Assembly: GCA_903813345.2 (NCBI GenBank)
Contig: CAIIXF020000007.1
Coordinates: 16,166,714 to 16,230,713 of the forward strand
Reading direction: 5' to 3'
DNA from: Owenia fusiformis
Lineage: Eukaryota; Annelida; Polychaeta; Sabellida; Oweniidae
Length of the DNA stretch: 64,000 nucleotides
The position numbers and the translations under genes are program-made. The notes beneath the pieces were generated by a model, which was given only the letters and a program-made list of their open reading frames with translations, did no database searches and was not told where the DNA came from. Below are positions 1-64,000 of this stretch, one piece after another; position 1 is the stretch's first letter, and each line of letters starts with the position of its first letter.

Positions 1-1340
1 CTTCTATCCTACCACGTGATTACGTGGTCGATGGGGATTTTCTGCTAATAATACACTGAAAACTGCCTGATGAATCTATACAATATATAGTAGAACACTT
101 GGAATAAACATGTATGTAAAATCTAGTATAAGCTTACATTCAGAAATATGGAAATAAACAAACGTCCTTCCTTTACAGCTTCACTGTAGCCTGTACTCCT
201 TTAAAGGGATACATCAATGAGTTAAAAAAAAAAAATCGGTGTGGAGAATGGACGGGGAATCGAAACACAATTCAGCGCGTAGGAGGTGAGGAACTTGCCA
301 CAAGATTACGCCTCTTTCTACCTCTCTCTTCCTGATTTAAATCTTAAAATTCGCCCAAGCATCGATCAACGTGGTTATTATAGCTATAAATAACACGTTC
401 ATTGTTCAACCAATCTACAATAAGCCGTTGATGAGAGATAGTCTAGAGAGATTAAACAACACTTAGAAACACCTTAGAAAAATGGCGCCCGTATATGATT
501 TTTTGTGTTCTTTTCTGTTTATCAATACAATTTATATTTTGACACGATTGCGATAAAACGTATACCTAGAAATGTATGGCTAATTACCATAAGCGACTGG
601 TAAATGTAAAAGTTGTTTGGTTTCTCGTATAAGAATCTGTAATAAAACCTCGATTGCCAAAATGAAACCATCGATTATGTTCAGTATGTTGCTATATATA
701 ATAAAAGTTTCCAGTCTTTTTTCAGTTACCATTAAACAGAGTCATTAGTCATTTTGGATTTGCTAGATTGATGATGGCATGGGTTGTTCTTTTTCAATTT
801 CAGCAATAAGTTAATCCTTTTTTATTGACATATTGCTACCTACAACCTTTGACATCATTAATCTAGCCAATAATCAGGTTCTTTGATGTACCAAATGATG
901 GCAGGATTTATTGGAAAATAAACAACTTTTCATGTCCCCCATGCAGTATCGCTGAGCGTGAATTGATCACTCAAACTACGGATTTTATTTGCCCAAATAG
1001 CCTTGGATAACTGTGGTAACTAAAGTAACTGGAAAATGTAATAACGTTTTCGAACCTTTAGTGACATGAACAAAGGATTTTTAGCTTTTTCGATATAAGC
1101 TTAATTCACAATTTTCAGAAATTCACATCAGTTGATTATGCTTTGCACGCCGCTTAAAAGCGCCATCAAAGCGCCGTTGGTGTGAACTTAGCTTAACAAG
1201 TTACTTGGGGGAAGGGGAACAAGGGAGGGGAGTTTGGTAGACATTTCCACCAGAATGATGAAAGTATTCATCGATGTCATATCAAATATTTATGTCATAT
1301 TGAACATTTATCTCCGCGCTAAAATACCGACGATTGCAAA
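1..1340. other. Intergenic AT-rich sequence, no gene seen
   Basis: I see no exon, RNA gene or long open frame here. A short GC-richer patch near 1148-1185 is partly self-complementary (GCGCC / GGCGC pieces) and may be a transposon remnant. The rest is unremarkable AT-rich DNA. Confidence 0.5.
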
Positions 1341-2160
1341 GGTAGTTTAATCCGGTAGCCGACAGGCGTTTCTTGCATTCGTGAATACAAGCTAGTCCAT
1401 TTCACTGTTGAATTGCGTCAGTAAAACCTAAAAATTAAGAAATCACAATATCATCATGCAATAATATATGGAAAAATATGTTCCTATTGTACATGAATGA
1501 CATTTGTATATCTTGGATTGCTTCTAGTTTGGCTTATAAAGTGTGTGGCCTCTTATATATGGATGCTTCTCTGCCATGTTATTTTCAATAAGATTAACAT
1601 GGCTGAAATTCTTCAAATTACAAGAGGTCACAGTCTTATTGCACAAAAAACGAGAAAATCTGAAATATACAAATGTCATTCATGTACAATATGAATCTAC
1701 TTTTCCATATATTATTGCACAATGGTCTCCCGATTTCTTATTTTTGGGGTTCTACTGACGCAATAAAACAGTGAAATGGACTCTAACCTTATATTCGCGA
1801 ATGCAACTAACGCATCTCGGTTACCTGATTAACCCAGTATTCTATGACTAACTCATTTAAATGTGAATGGAATAGTGGCAGGTACTATTCGTATTTACAT
1901 GGGTCTCCAGTGAAATAGAAGGTTAATCCGGTAGCCGAAAGGCGTTATTTGCATTCGCAAATATAAGCTAAGACTATGATTTGGGAATGAAAGATTTTAT
2001 CTACCGGATTAACATACTTTTCTATGGGCAACTCATTTAAATATTAAAAGTACCTGCCAATATTCCATTCATATTTTAATGAATTGCCCATAAAATAGTA
2101 GGTTAATCCGGCAGCCGACAGGCGTTAGTGGCATTCGCGAATACAAGATCATTTATTTTA
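1340..2160. repeat. Cluster of a ~50-bp dispersed motif around a MITE
   Basis: A motif containing TTAATCCGGTAGCCGA, then GGCGTT and TGCATTCG, occurs near 1347-1395, 1921-1975 and 2100-2150. A diverged copy lies in reverse complement near 1788-1850. Direct and inverted copies flank the miniature element at 1394-1782, so this cluster looks built by repeated insertion and local duplication. Confidence 0.6.
1394..1782. mobile_element. MITE with ~35-bp terminal inverted repeats
   Basis: The left end AGTCCATTTCACTG, followed by GCGTCAGTAAAACC, is matched in reverse complement by GGTTCTACTGACGC and CAGTGAAATGGACT at the right end. No transposase is encoded. The interior, including ATGACATTTGTATATC and GGATTGCTTCTAGTTTGGCT, recurs at 23.1-23.4 kb and 24.5-24.85 kb, so this is a dispersed non-autonomous DNA transposon family. 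I could not define a clear target-site duplication. Confidence 0.7.
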
Positions 2161-2274
2161 TAATTTGGGAAATATATATTTTCACAATATTGAAATAGAT
2201 GGTGGTTCAAAGTGGAATACATATCATACAAAAGTGTCACAGATATGACTAGCAGGCATATACTTTTAGTATAT

Positions 2275-2654
2275 TAGTCCATTTGTCACCCCTATACATC
2301 CAATAGTGAACCTGGAATTTGTTAAAAGTACGATGTTTTATGGTCGATTTATGATAATAAGGGTTTTCTGAAGTGATTTAACTGGGTTGCCGAAAAAGTT
2401 TGTTTGGGGAAAAAATTATATAGGCTGATTAGGGAGGGGTGCAATCGCTTAACATGGCGTTGACTATTGACTTAGCGTTGGGATACCACCATATACCTGG
2501 TATGTTACTATGGTAATAGATACCAAAATTTTCCCCAAAGTTATTTTTTTGGCAACCCAGCTAAATCACTCCAATAATCCCTAATGATAGTATTTACACA
2601 GAAAAACATCATACTTTTAAATATTCATACGTTCAGAAAATGACAAATGGACTA
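2275..2654. mobile_element. Long imperfect palindrome / TIR miniature element
   Basis: The left end TAGTCCATTTGTCA is matched by TGACAAATGGACTA at the right. Complementarity continues inward, for example GTGATTTAACTGGGTTGCC against GGCAACCCAGCTAAATCAC. Almost the whole 380 bp could fold into one hairpin. No open frame is present. It is best read as a foldback-type non-autonomous transposon. Confidence 0.65.
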
Positions 2655-4067
2655 TATGGTCTTTCTTTGCATGACTTCGCAGAACATATCAAAACCCTGG
2701 GATCCACAGGGTAACAGTAACAGTAAGAACATTTCTAAGTTCATGCTTCAAAGTTGTCAAAGTTGTAAAAGGGTAATCCTTTTATGAGTACGAAAGCGTA
2801 CTTTTTGTTGAATTGCCTTTCCCAGCTGCTAATCTTGTGAGTGCATCGTGCATTCAACGAATTGTATTCACTTATTAACCAATCAGTGCCAGGAACAAAA
2901 TGCACGCTGACTTGTTTTATGAAGCATGCTACATACAAATGTTACGCTTTTGCTCATTTACTTTGCGAACTATTTATATAATATACATTATATATGTTAT
3001 ATACTATTTATATAACATACATTACCAATTGACTGCAAGATTTGAGTGAACAAGTACCTCGTATTTTTCATTTTTCGATATTTTGTGATTTGTTGGCTGA
3101 TGAGTAACTTGATATTTTATGTCTAAATGTATCAAAGTGGTTCATAGTAATAGTTTTATTGTACACCATAAACTGTTAACGTTTTAGAAATAGAACACAA
3201 TATATGATTTGATAATAGGACAATACATGTAATAATATGTCTAAACTCGGTGGTTTGTTTGTAAGTTTGTTTTTCTAACACCTCAATAACTTACATTCAA
3301 TGCGTATCTAATCCTCATAATTTACAAATAAATCAGTTATTAAATGCCCGATTTTCGACAGGTAAAGGTAATATATGAACCCTCGGTCCCCACTGTTCCT
3401 CTTGTAGATATATTATACATGTATAACCTTCTCAGATATATCCTGTATATTAAATACATTAAATAACATATATATGTTAGTCTCAGCCTAGACAGTATAC
3501 ATTAATTTTATTGGATAATGCGTAAAATGAATGAACTTGAAATGAAATTCAACATCCAAAATATGTTAATTTGATCATTCACCGTGTAACTCAAAGCATA
3601 TGCATGGCCTATTTGCCTTAAAATACGATTGTGATTATGATTTCTGTTCTCCACAAGTAAAATCTAGAAACATAACAGAGTTAACGAAATTCAGCTAACT
3701 TGAACACGAAGTCTTTCAATTAACTTAAAGTGTCTGTTCGATGCTCATGGGGTCAAAATACAGTTTATACACGTTCTAAATGAAGTAAATACCACTAACA
3801 TGTCGAACCAGTAACCGTTCTTGTAAACATTTTTATAAATGTGAAATTTAATGTTCAAAATCGGGAACACAATTTCAAATCTCTATCATGACATCACGAA
3901 CAGGACGGGTTTAGAATATGTTGTTGGAGTTCATAATCTCCGAACGTGCTTATAAAGTGTTAGTGTAATTGATTGCAACTGCATTCATTGAAGTGAGGAA
4001 TTGATTCAGAGATGACTACTTTGGAGTCACGTTTTTTCCTCCGATAAACCCAAAAAAATAATACCTA
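2655..4067. other. Intergenic AT-rich sequence, no gene seen
   Basis: No exon, RNA gene or tandem array is visible. Around 2980-3025 there is a short duplicated run of TATATA-rich sequence. Nothing else stands out. Confidence 0.5.
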
Positions 4068-4072
4068 AATTA

Positions 4073-4625
4073 CACCCTATGCTTAGTGAGCGGACCTAAT
4101 TTCAAGGGTGATGGTAAAGACGATGCATGGCGCCCAAACCTGGCCTGTAACTAGGTGCACTGATGCTTTCTTCGCAAATTACATCGCCATCGCTCCTCAT
4201 CGAAATTCTGATCGCCGAATAGTAAACATTCATTTTGTATTGGATGTACATAACTAGAGACCGCCTTATTTCGCATATATGAGAAAATAAAACATATCTA
4301 GGTACATATATCTTAATATGTGACATCGATCAGGAATTATTGTCATATTGACAATATTAGGTTGTAATTTCTTGCGGTAAATTAAAATTGTATCTTTAAA
4401 CGACTGTTTCATCTTAACTATTCGTTTTATTGGATGTAAAACAAACAGTATACATAGTTTAACATCTTTCACTTCTAAAACAGTATAAAATATCACAATA
4501 TCATCACCTAATGCTGCAATAATACGACTTAAAAGATTATGGTACTAATATTCTTTGGTTTTTGGGCACCATGCCTCGTCTTACCATCACCCTTGAAATT
4601 AGGTCCGCTCACTAAGCATAGGGTG
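4073..4625. mobile_element. 553-bp TIR element with 5-bp target duplication
   Basis: Termini are CACCCTATGCTTAGTGAGCG on the left and its reverse complement on the right. Complementarity runs for about 60 bp, including ACCTAATTTCAAGGGTGATG. The element is flanked by the direct repeat AATTA at 4068-4072 and 4626-4630, which reads as a 5-bp target-site duplication. Two open frames of 74-76 codons on the minus strand cover the interior but match nothing I know. It is a non-autonomous DNA transposon of uncertain superfamily. Confidence 0.75.
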
Positions 4626-4630
4626 AATTA

Positions 4631-6290
4631 GAGCCTCCGACCCAGCGGTACGTTTTCACATAGCTAGTCATGCAGAATTACTTTCTGGCCAGTCAGAACA
4701 CAATATAGAAAATAAACACGCTCAGTTGATAGTATTACCTAACATAAGGCGTCTAAAATCTTGTAACCAAAAGGCATTGAACCATGAGGTGATTTCGGTA
4801 AGTGTTACTCCTTTCTGGCCAATCAGAACACGGTATAACATGAACACTTTTGAATTTACATTCGAGTTGCATAACGCATTGCCGATAAAAATCCATAACC
4901 GGTTCTGTTCGTGACGTCATGTTTTTTTCCCGGGAAATCTTATTTTGCCACTAATGAACAAATAGAATGAGTTAAGAGTCTGTTGGAAAACTATTTTTAC
5001 TTACCAATATCTGTTTAATCTACTGCAGTGAGAAAAAATAAACAGAAATTACCGAATAAGCACTTTAATCGTTGATTCATTTCTATAGGTTTATTAGAAT
5101 TATTACAACGATCGTTCATCAAACGAGTCCTATATTCAATATCTATTCGTTGGACCTATTCTTTAAGTGTAACTATATTCTTTAAAAGTATCTGCTTAGT
5201 GCTACGTTAACATATATTCATTATTTTTATCCACAAAAGAGTATCAAACGTTAATGCACAACTAGCCGAGACATGGCCCCCTCGTCCAGAGTGAAACACA
5301 AGGTCCTCATTCTTTAATAATTATATTTCAATTATTTAGTTAAATGCTTAAATGTTGGAAAATGAGTTGCTGTGACGTCATATCTCGCACAGCAATTTCA
5401 GAGTCACTGCAATGAATAGAAACATCACAAGGATCTTAAGACTAAATAAATAAGCTATTTAGGGATGAATATAACATTCGGTGAAATCCGTGATATCGTT
5501 ATATCATTCGTTGATCGTCAAAGCTGCGCCCATTCGCTACCCTCATCTGTGAAACTATCGATATAGAATTGAGTCTCTATTTTCTATTTCAAAACATTGG
5601 GATTTACGCGCACAAGAGATGCTATGTAGTAGGCTATTACAAAAATCAAAAAATCGCCACCAAAATTCCTCGGAGCAGGCAGATATAAGACCAGACTGGG
5701 CATACACAAAATGTATTGTATGTGCTCCTTAGGTTGCACTCGGGTGCTATCAAAATCGAACACACACAAGTATAAGATACACAGCATCATGATAAACCAT
5801 GACATCTCATTTCTTCTCAGCCCTGAGATGTTTCAGGTGAAACAGAAAGATGCTATGAGTATCAGAATGGATACACAGAGATAATTAAGGGATGAGTGAC
5901 AAAGGGATGTTAAAAACAGGCGGCTATTGCAATTGATATTTTAATGTAACTTCCGAATGTAAGAATCTTTTCATCGATAAAAAGAACATCTTAGATATGT
6001 TCTATGTGAGTGTATTTGAAAATGTAGTACATAGCTAGTTCCATCTATAAAGATGTCTGATGACAAAAAGCTCAATTTTTCTTGATGTCACGGTCAATGG
6101 AACTTTAACACGTGAACTAATGTTTTTTATTTTTTTGTTTTAAAGTCACTTATAGCAAACCTAATCTAACAATTATCTCACGATATGCTTATGACATATT
6201 CATGTATACGTCGTTTGTATTTTTTTTAAATCGACCCACGAAAATATGCAATACATCAAGTTAAAAAAGTGGTACGAATCATAGAAGCGA
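4631..6290. other. Intergenic sequence with a short dispersed repeat
   Basis: No gene is seen. The block around 5785-5880, containing CATGATAAACCATGACATC and CTCAGCCCTGAGATGTTTC, recurs at 13377-13445 and can form a short hairpin (GACATCTC with GAGATGT). The rest is AT-rich and featureless. Confidence 0.5.
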
Positions 6291-6294
6291 CGTT

Positions 6295-6615
6295 GGGTGG
6301 TTCACTAGTAATTTTTTTATGGAAAATCTAGAAATATTACCCAAATTAATTTATGTCTATTCAAAAGAAGACATTCAAATCTATATTATGTAAAAAAATC
6401 AAATTTGTCCGAAGCAGGGATAGCGCTCAATTAGAGTGATGAACTTCGTTCTCCAAACCGAGAATCATCCTTTTCAAAGTTGATAAACAATTTTCGAAAC
6501 CATATTTTTAGATGTATTTTCACATGTAGATTTCAAATATGACATCACTTTGACTGAATTTTGAATATTTAATGACATAAATCAAGATCATTTCTACTCG
6601 CATCTAGTCTATTGT
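6295..6615. repeat. Dispersed repeat shared with 24.1-25.0 kb (inverted)
   Basis: The stretch with TCTCCAAACCGAGAATCATC, GTCCGAAGCAGGGATAGCG and GACATCACTTTGACTGAATT is found in reverse complement in pieces between 24.1 and 25.0 kb. This is a copy of the same mobile-element family, without coding capacity. Confidence 0.65.
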
Positions 6616-6654
6616 GATACTTGCAATAAAGAAGCATCTGAAAAAGTAGACCAG

Positions 6655-6830
6655 GTGTTATTAACATGACAAAACTTCACCACCAGGTTAGTTAGAGCAA
6701 ATGGTTACAAAATTGTAACAATTTAAAACAAGTGTGTTGACCCTACACTGGATAACCAATGCCTAACTCTGAACACAGGTAACACAAAGGTGGCCACATC
6801 AATATCTCACCACCTTTTATTGACATAAAA
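6655..6830 (+). mobile_element. Diverged copy of the hairpin-ended (GTCACCACC) element family
   Basis: The copy begins with ATTAACATGACAAAACTTC and CACCACC and ends with AAGGTGG...CCACCTT followed by TTGACATAAAA. This is the head and tail of the family described at 19887-23092, 26167-26322, 45166-45285 and 56452-57136. The interior here is unrelated to the AGGTCA repeats of the large copy. The tail hairpin is weaker than in the other copies. Confidence 0.5.
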
Positions 6831-7154
6831 TCTTGGTCCATAGAAAGATGGCAGTAATGGGTTGCCTATACTATATTTATTCAAACAGCTCACTGTTGCC
6901 ATCTTTCTATTCACCTAGTCTCTTAAAAAATTGACGTGCCTTACCAAACCCCTTAGAGCCAACAAAAGGTTTTAGAAAGCAAGCCCAGTGTCCTATTTAA
7001 GTACTCCTGTTCTTACTATTGACAATGGATTCTACCAATACGATCCCACGTGTATCTTCTTGTTGAGGCTCGATCAACTTGAGATTTTCTGAGATAATGA
7101 GGATTTTGGCAAGGTTGTATTGACCTAACTTGGGCCTGGGGATAGCATGTCATC

Positions 7155-7690
7155 ATGCATGGGGATAGATACAAAATCATCATTATTTCAGAACTCAAGT
7201 TGATCGAAATCATTGATGGAAATTATAATCAAGGAGGTTACAAAATGATAGACTTAAAAAGCAAAATCAATAGCCTTTTATGTAAATGGGCCAAAAAGCT
7301 CATGGAAGAGGATATAAATGATAACAAACAATCATGGAAAATAATACCAAAATATTACCTTAGTAAAATATGTAATTCAAATATTTTGTTACGAGCTAGT
7401 GAGTGTTATGACAATGTTGCCAAATATGTTCATATTAATGACATACCTTTATTTTATAAAAACATTATCAGTTCTTGGATTATTTTAATAACCAATCAAT
7501 AAAAATACAACAGGAAGTGGCTAATAGTCTATGGTTAAACAAGAATGTAAAATATAAACATAAAGTTTTATACATGTCCTTAGAGAGATGAATGAAGAAA
7601 AATATATTCTCTTTAGATCACATATATGAAAATGACAATTTGATACCTCTACAATTGTTAAATGAAAAACCGATTTAAACTGTCTTTTAG
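7155..7690 (+). pseudogene. Decayed LINE ORF2 fragment (L1/Tx1-like post-RT region)
   Basis: An open frame of 115 codons at 7155-7502 reads through segments typical of the region after the reverse transcriptase in L1-group elements of invertebrates, such as LPLFYKNIISSW-like text. Further in-family text follows after a stop (SLWLNKNVKYKHKVLY-like, then a segment resembling NIFSLDHIYENDNLI). No RT catalytic motif lies in this piece. It is a 5'-truncated, stop-containing relic. Assignment rests on recalled family patterns, not an alignment. Confidence 0.5.
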
Positions 7691-7699
7691 AGTATAACA

Positions 7700-9460
7700 T
7701 ATTAAAGGGTAATCTCTATGCATAGCCGTAGGGACCGGGGGTTCGATGGGTTCGGACGAACCCCCGGTCGGGATTTCTCCCAAAAAAATATTTGTGGAAA
7801 AATCCATTGCAATAACCAGAAAAATATATTCAATTTATATGACCAGTAGGAAAAAATAGTAAAGGAAGAGGTTTGAGTATTGGCAAATATCCCTATGGTC
7901 AAAATGAATCATTCTTAGGTGTAACATGAAGAATAGAATGTCATAATACTTTGGAAAATATTAAAGTGCTGGGGCACACATAAGCTGAGATAGGGATCAT
8001 TTCATGATTCTCGTCATTAATGATAAAATCAGCGGAACTGTGATAGAAAATGGAATGTCTTCAAAGTTTTTATTTTCAATTCAAAGAAAGCACAACAAAT
8101 AAGTTTTTCAGCATTAGTTGTTCTTTATTTGTTGCAAGGCATTGAAATTTAAGAGAGATGTTTAATGTTAGAGCCTACAGAGCACAGTGGATATTTTGTT
8201 ATTTCAATTTTTTTTTATTTCAGCCTATGTTTCATTCCATTAATACAATACTATTTGTCATCTGTCACTTCTATCGTCAGTACCAATTGAGAGTATTCAT
8301 GCAGCCATTACGACTTTTATTGTGCGCCATGATTAAATAAGTATTACATTCTTCAAAAATATTTGCTTTTGAATATACTAGTATTCAGAAACTAACTGTA
8401 AGTTCATGAGGTCATTATGAACTCCTCTATTACAAAATGAAATGGCAGATAAAATTCTTTTGATTTGGATTCTTTTCAAAAATCATCTAAAAGTGTGGGA
8501 ATAGCATGCCAGAATTTGACATTTCTATGAATGATGAATCGGGAATGACGATTTTTCAATGGTAGCTCGTTAAAAAATATGTTCCTTAGAGATATGTTGT
8601 AATTTGCCCTTTACAAACGTTGTCTCAATGTATGCTAACCCTTGATTTGGATTTCATTGAACAATTAAACAATTGTTATATAAAATGTATGATTTTGCTA
8701 CCAGATTTCAATATCTTTCAGTAAAAGATTCACCAAAAACTATTTCAATATAGAAAATCAAATTGTTGCCAAACTTTTGGAGGGGTGTAAATTGTATGTA
8801 CAAAAAATACTTTTATGTGAGGTACACAAATGAAGGGGGAGATTTGTGGATACATAAAAAATCGAACCCCTGGTCACCAATTGCTGGCTACGCCACTGCT
8901 ATGTAAAACAACACAGGTAAAAACAGTAGACACAAAGTACATCTATAACATGTTTATTAAGAGTTTATTTTCAAAACCCCACATCAACTGTAATAACAGA
9001 TGTGCAAAATAGTGAATTTTATTGGACACTTGCACATCATTTGACAAAAGAAACAAAGTTAATTGCACTTACCTGTCACAAATAATAATTTATTCAAAAT
9101 GAAGAAAAAAGAAACCCCTAACTACAAAATGTGCTGATAATGTCCTAGATACTGTGAAGCACAGATTTGCATCATGTACTTCTTTCTTTTCAACCCTTAT
9201 GGGGTGTTATTAATCAAAACTTTTACATAAACATACTCTAGGGTTTTATGATACTATTGACTTGTACTATAATTTGAAAATAGAGCTCTCCAAGAGAAAT
9301 ATTATTATGTAATGCATCAGGTAACTTATGTAAAGAAATTTTTAAATTGATGTAATCTTTTTAAAATATCTGAAATAAAAAGAATTTTAAATATAAAAAG
9401 AAGTTGATCGAGTCTTAACAAGGGAATTCAATCAATTCATGCAGGAGAGTATTGGTAGAA
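7700..9460. other. Intergenic sequence with short GC-rich repeat remnants
   Basis: At 7733-7778 a GC-rich hairpin (CCGGGGGTTCG with CGAACCCCCGG) interrupts AT-rich DNA. Near 8860-8900 the words GAACCCCTGGTCACC and TGGCTACGCCACTG resemble the end of a common transposon. The two patches may bound one old insertion. I see no gene in this region. Confidence 0.4.
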
Positions 9461-9506
9461 ATTATTATCCCATCGAACGAAGTTCGGAGGGATAAAGGGA
9501 ACGCCT

Positions 9507-9592
9507 CCGTCCATCCGTCCGTGCGTACATACGTACGTCCGTCCGTCTGTCTGTCCGTTTGTCTGTCTGTCCGTCCGTCTGTCCGTCCGGGC
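9507..9592. repeat. TCCG/TCTG tetranucleotide microsatellite
   Basis: Runs of TCCG and TCTG, interrupted by TACG steps, make an imperfect tetranucleotide array inside the Helentron-like element. The same array in reverse complement is at 56310-56388 in the second copy, so it is part of the element. Confidence 0.85.
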
Positions 9593-9884
9593 AATAACTC
9601 AAATACCGTTGGCCCGATTTAATTCATATTTTGTACACATATACCCTATGGGGTAGAAGTTCTGCTCGAAAGCCGATTTTCAAAATGGCTGCTCATTTCA
9701 AAATGGCGGCTATTTTAGTGCCGATTTTACAGTAATTTAGGTGCAATATGTAAAACTGTAATAGCAATATGTTTTAAATGTAAAAAAATTCAACAGGACA
9801 ACAAGGACATTAATAATGCTACAAATGTAGATATTAAAGAAGCACATGGCAGCCATCTTGAAAAATGGTCGTCATTTTACGATT

Positions 9885-10540
9885 TTTGCTGTAACTCAAA
9901 AAATAGTGGAGCGATTTTGTTCATATTTGGTATGTGAATACTATAAGTATTGCACACTGTCTAAAGACACTTTTGGTAGAAGGCGGCCATTTTTCAAAAT
10001 GGCCGCCATTCTAACATATTTTACTATAACTCGAAAAGTAGTGGAGCGATTTTGTTCATATTTGGTATGTGAATACTATAAGCATGGCACACTGTCCTAT
10101 GACATTTTTGGTAGAAGGCGGCCACTTTGAAAAAAAATGGCCCCCATTTTAACGTATTTTACTATAACTCGAAAAGTAGTGGAGCGATTTTGTTCATATT
10201 TGGTATGTGAATATACTATAAGCATGGCACACTGTCCTATGACACTTTTGGTAGAAGGCGGCCATTTTGAAAAAATTTTGAAAAATGGCCGCCATTTTAA
10301 CATATTTTACTATAACTCGAAAAGTAGTGGAGCGATTTTGTTCATATTTGGTATGTGAATACTATAAGCATGGCACACTGTCTATTTCTAATGACACTTT
10401 TGGTAGAAGGCGCCATTTTAACGTATTTTACTATAACTCAAAAAGCAGTGGAGCGATTTTGTTCATATTTGATATGTGAATATTTAAGCATGGCACATTG
10501 TCTAATAAAACTTTGGGGAGTAGTCGGCCATTTTGAAAAA
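9885..10540. repeat. Internal minisatellite, ~5 units of 118-149 bp
   Basis: The phrase GTGGAGCGATTTTGTTCATA recurs near 9905, 10042, 10180, 10330 and 10448. Each unit also has GTAGAAGGCGGCCATTTT and AAAATGGCCGCCATTTT. Overlapping short open frames on both strands come from this repeat and are not genes. The 55.4-kb copy of the element has three units, so unit number varies between copies. Confidence 0.85.
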
Positions 10541-11079
10541 TGGCCACTATTTTTACGTGTGTTATTTTTACAAGTACACGTGCGATTTTTCAAAAATTTT
10601 AGAGTTTGGCTACTTAAAAGCCTACTATTTCTCCTGATGACAACTTGGCTAGTGAGCAACCATTTTGGAAATTGTGGCCTTTCTGGTGTGTTGTTTTATG
10701 ATATTTGCTATTCGTTTGTAAAAATGCCAGCCATTTCTATTCGATGGGATTCGCTACGCTTTGGCGTTGCCGTTGTTCTGGTTAAGTAAGAATAGAGCTT
10801 CTTAAATATAGGACTTAAAGCTTAACGAAGGTCTTTTTTGAAAATTTGGGTTAGCTCTACCTACCAAGAGTCTTTACGCCGGGAAAAAATAATTATTCCA
10901 ATGAACAAAGTTTGGTAAGGATATTTCGAAGCCCTTTATTAGTCAGTCAGTTCGTCCGGAAGATAACTCGAATTATAGTGGGCAGATTTCCAATAGTAGA
11001 AATAGTATCTACATGTAAATTATTAAAATAAATATTTCATCATCAGACTCACATATTGCTTTATTTATAAATGTTTCAG

Positions 11080-11196
11080 GATGGTGAGATTAAGAAGGAT
11101 GAATTTGCTAAGTTATGGTACCAGTATCTAACCAGTACAGAGGAAAGTGACCCAGGAAACAGCCTACTGGGAAAACTCTACACTCCTGCAGAATAA
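11080..11196 (+). CDS. Terminal coding exon of an EF-hand calcium-binding protein (partial)
   Basis: After a clear acceptor (TTTATAAATGTTTCAG) the sequence encodes 39 codons, including the stop TAA at 11194-11196. The product starts DGEIKKDEFAKLWYQYLTS and goes on to a PGNSLLGKL stretch. DGxIxxDEF is the second half of an EF-hand loop and exit helix. The conserved W-x-Q-Y-L and PGN tail resembles invertebrate calexcitin or sarcoplasmic calcium-binding proteins, though this is recall rather than alignment. AATAAA at 11380-11385 is a plausible polyadenylation signal. I could not find the upstream EF-hand exons within the preceding 11 kb, so either the last intron is very long or this is an orphan exon. 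Confidence 0.6.
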   Translation, partial: DGEIKKDEFAKLWYQYLTSTEESDPGNSLLGKLYTPAE

Positions 11197-11379
11197 CTAC
11201 TTTATATGCACTATAACACTCTGAATGTGTATATACACATGTGAATTTTTATGAATCAAAGTTTTGATCATGTTACTTCAATCACCATCCTTTGTTCACA
11301 AAACTCGAACCTCCTTTTAATATTCTTCAGGCCCTTTCTATCTATACACGTGTAAATGTAAATATAAAACATTTTATCA

Positions 11380-11385
11380 AATAAA
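11380..11385 (+). promoter_or_regulatory. AATAAA polyadenylation signal after the EF-hand exon
   Basis: A canonical AATAAA hexamer lies about 185 bp past the TAA stop of the EF-hand terminal exon, in AT-rich sequence. Position and strand fit a 3' end signal. Confidence 0.45.
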
Positions 11386-11699
11386 TTGAATTGAAATGAT
11401 CATGTAAAAAATGAGGTGTAGTTGATCATTATCAAGGTCATCATTAGCACAAAACGTGTTACATCTCATTCATGACAAATGTTGGTCAATGAGAGGCCTG
11501 TACCAGGGGGGTTCACTTTATACAAAATTCAGTGAGGGTCAATACTAGAGTGCTGCTAACTCGATAAAAGGCTGGCGCTGGCTAGAATTGTCTATGGTTC
11601 TAGCCAGGATAAAGATACCAGTTCTTCAACTCGACAATGGGAAGAACTGCTCTACCTTAGTGACTAATATGTCATGATATGACATCTAAAGAGTCGATA

Positions 11700-12250
11700 A
11701 AAGATATATATATATAGGCTGAACCCTCAGATATCAATATGTTCCCATATCAATCTGTCAAATTTTAATATGTCCCCATACCAACCAAAATCAAATAAAA
11801 TAAGACCAATGCCATACCAAATGCCCAAATATAGGACCTATGCCATACCAAAAGTCTTGTCAGACTTTGATTGGTCCAAAGTAGAATATTTCCCAGGAAA
11901 AAGCTACTATTCAAACTGAAGAAAGCTCCGAGAAAGCAGATCTTTTGAAGAAAATGATCTAAAACAACCTCAAATCAAGGATATGTGTAACTACTAGACC
12001 AATGCCATACCATAAGTGTAAGGTAACATATTTTCCATGACCATTCTCATATCAGAACGTGGAAAAATCCAGCCATTGCCATACCTCAAAGTTATTATTT
12101 TGGGGGGTGGGGGGCATTATCATACAAGATCCAAAAATGTGGGTCCATTGCCATACCAAATGTCAAAAAAGGTACCCCACATGCGCTGAAGATCCCCGTC
12201 AAGGTTTATATTCAGTGACCCCCCCCCCCGGGGGCGTGTACATGGGTGAT
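11700..12250. repeat. Decayed repeat with recurring CCAATGCCATACC motif
   Basis: The 13-mer CCAATGCCATACC, or a one-base variant, occurs near 11801, 11829, 12000, 12073 and 12146. Homopolymer runs of G (12102-12114) and C (12221-12230) interrupt the block. A 64-codon open frame at 12059-12253 has no recognisable domain. I read the whole stretch as an old repeat. Confidence 0.4.
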
Positions 12251-12364
12251 TGATAACTCATATACTGGTGGACAGATCAGATTCAAACTTTATAGGGTGA
12301 TGCCTAATGGGCATAGTACCTCTGTTTGAGAAGTTTTCATTATTATATATAATAGCAACTCAAT

Positions 12365-12700
12365 TCACAATGGCTGCCATTTTTTAGTAAAAAAATGTAA
12401 TCTGATAACTAAAATTCCAATTGACCATTTTAGTTCACATGATATGTACTGATGCCTTACAGCCTTAGGGAATGAAATCTGCTCGAGAATAATTTTTTCT
12501 AGATGGCCGCTTGATCAAAATGGCCACCATTTTTCATGTATAATGCAATTTTCTATAAATACTGGTTAGAGGGTTTGGTCTTAATTTTATTGCTTACTGT
12601 CTAAAAGGCAGATGACCTCTACTCAAGAAGGAATTGCCAATATGGCTGCACAATTTGAATGGCCACCATTTTTTGTAAAAAGTTCAAGTTTTATATGCTG
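12365..12700. repeat. Diverged ATGGC(C/T)(A/G)CCATTTT repeat units
   Basis: Three stretches of the form ATGGCTGCCATTTT / ATGGCCACCATTTT lie near 12370, 12521 and 12660, spaced about 140-150 bp apart. That period matches the internal repeat of the Helentron-like elements. This is probably a degraded relative without recognisable ends. Confidence 0.4.
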
Positions 12701-12849
12701 ATGCCTTAGAAAGAAAGGAAATTGTCAATTCAACTTCCTCAATACTTATAAAAGAGTTGGGACGGTCCATAAACAGCATTTCAATAGATGAAGTCATATT
12801 GAAGGTGTAAGTTATCTTTTTGAAAGTTATACGACCTGAAAAAGTATGC

Positions 12850-13330
12850 TCAATAAATCTTATTTATATGATCCTGAAATTAATGGTTTAGGTTACTCAA
12901 GCACTTGGTCCAATAGAGTTAAATATATATTAAAATAATGTGATTTATTTTCTCATTGGTTAACTCAAAATGTTGAAGATGATTACAATATCATTCAAAT
13001 GATAACAAAGAAATTAAAAAATAATAAATTAACTTCAATGGAAGCAGGATATTCTTACTTTCCCTGTACTTAGGACCTATATAAAATTCAAAAATAATTT
13101 CACCAAAGAACCATATTTAAACATTCAAAATAAAAATTATAGACATGCATAAACAAGGCTCAAATAGAAGTTGCACAGTACTTAAAACCGAAGCCAAAAC
13201 CCCTACTAAGTGAATGTGGGGTAATAGAGGATGAGCTTCATTTTATCACTAGCTGCACAAAGAACTTAGAACACAGAAACATTTTGTCAATGAAAGATAT
13301 GTTTATATTGCTCATTGCTTCTAGTGAGTA
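12850..13330 (+). pseudogene. Degenerate LINE 3' fragment (Cys/His tail)
   Basis: Around 13205-13270 one frame reads ECGVIEDELHFITSCTKN. This fits the C-x-x-x-EDE-x-HF-x-x-x-C pattern found downstream of the reverse transcriptase in several non-LTR retrotransposon groups. Preceding sequence contains frameshifts and stops. It is a relic with no intact frame. Confidence 0.45.
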
Positions 13331-13376
13331 TTTTTGGATAATTTGTGATTCTTTTCATCTGTTATGTCATGGGCAT

Positions 13377-13500
13377 CATGATAAACCATGACATCTCATT
13401 TCTTCTCAGCCCTGAGATGTTTCGGAAAGATGTCATGAGTATCAGAGTGTGCCATGGGCTTTCAGGAGGTACTTCAAGAGTCTCTTGAAAGCCAATGGTT
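13377..13500. repeat. Short hairpin-forming dispersed repeat
   Basis: 13377-13440 repeats the block seen at 5785-5880. It is followed by ATGGGCTTTCA and, about 30 bp later, TTGAAAGCC, which form a hairpin. The ATGGGCTTTCA / TGAAAGCCCAT hairpin is also present at 30943-30980. These are dispersed non-coding repeats. Confidence 0.5.
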
Positions 13501-13959
13501 ATGTTCATACTTTCACTAGCAATCAAATAAATAATAATAAAACTTGGATAACATTTACCAATTGAATGAAGATATTAATAATCAACCAAACACACACACA
13601 TGACTCAATTTCAGATCCATGGAGGGACTCACAGAAGGGCTAGGATTCCTACTTGGCCTAATTAATTTCTTTGATTGACTCATGTTTGTGTCAGTCTTTC
13701 TGACTATAATGGTCACCAGAAATACCATATAATTTATGTCCAAAATAATATTGTTTCTATCAATATTCAGCCCCAGAAAAAGATTCCCCAGTGAAGATCT
13801 AATGATCCCACCCTTATCGATCTATCCAAACATTACTGCATTTATGCACACAATCTCTAATCCTCTTACACGAGATGAAACCTGGAGACGAATGATTTAA
13901 ATATCATTATTGAGTTATATGATAGACATGTTGAGAGATACAATACAAAATCAATAAAA

Positions 13960-16900
13960 ATGCAGGTAATTACATATACATTTACTATATTTTAATAGCA
14001 TTTAGAAATTAAATTGAAGAGAAGGGACAGGGATGAGATGAGAATAAGCTTAAATAATAGGCACCATTTTACAATATTGTTGTGCTCTCATTTACATTAC
14101 TGTATTTCATGTTATGCCTTTTTAAAGGTTGTTTTGCTTAAAAGGTATAATTTGGACATTTCTGCATTTAAATCTTGAATAACTTCTATATTTGATCATG
14201 TATTTCAATTTTTTCAAGAAATAAATTCAGGATTGTATAAGGCCAACATTGGTTCCAAGATTACTTCAAATATTTTACATGCTCTATCCCATGTATCCCT
14301 ATTAGTTCGATTCACTTAATAAGGTAGTTCCATACTTTTTTAGAGAAATTACATATCTAGATCAAATCAAACTGAATACAGTGTAGTTTGAGGAAAACTC
14401 CTTGTTAAAGGAGTGGTATCTTTATGGAGAACTTTTTGAACACACGTTTCTCTTAAACCAGTCATAAAAATCTAAAAATTTAACACATTGTCAATTTAAT
14501 GGTCATCTTTTGAATGGTAACAATATAATTTGAAATATATATATATACTTTCATCTATATTGTTTTAGAAAACACATCAAACACTTGTTTTGTTCTTGGT
14601 ATCATGTTTCCAGAGTGAAATGAAATATCTTTCCGAACCTCATTGGAACAAAATGACATAAACACAACATGTTTAGGTCTCTCAATATTGTAATTATACA
14701 AAGGAAATTTTGGTTGATTTTAAAAAAGTATCTTGTCAATGAAATAAAAGGTTTATCTTCATTTTTATCTATTTTTTTTTTGGGGGGGGGTTGTTTTAAT
14801 TTTTTGAATACTTTTTCAAAATCAACCAAAAATTCCTTTGTATAACTATATAATATTGAGAGGTCTAAAAACATGTTGTATATGCTGTTTTGTTCCAACA
14901 AGGTTAGGAAAGACTTTTATTTCATTCTCAAGAATTGGTAGAAAGGAGCAAAAACAGTTGCACTAAAAAACAAAAAATGTTAACAGAAACAGTTATTATA
15001 AAATATTTCTAAATAATTTTTGCATTAAATTGTTGTCGATCAGTCAACATTACATAAAATACCGTGTTTTTTACAGAATGTTTTCAATGATTGGTTGAAG
15101 AGAAAAACATTGTTGAATTCAGTTCTCCATATTGATGAATCCTCTTCTTCGAATTGCTAATTAACTTTTAAACACCCATGTTTTGGCAGCCATTCAGAAG
15201 ATTTTTATAAATCTTATTTTTTTGGTGGAAAAACTGCTTTCTTCAGTCCATACACATGCTAGAGGATACCAGGTTCAACAGTTGATTAATATTTGGGTGG
15301 CCATCTTGTTTTCAGGCTGCCAGAAGTTCTTGACTAATCTTACCAAAATGTAAAGCAGTTTGAATGAGGAGTATACCATACAATACATTGAAATATTATA
15401 TTTTTCCAGGCTAATCATAAAGCACTCAAAATATACAGATGTGGTAGAATATTTCTTGGACTTCTTCTGTTCACCATTGTATCATGTCTGATCACTATGG
15501 AATTATTACGCCATCAGCCTACAGGTACTGTATGTTATGATATGATGGAGATGCTCTACTTATAGGATTCAATTTAGATGAAGTCAATGGGTCATGGGAC
15601 TGTGAAGTGTTTCACTTACAGCAGTCTTGCTTCAATTGTCTGAACCCCCTCCTTATCTTCTTCAACACCTTATGGGGTGGGACAGTGGGGGGGGGGGGGT
15701 CACAATGACAGAAGTGTATCATGTGACAGGTTTTACTGTATGTAGTTCAATCCATGGTTCATCTTGCACACAGCATTTTTTTATTATTATTAAATTTATT
15801 TCAATAGAATACAAAAAATGTAAATACAAACATGTAAATTCTTAAATCGCCACAATGGCATTATATAAGAATAGGGGGCAGGTGGAAGTAGAAGTGGCAG
15901 AGCAGGCAGGGTCTTGGACTAGGGCAAGTGTGACGGGACTTGAGGATACTAGAGATGGATAAGAAGGAGGGAATTAGCTATTGTCTTTGATAAAATTAAC
16001 AATGAGAAGTAGTATTTGGGAATTTGCATCTATGTTTAATTTGGGAATTCCTGTTTTCAAAATAGCTATGAAATCAGTTTGAGAGAGATTATGACTGAAG
16101 ATGTTTGGTTCGAGATCAGTGAGTTTGTCCATGAATTGCTGTCTTTGTATAGTAAGTAAGTCACATTGAAAGAGAAAATGTTTCAGAGTTTGTGGTTTTC
16201 CACAAGTGCAATTAGGGCTGTCAATAGACTGAAAGTTGTGAGCGTAGAACTGGGCTTTGAAGTATAGGTCAGCTCTCACTTTATTGAGAACTATTTCTTG
16301 AACCCTTGTTAGATTAAGCTGGCTTGTTGACAAAATCGAGGGTGTTTTTTGGAAATGTACACTTAGGTGTTTTTTAAAATTCGAAAGAGTATTCTTAGAT
16401 TTAATAGCAGGTGGAAGATTGATCCAATTTGAAATTGCAGCTGGTATTGCTGAGGTGGAGAATCTATTTGAGCATCTAATGGGCATTTTATATGCTTCAT
16501 TATATCTTAATACTCTGTTTGCATGGTTTCTAAATTTGTCAAAAATATCAGTTACATAGGGAGGACTTGTACCATTTACAATTTTGAACATAAAGTTGTT
16601 AATCTGGATACTGCGTCTTGATTCAAGAGTTGGCCAATTGAGTAGGTTTAAAACCTTTTTTGAACTGCTCCCTTGGATACACCCAGAACAATAAAGTGCA
16701 GCTTTATAATAAAGACTGTCGAGTCGTTGTAATAGGAACTTTGAGGCTGTGCTGTACATGATAGCACCATAGTCAAAATGGGGTAAAATAAAGGACTTAA
16801 ATATGGTTTCTAGATGCTTACTACCTAACTTATATTTAAGTTTCTTTAAAGGGTTCAACATTTTTCGTATTTTTGATATGATTTCTCCAATATGCTTGTC

Positions 16901-19900
16901 ATATGATAAGCTTGGGTCAAAAGTAAATCCCAGATGTTTGTGCTCGTGATCTCTGGTAATTTCAACATTGTTTAACTTTGAAACAGAAACATTATCGACT
17001 TTAGATCTGGATGAGTGGAATATCATTTCAGAACTCTTTTCAGGTTTAAACTCCAATTTCCAGGTGTCAGACCATTTTTCAATTTTAATTAGGTTAGATC
17101 TGGCTATTGCATCTACTTCTTGTGGATGCTTAGTAGGTCAAAAGGATGATGTAGAGAAGTGTCATCCGCATAAATATAGCAATGCCCCTCCAGATTGCCT
17201 GGAAGGTCATTAATGTATAAGAGAAATAATATTGGCCCAAGTATTGAGCCCTGGGGGACACCACAATTGATAAAGTCATTTTCAGAATAATTTGAAAGTT
17301 CCCCAGATATCTGTACAGCAATTTTTCTGTTAGTAAGGTAAGATTTGATAATTTTTTGAATTTGCCCTTGGAAGCCATATGCTGAAAGTTTATGAAGTAG
17401 TAGCTTATGTGGTACTCTGTCAAATGCAGCCGCTATATCTAGAAAAATTGTTTTGGAAGCTTTTCCTTGTTCAAATGTGCTCTGAAGAAAATGTTCAATC
17501 GATAAAAGTTGATGAATAGTACTATGACCTGGTAAGAATCCGGACTGATGTTTGAAAAGAAGATTATTGTCAATTAAATGCTTCCTGATTCGATCAGCTA
17601 AAACTTTTTCAAATACTTTAGAGATACAGCTTAAAAGAGTGATAGGTCTATAATTGTTGATGTTCGATTTGTCATTCTTCTTAAAAATTGGGCAAACATT
17701 TCCAATTTTCCAGATATCCGGGTAGGTACACTTTGATAAAAGTTTGTTGAATAAGTTGGCTAAAGGTTTTGAAATGGTATGGGCTGTCAAATTCAACATT
17801 TTGTTGGTGATGTTATCTGGGCCACATGCCTTTGAGGTGTCTAAGGACAAAATTATTTTCATTACCTCGAATTGATCGGTCTGGGCGGAAATGAGTAGAG
17901 AATTAGTCCTAATTGGGAAATGGGGCAATTGATCAAAAGTTGCATCAGTATGATTTTTTGAGGCAAAGAAACTCATAAATCGGTTAGCTATATCAAGGTT
18001 GTTAGATAAGTCGTGTCCAGAGACATCATCATAGATACTAGAAATATCATTTTTATGTAAATTGTTACCAAGGAATGATTTAATTAACCTCCAATAGTTT
18101 TTATCAGATTTATTGAGTTGGTCAATTGAGGAGATAGTTTTGAGTTCATGTGCCTCTTTGGCTTGTTCAATTAGTTGGGAAACTTTAGAAGCTTGTTGAT
18201 TATAATTGAATTTGTTTACTTGATTAGGAGCTTTTGAAAATTTCTTATATAAAACTTTCTTTTTTGATATTTCACGTTTAAGATTATCATTGAACCATGG
18301 CTGGTCATTTGACCTTACAGTGATGATTTTATTTGGAATTTTGGATTTGTATATGTCCGAGAGTTTTTCAATAAAGTTAGAGGTAGCTAAGTCCAAGTCT
18401 GTGTTTCTATCGATAATATCTGTCCATTCAGTATTTCTAATTGCATCATTCAAAGTTTCAAGATTAGCTTCATGGTATTTCCAAATGGTTTTTTTAATAG
18501 GCTTGGACTTAGTCACACCAACTTTAATTTGAGCTACAATTGTGCTGTGGTCGGTTTTTTCAATGGGATCAGTGACATCCCAGTTGTCAAAAATATCTGG
18601 AGAATCGGTCAAAATATGATCAATGCAGGATTTGGAGTGATCAGTTATTCTAGTTGGTTCACTAACAAGTTGTACAAAGTCTTGGTTATCTATGGTTTCT
18701 AAGAGTTTAGTACACAGCATATAAATAAAGAGAGTAAATACAAATAAAAAAAACGCTTTGCATCACATTGTAATTGTTGATTGAAATATGTATTGATTGG
18801 AGTAAACATATCATTGAAATAAATGAATAATTTTCATCAATAGATCTGGTTGATCGCCACAATGCTATACGATATATATATATGCTATATAGAGATGGAT
18901 AAAATTGACTCTGTGCTGTTAGAACAGTGAATCTCTTAAGTCTTTATATGAAATATGAAATATATGAATCAATCTATTCTCAGTATGACATAATTTTGAA
19001 TAACATAATTTTGTTATATTTTTGAATTTTCAGTAATCCTCTCATTTCTACAAACAAAAAACCCAAAAGTTTTCTGCTGGGTGCTTACCACTCCTGGGAA
19101 CCTTCCTAAAAAAGCAACTGCTGTTAAGAACACATGGCTAAAACGTTGCGATGGTGCAATATTTGTCACATCCAATCATACTGACCCTAGTTTTCCTGCC
19201 ATGGCATTAGGCATACCCGAAGGAAGGGACCATTTAAGCGACAAGTCATTTGCAGCATTCAAATATATATACAACAACCATTTAAAAGACTTTGATTGGT
19301 TTTTAAAAGCTGATGATGACACATATGTCATCATGGAAAACCTTAAACATTTCTTACAGAAATTTGACTCAACTGATCCTTTATATTTTGGCCAGTATAT
19401 TGGAAACCAAAAACAAATACCAGTAAAACAGGGATATGCTAGTGGAGGAGCAGGATATGTTTTAAGCCAAGAGGCTCTTAGGCGGATGCAAGAAATAGGT
19501 ACAAATGACACTAAATATCAATGTAGAAAAAATACAGGATATGAGGATGCAGATATAGGAATCTGTCTTGAAAACCTCAATGTGACTTTAGGTGTATCAC
19601 GTGACAATAATAACCAGATAACATTCCATTCATTCAATCCACTAGGGGTATTAAATATGGACCCCATACTAGGCAATATTTACCAATATACCAATGGAAA
19701 CACAAATGTGGGAAAAGAGAAGGTAAGTTTTGGGGTAATCTTGGTGGCACTTTGACATTCTCAGAAAAAATTATATTGAAGGAAAAATATATTTGAATAG
19801 TTACTGCACTCCCAGTAATTTTCTTCAATTTCCTTCAATAAAACCTAAATCTAAGGAATCAAAAGACCACAGTGCTGAAATATATTAAACAAGGCATTAA

Positions 19901-22900
19901 CATGACAAAATGTAACCACCTAAAACAATTTGGTCAATTTAAAGCAAGTTGGAAAATACCTTTTGACCTTAAGAAGAACTTCTGAGAACATGTAGATGAT
20001 TTTGAAAAAAAAATTAGTCAATTTGAAGCAAGTTGAAAAAAGACCTTTTTGACCTTGAGAAGGTCATTGAAGGTCAAAGGTCAAATCTAAAGTCAGATTT
20101 GAACTTCTGAGAACTTGTAAAGTCAAATTTGAACTTCTGAAAAGTGTAGATGATTTTGAAAAAAAAATTTGGTCAATTTGAAGCAAGTTGAAAACAGACC
20201 TTTTTGACCTTTTTTGACCTTGAGAAGGTCATTAAAGGTCAAATGTCAAATCTAAAGTCAGATTTGAATTTCTGAGAACATGAAGATGATTTTGAAAAAA
20301 AAAATTAGTCAATTTGAAGCAAGTTGAAAAAAGACCTTTTTGACCTTTTTTTACCTTGAGAAGGTCAAATGTCAAATCTAAAGTCAAATCTAAAGTCATA
20401 TTTAAATTTCTGAGAACATGTAGATGATTTTGAAAAAAAAATTTAGTCAATTTGAAGCAAGATGAAAAAATACCTTTTTGACCTTTTTTGACATTGAGAA
20501 GGTCATTGAAGGTCAAATGTCAAATCTAAAGTCAGATTTGAATTTCTGAGAACATGTAGATGATTTTGAAAAAAAAATTTAGTCAATTTGAAGCAAGTTG
20601 AAAAAAGACCTTTTTGACCTTTTTTGACTTTGAGAAGGTCATTGAAGGTCAAATGTCAAATCTTAAGTCAAATCTAAAGTCAGATTTGAATTTCTGAGAA
20701 CACGTAGATGATTTTGAAAAAAAAAATTAGTCAATTTGAAGCAAGATGAAAAAATACCTTTTTGACCTTTTTTGACATTGAGAAGGTCATTGAAGGTCAA
20801 ATGTTAAATCTAAAGTCAGATTTGAATTTCTGAGAACATGTAGATGATTTTGAAAAAAAAATTTAGTCAATTTGAAGCAAGTTGAAAAAAGACCTTTTTG
20901 ACCTTTTTTGACTTTGAGAAGGTCATTGAAGGTCAAATGTCAAATCTTTAGTCAAATCTAAAGTCAGATTTGAATTTCTGAAAACACGTAGATGATTTTG
21001 AAATTTTTTTTTAGTCAATTTGAAGCAAGTTGAAAACAGACCTTTTTGACCTTTTATGACCTTGAGAAGGTCATTGAAGGTCAAATGTCAAATCTTAAGT
21101 CAGATTTGAATTTCTGAGAACACGTAGATGATTTTGAAAAAAAAATTTAGTCAATTTGAAGCAAGTTGAAAACAGACCTTTTTTGACCTTGAGAAGGTCA
21201 TTGAAGGTCAAATGTCAAATCTAAAGTCAGATTTGAAGGTCAAATGTCAAATCTAAAGTCAGATTTGAATTTCTGAGAACATGTAGATGATTTTGAAAAA
21301 AATTTTAGTCAATGTGAAGCAAGTTGAAAAAAGACCTTTTTGACCTTGAGAAGGTCATTGAAGGTCAAATGTCAAATCTTAAGTCAGATTTGAATTTCTG
21401 AGAATACGTAGATGATTTTGAAAATTTTTTTTAGTCAATTTGAAGCAAGTTGAAAACAGACCTTTTTGACCTTTTTTGACCTTGAGAAGGTCATTGAAGG
21501 TCAAATGTCAAATCTTAAGTCAGATTTGAATTTCTGAGAACACGTAGATGATTTTGAAAAAAAAATTTAGTCAATTTGAAGCAAGTTGAAAACAGACCTT
21601 TTTTGACCTTGAGAAGGTCATTGAAGGTCAAATGTCAAATCTAAAGTCAGATTTGAAGGTCAAATCTAAAGTCAGATTTGAATTTCTGAGAACATGTAGA
21701 TGATTTTGAAAAAAATTTTAGTCAATGTGAAGCAAGTTGAAAAAAGACCTTTTTGACATTGAGAAGGTCATTGAAGGTCAAATGTCAAATCTTAAGTCAG
21801 ATTTGAATTTCTGAGAACACGTAGATGATTTTGAAAAAAAAATTTAGTCAATTTGAAGCAAGTTGAAAACAGACCTTTTTGACCTTTTTTGACCTTGAGA
21901 AGGTCATTGAAGGTCAAATGTCAAATCTAAAGTCAGATTTGAAGGTCAAATGTCAAATCTAAAGTCAGATTTGAATTTCTGAGAACATGTAGATGATTTT
22001 GAAAAAAAATTTAGTCAATGTGAAGCAAGTTGAAAAAAGACCTTTTTGACCTTGAGAAGGTCATTGAAGGTCAAATGTCAAATCTAAAGTCAGATTTGAA
22101 GGTCAAATGTCAAATCTAAAGTCAGATTTGAATTTCTGAGAACATGTAGATGATTTTGAAAAAAAATTTAGTCAATGTGAAGCAAGTTGAAAAAAGACCT
22201 TTTTGACCTTGAGAAGGTCATTGAAGGTCAAATGTCAAATCTAAAGTCAGATTTGAACTTCTGAGAAGATGTAGATGATTTAGAAAAAATTTGAAGGTCA
22301 AATGTCAAATCTAAAGTCAGATTTGAATTTCTGAGAACATGTAGATGATTTTGAAAAAAAATTTAGTCAATGTGAAGCAAGTTGAAAAAAGACCTTTTTG
22401 ACCTTGAGAAGGTCATTGAAGGTCAAATGTCAAATCTAAAGTCAGATTTGAAGGTCAAATGTCAAATCTAAAGTCAGATTTGAATTTCTGAGAACATGTA
22501 GATGATTTTGAAAAAAAATTTAGTCAATGTGAAGCAAGTTGAAAAAAGACCTTTTTGACATTGAGAAGGTCATTGAAGGTCAAATGTCAAATCTTAAGTC
22601 AGATTTGAATTTCTGAGAACACGTAGATGATTTTGAAAAAAAAATTTAGTCAATTTGAAGCAAGTTGAAAACAGACCTTTTTGACCTTTTTTGACCTTGA
22701 GAAGGTCATTGAAGGTCAAATGTCAAATCTAAAGTCAGATTTGAAGGTCAAATGTCAAATCTAAAGTCAGATTTGAATTTCTGAGAACATGTAGATGATT
22801 TTGAAAAAAAATTTAGTCAATGTGAAGCAAGTTGAAAAAAGACCTTTTTGACCTTGAGAAGGTCATTGAAGGTCAAATGTCAAATCTAAAGTCAGATTTG

Positions 22901-23899
22901 AACTTCTGAGAAGATGTAGATGATTTAGAAAAAAATTGAAGTCAGTCTAAACAGTATTTGTTAAGTTATAGGAAGTTGTAAGAAATTGTTACAGACGCCG
23001 GACGCCAGACGCCGGACGCCAACCACCAACCGCCGTCGCAAAAAAACGGAGACCATAACAATATGTCACCACTTTTTGGTGGTGACATAAAAAGATATTA
23101 ATATTATACACAAATAACATTTGTATATCTTTGATTGGTTGTGGTTTAGCTAATAAAATGTGTTGTCTTTTATATTTTGACACTTCTCTGCCATATGTTA
23201 TTTTCAAAAAAATTAACGCGGCTGAAACTCCTAAATTACAAGAGGCCACAGATAAATCTGAAATATACAATTACAAATGTCATTTCTACAATGTACTGTA
23301 CAGTACAATATGAATAATTTTTTCATGTATTTTACAGCACAGTGGTTTTTTGACTCCTTATTTTTGAGGTTTTATTGACGAAAAAACCTTGAAATGGATA
23401 ACCTTATATATCATTTGAGGCTTAATTAATTCTCCATTTGGTTGAATAATTCTCCCTGTTTTTATGTCAAAGTGTTGATATTCTATTCAAATTGTACTCC
23501 AATGCTCTCTTGAGACTCTATTATATATTTCCAGTACATTATATCATTGGAACGTTGTGCTTTGTTTCATCACAGTTCTACTCTTCAATGTTAATTTTCT
23601 ATGTGTTTTTATTAATACTTTATTGTCATTCCTTTTCTACCGGTTTTGCTTAATTACATTATTCTCCTATTTAAATAAATGTGTTCTACATGATTATTTA
23701 TTTGTATTGCATGTGTCCCTTTCAGGGTGAAAAGATATTGAGTTCCAGTACAATATCATTCCATTATGTGGACCCTGGCACAATGTACCTTCTAGATTTT
23801 CTCATCTATGACCTTAATGTGCATAAACTGAGGGGTGACAATAGATATATATGGGATAATAACCCAAAGCGAACATACAAAGACCTTCTAAGAACTTAG
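13960..23899 (+). CDS. C1GALT1-like beta-1,3-galactosyltransferase, copy A
   Basis: Predicted core-1 type galactosyltransferase (glycosyltransferase family 31), a type II Golgi enzyme adding galactose in beta-1,3 linkage to O-linked GalNAc. Coding exons are 13960-13965 (ATG CAG), 15410-15524 (signal anchor, hydrophobic IFLGLLLFTIVSCLITM), 19034-19722 (catalytic) and 23726-23899 (C-terminus, stop TAG). They join in frame (phases 0, 1, 0) to 327 residues, close to the vertebrate family size of about 363. The catalytic exon has CWVLTTP, the DxD metal site in FLKADDDTYV, VKQGYASGGAGYV and EDADIGICLE; exon 4 has the family's SFHYVDP. DDD distinguishes it from the Cosmc chaperone. Intron 2 contains a LINE; intron 3 contains a 3-kb minisatellite element. 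The frame is intact. Acceptor specificity within the family is inferred. Confidence 0.87.
15410..15524 (+). CDS. C1GALT1-like A, signal-anchor exon
   Basis: The exon sits between TTTTTCCAG and GTACTG and encodes 38 codons plus one base. A short basic stem (KALKIYRCGR) precedes a single hydrophobic segment of about 17 residues, then a polar lumenal start ending HQPT. Length and phase match copy C exactly; copy B is four codons shorter. Confidence 0.85.
15627..15776. other. Intron 2 sequence with G homopolymer and LINE target site
   Basis: A run of 12 G lies at about 15688-15699. The LINE's left target-duplication copy ACACAGCAT occupies 15768-15776. The 72-codon open frame here is intronic and unlikely to be coding. 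Confidence 0.5.
15777..18711 (-). mobile_element. 5'-truncated non-LTR retrotransposon (Jockey/CR1-group LINE)
   Basis: Inserted antisense in intron 2 of C1GALT1-like A. The 9-bp target duplication ACACAGCAT is at 15768-15776 and 18712-18720. On the minus strand one frame (18720 to 17113) starts inside the apurinic endonuclease domain (DHS motif near its start) and runs through reverse transcriptase. Visible RT motifs are NYRPITLL, FLDIAAAFDRVPH, GVPQGSILGP and the catalytic YADD. A second frame (from about 17130 to 15974) carries the thumb and the C-terminal CTCGKPQTLKHFLFQC zinc-like motif. One frameshift near 17115-17135 separates them. The low-coordinate end is T-rich with ATT repeats, the tail in antisense. 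The element lacks ORF1 and half the endonuclease, so it is dead but young. Confidence 0.88.
15974..17056 (-). pseudogene. LINE ORF2, thumb and C-terminal Cys-rich domain
   Basis: This 360-codon segment continues the RT polyprotein in another frame after the break near 17.12 kb. It includes the conserved LNPLKKLKYKLGSKHLETIF region (post-RT helices), FDYGAIMYS and the CxC...H...C tail. The 59.3-60.2 kb LINE shows the same landmarks with clear divergence, so two related but distinct families have been active. Confidence 0.8.
17113..18720 (-). pseudogene. LINE ORF2, endonuclease C-terminus plus reverse transcriptase
   Basis: An open frame of 535 codons, whose first methionine lies at the truncation point rather than a natural start. 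It contains the end of the EEP endonuclease (residues about 1-75), a linker and the RT fingers and palm (about 290-535), ending just past YADD because of a frameshift. All key RT residues before the break look intact. It has no promoter or true start, so it is a relic. Confidence 0.85.
19034..19722 (+). CDS. C1GALT1-like A, catalytic exon
   Basis: Bounded by acceptor TTTTCAG and donor GTAAGT, this 689-nt exon encodes the GT-A fold. It runs from VFCWVLTTP through the DDD site and the VKQGYASGGAGYV acceptor-site loop to EDADIGICLENLNVTLGV, then a variable tail with NVT as a potential N-glycosylation site. It is close to copies B and C throughout, with most differences in the last 40 codons. Confidence 0.9.
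19887..23092 (+). mobile_element. Hairpin-ended element with amplified interior (GTCACCACC family)
   Basis: The head ACAAGGCATTAACATGAC is followed by an ACCACC motif. The tail is a near-perfect hairpin of GTCACCAC and GTGGTGAC around a short T-rich loop (about 23062-23088), then ATAAAA. Between them lie the minisatellite (20.0-22.95 kb) and a CGGACGCC-rich stretch (22995-23040). Shorter relatives with the same head and tail are at 6.7, 26.2, 45.2 and 56.5-57.3 kb. No protein is encoded. It sits wholly in intron 3 of C1GALT1-like A. Confidence 0.65.
19985..22945. repeat. Complex minisatellite, ~20 units of 120-165 bp, AGGTCA-rich
   Basis: The phrase GTAGATGATTTTGAAAAA recurs about 20 times at spacings of 120-165 bp. 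Each unit contains TTTTTGACCTTGAGAAGG, AGGTCATTGAAGGTCA, GTCAAATCTAAAGTCAG and GTCAATTTGAAGCAAG. Length variation comes from internal duplication of the AAGGTCAAATGTCAAATC module. Units after 21.25 kb share GTCAATGTGAAGC and an extra module, so there is higher-order structure. Single diverged units occur at 56.5-57.3 kb. Short open frames inside are repeat translations, not genes. Confidence 0.92.
23105..23402. mobile_element. Second copy of the 1.4-kb MITE family
   Basis: Begins ACATTTGTATATCTTTGATT and continues with CACTTCTCTGCCATATG; it ends with a GACGAAAAAACCTTGAAATGG end comparable to that of the 1394-1782 element. It abuts the tail of the hairpin-ended element in intron 3. Confidence 0.6.
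23726..23899 (+). CDS. C1GALT1-like A, C-terminal exon
   Basis: Follows acceptor CCCTTTCAG in phase 0 and encodes 57 codons plus TAG. It contains ISFHYVDPGTMYLLDFLIYD, the family-typical end of the galactosyltransferase fold, then a basic tail. It is the only candidate terminal exon between catalytic exon A and gene B. AATAAA follows at 23988-23993. Confidence 0.88.
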   Translation, partial: GEKILSSSTISFHYVDPGTMYLLDFLIYDLNVHKLRGDNRYIWDNNPKRTYKDLLRT

Positions 23900-23987
23900 A
23901 ATTGCACAAGGAAATCAACTGTAATGTTATGGGAATGATTTTCTTCATGGTGTTTAATAATAATCAGTTTTTTGAAATGTAATGTTA

Positions 23988-23993
23988 AATAAA
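23988..23993 (+). promoter_or_regulatory. Polyadenylation signal of C1GALT1-like A
   Basis: Canonical AATAAA 89 bp after the stop codon, on the gene's strand. Another GAATAAAGG occurs about 100 bp further on. Confidence 0.6.
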
Positions 23994-24100
23994 AAGAGGA
24001 AGAAAAACGGAAACAGATGTAGCTTGCTTGTTTATAATTGTACTTTATGTAAATACTATGTGCATGTATTAAATGTCCATGTAAATATGTTTATTGAATA

Positions 24101-24493
24101 AAGGACGATTCTCGGTTTGGAGAACGAAGTTCATCAATCTAAATGAGCATTATCCCTACTTCGGACAAATTTGATTTTTTAACATAATATAGATTTGAAT
24201 GTCCTCTTTTGAATAGTCATAATTTAATTTGGGTAATATTTCTAGATTTTTCTCAAAAAAATATTAGCGCAATACACTGATGAACTTCTTTCCCCAAATC
24301 GAGACTTGTATTTTATTAAAATCGGTCTAATTGAGCGTTATCCCTGCTCCAGACCAATTTGATATTTTTACATCTTGTAGATTTAAATGTCCTCTTTTGA
24401 ATATTCATAGTTTAATTTGGGTAATATTTCTATATTTTTCATGAAAAAAAATATTAGCCCAGGAGACTGTTCTCCAAACCGAGAATCGTCCTT
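24101..24493. mobile_element. ~390-bp MITE with TIRs (AGGACGATTCTCGG)
   Basis: The left end AGGACGATTCTCGGTTTGG is mirrored by CCAAACCGAGAATCGTCCT at the right. The interior (CGGACAAATTTGATTTTTTA and related) is internally duplicated. Part of the same family is at 6.3-6.6 kb. It has no coding capacity and lies between genes A and B. Confidence 0.75.
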
Positions 24494-24524
24494 TGCTTTC
24501 GTACAAAAAAACTAGCCACCTACA

Positions 24525-25015
24525 GCCCATTTCAATGTTTTATTGTGTCAGTAAAACCTAGAAAATAAGAAATCAAAAGATCATGGTGCAAATATATATT
24601 CAAAAATATATTCCTATTGTTCATAAATGACATTTGTATGTCTTGGATTGCTTCTAGTTTGGCTAATAAAGTATGTGGCCTCTTATATTTTGATGCTTCT
24701 CTGCCATAGTATTTTCAAAAAGATTAACATGGCTGAAATTCTTTAAATTACAGGAGGGCACAGGCACAAAAAACTGAATAATCTGAAATAAACAAATGTC
24801 ATTCAAGTACAATATGAATAAACTCCTGATTTCTTAATTTTAATAGATTTTTTTTCTAGATGCGAGTAGAAATAATCTTGATTTACGTCATTAAATATTC
24901 AGTCAAAATTCAGTCAAAGTGATGTCATATTTGAAATCTACACGTAAAAGTACATCTAGAAATATGGTTTTGAAAATTGTTTATTAACTTTGAAAATTTA
25001 ATTTTTTTGGGAAAA
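24525..25015. repeat. Third copy of the 1.4-kb MITE plus adjoining dispersed repeat
   Basis: 24525-24850 repeats the 1394-1782 element (TGTCAGTAAAACCTAG, TTGGATTGCTTCTAGTTTGG). 24850-25015 is the reverse complement of the 6480-6615 block (ATTCAGTCAAAGTGATGTC). It is a mosaic of two transposon families between genes A and B. Confidence 0.6.
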
Positions 25016-25449
25016 TGTGATTTCTAGTCCGGGAAGATTCACCATAGACCACATGTTATAAAACAACAAAATGTGAAATATCTTTCTTGTATTGGACAGA
25101 TAATATTTTCTGAAACTGGACATATTTCAATTAGCATTACTATTATATACATAAGGGTGATATGAATATTGAATTATCTCACAAGACGCTATTAAGTTTG
25201 CATAAGTCAGATCATAACCATATTACACATCGCACCGATGACATTGAGCTCTAGATCTTATTGCCATTCTTTTTTTCTGATGAGTAGACAGGACATAATG
25301 TCCCTTAAAAGCTCTTGAAGGCATGATTGAGATCTTGAATAATTGTTGCACACACATTACTTTATGTATGCAGGCAATGTCTAATCATCATATTGTCATA
25401 ACTGATGAAAGAGAAACTTGTGTACAATACACAGAAATGAACAATAAAA
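25016..25449 (+). promoter_or_regulatory. Upstream region / presumed 5' UTR of C1GALT1-like B
   Basis: No transposon is recognised between the last repeat and the ATG of gene B, so the promoter and 5' UTR should lie here. The 20 bp before the ATG resemble those of copies A and C (AATAAAAATGCAGGTA and variants), supporting a shared leader. I see no confident TATA or initiator. Confidence 0.3.
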
Positions 25450-28400
25450 ATGCAGGTAATTTATAGTGATTTATATTATAGCAATTGGATATTTGAAATA
25501 GGGGAAGAAAATCAATGGGATTTGCATACATGGCATTACATCAATGTTAATATTTTCAGTGGTCTTATTGGACAGACAAAAGTCTGGTAGGACTGTAAAT
25601 GGATGCAATCACATATAGTGTCCAATTTATTTTGATGATGAAAATATAGAAATATATTTGGAATTCCTAGCCAATGATATGCAGTACCATTAGAAAGCTA
25701 TAATGAACACTTATACATTTGAGTTATATATAAAATCATGAAAATTTAGGTGCATCATCATGCCTTAAACAACTCAGTCATATGAAGGTTAACAGCCTGC
25801 TTGTCAATGTCTATATTTATATATATACATGTAAACTAATAGTAAAGTATACGATTCAATTTTTAAGAAATACCATGGATTCATAAAAACATACAATAGT
25901 AAACAATGAAAAATAGTTAGATAGCAATGTTTAGTATCAGATCATTAATTCACTTTTAGGTCTCCAAATTAATCAACGTCAGGAGAGTATTTCTGGCACT
26001 ACTTTTATTCACCATTGGTTTGTGTGTTATTATGATGCAACTATCAGGACATCATCCGACAGGTATGGTGATTTATATATCCATATTTTCAAAAATTGCT
26101 TCGCTATTTCTACGAGATTTCATTTGTTTTTCAATCAAAGGTAGTTTTAAATATAATTGTAACTTGATACAAGGCATTTACATGCGAATTGTTACCACCT
26201 GCCATTTGTTACACCACTGAAAACCAACTACCAAACACTAACCACTAAATGCCAAACACCAACTGCCGAATACTGTCTACAAAAAAATTGAAGATGTCAC
26301 CATTTCTAGTGGTGACATAAAAGCAAAATGTGGGTTGTGGACCAGAATTGCCAATTTAAATGATTTCCATCAGATTATGGATATGAGCATTAATTTAAAC
26401 AAAAGGCAGTTTTATTAAGTCTGAATATTGTTGACTGATGGAGGGATGGACAGACAGATAGATGAACAGATGGATGAGTGGGCAATTCCAAACATAAGTT
26501 ATTTGATAAAGGACCAGTCATAGTTTTTTAACAATTATTCACTGTTTTATTGAGGATAAATCAGATTCAGTTTTTCAACCAACATTATTTTATAGCTGTT
26601 CTATTGAGATACCAATTTCAAACTTATAAAACCATTTAAAAAATGTATCCTTCGAATAAACAAAATAAAGCTCTGTTCTAAGATTTACCATAATTTCTAT
26701 TTCAGCTTTCAACTTCCTTCGTACAAAAAATCCAAAAGTATTCTGCTGGGTACTAACCACCCCTTGGAACCTCCCTACAAAAGCAACTGCTGTCAAAAAC
26801 ACATGGATAAAACGTTGCGATGGTGCAGTATTTGTCACATCAAATCATACTGACCCAAACTTTCCAACATTGGCATTAAACATAACAGAAGGTCGTAAAT
26901 ACTTGAGTAATAAGTCATTCACAGCATTCAAATATTTATACAATAACCACCTTTCAGACTTTGATTGGTTTTTGAAAGCTGATGATGACACATATGTCAT
27001 CATGGAAAATCTTAAACATTTCTTGAAGGGATTTAACCCAAGTGATCCTTTATATTTTGGCCACTATTTTAGTGGTTATTTTAAAGGCAAATTAAAAGTA
27101 CCAGTAAAACAGGGATATGCTAGTGGAGGAGCAGGATATGTTATAAGCCAAGAGGCTCTTAGGCGCATGCAAGAAATAGGCTCTAAAGACACTAAATACA
27201 AGTGCAGACGAAATACAGGATTCGAAGATGGGGATATAGGAATCTGCCTTGAAAACCTCAATGTTACACTTGGTGTATCACTTGACAATAATAGACAGAT
27301 GACTTTCCATCCATTTAATGTTATAAAAGAACTAAATAAGTCCCCTAAAGAATCCAAGATGTACCAATATATCAATGGAAACATAAGTATAGGAAAAGAG
27401 AAGGTAAGTAAGTCATGGGAATGAACTGAGATTGGGATTTCAATTTTGAATCATTTTTGTATCCTGAGTAAAATGATAATTTCCGAGCTCTTGAAGATTT
27501 GTCTATTTTGGACCTAAAATAAGTGCAAAATAAACATTAAGCAATGGAAAAATCTTAGCTTATTTCTCATGACAAAGAATGATATGAGCAAAAAATAATC
27601 TAAAATTGAAACAACCTATAAACATTTTTATCTAATATCCAAATTTTCCTCTGTTGGTCTCTAAATAAATGATATTCTGATATAATGCATCTTTAACAAG
27701 AGACAAAATCTGACTGGGGATCTGTGGACTCAAGAGGGTTTTTATATACAAGAGAGGCATTACCCATTTAGATTTATATATGTACAATCATTCAATTAAA
27801 TGTCTTATATACAAGCATTAAATAAGTACTCATAAAAATGCTGTAACTTTTTAAGTTTTATATTTCTGACTAATATTTCGACTGTATAATGTTGACTACT
27901 ATACTCATATACTGAGAGAGTTAAAAAAAATCTACTCTAACAGGAAGGTGGTACTGGTTTGAGCCTAAGGTGGTTCATGGTGGATCAGGTCTGCACGAAA
28001 AAAATTCAAAATAACCGATTAAAATGTGAACATTTTCATACTCTTCATAATATTATTTTTGAATCTATTTTGACAGTTGGCAAATTAACACTGGTACTAA
28101 GATACCTTGGCAACACTTATTGATGACATCAAAGAGCAAATTGTAAGGTGGGAATGACATCAAGGAGCAATTCATAGTATAAGAATACAATTACAAGTTA
28201 AGATGAGATCATTGAGAAATGACAATTACACAAATTTAGCAGAAATTATGTCAAAAACAACATGGCTGCTGAACAGAATATGAATCATATTCAGCATCAA
28301 ATTAGAAGCAGCATCAAGTTCTATAAATCTCCAAAATCAAAATAGGATAAAAAAAGGACATTCGTCAAGCTTATGGAAAGGACACTATATCTACACCTGG

Positions 28401-29062
28401 CATATACCGTAGGAGGGAGAAAGTCAGTTTAAGATGAACCCAGACAGGGGTGACCAAAAGCTGTAACTTCCCCCAATCAGATTGTTGCAATAAAAGAAAT
28501 ATTGGATGAATTCCTATCAGAAAAATTGCTGACATGACTGGTTCAAATGTTGCTCACACATACCATGTTATTCAAAATGATCTTGAAATGGCATTGATGT
28601 GTTTCATGTTCTGTTTCTGGGCAAGCAATTGACTGAGGAGCAATATTCACATTTTTAGTTGGTCATTGTAATTTTGAAACTTTTTCGTGCAGACCTGATC
28701 CACCACTAACCACCTTTGTCTCAATACAGCACCACCTTCCTGTAACTCTTACAGTACATCAGCATACTTAACAATGTACTCGGTATACTAGAAAAATTAG
28801 TCAGTTATATGAAAAAATAAAAAAGTTACAGCAGTTTTATCAGTACTTATTGAACGCCCTGTATTCATGGTATATGTTGTACTTTCAGGGTGCCAGGATA
28901 TTAAGTTCCAATACAATATCATTCCATTATGTAAGCCCCGCCTTAATATACCTCATAGACTTCCTCATCTATGACTTAAATGTGCATCAACTGAGAGGTG
29001 ATAACAAATATGTATGGAACAATAACCCAGATCGGACATACAAAGACCTTTTGGGAACATAG
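25450..29062 (+). CDS. C1GALT1-like beta-1,3-galactosyltransferase, copy B
   Basis: Same family and presumed Golgi activity as copy A. Exons are 25450-25455 (ATG CAG), 25960-26062 (signal anchor, VFLALLLFTIGLCVIMM), 26706-27403 (catalytic) and 28889-29062 (stop TAG). Phases are 0, 1, 0 and the product is 326 residues. DxD is in FLKADDDTYV; VKQGYASGGAGYV and EDGDIGICLE are present. It has a three-codon insertion near the FGHYF region relative to A and C, and SFHYVSP where the others have SFHYVDP, an Asp-to-Ser change in a conserved motif. This is the most compact gene (3.6 kb). Its intron 3 holds a TIR transposon remnant. All splice sites are canonical and the frame is intact. Confidence 0.9.
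26167..26322 (+). mobile_element. Short copy of the hairpin-ended element family
   Basis: Head ACAAGGCATTTACATGCG, a CCAACTACCAAACACTAACC-type middle and a tail hairpin of ATGTCACCA / TGGTGACAT with a 7-base loop, then AAAA. The middle parallels the CGGACGCC stretch of the large copy and the 45.2-kb copy. It lies in intron 2 of copy B. Confidence 0.65.
26706..27403 (+). CDS. C1GALT1-like B, catalytic exon
   Basis: Starts after TATTTCAG in phase 1 and ends at GAGAAG/GTAAGT, 698 nt. It encodes the complete GT-A core with DDD, SGGAGYV and EDGDIGICLE motifs. Potential N-glycosylation sites include NIT, NKS and NVT sequons. The extra GYF-containing insertion is specific to this copy. Confidence 0.9.
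27941..28742. mobile_element. TIR DNA transposon remnant in intron 3 of copy B
   Basis: Ends CAGGAAGGTGGT at left and ACCACCTTCCTG at right. Terminal inverted repeats run about 75 bp and include GTGGATCAGGTCTGCACG. Around 28512-28590 one frame reads IPIRKIADMTGSNVAHTYHV then IQNDLEM, which resembles the second helix-turn-helix of mariner/Tc1-type transposases. The rest is degenerate. No clear target duplication is visible. It is probably a deleted IS630-Tc1-mariner relative, from pattern recognition only. Confidence 0.55.
28889..29062 (+). CDS. C1GALT1-like B, C-terminal exon
   Basis: Acceptor TACTTTCAG, 57 codons plus TAG. It aligns with exon 4 of copies A and C without gaps up to the point where C is truncated, and keeps the full C-terminal tail found in A. 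Confidence 0.88.
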   Translation, partial: GARILSSNTISFHYVSPALIYLIDFLIYDLNVHQLRGDNKYVWNNNPDRTYKDLLGT

Positions 29063-30350
29063 TATTTTGAACACAATGATTTATCAATACAGCTGTGGTA
29101 GAGACAGCAAATTAAGGAAGATATTGCCATGGGAGGAAACAGTGACTTTGCTAGTCAGCAATGGTCAGATTACTTCGTTAGTAAACTCAGTAATAAGTGT
29201 CCAGCAGATCTGAGGTAACAGAAACAATAGAAAAGTCTATGGGAAAAAAAATGACTTTATTAAGGACATGGGATTATAGAATGAAAGTAACCCAGATGCT
29301 GGGAGAGAGAAAACAAAAGTATGCAAAACTCGTTCTTCCAGGTTCAATTGCTCTCTTCTCGGTATATAATGTCTAAGGTCTGTTGATACCTGAAATTGCT
29401 ATCATAAAATATATGATTTAATCTTTGCATCTTTGGAAAATAAGGAATTTGGACCATTTTCCGAACATGATATACTGCATAATATGGCATTCCCAACATT
29501 ATTAATGGTCAGTTACATGTAAGTGTCACACATTTCAATTCAAGTAGAAATCAACCCTTCATACAAAATGAGTGGTACAAATGAAAGTACATTATACAAT
29601 AACAGTTGAGCTATCCAATTTTGAAATTTGCAATTCAAATATGCAATGCAATGCAATGCAACATATTACAGTTAAGTAAGGAGAAAATACAACTTACTCA
29701 GATAAGTGAGGAAAATGGCTTCCTTCATAAAATGAAAATTTGTAAAAGAGAAACTTGAAATATGTTGACCTATGTATGAGAACATTATTTTTAAAAGCGA
29801 GCTTCTTGGTGTCTGTAGAAAAGAGCTAAGAAGAAAGTTTGTAAATGTGGTAATTGTCTTGGAGTACTTCTGCATATTTTGATGCTTAAACTTCTTACTT
29901 ACAAAAGGTCATGGGTTTATTTCAAATACAATTTATTAATCTGAAATACACAATTATTTGAAATCGTGTACAATATGATTATATTTTTCCCTATATGAAG
30001 GCACTGTGGTATGTGTCATTTTCAAAAGACCTGACAGTATTAATGTTTGATATTTTATGACAAGCTGAATGACATATTGTGCCTACCAATCTCCATTCAC
30101 CTAAACAACGCACAAACGATTGCTACTCGTGTTCTTTATGGGACTGTATATCAATATAAGTACATTTACATAATCACTTTTAGTGTAATTCGCTTTGAAA
30201 TAATTGGCACGATCATCATTCTAGTCGAGAAAATACATAATTTAGTACTCTTATGTAAACATTAAGCAACACTTCTAAGAAAATAAACAACGGGTATGCC
30301 ACATAATAAATTATAGTACAAAGATGTATAAAAACTTTAAATGATATGCT
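29063..30350. other. Intergenic region between copies B and C
   Basis: No exon is recognised. A short ATGCA pentamer array lies at 29640-29662. No canonical AATAAA is obvious close behind gene B's stop, so its 3' end is undefined. Confidence 0.45.
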
Positions 30351-30352
30351 GA

Positions 30353-30940
30353 TCCTGACATGGTTGGGCATCCGGTAATGACAATGTCTACCCAATGTTT
30401 GTATGCGAAATTGACATAATTCATGACTGAAATCGGGAAGACAAAATTATGTGATATTCTTTCAGAATTGTTTATAATAACTATTTACAAAAATGTTCCC
30501 GAGACACAAATCCATTTCGGTAAGGTTTGTTTTAAAGTCAAAAGCCCCAATAAGACAATACAAACCCAGATAAAACCAAGAACACTGCAGATTTCATGTA
30601 ATGATTTACGCTCATGTAAACAAGTAATCCCCATATAAAACACTGGCCTACATGACTAATAACATGTTCAAATTGAAATATAGAAAATATTCAACATAGC
30701 ATTTGCTTCCATGTTCAATATGCCCCTCTACCTGCTTAATAAGGCAATGTTTCTTTAAATAAAACCTTAGCCAAGTAGATTAGAGTCTCTGGAACACTTT
30801 TGTAAATAGATTTCACAAGCAATTTTGTTTGTGAATCTCAAATTTAATCTTCCCAATTTCAGTCATGAATTACGTCAATTTCACGTGCAAACTTTGGGTA
30901 GACTTTGTTATTCCCGGACGCCCAAACAAAAGTGTCAGGA
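30353..30940. mobile_element. 588-bp TIR miniature element upstream of copy C
   Basis: Ends TCCTGACA at left and TGTCAGGA at right. Long inverted repeats extend about 90 bp inward (CAATGTCTACCCAATG, CATAATTCATGACTGAAATC and their complements). The 71-codon open frame inside is not recognisable as protein. A separate ATGGGCTTTCA hairpin (30943-30980) abuts the right end. Confidence 0.7.
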
Positions 30941-31356
30941 ACCATGGGCTTTCAATTCAATTCTAGTTGAAAGCCCATGCAGGAACTAAAAAAGGCTATA
31001 TGCCTTGTTAACTTTGCCATCATCTGGCTTAATTAATCTACACCAATCAACAAACTGATTATAATTTCAGATCCCAAACTGGTAATTGTTAAACTACATG
31101 CAAATTAACAGCAAAAATGAAAAATAAAAATCTAAAACTTACTTAACAACCTGTACATAATGTCCATTATATTCCCATGCTAGGCATGATCGATGTTTTG
31201 AAAACATGCTATTTAAACGTTACTGTGTCTACAAATAAAGAGAATCATACTTATAAGAGACTAATGAGTTTGTTACATGTTTAAGAGAAAAACATTAAGC
31301 ATCTGTGTGGAGCATTTACAGAATCACAATACAATACACAGAACTGATCAACAAAA

Positions 31357-34300
31357 ATGCAGGTACAGTCATTAGCAATGGGGAGATTTAGTGTGAAAAA
31401 CAGAAAATTTTATAAATGATCCCATTAAAGGGGCAGTAGCTGTAATTTTGTTCCTAACCAAATGTATAGCTAAGGATTTGTAACTAGCACTTTCAATAGA
31501 TTTTGACATAAACCTTCTTTTTTTGTAATTTTCAAAGCTTTTAAAAATCAAAGACTAGTAAGATTCAATTTGGAACTAGTCATGCTGCTTACAATGTGAG
31601 AAAGTTTTCAAATTTTGATTTCTTTTATTAGGCTGATGCTAAGCTAAGCAAATTACATAAATACAGAAGGATATTTCTGGCACTACTTTTATTCACCATT
31701 GGTTTGTGTGTTATTATGATGCAACAAATAGGACATCATCCGACAGGTATGGTGATTTTAAAAATGTAAATTTACAAAATCACAAATAAAACGCAGATGT
31801 TTTATTTCATGCCTCCCACAGGTAAATGAAATTGATTTTAGATGATCACGTGACCAGGCTATTGCATCTTTATTTTACTATAATATGACAAAAACAAGGT
31901 CAAAATGAAAAACAATCTTAGAATTCTAATCAAAAAGGAAGGTAATGCTTTGCAAACGTTTATATTCTAAGGGCTTCAGTTAATAGAATTTAATGAACAT
32001 TCCCCTTTAATCTCTTCAATTTATAGAATTAACTTCTCTTTATCTCTGACTACTAGAATTAAATTTATTTTCAGCCTCGTTCACCTCGTTACATATAAAA
32101 AGTCCAAGAGTTTTCTGCTGGGTACTAACCACTCCTGGGCACCTCCCTACAAGAGCAACTGCTGTAAGAAACACCTGGCTTAGGCGTTGCGATGGTGCAA
32201 TGTTTGTGACAACAGATTATAATGATCCAAATTTTCCTGTTATGGCATTAAATATTACAGAAGGCAGACAACATTTAAGTAATAAGTCCTTTGCAGCATT
32301 TAAATATTTATATAATCACCATCTTCAAGACTTTGACTGGTTTCTGAAAGCTGATGATGACACATATGTCATTATTGAAAATCTTAAACATTTCTTGAAG
32401 GGATTTAACCCAAGTGATCCTTTGTATTTTGGCCATCATTTTGGAGGCAAAAGAAAAATACCAGTAAAACAGGGATATGCTAGTGGAGGAGCAGGATATG
32501 TTTTAAGCCAAGAGGCTCTTAGGCGCATGCAAGAAATAGGTACAAATGATGCTAAATATCAATGTAGAAAAAATACAGGATATGAGGATGCAGATATTGG
32601 AATCTGTCTTGAAAAGCTCAATGTGACTTTAGGAGTATCACGTGACAATAATAACCAGATGACATTCCATTCATTCCATCTTCTAAAAGAACTTAACAAG
32701 CGTCCCACCCAAGAAAGTATTTACCAATATGTCAACAGAAACATTAAAATTGGAAACCAGAAGGTATGTTATGGGCAAAACATGTGAAAGAAGAAATATT
32801 ATGGAGATTAATATATTGAAGAAAGAATATATTGCCAGGGACTTCAATTGTATGATTTGGGCTTATAGACGAGTAGGAATTCAGAAATAAATCGGAGTTT
32901 AATATTTTTTTGACCCCCACCGAAATTTGGGTATCATTGGAAAGCCCCAATACCATACTTTAGGAATTAGGAAAAATAGAGTTTTCACTCGGGCCGTTGC
33001 TATGGAAATGGGTCTTATAAATAACGACCATTTTTAACAAGCATTAATAAGCAAAAACATGTATTTACATGTATCTTTTTTATTATTCATCAGATAATTA
33101 TGATATGGTTATCAAAGCTTATGATGCCACCTTTACAATGAGGCATAAATTATGTAAATTAGCTCTTTAACATAGCAATTGTGACGTCATAACTGACAAT
33201 TTTCAAAAAATTTTAATGTAAAAATTGATTATGTACATATATAAAGGTCCCATTATTTAAAATCATGATGAATTTTTCCCACTTTTTATATCAATTTGAA
33301 AGAGTATATGATAGCAGCTTTAAAATAATGTATGCAACGTGCCATTTCGGTCCAATAAATTTTTTTATGAGACCAAAGGGTGTAACATGCACAAACAAAA
33401 ATTGTTTTGAAAATGATCTTTTTGAAAGAAATATCAAAAAGAAGGTTCGAGGTATGTTTTATCTTGAGGTATCATTTTCATTTTTCGTCAGATAATTAAA
33501 TGTTTGGTATCAAATAAAAGGTAATGCTTTTTCCTATTTGATAAAGTATAATTTATACAAAATATCTCATAAGCGTTTTAATTATGACGTCATAACTGAC
33601 ATAATTGACACAAAAAGTCAAAGTAATCAGTAATTATTTACAAGGAGGGATTTGATATGGGGAATATCGCAAGGATGATATCTCATCCAAGGTCAAGAGT
33701 AACATATACCACAAAAATCACCTGATGGATGTAAAAACAATAAACAATTTTGGAAATTTTGACAATACATGCATAACATGTACACTCCCCTCCATAAGTT
33801 TGGCAACCTTTTTCCCCCATTGAACTACGTGTTAAAGCCTCTTTACCTTTGAATTTTTATTTACTTAACCTGCGATTAAAATACTTATACTATTGATGGA
33901 AACGTAATTTGACTTTAATTCCAATACCTCCAAATTTTCTAAATTTTTTCCCTCAATTACAATAGGTCGAAAATTGATGATGAATTTGATGAATTTTTGA
34001 AAATCGACATTCCCATGTTAACCAATGGGAAATGGTAGGTTTGCCGCAATTCATATGACAGAATATCCATTAATGTACACTCTTCATTATAATATAACAC
34101 AGAGAAAACTGATGTTTGGGCTAAAAGTAGGCTTTTATTTATTCATTTACTATCAAAACATTAAATATGAGCATTTAGCGTAAATGAACACGGCCTGATT
34201 ATAAAATAACATATAATACATACTGAACTTAAATAACATATCATACATTAGAACGAATGAAATTAAAACACATACAAAGACACACATAAAAAACAATATC

Positions 34301-37300
34301 TCTTGTTTTCACTTATTTAAATGTATAATTAATTATATTAATTAATGAAAACATTGGGTGGGAGGGATTTTAAAGAGGGTGTTGAAATTTCCACGTGTTG
34401 TGGACTGTCTTACATACTGAACTGAATGTCTTTATAAAGTACACTGGTGAAACTGGGGTCAACCATGCATTCATATAAATTGAAAAGATGCCAATTACAC
34501 TACCCGCTAAAGGATTAGAAAACCTGGAAACTATCCAAAAGATAAATGGACAAACAATTACGTGATAAATATATGGCATTCAGATTCATTAAAAACATTA
34601 TTCCAAATGGAATAAACTTCATCCATCCGAGTCCTTGCAAAAAATACGAGTTAGGCAGGTAATTGAATTTGCGAACTTTATTTATCAAAAAATTGATATG
34701 TTTCTTCAGGTTCAACAAAGTTATAGGGCTTTAAAGTCAAAATTGTTTTTCAAAAAACCTCTCCCATTGAAATAACACAGGAGGCGAAAAATAATTTTCA
34801 AAAATGACTTTGAAGCGCTGTAACTTTAATATTCATCAAATAAACTAAACACTAAGTGTTCAAAAAAGTTAGACAATTCAATTTTCTATATGAAAATATT
34901 TTTTGCTGAATCTTTTACTGAAAAGATATCCTGATTTCTGATTTGCCCTGAACCCTCCATTTCCCATTGGATTACATGAGAATGACGATTTTCAAAAATT
35001 CATCAAATTTATCATCAATTTTCGACCTATTGTAATTGAGACGCCTTCAAATTGGCCAAATCTAAAAGTAACATCAATATTTAAAAAAGGTATCACTACA
35101 AATCCTCATTTCTGTTTGATCAGTGTTTGCTTAAGTGTCAGAAAGGCTCGTGCACGCTGAACATTTGCATTTGTTCAAATTCGCTTCTCAAAAGAGAGCT
35201 TCGTCTATACTAGACTCTGCACGCAGGGTAATTTACGCCAAACTGATTATTTTTTTAGAACGTTTTGAAATTGTTTTAACTTATCAATATGGATTTCGAA
35301 AACTCTATTCTACCAAATGACTATTTTATATATCATTGAACAAATAGGAAAATCAACTGATTTCGGGGAAACAAACATTGATATTACGATGTTTCCAAGG
35401 CCTTACACAATTATCATGACATTTTAATAAAAAGACTTGAATATTATGGCATCAGAGGAATAGTTAAGTCCTGGTTTGAACACTATTTAAAAGAGAGCAA
35501 ATAATGTTACCATTACCAATAATGAATCTAAACAATCATCTCTACATGTAAATTATGGTGTTCCGCAGGTCTCGGCACTTGGACTGCTACCATTTCCGTT
35601 TCACCGCAACATATGACTTACGAAATAAATTGAATGGATTATTATCATTTTACATGTAATTTGCACACAAAAACATGAGTTGTTATTTCAACTAGTATAT
35701 TTTCCCTAACCTCGAGTGCCAAGGAAACCAGAATGATCCAGCTACATAACTGTTATTTATGTTCTTGTGACTATCTGTTTTCTATAATGGGCTCGCTGTA
35801 TGAAATTTTCAAAATATTTACCGAAAACTCTAAATAATTGGGTGTTTTCAAACTCACCTATTATGACCTCAGAGGTCATTTTATAAATTTTAAACCACTT
35901 TGCAAGTCAGTATGGAATCCAGAATTCAAGTTAATTTTGCCAATTAACATTGATAACACTTTTAAAGGTCATGTTTTTTTATTTAGATAACTTTCTCAGA
36001 TAATTGGTTTTCTATGCAGTGATCTCACAACTGGAACCGTACGGTAGACACATTTTGTCTACCATTTTGGATGAGACTGATTCCGGTTAGTTAGAAAATA
36101 CTAATCCAATTGTGTTCATCTTTTTGGGAAAGAAAGAAGAGACTGTGTATGTACAGCCCCTGTTGTTAGTTAGTTGTAAAACATGATGCGCCCTGGACAC
36201 CTGCTCAAAATACATTAGTAGAAAAACGCAGTCAGAGGTGACTGTCACAGCAATAAAACAGAATAACTTTCTAACCATAGTGTTTTGGCACTTCAGATTT
36301 GGCACAAATTATCCTCATTCAATGTGTGGTGAATTTTTGGAGTTTCATAAAAATCACTCCAGGGACTTTACAGTCATGGTCAAAATGCCTTCTTAAGTCT
36401 GCCTGAACCAGGGCGTTTTGCTGCATTTTGAAAGCATTTCGACCATAACTGTAAAGTCCCTTGAGTGATTTTGATTTCACTCTACAGAGTTACCATACAT
36501 TGAATGAAGATGATTTGTGCTTTTGAAGAGCCAAAACACTATCATTAGGAACTTATTTAGTTTTTTTGCGGTTGCAGTCACCCCTGACTGCGTTTTTCGA
36601 ATGTTTCTAATACTAATGTCTTTTGAGCAAGTGTCCAATGCATCATGTTTTACAATTAACCAACTAAAGGAGCTATACATACACTGTCTCTTCTTTCTTT
36701 CCTGAAAAAAAATGAGTATAATTGAATTAGTATTTTCCAAGATATAGCGATTTCTTTGGGTTGCGTTTTTTGAACACCCTATGGACCATTGCTTTTGCTG
36801 CAGGAGAATGACTGTTACTTAAATTATCTCATAATAAAAGTGTGCCAACTCAAGAAAGCTCATGTATGGTACAGTGACCACAATGATGATTGGCTGATAA
36901 TGATCAAAAGTAAGAAAAGATAGATGTGTTGTTGGAGTAAAATATCAAATCAATAAACATTTATTAAAATAGTAAAATTATGATGAATGATAATCTTTCA
37001 GTATAGAAACATTTGGTGAATAAAAAAGTGAATCAAACCGTTGCTAGTATATTTGCACTCTTTGTTATCGGTTGAGATAGTAAAAAACTTGAAATGATTA
37101 AAATAGTATATCCAATTAGACAAAGGTTGCCAGAAAGGTTACACATTTATCTCTATGTGTTTGTAAACCAATAAATCACACAAAACAAAAAAATAAGATA
37201 ACACAGGTTTTAACTATTTAAATAACCTGTCGATGATATATGTTTTTCTAAACTACACAATTTAAGACGGTTGAAGGTTTAATAAATATTCATGTATTTG

Positions 37301-40300
37301 GTATAATTTAATTAAGGGTTTTATGAGTAACAAGTGGTGTTCAACATACATGTTCATGTATACCTGGTACAGATTAACAGGTAAAAGTGATTTTTTACCC
37401 CTTGTTGAATGCTATTTTATTTTATGAAAGTGTTGATATGGTGATTAATATTTGACCATGTATTCAAACCCTGTTTTGAGGCTACCAGTGGAAAACACTG
37501 ACCGGTCAGTGGTCGGTGGGGTCGGTCGCTTTTCGTAAACCCCTTTTATTCTATTGATAATATCCCATCTTCCCAGACTCTCATTGCGTTGCAGTATTAG
37601 TATAGGTGTTTTAAATCGTGAAATGTCTCTGCATCTATCATTTGTGAAAATGACGCACTTAGAACAATCGATTTATCTCCTCTTGGTATCTTTGGTTGTA
37701 TTGGACTAAAGCATTGACTCTTAAAATATACTAAAATATAGCATAAAGGTCCACAATGCGTGTTAAAGGCTGTGGTGTGTACTTGCATGTCATTGTCTTT
37801 GTATGAGTGCACATAAAATAAAACAGAGCTCCTTCAAGGAGGGGTTTCTGGGTCTGTCTCTCAGGATTTATTATGTAAATTACGGCCGTACACCCAAGAG
37901 GTATTGATCACCTTCACTGTTGGTTAAAATACAATACAATAACCAGTCAACAGTTTGAAATTACTCGTACTTTTTAAATTATAGTTGTCCCAATTTTTTT
38001 GTAATAGAATTACTTAAGGGTATAACAAAATAACAAAATCTTTGTTTCTTTCAATTTAACGGTATTTCTTTCTGTATTTTGACCATTACATCAAATATGA
38101 TGGTGTTAAAATGCAATCAAGTAATGCAGTAATTATAATCCAAGTAATAAACTCTCTGTATCAGCATAATATAAGTGCAATATTTAAAAAAAATGTAATA
38201 ATCGGGTCATTCATGAAAGCATTTTCTGACTTGCTTCTTTATTACTTGACTTTAATAATCAGTTTTAGGAGTAGGCCCCCATATATGATTTATGCAAGAA
38301 ATTATTCCTATATCCATAGGAGCAGCTACATGAAAATTCAGACAAAACTAACGCTTACCTCAATAGTCAGAATAGGAACTTGAGTTAAAGGCCATATTTG
38401 ATGGAATGTCACCCTCTTTTAAATAAAACATCGGATGAATATGAATGAATATGAATGAATATGATATCAATATACGAATGATTATCACAAATCAATTTCA
38501 ATGAGTGGATAAAAATATGATATATCATTCCAAAATACCAAGAGATTAATTACAAAGTACCATTTTTATGGCATTTTTTTTATTCCATAGTTAGCATGAT
38601 ATTAATAGGATAACATGTGAAAATAAAAACGGTATTTTTGTAATCAGTGGTAAAATATGATATTTTTGACAAATTTTCACTTAACCATAGCATATGGTTT
38701 TTTAGCCATGACATACGGCGCCGTATGCGATGGTTTATGGATTTTTGCTACTTCAGACTCAAAACGAGGCTAAATGTCAACATCGCCGGATCGTTTGGAA
38801 AATTCGAATTAAATAACTTAATTCCCGACGATTCTGATGATGATGACTTTAACTATGGAATAAAAAGAAGATCCTATGATTTACTCGTGATTGGATTTTA
38901 ATCCACTCATGGATATCGATATCTGCACTCTCTCGCTACGCTCACTCGTGCAGATATCATATCCATTCGTGGATAAAAATCATATCACTCATAAATCATA
39001 GGATATCCTCTATTTATTCCATAATACTACTGTTTTCCCAGGGAAATATGAAGGAATAAAAATCGTATTGAATTGTATTACATGAAAAAATCGTATTGTC
39101 TCCGGGAAAAAATCGTATTGTCCCCGGGAAAAATCGTATTGGAGCATATTAACCTATTTTCGGTCTCCCGGTTATTTTTTCCCAGTTATCTGCATTATCT
39201 AAATGTAGCATTTTAGAGGGGTGTATTATGGAATAAATAGGTTATTTCTGGTCAGGATTGAATATGGGTTTTATTCCTCTGAAAATATGATATTGACCTT
39301 GGGCTCCCTCGGTCAATATCATATTGTCCCTCGGAATAAAACCCATATTCAATCCCTCCCAGTAAATAACCTATATGTATCATACCATATGGTCAAAGCA
39401 ATATCAGGTGTGTAACGGCAAATGAACACTGACTCCCAAAATGACTTCCAGTGTTATTTTTATTTCTGTTCCAATGTTATTTCTCATTGTTTTTTTGGTA
39501 GACATGCACCTGGTACTTTATCATTAAGATCCAATAGAAAATAACAATTCTATACCTTTTAACATAAATTACATAGATTTGACTACTCTGACATTTTTGT
39601 GTCAATTATGTCAGTAATGGCGTCACAATTGAAACGCTAATGAGCTATTTTGCATAAATTATACTTCATCAAAAAGGAAAAAGCATTACCTTTCATTTCA
39701 TACCAAACATTAAATTATCTGACGAAAAAACGAAAGCGATACCTCAAGATAAAACATACCTTGAGCCTTCTTTTTGATATTTCTTTCAAAGAGGATCAGT
39801 TTCAAAACAATTTTTGGATTGTGCATGTTACACTTTTGGAGCTCAATAAAGAAAATTATTAGACCGAAATGGCATATTTTATCCATCATTTTAAAGCTGG
39901 TATCGTACTCTTTCAAATGAATATGAAAAACAGAAAAAATACATCGTAATTTTAAATAACGGGACCTTTATATAGGTACACAGCTAAGTTTTATGTTAAA
40001 AACCTTTAAAAATTGTCAGTTATGACGTCACAATGGTTATGTAAATGAGCTAATTTACATAATCTATACCTCATTGTAAAGATGTCATCATGAGCTTTCA
40101 TTTGATACCCATATTATAATTATCTGCTAGAAAATAAAAAGATATATGGGTATACATATTTTATCGTATTAACACTCATTAAAAGTGGAAGTTATTTATA
40201 GCGTCCGTTTCCATGGTAACGGCCAGAGTCAAAATTCTGTTAAACCTCAAATTTGCAATGCATGATATCAAAGCTTTCCGATGGTACCAAGATTTTGATG

Positions 40301-40667
40301 GGGGTCATTAAAATATAAAACTCCTTTATTTTAAGGCTTTGGAGGATTTTCCTACTCGTCTATTAAGCATGCTTCTTGACAAACACTTTTTATTTAAAGG
40401 TTCTGGAGCAAAGAATTCAGGACAAAATTGAGGTTAAAAATTAGCTTCTCGTTATGATTAGGCTTGAACATGACGTTAAGATAAATATTTGAATCATTAT
40501 ACATGTATTTCTATTGTACTTCATGTTTATTTCAGGGTGAAAGGATATTGAGTTCCAGTACAATATCATTCCATTACGTGGACCCTGGCACAATGTACTT
40601 TATAGACTTCCTCATCTATGACCTAAATGTGCATCAAGTGAGGGGTGACAATAGATATATGGGATAA
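31357..40667 (+). CDS. C1GALT1-like beta-1,3-galactosyltransferase, copy C (C-terminally truncated)
   Basis: Exons are 31357-31362 (ATG CAG), 31632-31746 (signal anchor, IFLALLLFTIGLCVIMM), 32075-32763 (catalytic) and 40536-40667 (terminal). The joined frame gives 313 residues. DDD, VKQGYASGGAGYV and EDADIGICLE are intact, as is SFHYVDP in exon 4. Relative to copy A, two bases (TA) are missing at about 40656-40660, so the frame hits TAA at 40665-40667 and loses roughly the last 15 residues. The old frame continues in recognisable form downstream. The lost tail follows the family core, so activity may survive, but this could be an incipient pseudogene. Intron 3 is 7.8 kb and full of inverted repeats. 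Signal-anchor sequence groups C with B. Confidence 0.8.
32075..32763 (+). CDS. C1GALT1-like C, catalytic exon
   Basis: 689 nt from acceptor TTTTCAG to donor GTATGT. All family motifs are present and there are no stops. The second half is very close to copy A (for example QCRKNTGYEDADIGICLE) while the first half is closer to copy B (PNFP, LNITEGR). This mosaic similarity suggests gene conversion among the copies. Confidence 0.88.
33935..35080. repeat. Nested inverted repeat, arms ~120 bp
   Basis: CTCAATTACAATAGGTCG and the GATGAATTTTTGAAAATCG region around 33955-34030 are mirrored by CGACCTATTGTAATTGAG and CGATTTTCAAAAATTCATC near 34990-35042. Complementarity extends to CCAATGGGAAATGG. The ~900-bp spacer carries no recognisable gene. 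Confidence 0.65.
35150..35640 (+). pseudogene. Degenerate non-LTR reverse transcriptase fragment
   Basis: Across frameshifts the plus strand reads YQYGFRKLYST, then ILYIIEQIGKSTDFGE-like, RLEYYGIRGIVKSWFEHYL and NYGVPQVSALGLLP. These correspond in order to RT motifs: Y-G-F-R-x-x-x-S-T, the A-motif region, the Y-G-I-R-G...W-F helix, and the G-V-P-Q-G-S-x-L-G-P box with G-to-V and P-to-L changes. No intact YxDD follows. It is an old, broken LINE. Confidence 0.6.
36088..36742. repeat. ~650-bp palindrome (arms ~300 bp)
   Basis: The left arm (from AGAAAATACTAATCCAATTG through GTGTTTTGGCACTTC to CTCCAGGGACTTTACAG) is matched in reverse complement by the right arm (CTGTAAAGTCCCTTGAGTG ... GAATTAGTATTTTCC). 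The spacer is about 60 bp. Open frames on both strands are shadows of each other. It is a foldback element or a head-to-head duplication. Confidence 0.7.
37380..38640. other. Intronic AT-rich sequence with short simple repeat
   Basis: No exon is seen. A GAATGAATAT decamer is repeated about four times at 38432-38472. The 90-codon open frame at 38111-38383 shows no domain I recognise. Confidence 0.4.
38865..39008. repeat. Hairpin of ~60-bp arms (GATATC-rich)
   Basis: ATCCTATGATTTACTCGTGA, ATCCACTCATGGATATC and GATATCTGCA read inward from the left. TGCAGATATC, GATATGATTTTTATCC-type pieces and ATCATAGGAT read outward on the right. A GC-richer loop (CTCTCTCGCTACGCTCACTC) sits at the centre. It resembles foldback repeats common in marine invertebrate genomes. 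Confidence 0.6.
39215..39390. repeat. Palindrome with ~75-bp arms
   Basis: AATAGGTTATTTCTGG, GATTGAATATGGGTTTTATT and GATATTGACC on the left are complementary to GGTCAATATCATATTG, AATAAAACCCATATTCAATC and CCAGTAAATAACCTAT on the right. The loop is about 10 bp (TTGGGCTCCC). Confidence 0.7.
40536..40667 (+). CDS. C1GALT1-like C, terminal exon with frameshift
   Basis: Acceptor TTTATTTCAG, then 43 codons and TAA. The first 40 codons follow copy A and B exon 4. Then AGATATATGGG replaces AGATATATATGGG, a loss of one TA repeat, and two in-frame TAA codons follow. Slippage in the short TA run is the simplest cause. AATAAA near 40998 could serve as the polyadenylation signal. Confidence 0.8.
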   Translation, partial: GERILSSSTISFHYVDPGTMYFIDFLIYDLNVHQVRGDNRYMG

Positions 40668-41920
40668 TAACCCAAAGCGGACATACAATGATATTTTTGG
40701 AACAAATGAATCAAATGGATGAGACGTTACAATATGTGACATTATGCATGAATATATACAGCATCATGTGTACATAATCTAAAGTAGTCTCTAAAAAAGA
40801 AGATAAAAAATGGAGAATAAGAGAGCAAAATATCCAGGAGATGTTTCAAAAAACAGATAACAGAAAGACTTGAATCAAGAGCTGGCATGTATGGGGACTG
40901 TATCCAGTGTTCCTTGCAAATTCTTCAATGTTATCTTTATTTCCTTTGATGAAATGTAGAAAATTAACAAACTATCATGTTTTCATGATTGTCTTGTAAA
41001 TAAACTCAGCTTACCTTCATGCTATTTGACACCTCTTATTATATTGTGATTCAATGTAAACATCTGACACCATGTTTCAACATTTGTTGACATCAACTCT
41101 TCACATGCAAGAATTATTTCACAGACCAGTCTGAAACAGAATAAAGCATTGCAAGAAATATGGGATATTAAAGGTAAAGAAATATGGAATACTAAAGGTA
41201 AAGAAATATGGAATATGAAGGATAAAGAAATATGAAATATTAAAGGTAAAATTATGAAATATGAAAGTAAAATAAGGAATATGAAATATGGGGCCTTAAC
41301 ATAAGAGTTGACAAAATATGGACTATGAAAATCAAAAAATGGAATACAAAATATTTTCATGCAATGTCACACCTCCCCCTCAATTTGGTGTTAAACATGT
41401 ATGCATGACACATGCAACTGGACTGTTACATGTCCAAATGGTGTCTAAATCAGGCAGTAACCATGGTAATATATCAACAAAGACAATACCATTGTTGCAG
41501 TTAGACTGACTATTTTATATTTGACTTATTCCTGTATATTCCTCAATGTATACATCCTATTCTATCTACATTACATGTTAATGTTCATTTGGCATTCAAA
41601 ATATAAATTCATATGTACGTAATCGTCACAGAGATCTTTTTCATGTTCATATGTGACAGCACATGCAAGGATGCGACCAAGTTTTCCAAAACTCTCATCA
41701 CTTTTTAATGCCTTGAAATATATCAAGGCTGAAAATACAATTGAGATCCCTTTGTTGTTAAGCAAAGCAGGAACCGTAATGTCAGTTTTGACTGACTTCA
41801 CTCCACAGTTTAAGGTCGACAGTTCACATTTTGTCCAGTTAGCATCTTATTCACTCCACAGTTAGTAATTCTATATTTTTCATCCCACAATAAATGTATG
41901 TAATGGTGAATAAATGAAAT
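40668..41920. other. Convergent intergenic region between copy C and MED23
   Basis: Both genes end here tail-to-tail. A short degenerate tandem repeat of AAAGAAATATGGAATAT (period about 28 bp, four to five units) occupies 41155-41300. Copy C's likely 3' UTR runs to about 41.0 kb (GTAAATAAACTC). No separate gene is evident. Confidence 0.5.
41155..41300. repeat. Short minisatellite, AAAGAAATATGGAATAT
   Basis: Four to five tandem units of GGTAAAGAAATATGGAATA(C/T) type, period roughly 25-30 bp with small indels. The open frame on the opposite strand (FHISLPLVFHISLPLISHIS-like) is a translation of this repeat. Confidence 0.75.
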
Positions 41921-44900
41921 TCATTCCACAGTTTGAGATTTCCTCTTGGTTGCAATGGGTTTTGGTTCTGGTTGAGTGGGTGTGGCATCCTCCTTGGCGA
42001 AACATATAAATCTGAGACGTAACTGGAGAGGCGGTCTGTAGTTTTTTATCAACTTTTCAATTTCATTTTTGATTCCATCCCCGATAAACATATACTTGAT
42101 GTGATATCTGAGATAATGTTAAGGAAGGTAAATTAAAACGAACAAATTGCAGCAAATTGGTAAAGGAAGTAAGAAGCCTACAGTTGGATTTTTAAGTTTA
42201 GCTGGCAGTTAGTTTTGAAAAAGGGGACATTTTCAATGGACTTGGATATTTCTGCATTTTAAATCTTCAATAACTTCTATCACTTCTAATATAATCAGGA
42301 TATGGTGTGAATGGGACATTTCTGGTGTTACTTGGTATGAACTTCATTTTGTTACGTCCTTGATTGCATTTTACACCTCCTTTGATCTTTTTAATTTTAG
42401 TAATTGTTTTCAATTACTAACAGAGTGTTTTATTACAAGAATAATGTAATCTCATAATTTAATCCATTATGATTTATTTATATTCATTTCAAATAACTTG
42501 GGGGCTGGGTTAATATTTCAATGCCTGTCAAAATATGTAATTAACTTAATTAGGTCTTGACCTCCCTCCCCTTCTAACGAAAATCAAAATGAATGATTTC
42601 CTACACTGTACAAGTACAACCCCAGCACACAATATCTGCTATTGCTGTAAACAACACATACAAATTCTCTTTACTATTTGATTGTGCAAGGATACAGGAA
42701 GTCACATATAGGGTCTATGTAGTGCAGGTGTTGCGCAGACTTGTCAACATTAAGTAGTACTTCATACAGTGTCTTTGTCAGCTGAAACATAAAACATATA
42801 CATTTTAATATTAAATTTTTTTAAACTCACATTGTACAGTGTATATGGTGCATTCTAATCATTTTAAACTGTAATTGTTTTTTAAACAAATTGCTTTTTT
42901 TTTTTGTGAGGGTGGGATGGGTGTAATCGCACCACCTGGCTACACTCATGTACTTAATAAATCATACCTCTAGCAGACATCTGGTTCTCTCAGTGTGTAA
43001 GCGCTGTAGGAATGGCCCCACTAGGTGGCAAAGATAGATGAACTGTTCCTCTGTTTTGATCACTGGTTTCAACTTCTCCTCCACAAACCTACAGAAAATA
43101 AAGCTTATCTTGAGTTAAATCATGAAATTGAAAAGCCACTCTTATCAAGTCACACATGTTTTTTATTAAATATTTCTATACCTACTTCTTAGATTATATG
43201 CAAATGGATAATTCGTAAATAACATGTACTCGAACCCATCCACCCTTGTAAAGACCTTAACTTCATCTTCACTCTTTAAATTAGAGATTGTTCTTTGATC
43301 TAGAATATGTTTGATCACAAAACACAGTTAGAAAATTGCAGCACTACCTATAACATGTAGATGCTGACATTCATTTCAAATTCTAACTCCCTTAAAAAGC
43401 CCCAAAGGTTACATTTAAGATTATCAAGGTCTCACCAGCATAACACATTACAATAATCTTTAAAATTCAGAGGAAAGTATGGCTAATGGGGATCTGAGGA
43501 ACTCAAATGTGTGAAATCCAAATCATACCCAGGGAGATGATTCAACTGGCCAGTGCTTGCATGTATCCAGACAGCATGACACAAGGCCAACACATCACTT
43601 GGTAATGTCCTACTGTAAACAGCATGACTACTGGAGAAGTTAAGCATCTGGAACGGGTTGCAGTCCCCACTGGGATTAGCGAATGTGGCACTTTGCATCA
43701 CTTCCAGGATCTTCTCGTTCATCGTGCACCAATAACTCTCCTTGAATTCAATTATTATTTGTGCACTAATAAGTAGGTGAACATCATAAACAGTATCACT
43801 AAAATTCATTTAAAACCATGGTAATAACCGCAAAATTCTTAAATATCAATATTTGATAAAAGTAGCTCAAAATGACATATCTGGTCAGTTCTGAAAAGCC
43901 TAACATCACCCGATTTCGATTGCTACTTTTTTCTTTTTTTGAAAATGTTTACAAATATATAAGACATATGCAGTGGATAACTTACTGGGAGAGCAGTGAG
44001 GATAAGTCCAATAGCATTCATCCAAGACATCACCTTGTCAGCATCCACCTGGCAGCACCTGTTTTAACATAAATTACAAGATGCATGAGTCAATAGAATT
44101 TATCCAAGACAGAAACACATTTAACACCGTATGACATTTTTTATGATATTATGGAGTCTTAACCTACCCTTTTAGTACCAAATCAAGAAGAGCATTCCCT
44201 ACAGTGACGCTAGCAACTGGGAGAGCCATCAACTCTACACAGGTTGCATGTAGGGCATGGGCCGCAGGGTTAGGGAACTCATTAAACCTCCAGTCACATC
44301 CGGGAAATGGAGAAGGAACATTTCCTGCTACAGCTAGCGATTGTTAAGGAACAAATATGTCAACTTTCGACAGACCATAATTAATGAGCGTGCCTATTTC
44401 AGTTTAAAATACAGTGTTATTCTCTAGACGTCCTATCATTACAAAGGTGGTCCTGATTATAACACAAGAAATGTTTCATTTGTTTCAAGCTAATTTGAGC
44501 ATTTCACTCATTATTCTGCAAAGATTTTGAAGCAAAATATTTGCTTTGATTCAATGTCAAATGTATTATCATTCTAGTAGAACTAATTATATACGAGATA
44601 TATATACATGTGGCTGATAGTGCTGATGCCCAGCCACAAGCACATGTGCACTTGTTATAAAGTATTCTTTGTATAAATAAATAAAAAAAATTTATATTCG
44701 AACTTTTTAGAACAAAAAAGTACTAGGTTAATGATTATTCCTTTTTTCCCTTTTTCACACAACCCTGAGTTTTGACAACACTGTTGTTTACTTAATTGCT
44801 GGTTATTTCAGATTATTTTAGATTTTAAAACATAATATACATCGTAACAATTTCACATTTGACATTATTTCTTCAAGGATACTGTTGACTAGTCTTGCGA

Positions 44901-47900
44901 CAAGCTTCATATAATATTCTTCCTCTGGTATCCAGTTGATGTCATCAGGCGGTCTTTGCATATACTGTAGGTAGTCTTGACTTAGGCACCAGTTTGTGGG
45001 TCTTATCTCCTCCATTGCACCTAAAGCATACAAGATAGGGGTACAGTATAACATGTGCTTGAACACATTTCAAATTATGCATTAGGGTGTTTATTTTATT
45101 GAAATGATTAATTGTATTAGTCACAACAAAGAGCTTTGATCTTTAGTGGCTATTTTGAAGAAATACAAGGCATCAATATGCAAAATGTCACTACCTGCCA
45201 TTTGTTACAAATGCTGACCAGCGAATGCCAAATGCTGACTGCCAAACGCTAAACACCTTCCACCCTTGTGAAGGTGACATAATAATGTAAAACAATTATT
45301 CCTCAACATTCAATATATCTCCACAAGCTCTCCCCCGCCCCTTATACATACATACCAATTATTGTTTGCACCAGCTTTCTTTTAAGTCCTGGCCTTTCTT
45401 TGAGTCGTTTCTCATAGTAATGTAGTGTGTTGTACAAGTACGTGATTGGCCGGTCTACACAAACAAATAGTATTAACAATTTTTAAAATGATATATAGAG
45501 GTTCTTATATGAGTACCTGTGCAAGACCGTCCATTCTTGATGAGCTTTGATAATTCTTCTTCGACGAGATAAAGAAACATTATCAAAGCGAGTCAAGAAT
45601 GGACGATATTGCACAGGTACGAGTACAAGAAAGTTTTTCTCATATGACTCTGTAGTATGCCATATTTTCACCATTTTATCATAAAACTGAGTGAAAAATA
45701 GCTTCAAATTAATTGAACTTCATCTTTCAATTGTTATGACGTCATAACAATATTGAAGAAAATACATAGATACACGTGGCAACAAAGCTCCATTGTTATG
45801 ACGTCACAACTTAGTTTTGTAGAATAAGCATGGATACGCATAGCAACGGTCTGTCCGTTGCCATGTTGTTGATATTTATAGACCAGTGATGTCACAAGTA
45901 AATCTCATCTTGCACGTGTGACTTTTTAGGATGAAAGATGGCAATATCTTGCATGGGGTAAAGATCACGGTGTATAACCCAAACGCTTCTACATGCACGA
46001 CGGAGCGTTTCATTACTGAAATTAAACAAAGAAACGCTCCGGAGTAGGAAAACTGGCTGGCGGGAATGATGAGCCGTCTGACGATTTCCCCAATAATGGG
46101 AATAAGAGGTATGAGTTACATATTTCGAGTATACCATTCGATGGGTGCGATATTCATGTTGTACTTGACTGGCTGTTGACGTTTGAAGCAATTAGGAAGA
46201 GCTGTACGAAGCAGTATAGTCATCAAAATCCAAAAACGTTATTGTCATTCTACCGGTCAAAACCCCTTTTGTCGATACATGTGATTAGTTGAGCCAAGAT
46301 TAGAGCACCAACGTATATTTTAGTCAAATTCCAATGCTTCAACGCACCATAAATTATCGTAATAGTGATTTGATGACCGAAAATCCCGTCTAAAAAATGA
46401 TGACATTCTCATATTCAAGAAACGCTCCGATCTGATTAACACAGTGAACTGGAAACGCTCCGGTAGTCTAGATCAGTTTAGGAAATATATAGCTTGCCTT
46501 TCCTTTTCAGGAAGAGAAAGAAAAGATCTATTATACCCTTGGCATCAATAGAAGAAAGATTAATTCACATATAAATTTTCGTTTTTTCCTATAGTTTTAT
46601 GATTTAGCACATATATAGGCATGACATCATCTAATGTATAGGCTTAAATCAGCTAGTTGCAGGTTTAGCACCACCAGGTTCAGATGTTTCAATTTGCCTA
46701 ACAAGTACAACACGTTTTTAAGAGATAGATTCGATTCGGGACTCTTCTCTAATAATCTGAAAAAGATATCAAAACAAAATGGTAAGAGCGTTTCTAAAAT
46801 TGTGTTCTAAATCGACGGAGCGTTTCGAGGAAAACAAGCGATTTCTCGAGAACAAGTAATGGATTTGGACTGGGATTTTAGGAAATGAGAATATACAAGT
46901 TTGTGATCTACTACTTTAACAGAAAGATTAACGTTTTCATAGAAATACTAGTTTAATTCGTAATTTGTGGTCAAAAGGTCATCTTCAGTTTCGTTCGATC
47001 TACACTACGGAGCTTTGATCAAGCAAATAACAGTTTACCACCAGAAGTTGAATAAATAAGATCTTTGCTCACGGTATTGTTCATCGAATGGTACATAATA
47101 TTTCACCATTACATATGATATGTAAGAGAAACGAGAGAAACAATACTTACGGTCATACGTGGAATCTTCATTAGCCGCCATTTTATTTCGCTCCGGAGCG
47201 TTTCCGCGTAAATGTAACGCTCCGTCGTGCATGTAGGAGCGTTTGGGTTATACACCGTGAAGATGGCTGTACCTTTGTTAGTCATATGAGAAAAAATGAT
47301 TCAAGTTTTGTTTTATTTTACAAATGGTCAATTTTCTTCTAAGTTATACGAGTTATAGTTATACGTACTATTGATTTTAGTAATCATATTGTATTTTAAT
47401 ACTATTGTTATATTATGTACATGTAAGTCTCAGACAAACCAATTGTCAGTTCCATTAATATGATAAGTGTAGCTTCCTAATAAAGAAATAATTGAAAAGG
47501 TTAAGCCGGATAAAAAGCACATTTGCAATAAGAATTTTTTTTTATTTCAAATGATCTATTCCTATTTGATTTTTTTTATTCATTAAACATGCATACAGCC
47601 AAACAATGAAGAATAACATCTAATAAAACTCACCATGGAATTTGTAGAGCCCACCTAGGTGGTCAAGTATTGTCTCTAGTGACTTAGAAACTGGTGGGAG
47701 CTCAAGGAATCGGTGAACTATGATGTCAAACACCTAAATAAATAAATAGTGAGGCTAAAGTATCAATTCCTGTAAATTTATATTAAATGCGATTATCCTC
47801 ACGATCAATTCTTTCAATAACATGCATGTAACACATGTAAATCTAAGTATTTTGTCTGAAGAATAGCTGTATGTTGAAAACTAATCTATGACAAAATATC

Positions 47901-50900
47901 ACCAGCTGTTTGCAATTACAAATGTGTACACAATTTGTACATATTGTGATGCCAAATGTAAGACACAAAAATGGTGGCTTTTACAATCTGTCATCACTTC
48001 TTGATGGTGACATTAAAAAATGAGGTTTGAGTATTTTAGAGAAGATTAGCACTTACTGGAATGAACCTCAGGCAAACATTGCCAAAGTATATGGGGAGAT
48101 ATTGATGCTGGCTTTGGTCTGGCATCCCCTCATTGTAATAGAACTTCTCTGGGAATTTCTGCAAAATAGTGCAATAAAGGGGGTCCATTAATGTCAAGTG
48201 AGGTATCGTATAAGGTATATGAAGAACCCCTTAATACTTCTCTCCATAATACAAGTATTTAGATCCTTAATCTATTGGAAAACTTTTCTAAAGGTAGATA
48301 ATTGTGGATTTCCTCATTTTTTTATTCAACTTTCAGATTAGTCTATTAATTATGACAAAAATTATTCGACCAGTCAGCACATTCATAACAAAAATTAGCA
48401 CATAGAGCGGCGGATTTAGAGCTTCTTTGTTGGTAAGCAGATAGGTGAATATGTGGTTCTGCTCAACATGCAAAAAAGTCCAAGGGGGCCTTGATTGTGC
48501 TTTCCTATTGCAACATCCCTATTTAACTGAGTCAAAAGTTGGATTTTGGATCTTATCTTGGAAAATTGATGCAAATGTTAATGTTTTTGGCCCCAATACA
48601 ACAACAAGAACAGAATTTTTTCCCTGCTTTGTCCAATCTGTCAATATAGACTATAAGATATATAGACTATACTCTTGGGAATGTTTTATCAAGGTTACTA
48701 AGACAGGCTGGATTTATGAATTCATGTGAAAAGTAGCTGTCAATAGCATGTAAATAGTACATGAATTCCTTTCGGTACATGTCAATAGCAGGTATCTGCA
48801 TTTGATCGAAATGCCCCTGTACACATATGATGAATAATAAAGATGGCAATGTTGCTAAATGTTACCGAACATACCAAGTGGAACTCCATGTGTCTCTCAT
48901 GCCAATTACTTTCCAGCCAATGTTCCGGGGAATTCTGAAATCGCAAAGTTACAGATGAAGCTACCTGAATGCAAAGTTACAGATGAAGCTACCCGAATCC
49001 TTAGACAGTTTGCAATAAAAATGGATTTCATAATATATATATTGTTAAGGTAGACACTTATCTGATAAAATTGAAAATGGAGTAAACAAGGAACAATCAA
49101 AAACTGTAATATGATATCAGAATTTTAGACGGTTAATTCATGACCTTCAGGATTTTTTCACTTGTCATTGAACATGTATACTTACATTGCCAACAAATTC
49201 CACAACACGCTCCCTGAACTCTGCTGGCTTCAGTAGAAGTAACTGGATAATAAACAGACAGATCTGGGCCTCATTCCCTTCCAAACTTCGCAGTGCCTAA
49301 AAAGAGTAATGATATCTCTGATGGATGTAGTTGAGTTGTCCCCACACATGCCCAACACACTAAGATCAATCGCCACATTGATCGAAACTAACCCCTTCTG
49401 GGTTTCATCCAACCCAATTCCACATTTTTATACTTTTATACTCAGTTTTCTCCTTTAAAGTCATGCTTTAAAGGACACTTCAGACTTATGCATTATGAGC
49501 TTTGTAAAGTTGTACAATAAATGGTAACTCACCAATGTAAGGACTATTCTGTCAACACTCAGTATACTGCACTTCCATATCATATCATTGAGGGCCTCAA
49601 CACACTGAAATAAAGAAAACAAAACCATAAGAAGGGGAGGGGTGTTAAATGAGTACAATCACATGCTCAATCTTAAATATTCAGATGATCCATGATGAAT
49701 GACTTTGACTGATTTTTTGTAAATTCCTTATACATGTATCTTTTACTACACTTAATTCACTTTTTTCATTACTTGATTATGCACCCTTTGTGTGCCCAGG
49801 TGATTCTTATAAAAATAATATACCGGAGTTCCATCTTAAATTATGGTTTAAATCACTACATACTGTTGTAAAAACAGATTATGTTTATATATGATTGTAT
49901 TGCTTCAAGTAAAAAACTTTAACTTTTCTTTTTGAAAATAAAATTATCTTTAAAAATACATAAATATAATTTCATCTTCTGACATAGCATATATAATTGT
50001 TATAATATAATTGTTATAAAACAAAACTTTTTTGTTTTATAACAGTTTATTGAAGTATTTATTTTTGATACCTTGTTAACTTGCTGGCCTCTAGCTGTTG
50101 TAGTGAATTCAAATACAAGGAAATCAGCAAATGTGCGGAGGTGAGCAGACACTGTTCTCGGTCCCAATCTATCTAAAACCCTACAATTAAATATGGATTA
50201 TGTGATAGTGAATCTTTTGATAATACCATGGGTTTTCTATTGAAATCCCATGATAGTATGCTTTCCCAATTTGATGCAACACTTTTGGGAAAAATATGAC
50301 TTTCTACAATAAATATGAAAAGACAACTTTTATCTCTAGTTCTACATGAAATGATCAAAATCATAACGAGAAATGAAAGAACAAAGTGTAGACTTCTAAA
50401 TAAGTGTACAACTCTCAGTTCCGCAACACCTCAAAGTCATAGCTAATCCATGGATTATCACCCACACATGTTTTACACACTCTTATACACCTATAAAAAT
50501 TATGCATTTAGAAATCACAATTTTTTCATATTTGTGACTCCTTTAATATGTCTACATGAAAATATTTTGAGTCATTTTAATATTATCAGTTAGTTCACCG
50601 AAATGATCACTCCTAATAGAGAAAGTTGTCCACTGCATAACTGTTTACATTTCAGATTGGCCCATATTCCTCAAAACATTATTAATGAGGTAATTTTATC
50701 AAATTAAAATTAAGCCTCGTTTTAAAAACCAACAAGGGATGATTCCCTCTCCCATACATAACTAATAACATTTACAGCATACATTGATAACTGTCACTTA
50801 CACCAGGCATGTCACTTTCATTAAACCAATAGTTTGTATTACATGTACTTACTTGTATGCCACTGGGTTGAACCTGCCATCTTCCAACACAGCCTTCCAA

Positions 50901-52207
50901 AGGATACTGAAAAATAACAAATAGGTACATCATGTAGCCAAGAAGTTAACATAAACTAGATATTGGAGACTCAAAGTATCACTATATATTTGTTAACTTG
51001 GAAATACCTGAGGGTGGCCAAACATTTTACATCAGAAAATGAGTTCCTGCTATGTGCATCAATCACAGAATAAAATATTCATTCCATTCAACTCAACTAA
51101 AGTAATGTTATATAATGTTATATGAAAAGAACATTGTGTCAAAAATAATAATGATCCTTTTGAATAACATCATTAGAGCAGCCTATTAGATAAATCCAAT
51201 AGTGAGCTAATAAAAATTGTCTTGAGAGTAATTTGTGCTCTCTCATTGTTACATGTATATCTAGCGTACATATAGTAACATAGAGTGGTGTATACCAACC
51301 ATAGGAATAGTGGAGGACTCCCTGCCATGGAGAAATGGGCTATCAGATCAGCCTCTGATGTCATGCCTACAAAACACAAAACAATACATCCATTTACTCT
51401 GAGCAAGTAGCTTCACTCAGATACTCTTAGTTTCTGAGAAAATGTGCCCACATGATAATTTTGAATAAAAAATCGAGAATGTCATTTAGTGTCAACACTG
51501 TGTTGTTAGCATATAGAAATCATTGTGCAGCCTTCAATTGATGAGAGCTAGGCCTGTACAACCAATACTGTTAACAATAAAACTTACTTTTCCATTTCCT
51601 GTACTCAAGCTCAACATTCTGTTTGAGTTGCTGCTTGTCCTCCTTGGGAACAGCATTCTGGTTGAAGAAATCCTGTAGAGCTGGTGGAAAGCATGAGAGG
51701 GTGTGACTGGACCAGCCATGAGGTGTGTGCTTCATTAGGGTGGTCATTATCTCCTTACACCATGATGCAGACATTGTCTCTGAACCTATAAAATTAATAC
51801 TTGTAAAAGAATGAACACAAATTCCAGATACCAATCTCACAGCTTCAAGTTTAAGACATCATTGCTTATCTCAGAAAGTCCGTGATGCTCCTTTGCACAC
51901 TCCCCAAATTCTACAACCCAAAAAGGGGGGTGTTGCTAAATCTCAAACAAATCAGTGTTTGCCATGATTTTCTTGTCTATATTGTTCTATAGAACATGAC
52001 TCTAATGAAGTCTTATTTGCTGAATGCTGATGTCTACCTGTTACTTGCAATGCTCTGGCAAGAGTTAACACCAGTGCTCTGTTCAGTTCCTCAGATTCCC
52101 CTGATAGTAAGGCAAGATTCTTAGACTCATTAAACAATCTTGAAAGCTGTGGTTGTACTTCAGAACTACCAAGGCCAGTGATCAGTCTCAGAGCTGTACT
52201 TTCAACA
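41921..52207 (-). CDS. MED23: MED23, exons of the C-terminal part
   Basis: In transcript order: 52038-52207 (VESTALRLITGLGSSEVQP, ESEELNRALVLTLARA), 51588-51779 (HTLSCFPPALQDFF), 51300-51366 (HFSMAGSPPLFL), 50853-50906, 50072-50180, 49533-49604 (LNDMIWK), 49186-49296 (LFIIQLLLLKP), 48875-48934 (NSPEHWLESNWHERHM), 48057-48158 (LPIYFGNVCLRF), 47634-47733, 45356-45454 (RPITYLYNTLHYYE), 44883-45020 (NWCLSQDYL), 44168-44327 (CDWRFNEFPNPAAHALHATC), 43986-44058 (SWMNAIGLILTALP), 43529-43740, 42968-43088 (LVGPFLQR), 42696-42781 (HYIDPICDF), 41921-42107 (YHIKYMF, then a Pro/Lys-rich tail and stop). Three donors are weak (GTTGGT after 51300, GTATCC after 44883 and after 42696), but phase and homology require them. 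Confidence 0.93.
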
Positions 52208-55200
52208 CTGAAAATATATGGAATTCATTTAAGAGTCTTTGAAAGCTGCAGTTGTACTTCAGAACTACCAAGGCCAGTGATCAGTCTCAGAGCTGTACTT
52301 TCAACACTGAAAATATATGGAATTCATTTGAGAGTCTTTGAAAGCTGCGGTTGTACTTCAGAACTACCAAGGCCAGTGATCAGTCTCAAAGCTGTACTTT
52401 CAACACTGAAAATATATGGAATTCATTAGAGAGTCTTTGAAAGCTGCGGTTGTACTTCAGAACTACCAAGGCCAGTGATCAGTCTCAGAGCTGTACTTTT
52501 AACACTGAAAATATATGGAATTCATTTGAGAGTCTTTGAAATCTGGGGTTGTACTTCAGAACTACCAAGGCCAGTGATCAGTCTCAGAGCTGTACTTTCA
52601 ACACTGAAAATATATGGAATTCATTTGAGAGTCTTTGAAAGCTGGGGTTGTACTTCAAAACTACCAAGGCCAGTGATCAGTCTCAGAGCTGTACTTTCAA
52701 CACTGAAAATATATGGAATTCATTTGAGAGTCTTTGAATGCTGAGGTTGTACTTCAGAACTACCAAGGCCAGTGATCAGTCTCAGAGCTGTACTTTCAAC
52801 ACTGAAAATATATGGAATTCATTTGAGAGTCTTTGAAAGCTGCGGTTGTACTCCAGAACTACCATGGCCAGTAATCAGTCTCAGGGCTGTAGTTTCAACA
52901 CTGAAAACATTCAGAAATAGAAATCATTTCAGTCTTTCAAAGCTTAAAACCATCAAGGATAGAGAAGAATGAATGATGTTACTTACCAAAGATGAAGTTG
53001 ATTCTGATTGGTTTGAGGTACAGATGCCAATGAGTGAAGGTGACTGAGAAGCTGTACTCTGTAATGGGGCTGTATATGGTGAAGACGATAGCTGAACATC
53101 TCCAGCAGGGTGTGAAGAATCCCCCAGGCGTGACTCTTGAACACATTTGGAAGCAGCTGACCTAGATGAACAAAAATGAATGAATGGAGTAAAATTCAAC
53201 ATAGCCAATATGATCATAGAGCATAATTAAAAATAAATTTCAATTTCAAAGTATGATCGCTTGATAATGTTCATCATCTCCTTGTTCCAATCATCATGTT
53301 TACAGTAAAAAAAGGTCGAGAACTCTTTTTTTGTATATACAAAAGTTAATTGAAAGAAGCTATTGAAGGTACTGTACTCACTTATGAATCCTTTGATTCC
53401 GAGAGATTCAATCTCCATATAAACCAATAGTCGACTGTATGTCTCAACCAGGGCTGGAGCTAAGGCAACTGGGGATTTATTCTGCGCCAGCCGGATAACC
53501 TTGCTTACAATGCCATGTATAAGACTGGAAAAGAAGTGAGTTAGTTAGAAGACTTAAGCATGAAAAGCCAAAAAGTGAGGTTCAGTGGAGGTTTAATTAC
53601 AATGAAAATTAAAAATTTGGGAATTATCTTTAGTATTCAAAAGTTTAATTTAATTCCAATTGAAATGGGTTAGAATGACATTCAGTGATGCTATGGATTC
53701 ATTTTTGTTATTCCAAGGGATCTTCTAACATACATTATTGAAAGGAGGATGATGTTTTTGAAAGGGCATTCACTGTTTGAATAGAGCATTGGGAAATAAG
53801 AGGAATGAGTCAAAACATTGTGACTTACCTCATCTTAGCATGGACTGTGAGAGAATCCAACATCCTCATGGGTAGGGGTTGCGTGGGGGAGGATGACTGG
53901 ATGTTGCCTGGCAACATTGTTGTGTTTTGTTGAGTCCCATATATGGTCTCAATGAGGATTCCCATAGGGTGAGAGAAATAATCAGAGTTTGTGCTATCTA
54001 GAATCAAAAGAGCAATTAACCCCCATTAACCATAAAACATTACATGGGCACAGCATTTTGAGAACACATAAATAAAGAATTGAAATACTGAAGAACCTGT
54101 CAAGCCGTATACTTCTGTATAAGCAACACTTCACAGTTTCGTGAGTCATTGAATTTGTGGTAATTTAACCTCTTTAAGTGGACAGCCTCATTAAGTGGAA
54201 CAATTATCAGGGGAACAAATGGTGTTCCACTTACACAGGGTTTACTGTATTCTCTTTTTGTCACACTAAAATTTAAAAGAGAATTGATTGAAGTCTGATT
54301 TAGAGTTTCAATTCAAAGAATTTTGTAAGATGGGATGAATCATTATAAAGACATACTTTAGATTAAAAGTCTGAAATCAATATTAATATACTAGTATACA
54401 AAAGTCTTCCTGTAACTGAAACGATGAGATTTCATTGTAAATAAGTACATGTACATGTACAATTTATGGACTTACAGGCATTGCACAATAGTGCTATTCT
54501 GAAGTCTGTCATAGGAAGAACTCTCTGTTTTATATTTGTTTCCAAAAACCTGTAAAAGAGGGAAAAAACTAAAAGATTATTTTACAATAGCTTATCTTAA
54601 TCATAAATACCTGAAACAGCTGGAGATCACTTGGATGATTCAGAAAGTTTAAAGATATTCTTAATATAATTTCTCGATTGGCTTAAAAAGCTAGTTTAGA
54701 CATTTTTCAATAAAATTAACTTTAAATAAAATCTATTTTGAAGATTTATCTTTATCTTATTTAAAGTTTAACATATCTCATCTTAAAAGACTTGTCTACA
54801 AAATAATCCAAAGAGGTTTAAATCTATAGCCTGCTTTACATTCTGACATTTCTACTTAATTTATTCAGCTCATTCAACTTTTTGTTTTTTAAATGTTATC
54901 TCAGTGCAGGAACCCTTTGTATGTACTTATTATCATTATGTTTATTCATTTTATTCATTATACCTTTATGAACCATTGAACTTGAAGTACTATACTTTGA
55001 GAGATTCATTTATACTAAAACAATTACTTACTCAAGGTGACCTTTAAGTAGGTTAGGCATAGGACGATGTAGTTTAACACAATCAGTCTGCGCCTTTTTA
55101 TCTAGGTGGATCCATATAGATGTCACTGCCATCTTATGTGTACACTGAGCATTGTTTATGTCAGGAACATCTAGAACTGTCTTCTCTGGGTAGAGGAGGT

Positions 55201-58200
55201 CATAGAGTTTCAGTACTGGTAGGAAGTCATTTAACTGAAACAAGTATAAAGGGTATGAAGTAATGATAGGATTTAACTCCTCTAGTCACGTTTTTGAAAC
55301 GATCATACACTCATACATCTATCTTGAACATATACTTTCCAATCTGAATTTGTAAGCCTATATGTATCTCAGTTTTGATTATTAAACCAGAACAACGGCA
55401 ACGCCAAAGCGTAGCGAATCCCATCGAACAGAAATGGCTGGCATTTTTACAAACGAATAGCAAATATCATAAAACAACACACCAGAAAGGCCACCATTTT
55501 CAAAATGGTTGCTCACTAGCCAAGTTGTCATCAGAAGAAATAATATGCTTTTAAGTAGCCACCTCTAAAATTTTTGAAAAATCGCACACGAACTTGTAAA
55601 ATAACACACATAAAAATGGTGGCCATTTTTCAAAATTGCCGACTACTCCCCAAAGTTTTATTAGACAATGTGCCATGCTTAAAGTATTCACATATCAAAT
55701 ATGAACAAAATCGCTCCACTACTTTTCGAGTTATAGTAAAATACGTTAAAATGGCGGCCATTTTTCAAAATTGTTTTCAAAATGGCCGCCTTCTACCAAA
55801 AGTGTCATAGGACAGTGTGCCATGCTTATAGTATTCACATACCAAATATGAACAAAATCGCTCCACTACTTTTCGAGTTATAGTAAAATATGTTAAAATG
55901 GCGGCCATTTTTCAAAATGGCCGCCTTCTACTAAAAGTGTCTTTAGACAGTGTGCAATGCTTATAGTATTCACATACCAAATATGAACAAAATTGCTTCA
56001 CTATTTTTTGAGTTATAGCAAAAATCGTAAAATGACGAGTAAAGGCCGCCATTTTTCAAGATGGCTGCCATGTGCTTCTTTAATATCTACATTTGTAGCA
56101 TTATTAATCTCCTTTATAATTTTTTTACATTTAAAACATATTGCTATTACAGTTTTACATATTACACCTAAATTACTGTAAAATCGGCACTAAAATGGCC
56201 GCCATTTTGAAATGAGCGGCCATTTTGAAAATCGGCTTTCGAGCAGAACTTCTACCCCCATAGGGTATATGTGTACAAAATATGAACAAAATCGGGCCAA
56301 CGGTATTTGAGTTATTGCCCGGACGGACGGACGGACGGACAGACGGACGGATGGACGGACGGACGTACGTACGGACGGACGGACGGAGGCGTTCCCTATA
56401 TCCCTCCGAACTTCGTTCGATGGGATAATCATTACGTGTTATCTCAAACTCCAACAAGGCATTAACATGACAAAATGTCACCACCTTGTTGCTCATAATA
56501 TTATGAGTTCAATCTAAAGTCAGATTTGAACTTCTGAGAACTTGTAGATGATTTTGAAAAAATAAAACTGGTCAATTTGAAGCAAGATAAAAAAGACCTT
56601 TTTGACCTTGAGAAGGTTATTGAAGGTGATATCTTATTTGACCTTCAGAATGTCATTGAAGGTCAAATCTTTAGTCAGATTTGAACTTTTGAGAACTTGT
56701 AGATGATTTTGAAAAAGAGTTGGTCAATTTGAAGCAAGTTGAAAAAAGACCTTTTTGACCTTTCTTGACCTTGAGAAGGTCAGTGAGGGTCAAATCTCAA
56801 ATCTAATGATAGGATTTAACTCATCAAGTCATGTTTTTGAAACTATCATAAACCAATACATCTATTTCGAACATATACTTTTCAATTAGAAATCGTAAGC
56901 ATATATGGATCTCAGTTTTGATTATTAAATCATTACGTGTTATCTCAAACGCATTAACATGACAAAATGTCACCACCTAATTGCTCATAATATTATGAGT
57001 TCAATCTTTAGTCAGATTTGAACTTCTGATAACTTGTAGATGATTTTGAAAAGAATTTAAGTCAATCTAAACAGTATTTGTTAAGTTATTGGAAGTTGTA
57101 AGAATTTGTTACCACTTTTTGGTGGTGACATAAAAATGACTTTCACAGTCAAATTGGTCAATTTGAAGCAAGTTGAAAAAGACCTTTTTGACCTTGAAAA
57201 GGTCACTGAATGTCAAATCTTGAATATAAAGTCAGATTTGAACTTCTGAAAATTTGTAGATAATTTTGAAAAAAATTGAAGTAAGTCTAAGAATTTGTTA
57301 CCACTTTTTGATGGTGACATAAAAATGATTTTCACAATTCAGTAATTAATATTTTTCAATTTTTGATCTTCAAACTAAATTACTTGTACTCGTATATGTA
57401 GAATTTAGTAGGACGCATATTAGGCAGTGGTTTACAATATCCTTACAGGGTTTTTCTGTATGCTGCCAGATATGAACTGTAGTAAAACCCACATGAGATG
57501 ATCTCGTCCTTTTCTTAGTTCCCGTCCTTTCAACTGAAAGTGCAAGATAAAGGAGACAAATAGAGCTTGTCCAAACGCTATTTAATTAGTAAATGCAAAA
57601 GTTGGGATAACCCGGTGTTTACTCATCTTAGAATCAACAGCAGAAAGACAAATAGCATATTATGTATTACAATTTCAATGTATTATTCATTACAAGTACA
57701 TAATAAAATATTTTCATCATAACTTACTACATTATGCTTTCATACCTTACCTTATCATACAATGACATGACCATATGTGGGAAGCTAGCGAATTGAAACA
57801 GAACAAAATAAATGAGCTGACTTGATAAGTGTTGCCATAGTAACTGACTGATTTCTTTCTCCTCTGATGAGTTCCCATCTTCCTCTGTTTTCTCCATGGC
57901 AACTACTACTAGTTCAACTACTTGTTCCTCAAGCACGATGCAACGGTATTTAGTCTGAAAAACATAACATGTAAATTTGTCTCTTGGTTTTCTTTTTAAT
58001 TTTGTTATAGCAACACTAAGGATCTACAACAAGTATAAAGATCTATTATCTCTTTTTCGAATGAAAGTTTTAAGAATGATGTGAGTGTAAAATATAACAG
58101 TATTTTTCATGTTTTAAAACAAATTTTAAGAATAATATTATTTTTCCTACGGCCAATAATTATATCCTAGCCTAAGAATGAGTGTTGCCTGAACTAGCTA

Positions 58201-61200
58201 CTGACTTAAGTGAGTCAAAAAGAAAAAAATGCTTCAAACTATTGAGGGGCTCTTGTATTTTTAATCTTTAACTATGAGCTCCACACATCAAAAAAGATAG
58301 ATATCCTTTATAATATGATAATTCCTCATCTCAGATGCCCCATGTTACCCACATACATGTACCTGTCTATTGAGGCTTAGTATATTGCACACCATGTCCC
58401 TTGAATAAGGCTGTTCCAGCACATATTGCAATAGTTTAGTCTGTGGTTCATACAGCTCCTTATCATAGGGTAATGGCCCAGTTCTGGGGAACTTTAGCTC
58501 TGCAGGGTTTAGTTTCCACATGTTAGCTTGAGAACTGGAGTGACCAACGATTGGTAAGAGACTTGAACGTCCTGAAATTAGTGTCACAGATGCAAACAGA
58601 GATGTTTCAAGTATTACACTCTTGATATAGCGAGAGATATTTGAAGTATTGCAATCCTGATATAGAGAGAGATAAGTGTAGTATTGCACTCTTGATATGA
58701 TATTATGAGAGATATTTGTAGTATTGCACTCTTGATATGATATTATGAGAGATATTTGTAGTATTAAACTCTTGATATAACATAACAAGAGATATTTGAA
58801 GTATTGCACTCTTGATATGATATTATGAGAGATATTTGTAGTATTGCACTCTTGATATAACATAACAAGAGATATTTGAAGTATTGCACTCTTGATATGA
58901 TATTATGAGAGATATTTGTAGTATTGCACTCTTGATATGATATTATGAGAGATATTTGTAGTATTGCACTCTTGATATAACAGAACAAGAGATATTTGTA
59001 GTATTGCACTCTTGATATAGCGAGATATTTGAAGTATTGCAATCTTGATATAGCGAGAGATATTTGTAGCATTGCACTCTTTTTTTTTTTTTTTTTTTTT
59101 ATTCATAGAATTTATTTTACAAATAAAGTACATAAACATTATACACTTGTAGTGGCTTTGCTGAAGGCATTATCAGCCACTTGATTTATAATTGCAGGGT
59201 GAAGAAAAAAGAAAAATTTAAATATGGACTCAAGAGTGAAGTGAGTGGTGGCAGGGAAACCTACACATTTGCACATTTTTCTAAAAATGATGCAGTGAGC
59301 TTGAGAATTTTCAAATTAGTGGATTTAGTTAAGTTTGAATCCCCATAAAGAAATAATTCTACTTTGTCCCTCTTGTGTTTGAATTGAGAATAACCAAAAT
59401 TAAGAAAAGCTAAATTGTTTTCCAACTCTTCTAAGAATGGAGCACGGAGAATACAGGAAAAAATGACATGAATTGTTGTTTCATTTGCATGGCCACAAGA
59501 ACATGCAGGTGAAGTAACGTTTGTAAAATTATGAGAGTATAGATGGGACTTAAAAATTAAGTCACAACGAACCTTGTTAAGTATAATTTCTTGATTTCTT
59601 GAAATATTAAGTTCAGAGGATCGAATAATTGAATTAGATAACTCTTTCTTTGCCCTTGACTTAAATATACTTAAATTTTCAGCTTCTATGAGGGGCTTTG
59701 AAAGGGTATTCCAATCTATCATAGCTTGTAAAATACAGGATCGATGTGAAAATGATGTAATTTTTGTTGGGATTTGGAAAGGAGCAATTCGTCGAACATT
59801 AACTGTATGATGTCTACGAAATCTTTGGAAAATACTTGAAACATATGATGGTAACAAATTATTCTGCGATCTAAATACAAGAATATTGCGGTGATATTTG
59901 CGTCTTTCTGCTAATGATGTCCAATTTAAACAGTTCAAAACTTTAGTACATGATGTACCATGAATGACTCCAGAGCATATGCAGGCTGCCTTATAATAAA
60001 GCTGATCAATTAATTTTAATTTTGATAAGTTTGCACATGAGTAGAGGATATCACAATAGTCAAAAATCGGGAGAACAAATGACTTGAAAATTAGTTCCAA
60101 GTGTCTACCTCCTAATTTCTTTTGGAGTGATCTGAGTGGGTTTAAGTGCTTTTCAACTTTTTTGTATAGTTTTTGCACTCTTGATATAGCGAGAGATATT
60201 TGCACTCTTGATATGATATTATGAGAGATATTTGCAGTATTGCACTCTTGATATGATGATATGAGAGATGTTTATATTATTGCACTCTTGATTATAACGA
60301 GAGACATATGAAGTATTGCACTCTTGAAATTATACAAAGGCAATAATGCAGTATTGCAGTATCAATCATCATTATATCATCCTCACCTGCAGTGGTCAAC
60401 ATCTGGGCAACAGGTCTAAAACTTTGCATAAAGTCAGCCAGATCTTTGCCTAGAATCTAGAAATAATCAAATAAACAACAACTGTACTACATGTAAAATG
60501 TCTAGAGATCAAAACTATTAGCCAATATCTCTACAGAACTTGTAAATCCATATTATTCTTAATATTTTTCAACATTTCAAATAAAAGTTTTGTATAATAT
60601 ATCCAGTTTGCATCTCTTTGAAACACTCATTGATAGGCTTGAAATGTTTTGGAAATCAAGAGGACCTTGGGAATAGCGATGACAGATGAAATGGATACTA
60701 TGGAGAGGCATATAATGAATGTAGATAAAACCTAATTACAAATAGCAGTTTTATCAATGGATGGACCAACAGACAGACGCCAAAGTGGATGACAGATAGC
60801 CTCACTGTGTGAGCCAAAAACAGGTGAGGAAAAATTTGAGTTAAAGGTGATTTTGTACAATTTTGGGGAAGTTATTACTAGCTATACCTCTGCATTATTG
60901 TATTTCAAACTTGAAATACTACTTGATGTATAATACATCTATCATAGACGGCATATTTGGTCAGACAAAACAATTGCAAAAAAAATACATTTTCCAAATT
61001 AAAAATCTGGTCTTCAACTATAGCCTTCCTATCTAGGCCCAAGCTATCAAAATAAAGAATACATGTACATGTATTTCACATAATATATTAGACACTTACC
61101 CAATGAGGCCACAGCTTGTTTGGTTGTTGTATCTTTGTAATTTCATTGATGGCAAAGTAAGCTGGCAGTAAACAAGCATTTCTATTCAATATCAGAAGCA

Positions 61201-61634
61201 CAACCTGAAAGGCAACCACATGGATATATTCTAAACCAATATATGGACATTTTGTTTCAATCCTAGATGAGTTATTTAAGTGTCATTTCTGTGGATAATA
61301 TTCATTTTAAAGTCAAATTCTATGATTAGCATTACATGTTTTTTTATGGAACGATAAGATGAGGATTTTTAATTTTACTTTTCTATATGCTAAAAAAGCT
61401 AATTCTATATCATAAAAACAGGATAAATACGAAAGAACATTCTACCTCAGTCTGCTAGAGCTATTTTGGAATAAATTATTTTGGCTTCTGTATTCTGAAC
61501 TTAGCTATGATCCTGACATATCAATATAAACTTACCTTTTTCAAAGCCTCTATTCCTCTAAATATGCTGATGTTGTCTGACTGGGGAATGTTACTGAGTT
61601 TTTCCAGAATCACCTTCAACAGATCTCGACACCC
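41921..61634 (-). CDS. MED23: Mediator complex subunit 23 (MED23), 29 exons, 5' end missing
   Basis: Ortholog of MED23, a tail-module subunit of the Mediator coactivator that links transcription factors to RNA polymerase II in the nucleus. Twenty-nine exons sum to 3,651 nt and join in a single frame: 1,216 residues plus TGA at 41921-41923. Human MED23 has about 1,368 residues, and this covers it from roughly residue 138 (RDLLKVILEK) to the end. Highly conserved blocks are visible in most exons, such as EQPYSRDMVCN, LLWQHLSSQLIYFVLFQFAS, HMVMSL, LLVYMEIESLGIKGFI, VFKSHAWGILHTLLEMFSYR, LPIYFGNVCLRF and SWMNAIGLI. The C-terminus diverges and is basic. First exons and promoter lie beyond 64 kb. 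All introns are GT/AG. One intron holds an eightfold acceptor array; others carry transposons. Confidence 0.96.
45166..45285 (+). mobile_element. Short copy of the hairpin-ended element family
   Basis: Head ACAAGGCATCAATATGC, then CACTACCTGCCATTTGTTAC as in the 26.2-kb copy, a CCAAATGCTGACTGCCAAAC middle and a tail hairpin (CACCTTCCAC / GTGAAGGTG) followed by ACATAATAA. It lies between MED23 exons at 44883 and 45356. Confidence 0.6.
45513..45619. repeat. Hairpin with ~45-bp arms
   Basis: GTACCTGTGCAAGACCGTCC, ATTCTTGA and GCTTTGATAAT on the left are complementary to ATTATCAAAGC, TCAAGAAT, GGACGATATTGCACAGGTAC on the right. It is intronic in MED23 and adjoins a larger inverted pair (TCTCATATGAC at 45646 and GTCATATGAGA at 47282) into which the CACGGTG-ended element has inserted. 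Confidence 0.65.
45966..47259. mobile_element. 1.29-kb TIR transposon with CACGGTG ends and 5-bp TSD (Transib-like?)
   Basis: Left end CACGGTGTATAACCCAAACG and right end its exact reverse complement. The 46-bp inverted repeats differ at only about two positions and include ACATGCACGACGGAGCG. AAGAT is duplicated at 45961-45965 and 47260-47264. CACGGTG heptamer-like ends with a 5-bp duplication are the combination known for Transib and RAG-related transposons (CACWATG / CACAGTG ends). The motif AAACGCTCCG, or its complement, recurs at least six times inside, as possible transposase-binding subrepeats. No transposase frame is present, so it is non-autonomous. Superfamily assignment is inference. 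Confidence 0.7.
47935..48020 (+). repeat. Tail-only relic of the hairpin-ended element family
   Basis: GATGCCAAATGTAAGACAC, then ATCTGTCATCACTTCTTGATG and GTGACATTAAAA match the family's tail hairpin (here GTCATCAC / GATGGTGAC, mismatched). No head is found. Intronic in MED23. Confidence 0.4.
52140..52910 (-). repeat. Eight-copy, 99-bp tandem array of a MED23 splice acceptor plus partial exon
   Basis: On the minus strand each unit has ATATATTTTCAG, the acceptor, then about 75 nt of the exon coding VESTALRLITGLGSSEVQP. Acceptor boundaries fall at 52207, 52306, 52405, 52504, 52603, 52702, 52801 and 52900, exactly 99 bp apart. Only the unit at 52207 continues into the remaining exon and its donor at 52038. 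In all the others the coding frame enters the next unit's pre-acceptor sequence and meets a stop (AAATGA or CTCTAA) about 27 codons in. Inner units are nearly identical; the outermost (52900) is most diverged in its flank. The array lies in an intron of otherwise 780 bp. Open frames on the plus strand here are repeat translations. Confidence 0.95.
52987..61634 (-). CDS. MED23: MED23, exons of the N-terminal and middle part
   Basis: In transcript order: 61536-61634 (RDLLKVILEK), 61100-61204 (NRNACLLPAYFA), 60387-60456, 58363-58571 (WKLNPAELKFPR, EQPYSRDMVCN), 57751-57954 (LLWQHLSSQL), 57447-57533 (GRDHLMWVLLQFISGSIQKN), 55032-55234 (LPVLKLYDLLYPEK, SIWIHLDKKAQ), 54476-54549 (IALLCNA), 53829-53997 (HPMGILIETIYG, MLDSLTVHAKM), 53382-53524 (LVETYSRLLVYMEIESLGI), 52987-53161 (HAWGILHTLLEMFSYR). 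Each junction preserves frame, for example the split codon TG/T after the last exon listed. The 57447-57533 exon is small but has conserved splice sites and sequence. Confidence 0.94.
55263..55385. repeat. Left half of a duplicated MED23 intron segment
   Basis: AATGATAGGATTTAACTC through TCAGTTTTGATTATTAA is repeated at 56806-56928 with about 15% differences by eye. In this copy the Helentron-like element interrupts the sequence directly after GATTATTAA; the second copy is uninterrupted. Confidence 0.75.
55386..56427 (-). mobile_element. Helentron-like non-autonomous element, copy 2 (in MED23 intron)
   Basis: Reverse-complement relative of 9466-10782 with the same ends: ACCAGAACAACGGCAACG at low coordinate (the 3' end) and CTTCGTTCGATGGGATA at high coordinate (the 5' end). 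It contains three internal ~140-bp units instead of five and a GGAC tetranucleotide array. Host sequence reads GATTATTAA / ATCATTACG across the insertion. The duplicated intron segment at 56920-56936 reads GATTATTAAATCATTACG without the element, so insertion was exact with no target duplication, between T and T on the minus strand. This fits rolling-circle (Helentron) transposition. Confidence 0.72.
56310..56388. repeat. GGAC tetranucleotide microsatellite
   Basis: Imperfect (GGAC)n with ACGT interruptions, the counterpart of the TCCG array at 9507-9592. A minus-strand open frame reading RPSVRPSVRP comes from this array and is not a gene. Confidence 0.85.
56452..57136 (+). mobile_element. Hairpin-ended element(s) with single AGGTCA-type units, nested/duplicated
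   Basis: Two heads (ACAAGGCATTAACATGAC at about 56453; GCATTAACATGACAAAATG at about 56951) are each followed by TTGCTCATAATATTATGAG, CACCACC and units matching the 20-23 kb minisatellite. The first is interrupted by the duplicated intron segment 56806-56950. The tail hairpin with GGTGGTGACATAAAA is at about 57108-57134. A further partial unit with tail runs to 57325. Confidence 0.6.
57137..57325 (+). mobile_element. Partial hairpin-ended element copy
   Basis: A single GTCAATTTGAAGCAAG ... GACCTTTTTGACCTTG ... TCAGATTTGAACTTC unit, followed by TTACCACTTTTTGATGGTG and ACATAAAA. It lacks a head, and appears to be a tandem extension of the preceding copy. Confidence 0.55.
58600..59081. repeat. 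Minisatellite of ~39-46 bp units in a MED23 intron (left part)
   Basis: Units contain GAGAGATATTTG(T/A)AGTA, TTGCACTCTTGATATGAT and ATTAT, or the variant ATAACATAACA. About eleven copies are present. The array continues after the LINE insertion at 60173-60330. Minus-strand open frames with YLSLIISYQECNTTNIS-type text are translations of this repeat. Confidence 0.9.
59082..60172 (-). mobile_element. Second 5'-truncated LINE, inserted in the minisatellite
   Basis: Flanked by the 10-bp duplication TTGCACTCTT at 59072-59081 and 60173-60182, with a long T run at the low end (the poly-A tail read in antisense). The minus-strand frame encodes only the region after the reverse transcriptase: LNPLRSLQKKLGGRHLELIF, FDYCDILYSC, LYYKAACICSG, and the C-terminal CSCGHANETTIHVIFSC motif, ending at a stop near 59261. 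The frame runs out into minisatellite at its 5' end. It is related to the 15.8-18.7 kb LINE but a different family. A very recent insertion is implied by the clean duplication and pure tail. Confidence 0.9.
60173..60330. repeat. Right part of the interrupted minisatellite
   Basis: TTGCACTCTTGATATAGCG and GAGAGATATTTGCA units continue for about four copies, increasingly degenerate towards 60330, then the sequence passes into unique intron before the exon at 60387. Confidence 0.85.
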
Positions 61635-63830
61635 CTACAACATAAACTACACCACTCATTTCACTGTCATATCAACCATAACATAATGATTGTTTTTCCT
61701 GCAATTACTATGACAAGAAATACAGAAATTTTAAGATGGCTGCCTTAGAAGTCAAGATGGTCACCCATAGGAAAGTGAGTTCCAGGACTGAAAATCAGCT
61801 GATCTACTGAAAACATATAAAAATCTAAAATGGACATATCTGTGGTTTACTTATCATGCCTAAAAACCTTATCTGGTACTACTGGTCTTGTCACTACTCT
61901 CTAGCATCGTTGTAATTTCAAGTTAAATGTATGATTTTTTTGCTATCCTGATGACCCAATTTTTACTCTGCTTATACCTTCAACCACCAAAGCGATTTCA
62001 AATTAAAACCTTTCAAGTGTGTTGAATGTCATTTCAAAAACTACATTTAATGGTCCCTTTTCCATATAGCTTTGAAATCTTGTTCAATTCTCGTTTTTAA
62101 AGAGATTTTAGGATATCTGCATTTTTAACCATTAAAGGCATATTTGAATTCAATGTGTAATTAACTATCAAAAATGCTTTGATTTGCACAGTTATTTATC
62201 TTGATTCAAATTCTGAACATTTTCAAGTTTTCTGAGAAAGGATGGATGAAATCTCGACACCCCTACAACTAATCTGTTGTAGGATTACAACAAATAGCTT
62301 GTCATAATCAAGCTGAAAATAATACAATGTTGAAAAACTTTAAAAAGTTCATTTATTCAATCACAATCAACATGTCAATAGGTTCATATAATTGCATTGA
62401 AATCATGTTTTAAGTTGATCCCAATTGAATTACTTGTTAGATCAAGAAATTAAGTGACTCTGGCAATGCATTTCCATGTATTCTAGCCCTACCAACACCT
62501 GCGATGCCATCTATTTTTTCATTTATATAGAAAAGGGTCAATTGACAAGGATAAGTAGATGATCAAGCAGTAAATAAAATAATTACCTGAAGATTTTTTG
62601 AGACAACTCCTGATTACATAATAATTATCATATTTTCTCAAAAAGAATAATCATGATTAAGAAGAGTGAATTCTCCCAATTGATGAACAGGCAGAACCAT
62701 TGGTCCAAAATTATTTCCTAAATTGTACATTCTTAAAACCATCAAATTCCCTCATTTATGGGGAATCAGTCCAACACACAAAATCATACCAGATATGTCA
62801 TTTTTAAAAATAAGCAAAATCTCATTTGCTTTATACAAATTTAAAAATAGTATATTTGTTACATTTTCCAAATTATTCTAATTAAAATATACTACATTTT
62901 CCCCATCTTTTCAAAACTGATTCAACAAAACCAAAAGAGATCTTCACGGCTTATGAAAGTATGCAGTCGAAATTAGAAAATGAATCATGACTTCTTGGAA
63001 AAAATATTAATTCTCAATTAAAGTGTACATGTTCGTGGACTGTTATCAAAAGTGAACAACTAAAACAATAGGTTAATCAAACAATATTGAACTTCCCTAT
63101 ATAGATTATTTAGTCATGAAGTTTCGATTGACATAAATCATCAATTAGCGGGTGTTTCCCAAACATCTTTAATTAGAACAAATTTTCATATAAATATGGC
63201 TTGTGATCTCTTGTTATATATCAATTATTGGAGTAATCCTCACCGAGCAAAACAGCTAGGAAAACTTACTGGAAACATTAATTGCGACAAAACATTAAAA
63301 CAAAATGGATATCAAATTCATACTTGGTAAGAATATTCATGATTAAAGAAAAACGTAACTTTCATCAAATATTTCAAGAAAACTTTTTTCAAATTATTTA
63401 TCACATTTTTTTCGAATTATTTTCAATATTTATTTCTTTAATTTCATTTCATAATAATATAGTTGATTGTTTTAAGTTTTAGTGTTTTTCTGTTTGAATA
63501 AGGAGGAAAGATAAACATGACAATGGCACTTAAAACATCAATGTTACATTTGAAGTATATGTTAAAATGCATTTTAATGTCATTTTAGGATAATAAAGGT
63601 TTTATAGCCTGATTAAACATTAATAGAAAAATAAAATCAAAGGCCGATCTTCTGTATAAGTAGTTTTAAAAAAAAGTGAGAAAAAAGTATTTTTTTGAAA
63701 AAATTGATTTTATGATTCATAGCGCTTCACTAGATATAAAAATACAAAGGGAATTATTACAAATAAATGTACTAAACATACAATATAATACGTAGATGTA
63801 GAATACAATACAAAACAAAAAATTGCATTG
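61635..63830. other. MED23 intron (5'-most in window), no exon seen
   Basis: The exon at 61536-61634 begins in phase 0 after a TTATGTTGTAG acceptor, so more MED23 coding sequence must lie upstream, but none of its expected sequence appears here. Near 62250 there is a partial echo of the exon start (AAATCTCGACACCCCTACAA), a small local duplication. The rest is AT-rich. The 66-codon open frame at 63282-63482 is low-complexity Phe/Ile-rich and is not convincing. Confidence 0.5.
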
Positions 63831-63834
63831 ATGA

Positions 63835-64000
63835 ATTTTCAGGATGCATCTTCATGATGGTGTGCGCCATAAGATCCGCTCCAGTGACATCAGAGTCTGC
63901 AGTACACCCATGGCAGAAGCAAGAGGCATGCACACTGTGTCAAGGAGGGTCAGGAGGGCCAATGTCTCAGTCCGAACATGCCAATGAATATTATGTTATA
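63835..64000 (-). other. Unassigned GC-richer open segment at the window edge
   Basis: The last 160 bp are clearly richer in G+C than the preceding 2 kb. On the minus strand a frame stays open for about 47 codons from near the edge (ETLALLTLLDTVCMPLASAM and on) to a stop near 63847. It could be a coding exon end or part of a transposon. It does not match MED23 and I do not recognise it. Confidence 0.25.

Follow-up and report, generated by a model that had tools for sequence, protein, structure and literature searches.

Eight 3' splice sites, each followed by the beginning of the same coding exon, are arranged head to tail within one intron of the MED23 gene of Owenia fusiformis. They lie in the stretch of 64,000 nt analyzed here (further, the window) and form a repeat whose unit holds a MED23 splice site, that is, a minisatellite, and a candidate VNTR, placed over a splice site. 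We suggest that MED23 is made by joining the donor at 52987 to the last acceptor, behind which the complete exon is found. The array itself is probably a passenger that originated by duplication and is mostly skipped, with some leakage to mRNAs that are likely degraded. The coordinates are collected in Table 1.

Table 1. Features of the repeated MED23 splice-site region, in window positions; the fourth column gives the length of the intron if the acceptor were joined to the donor at 52987, and a slash in the motifs marks the exon border.
Feature	Position	Strand	Intron (nt)	Remarks
MED23 exon upstream of the array	52987..53161	-		ends ...CAT CTT TG/gtaagt; strong donor; MED23 match
Intron start	52902..52986	-		3' part (AGCTTTGAAAGACTG...TTTTC) resembles linkers of later units
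Whole 99-nt tandem array	52140..52907	-		Tandem Repeats Finder
Unit 1	52833..52901	-	86	acceptor G at 52901; exon copy 52900-52833, decayed
Unit 2, decoy (acceptor plus 68 nt of exon)	52734..52802	-	185	
Unit 3, decoy	52635..52703	-	284	
Unit 4, decoy	52536..52604	-	383	
Unit 5, decoy	52437..52505	-	482	stop 26 codons on
Unit 6, decoy	52338..52406	-	581	stop 27 codons on
Unit 7, last decoy before the true exon	52239..52307	-	680	exon would be 269 nt
True MED23 exon	52038..52207	-	779	behind the last acceptor, AG end 52208; 170 nt, assuming donor 52038

Tandem Repeats Finder reports the array (52140-52907) with period 99, 7.8 copies, 96% matches, 0% indels and a score of 1417. The TTTTCAG acceptors (n = 8, minus strand) follow each other in exact 99-nt steps, with AG ends at 52901, 52802, 52703, 52604, 52505, 52406, 52307 and 52208, and both results confirm the preliminary description of this DNA, where eight units exactly 99 bp apart had been proposed. 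One unit comprises 68 nt derived from the exon and a 31-nt linker derived from the intron and ending with TTTTCAG. Hence the repetition of an exon segment stands, while its length, previously set at about 75 nt, is reduced to 68 nt. The first 68 nt of the true exon (52207-52140) constitute the repeated portion. Compared to it, the exon copies have two mismatches per unit in units 2–7 and six in unit 1, and in the 20 nt following the copy the number of mismatches is 15 to 17. The decoys had also been called near-identical, which holds for units 2–7 but not for unit 1, and each unit had been credited with a polypyrimidine tract, which in units 2–8 is short and interrupted by A. Depending on the acceptor, the downstream exon would vary from 863 nt (unit 1) to 170 nt (last acceptor). 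Searching the 498-Mb assembly for the array produced one match and hence no second copy, although this does not prove absence.

The gene is identified by sequence matches along its length. The peptide of the two joined exons matches solved MED23 chains at residues 588-698, the best E-value being 2.8e-53 (6h02, which we take to be the human MED23 chain). The PF11573 profile yields 21 matches, in order and on one strand of the contig, with one of the 21 outside the window; profile positions from 91 to 1298 are covered in order, as judged from the matches rather than from a full gene model. Most of the gene occupies the minus strand of the window from approximately 61.2 kb down to 42.7 kb. No second MED23 copy was returned by the PF11573 search of the 498-Mb assembly, which again falls short of a proof of absence.

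When the exon ending at 52987 is joined to the last acceptor (first base 52207), the frame stays open to the end of that exon. Joining it to any of the seven other acceptors leads to a stop 26 codons (52505) or 27 codons (the six others) past the junction, and thus a premature stop follows the use of each decoy (7/7), as in poison exons. This joining bears out the earlier claim that only 52207 gives an open frame and the seven upstream acceptors lead to a stop within about 27 codons; that splicing must pass seven decoys to make MED23 is supported by the layout together with the frames. A decoy inserted as an in-frame additional exon was considered and rejected, since there are no such options when one decoy-derived exon at a time is tried. 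By the same count (zero in-frame options for single added exons), we observe no frame-restoring intron gain by tandem duplication.

To compare the signals, a splice-site table was built from 23 sites, which were themselves given leave-one-out scores (of 24 intron pairs attempted, one had no solution and was dropped). The 23 introns come from six gene loci, 12 of them from MED23, the donor 52038 is itself among the 23, and the sites were picked by score, which makes the comparison rough. Lengths of the sampled introns range from 217 to 2443 nt with the median 330 nt (n = 23), where the end of the 2443-nt intron may be 58571 and not 58656. In an earlier table, trained on its own sites, the array acceptors scored 2.4 (units 2–8) and 3.9 (unit 1) versus 6.3–14.6 for 12 others; that table misplaced the donor 57444, and AGs inside the exon copies (4.2) outranked the true acceptor. 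As the 23 sites were score-picked and the earlier table placed AGs within exon copies ahead of the true acceptor, the splice-site model has little power.

The donor 52987 is strong, outscoring 21 of 23 sampled donors. The downstream donor of the true exon at 52038 (CAG/GTAGAC, chosen by score) is weak, with a score of 4.6 exceeding 4/23. Every unit, as well as the true exon, contains a candidate donor TTG/GTAGTT (ATG/GTAGTT in unit 1). TTG/GTAGTT scores 5.4, above 52038, and outscores 7/23 sampled donors; its use would close an exon of approximately 38 nt and break the frame. The true acceptor, shared in sequence by unit 2, is weak too, as it outscores only three of the 23 sampled acceptors, or six if the intron side alone is taken. 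Units 2–7 repeat the true site from –20 to +3 and hence have the same score, and unit 1 is slightly stronger (7/23; intron side alone, 10/23). With a true site no stronger than the decoys, signal strength cannot choose it, and the choice must come from context.

Branch sites point in the same direction, although as a hint only. The stricter consensus CTRAY is matched in one of eight array units, the decoy 52406 (CTAAT in the preceding linker, its A some 21 nt upstream of the exon), its frequency being 5/23 in sampled acceptors and 16% in random 48-mers. The relaxed consensus YTNAY has no match at –60 to –13 of the true acceptor, while the decoy 52406 and unit 1 have one each. Such matches are present in this region in 21 of 23 sampled acceptors, yet also in 71% of random 48-mers, so that the lack of a match in six of the eight units of the array, among them the true one, is no more than suggestive. 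RNA structure was considered as the selector and rejected: for the whole array z is +1.78, all 20 shuffles reaching an equally good or better fold, and z lies between 0.33 and 0.98 for three stretches, each about 100 nt long, nothing unusual.

We propose that the last acceptor is chosen because it alone has a complete exon and a downstream donor at an ordinary distance (170 nt, versus 269–863 nt for the decoys). Given that the decoys are at least as strong as this acceptor, a fraction of transcripts should be spliced to a decoy; leakage is likeliest at 52307, which lies closest to the exon, or at 52406, whose branch-site match is the best. Such transcripts would run into a stop no more than 27 codons on, and would then be degraded or encode a protein of roughly half length, and the array would be tolerated, probably at some cost in splicing efficiency. 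Several observations run against this model. Decoys 1 and 2 (86 and 185 nt) are nearer to the donor than any sampled intron end (n = 23), but decoys 3 to 5 (284, 383 and 482 nt) fall at the usual intron lengths of the genome, and the true intron (779 nt) is longer than 20 of 23 sampled introns. The in-unit donor outscoring 52038 also disagrees with a clean skipping picture. The lack of a YTNAY match at the true acceptor and the hint that decoy acceptors may have been kept (see below) count against the model too. Further, according to the accessible part of one study, acceptor choice leans upstream overall, which counts against skipping. In the same source, sites closest across the intron are paired in short introns. 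In favor of skipping, it reports that large flanking introns significantly weaken the upstream preference and shift the choice to the sites closest across the exon (PMC9225289).

The same evidence bears on how much the array matters. One reading, which we consider rather doubtful, is that splicing never uses any acceptor but the last, so that MED23 is unaffected by the array. The last site is favored by exon definition and by its complete exon, and in pre-mRNA constructs with duplicated acceptors, as described in the accessible text, splicing uses the distal (last) site only. However, those constructs are spliced very inefficiently, splicing being inhibited when two acceptors are occupied simultaneously (PMC5389562), and the true MED23 acceptor has no advantage in strength over the decoys. 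The opposite reading, the switch on MED23 dose put forward in the preliminary description, would have decoys used under regulation or according to copy number, with MED23 level tuned via degraded transcripts; it appears unlikely. Early stops after all seven decoys are consistent with it, as is the lack of substitutions at –20 to +2 in units 2–8 (see below), and competition is plausible given that both the acceptor and the donor of the true exon are weak. It also has a parallel in the VNTR of ABCA7, where, as far as the available part of the report goes, greater length goes with more skipping of exon 19 and with lower expression; the retention of a single unit, however, which is how the unit donor is used there, does not depend on the length, and only exon skipping changes (PMC5954066). 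The decay of the exon part in unit 1, the ordinary fold of the RNA, and unit states that are private with one exception (units 3 and 4), hence no sign of frequent copy-number exchange, argue against tuning as well. In its graded form, each added 99-nt unit would be one more competitor and productive MED23 mRNA would fall stepwise, with point changes, such as CTAAT before 52406, setting the leakiness of each step; this variant seems improbable.

The array could also be an artefact, with a wrong number of repeats in the assembly, or the sequenced allele could be rare or damaged. There is a single assembly, with no second haplotype found in it. On the other hand, the units carry private variants, the array is located more than 16 Mb inside the contig, and the MED23 exon matches are ordered throughout profile positions 91 to 1298. 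An array of 0.77 kb is short relative to long reads. We therefore regard an artefact as highly improbable. Taken together, the duplicated-acceptor constructs, the published data on intron length and the ABCA7 case make an array that is mostly skipped and somewhat costly the likeliest reading; an effect of its length is possible, but does not follow from them.

The joint between units and both its parent sequences have been identified, and suggest how the array originated. The linker can be aligned with the closing part of the intron directly before unit 1 (AGCTTTGAAAGA..CTGAAATGATTTC...) with local alignment scores of 30 to 35, and for each of the seven tails none of 1000 single-base shuffles is as good; for the 52208 tail without its last eight bases the score is 30, with none of 5000 shuffles as good. 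At the joint, the exon sequence AGCTTTCAA and the intron sequence AGCTTTGAA have 8/9 bases in common (AGCTTT(C/G)AA), and the unit has the C of the exon. This is what a tandem duplication leaves behind when it joins two short similar sequences. Hence, a duplication at short homology most likely copied the intron end, the acceptor and the first 60–68 nt, approximately, of the next exon. The pre-duplication intron would then hold a AGCTTTGAAAGACT-like stretch, followed by a single acceptor. The 86-nt intron before unit 1 would be unusually short if ancestral, but it may equally well have been shortened by a later deletion.

Divergence of the units suggests that the first copy is old, and that the downstream, coding copy was amplified more recently, bringing the count to eight. 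The exon part of unit 1 differs from the consensus of units 2–8 by five substitutions, three of them changing amino acids (S to T, L to H, E to G) and two silent, and its intron tail has also diverged from those of later units. Units 2–8 carry 12 substitutions in total, one or two per unit; a single substituted state is common to units 3 and 4, and each of the others is private, being confined to one unit. With these private states, the array reads as a younger amplification that probably has undergone little exchange since. The variant shared by units 3 and 4 makes unequal crossing-over plausible, but the other, private states give no indication of frequent ongoing exchange.

Traces of selection in the units are faint. 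In the exon-derived part (unit 8 included), five changes alter the protein and five do not, compared to 144 and 55 (plus eight stops) for random single changes, ten changes being too few to decide between them. None of the 12 substitutions in units 2–8 falls at –20 to +2 (P about 0.04, with the region picked after looking), and for the wider region –24 to +2 there are 2/12 substitutions against 3.3 expected; this is a hint that the decoy acceptors may have been kept. Substitutions are clustered elsewhere: four of the 12 coincide at +57, a single codon position (0.0005 if placed at random), with another at the neighboring +56. These positions belong to a CCG proline codon (window 52150-52151 and equivalents), which accumulates 5/12 substitutions of units 2–8, four at the third base and one at the second. 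CCG is retained in units 1, 5 and 6, where it is the only CpG of the unit. The C-to-T and G-to-A changes at this codon fit decay of a methylated CpG, whereas one G-to-T and two G-to-C changes do not.

Other repeats and gene clusters are present in the window. A 40-bp minisatellite (58620-59081 and 60173-60334) abuts another MED23 exon. The best-scoring acceptor of that exon, 58656, is inside the repeat, while by eye 58571, just past the repeat, looks right; given the position of 58656, this second repeat may also supply MED23 with acceptor-like sites. The same 40-bp repeat flanks both sides of a 336-aa frame (59261-60271), which has no Pfam match and by eye resembles a retrotransposon fragment. 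Two related tandem arrays with units of 135–148 bp (AAAATGGCCGCCATTTT...) are located at 9861-10418 and 55613-56034, approximately 45 kb apart, and are oppositely oriented, judging by their consensus units. Three similar open frames on the plus strand (19009-19755, 26669-27424 and 32050-32787) have matches to Fringe-like (PF02434) and Galactosyl_T (PF01762) domains and form a predicted tandem glycosyltransferase cluster near MED23.

Seven acceptors identical from –20 to +3 and an older eighth in one intron, distinguished chiefly by their surroundings, constitute a natural experiment on duplicated splice sites, in which junction counts on one gene would weigh the contributions of donor proximity, exon completeness and single branch-site changes to acceptor choice. 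The array also suggests that a conserved gene can bear such a repeat, the matched exons showing no visible damage.

Among the matches listed in a search of open-access literature (titles and abstract openings), there is no description of a tandem array of an acceptor and a partial exon. Compared to known minisatellites with splice sites, the new feature is that the unit carries an acceptor together with a part of a coding exon. Alternative 3' splice sites and poison exons, the latter triggering decay, are a further parallel: the upstream MED23 acceptors, if used, would add a stop codon. Pre-mRNAs with duplicated 3' splice sites were reportedly studied by Reed and Maniatis in 1986. As in such laboratory pre-mRNAs, in MED23 an upstream acceptor with a truncated exon is opposed to a complete downstream one, but the constructs have two sites, while the array has eight and is natural, residing in a chromosomal gene (PMC5389562, in its accessible part). 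A smaller duplication is described at a donor of ATP11A, where 8 bp are duplicated and the exon is lengthened by 8 bp (PMC9035003, as excerpted). The array also resembles intron gain by tandem genomic duplication, in which a short intragenic duplication copies splice signals; unlike the cases outlined in the available text of these sources (PMC4974935, PMC3443670), it lengthens an existing intron and multiplies its acceptor, with no new in-frame intron found. The closest precedent is the ABCA7 VNTR, in which, again, tandem units with a splice site lie beside a constitutive exon and the use of that site leads to an out-of-frame mRNA, as does retention of a single unit. The differences, as far as the accessible part of that report extends, are that the ABCA7 unit is intronic, is 25 bp long, begins with a splice donor and varies among people, whereas the MED23 unit of 99 nt contains an acceptor and 68 nt of a coding exon and is known from one assembly (PMC5954066).
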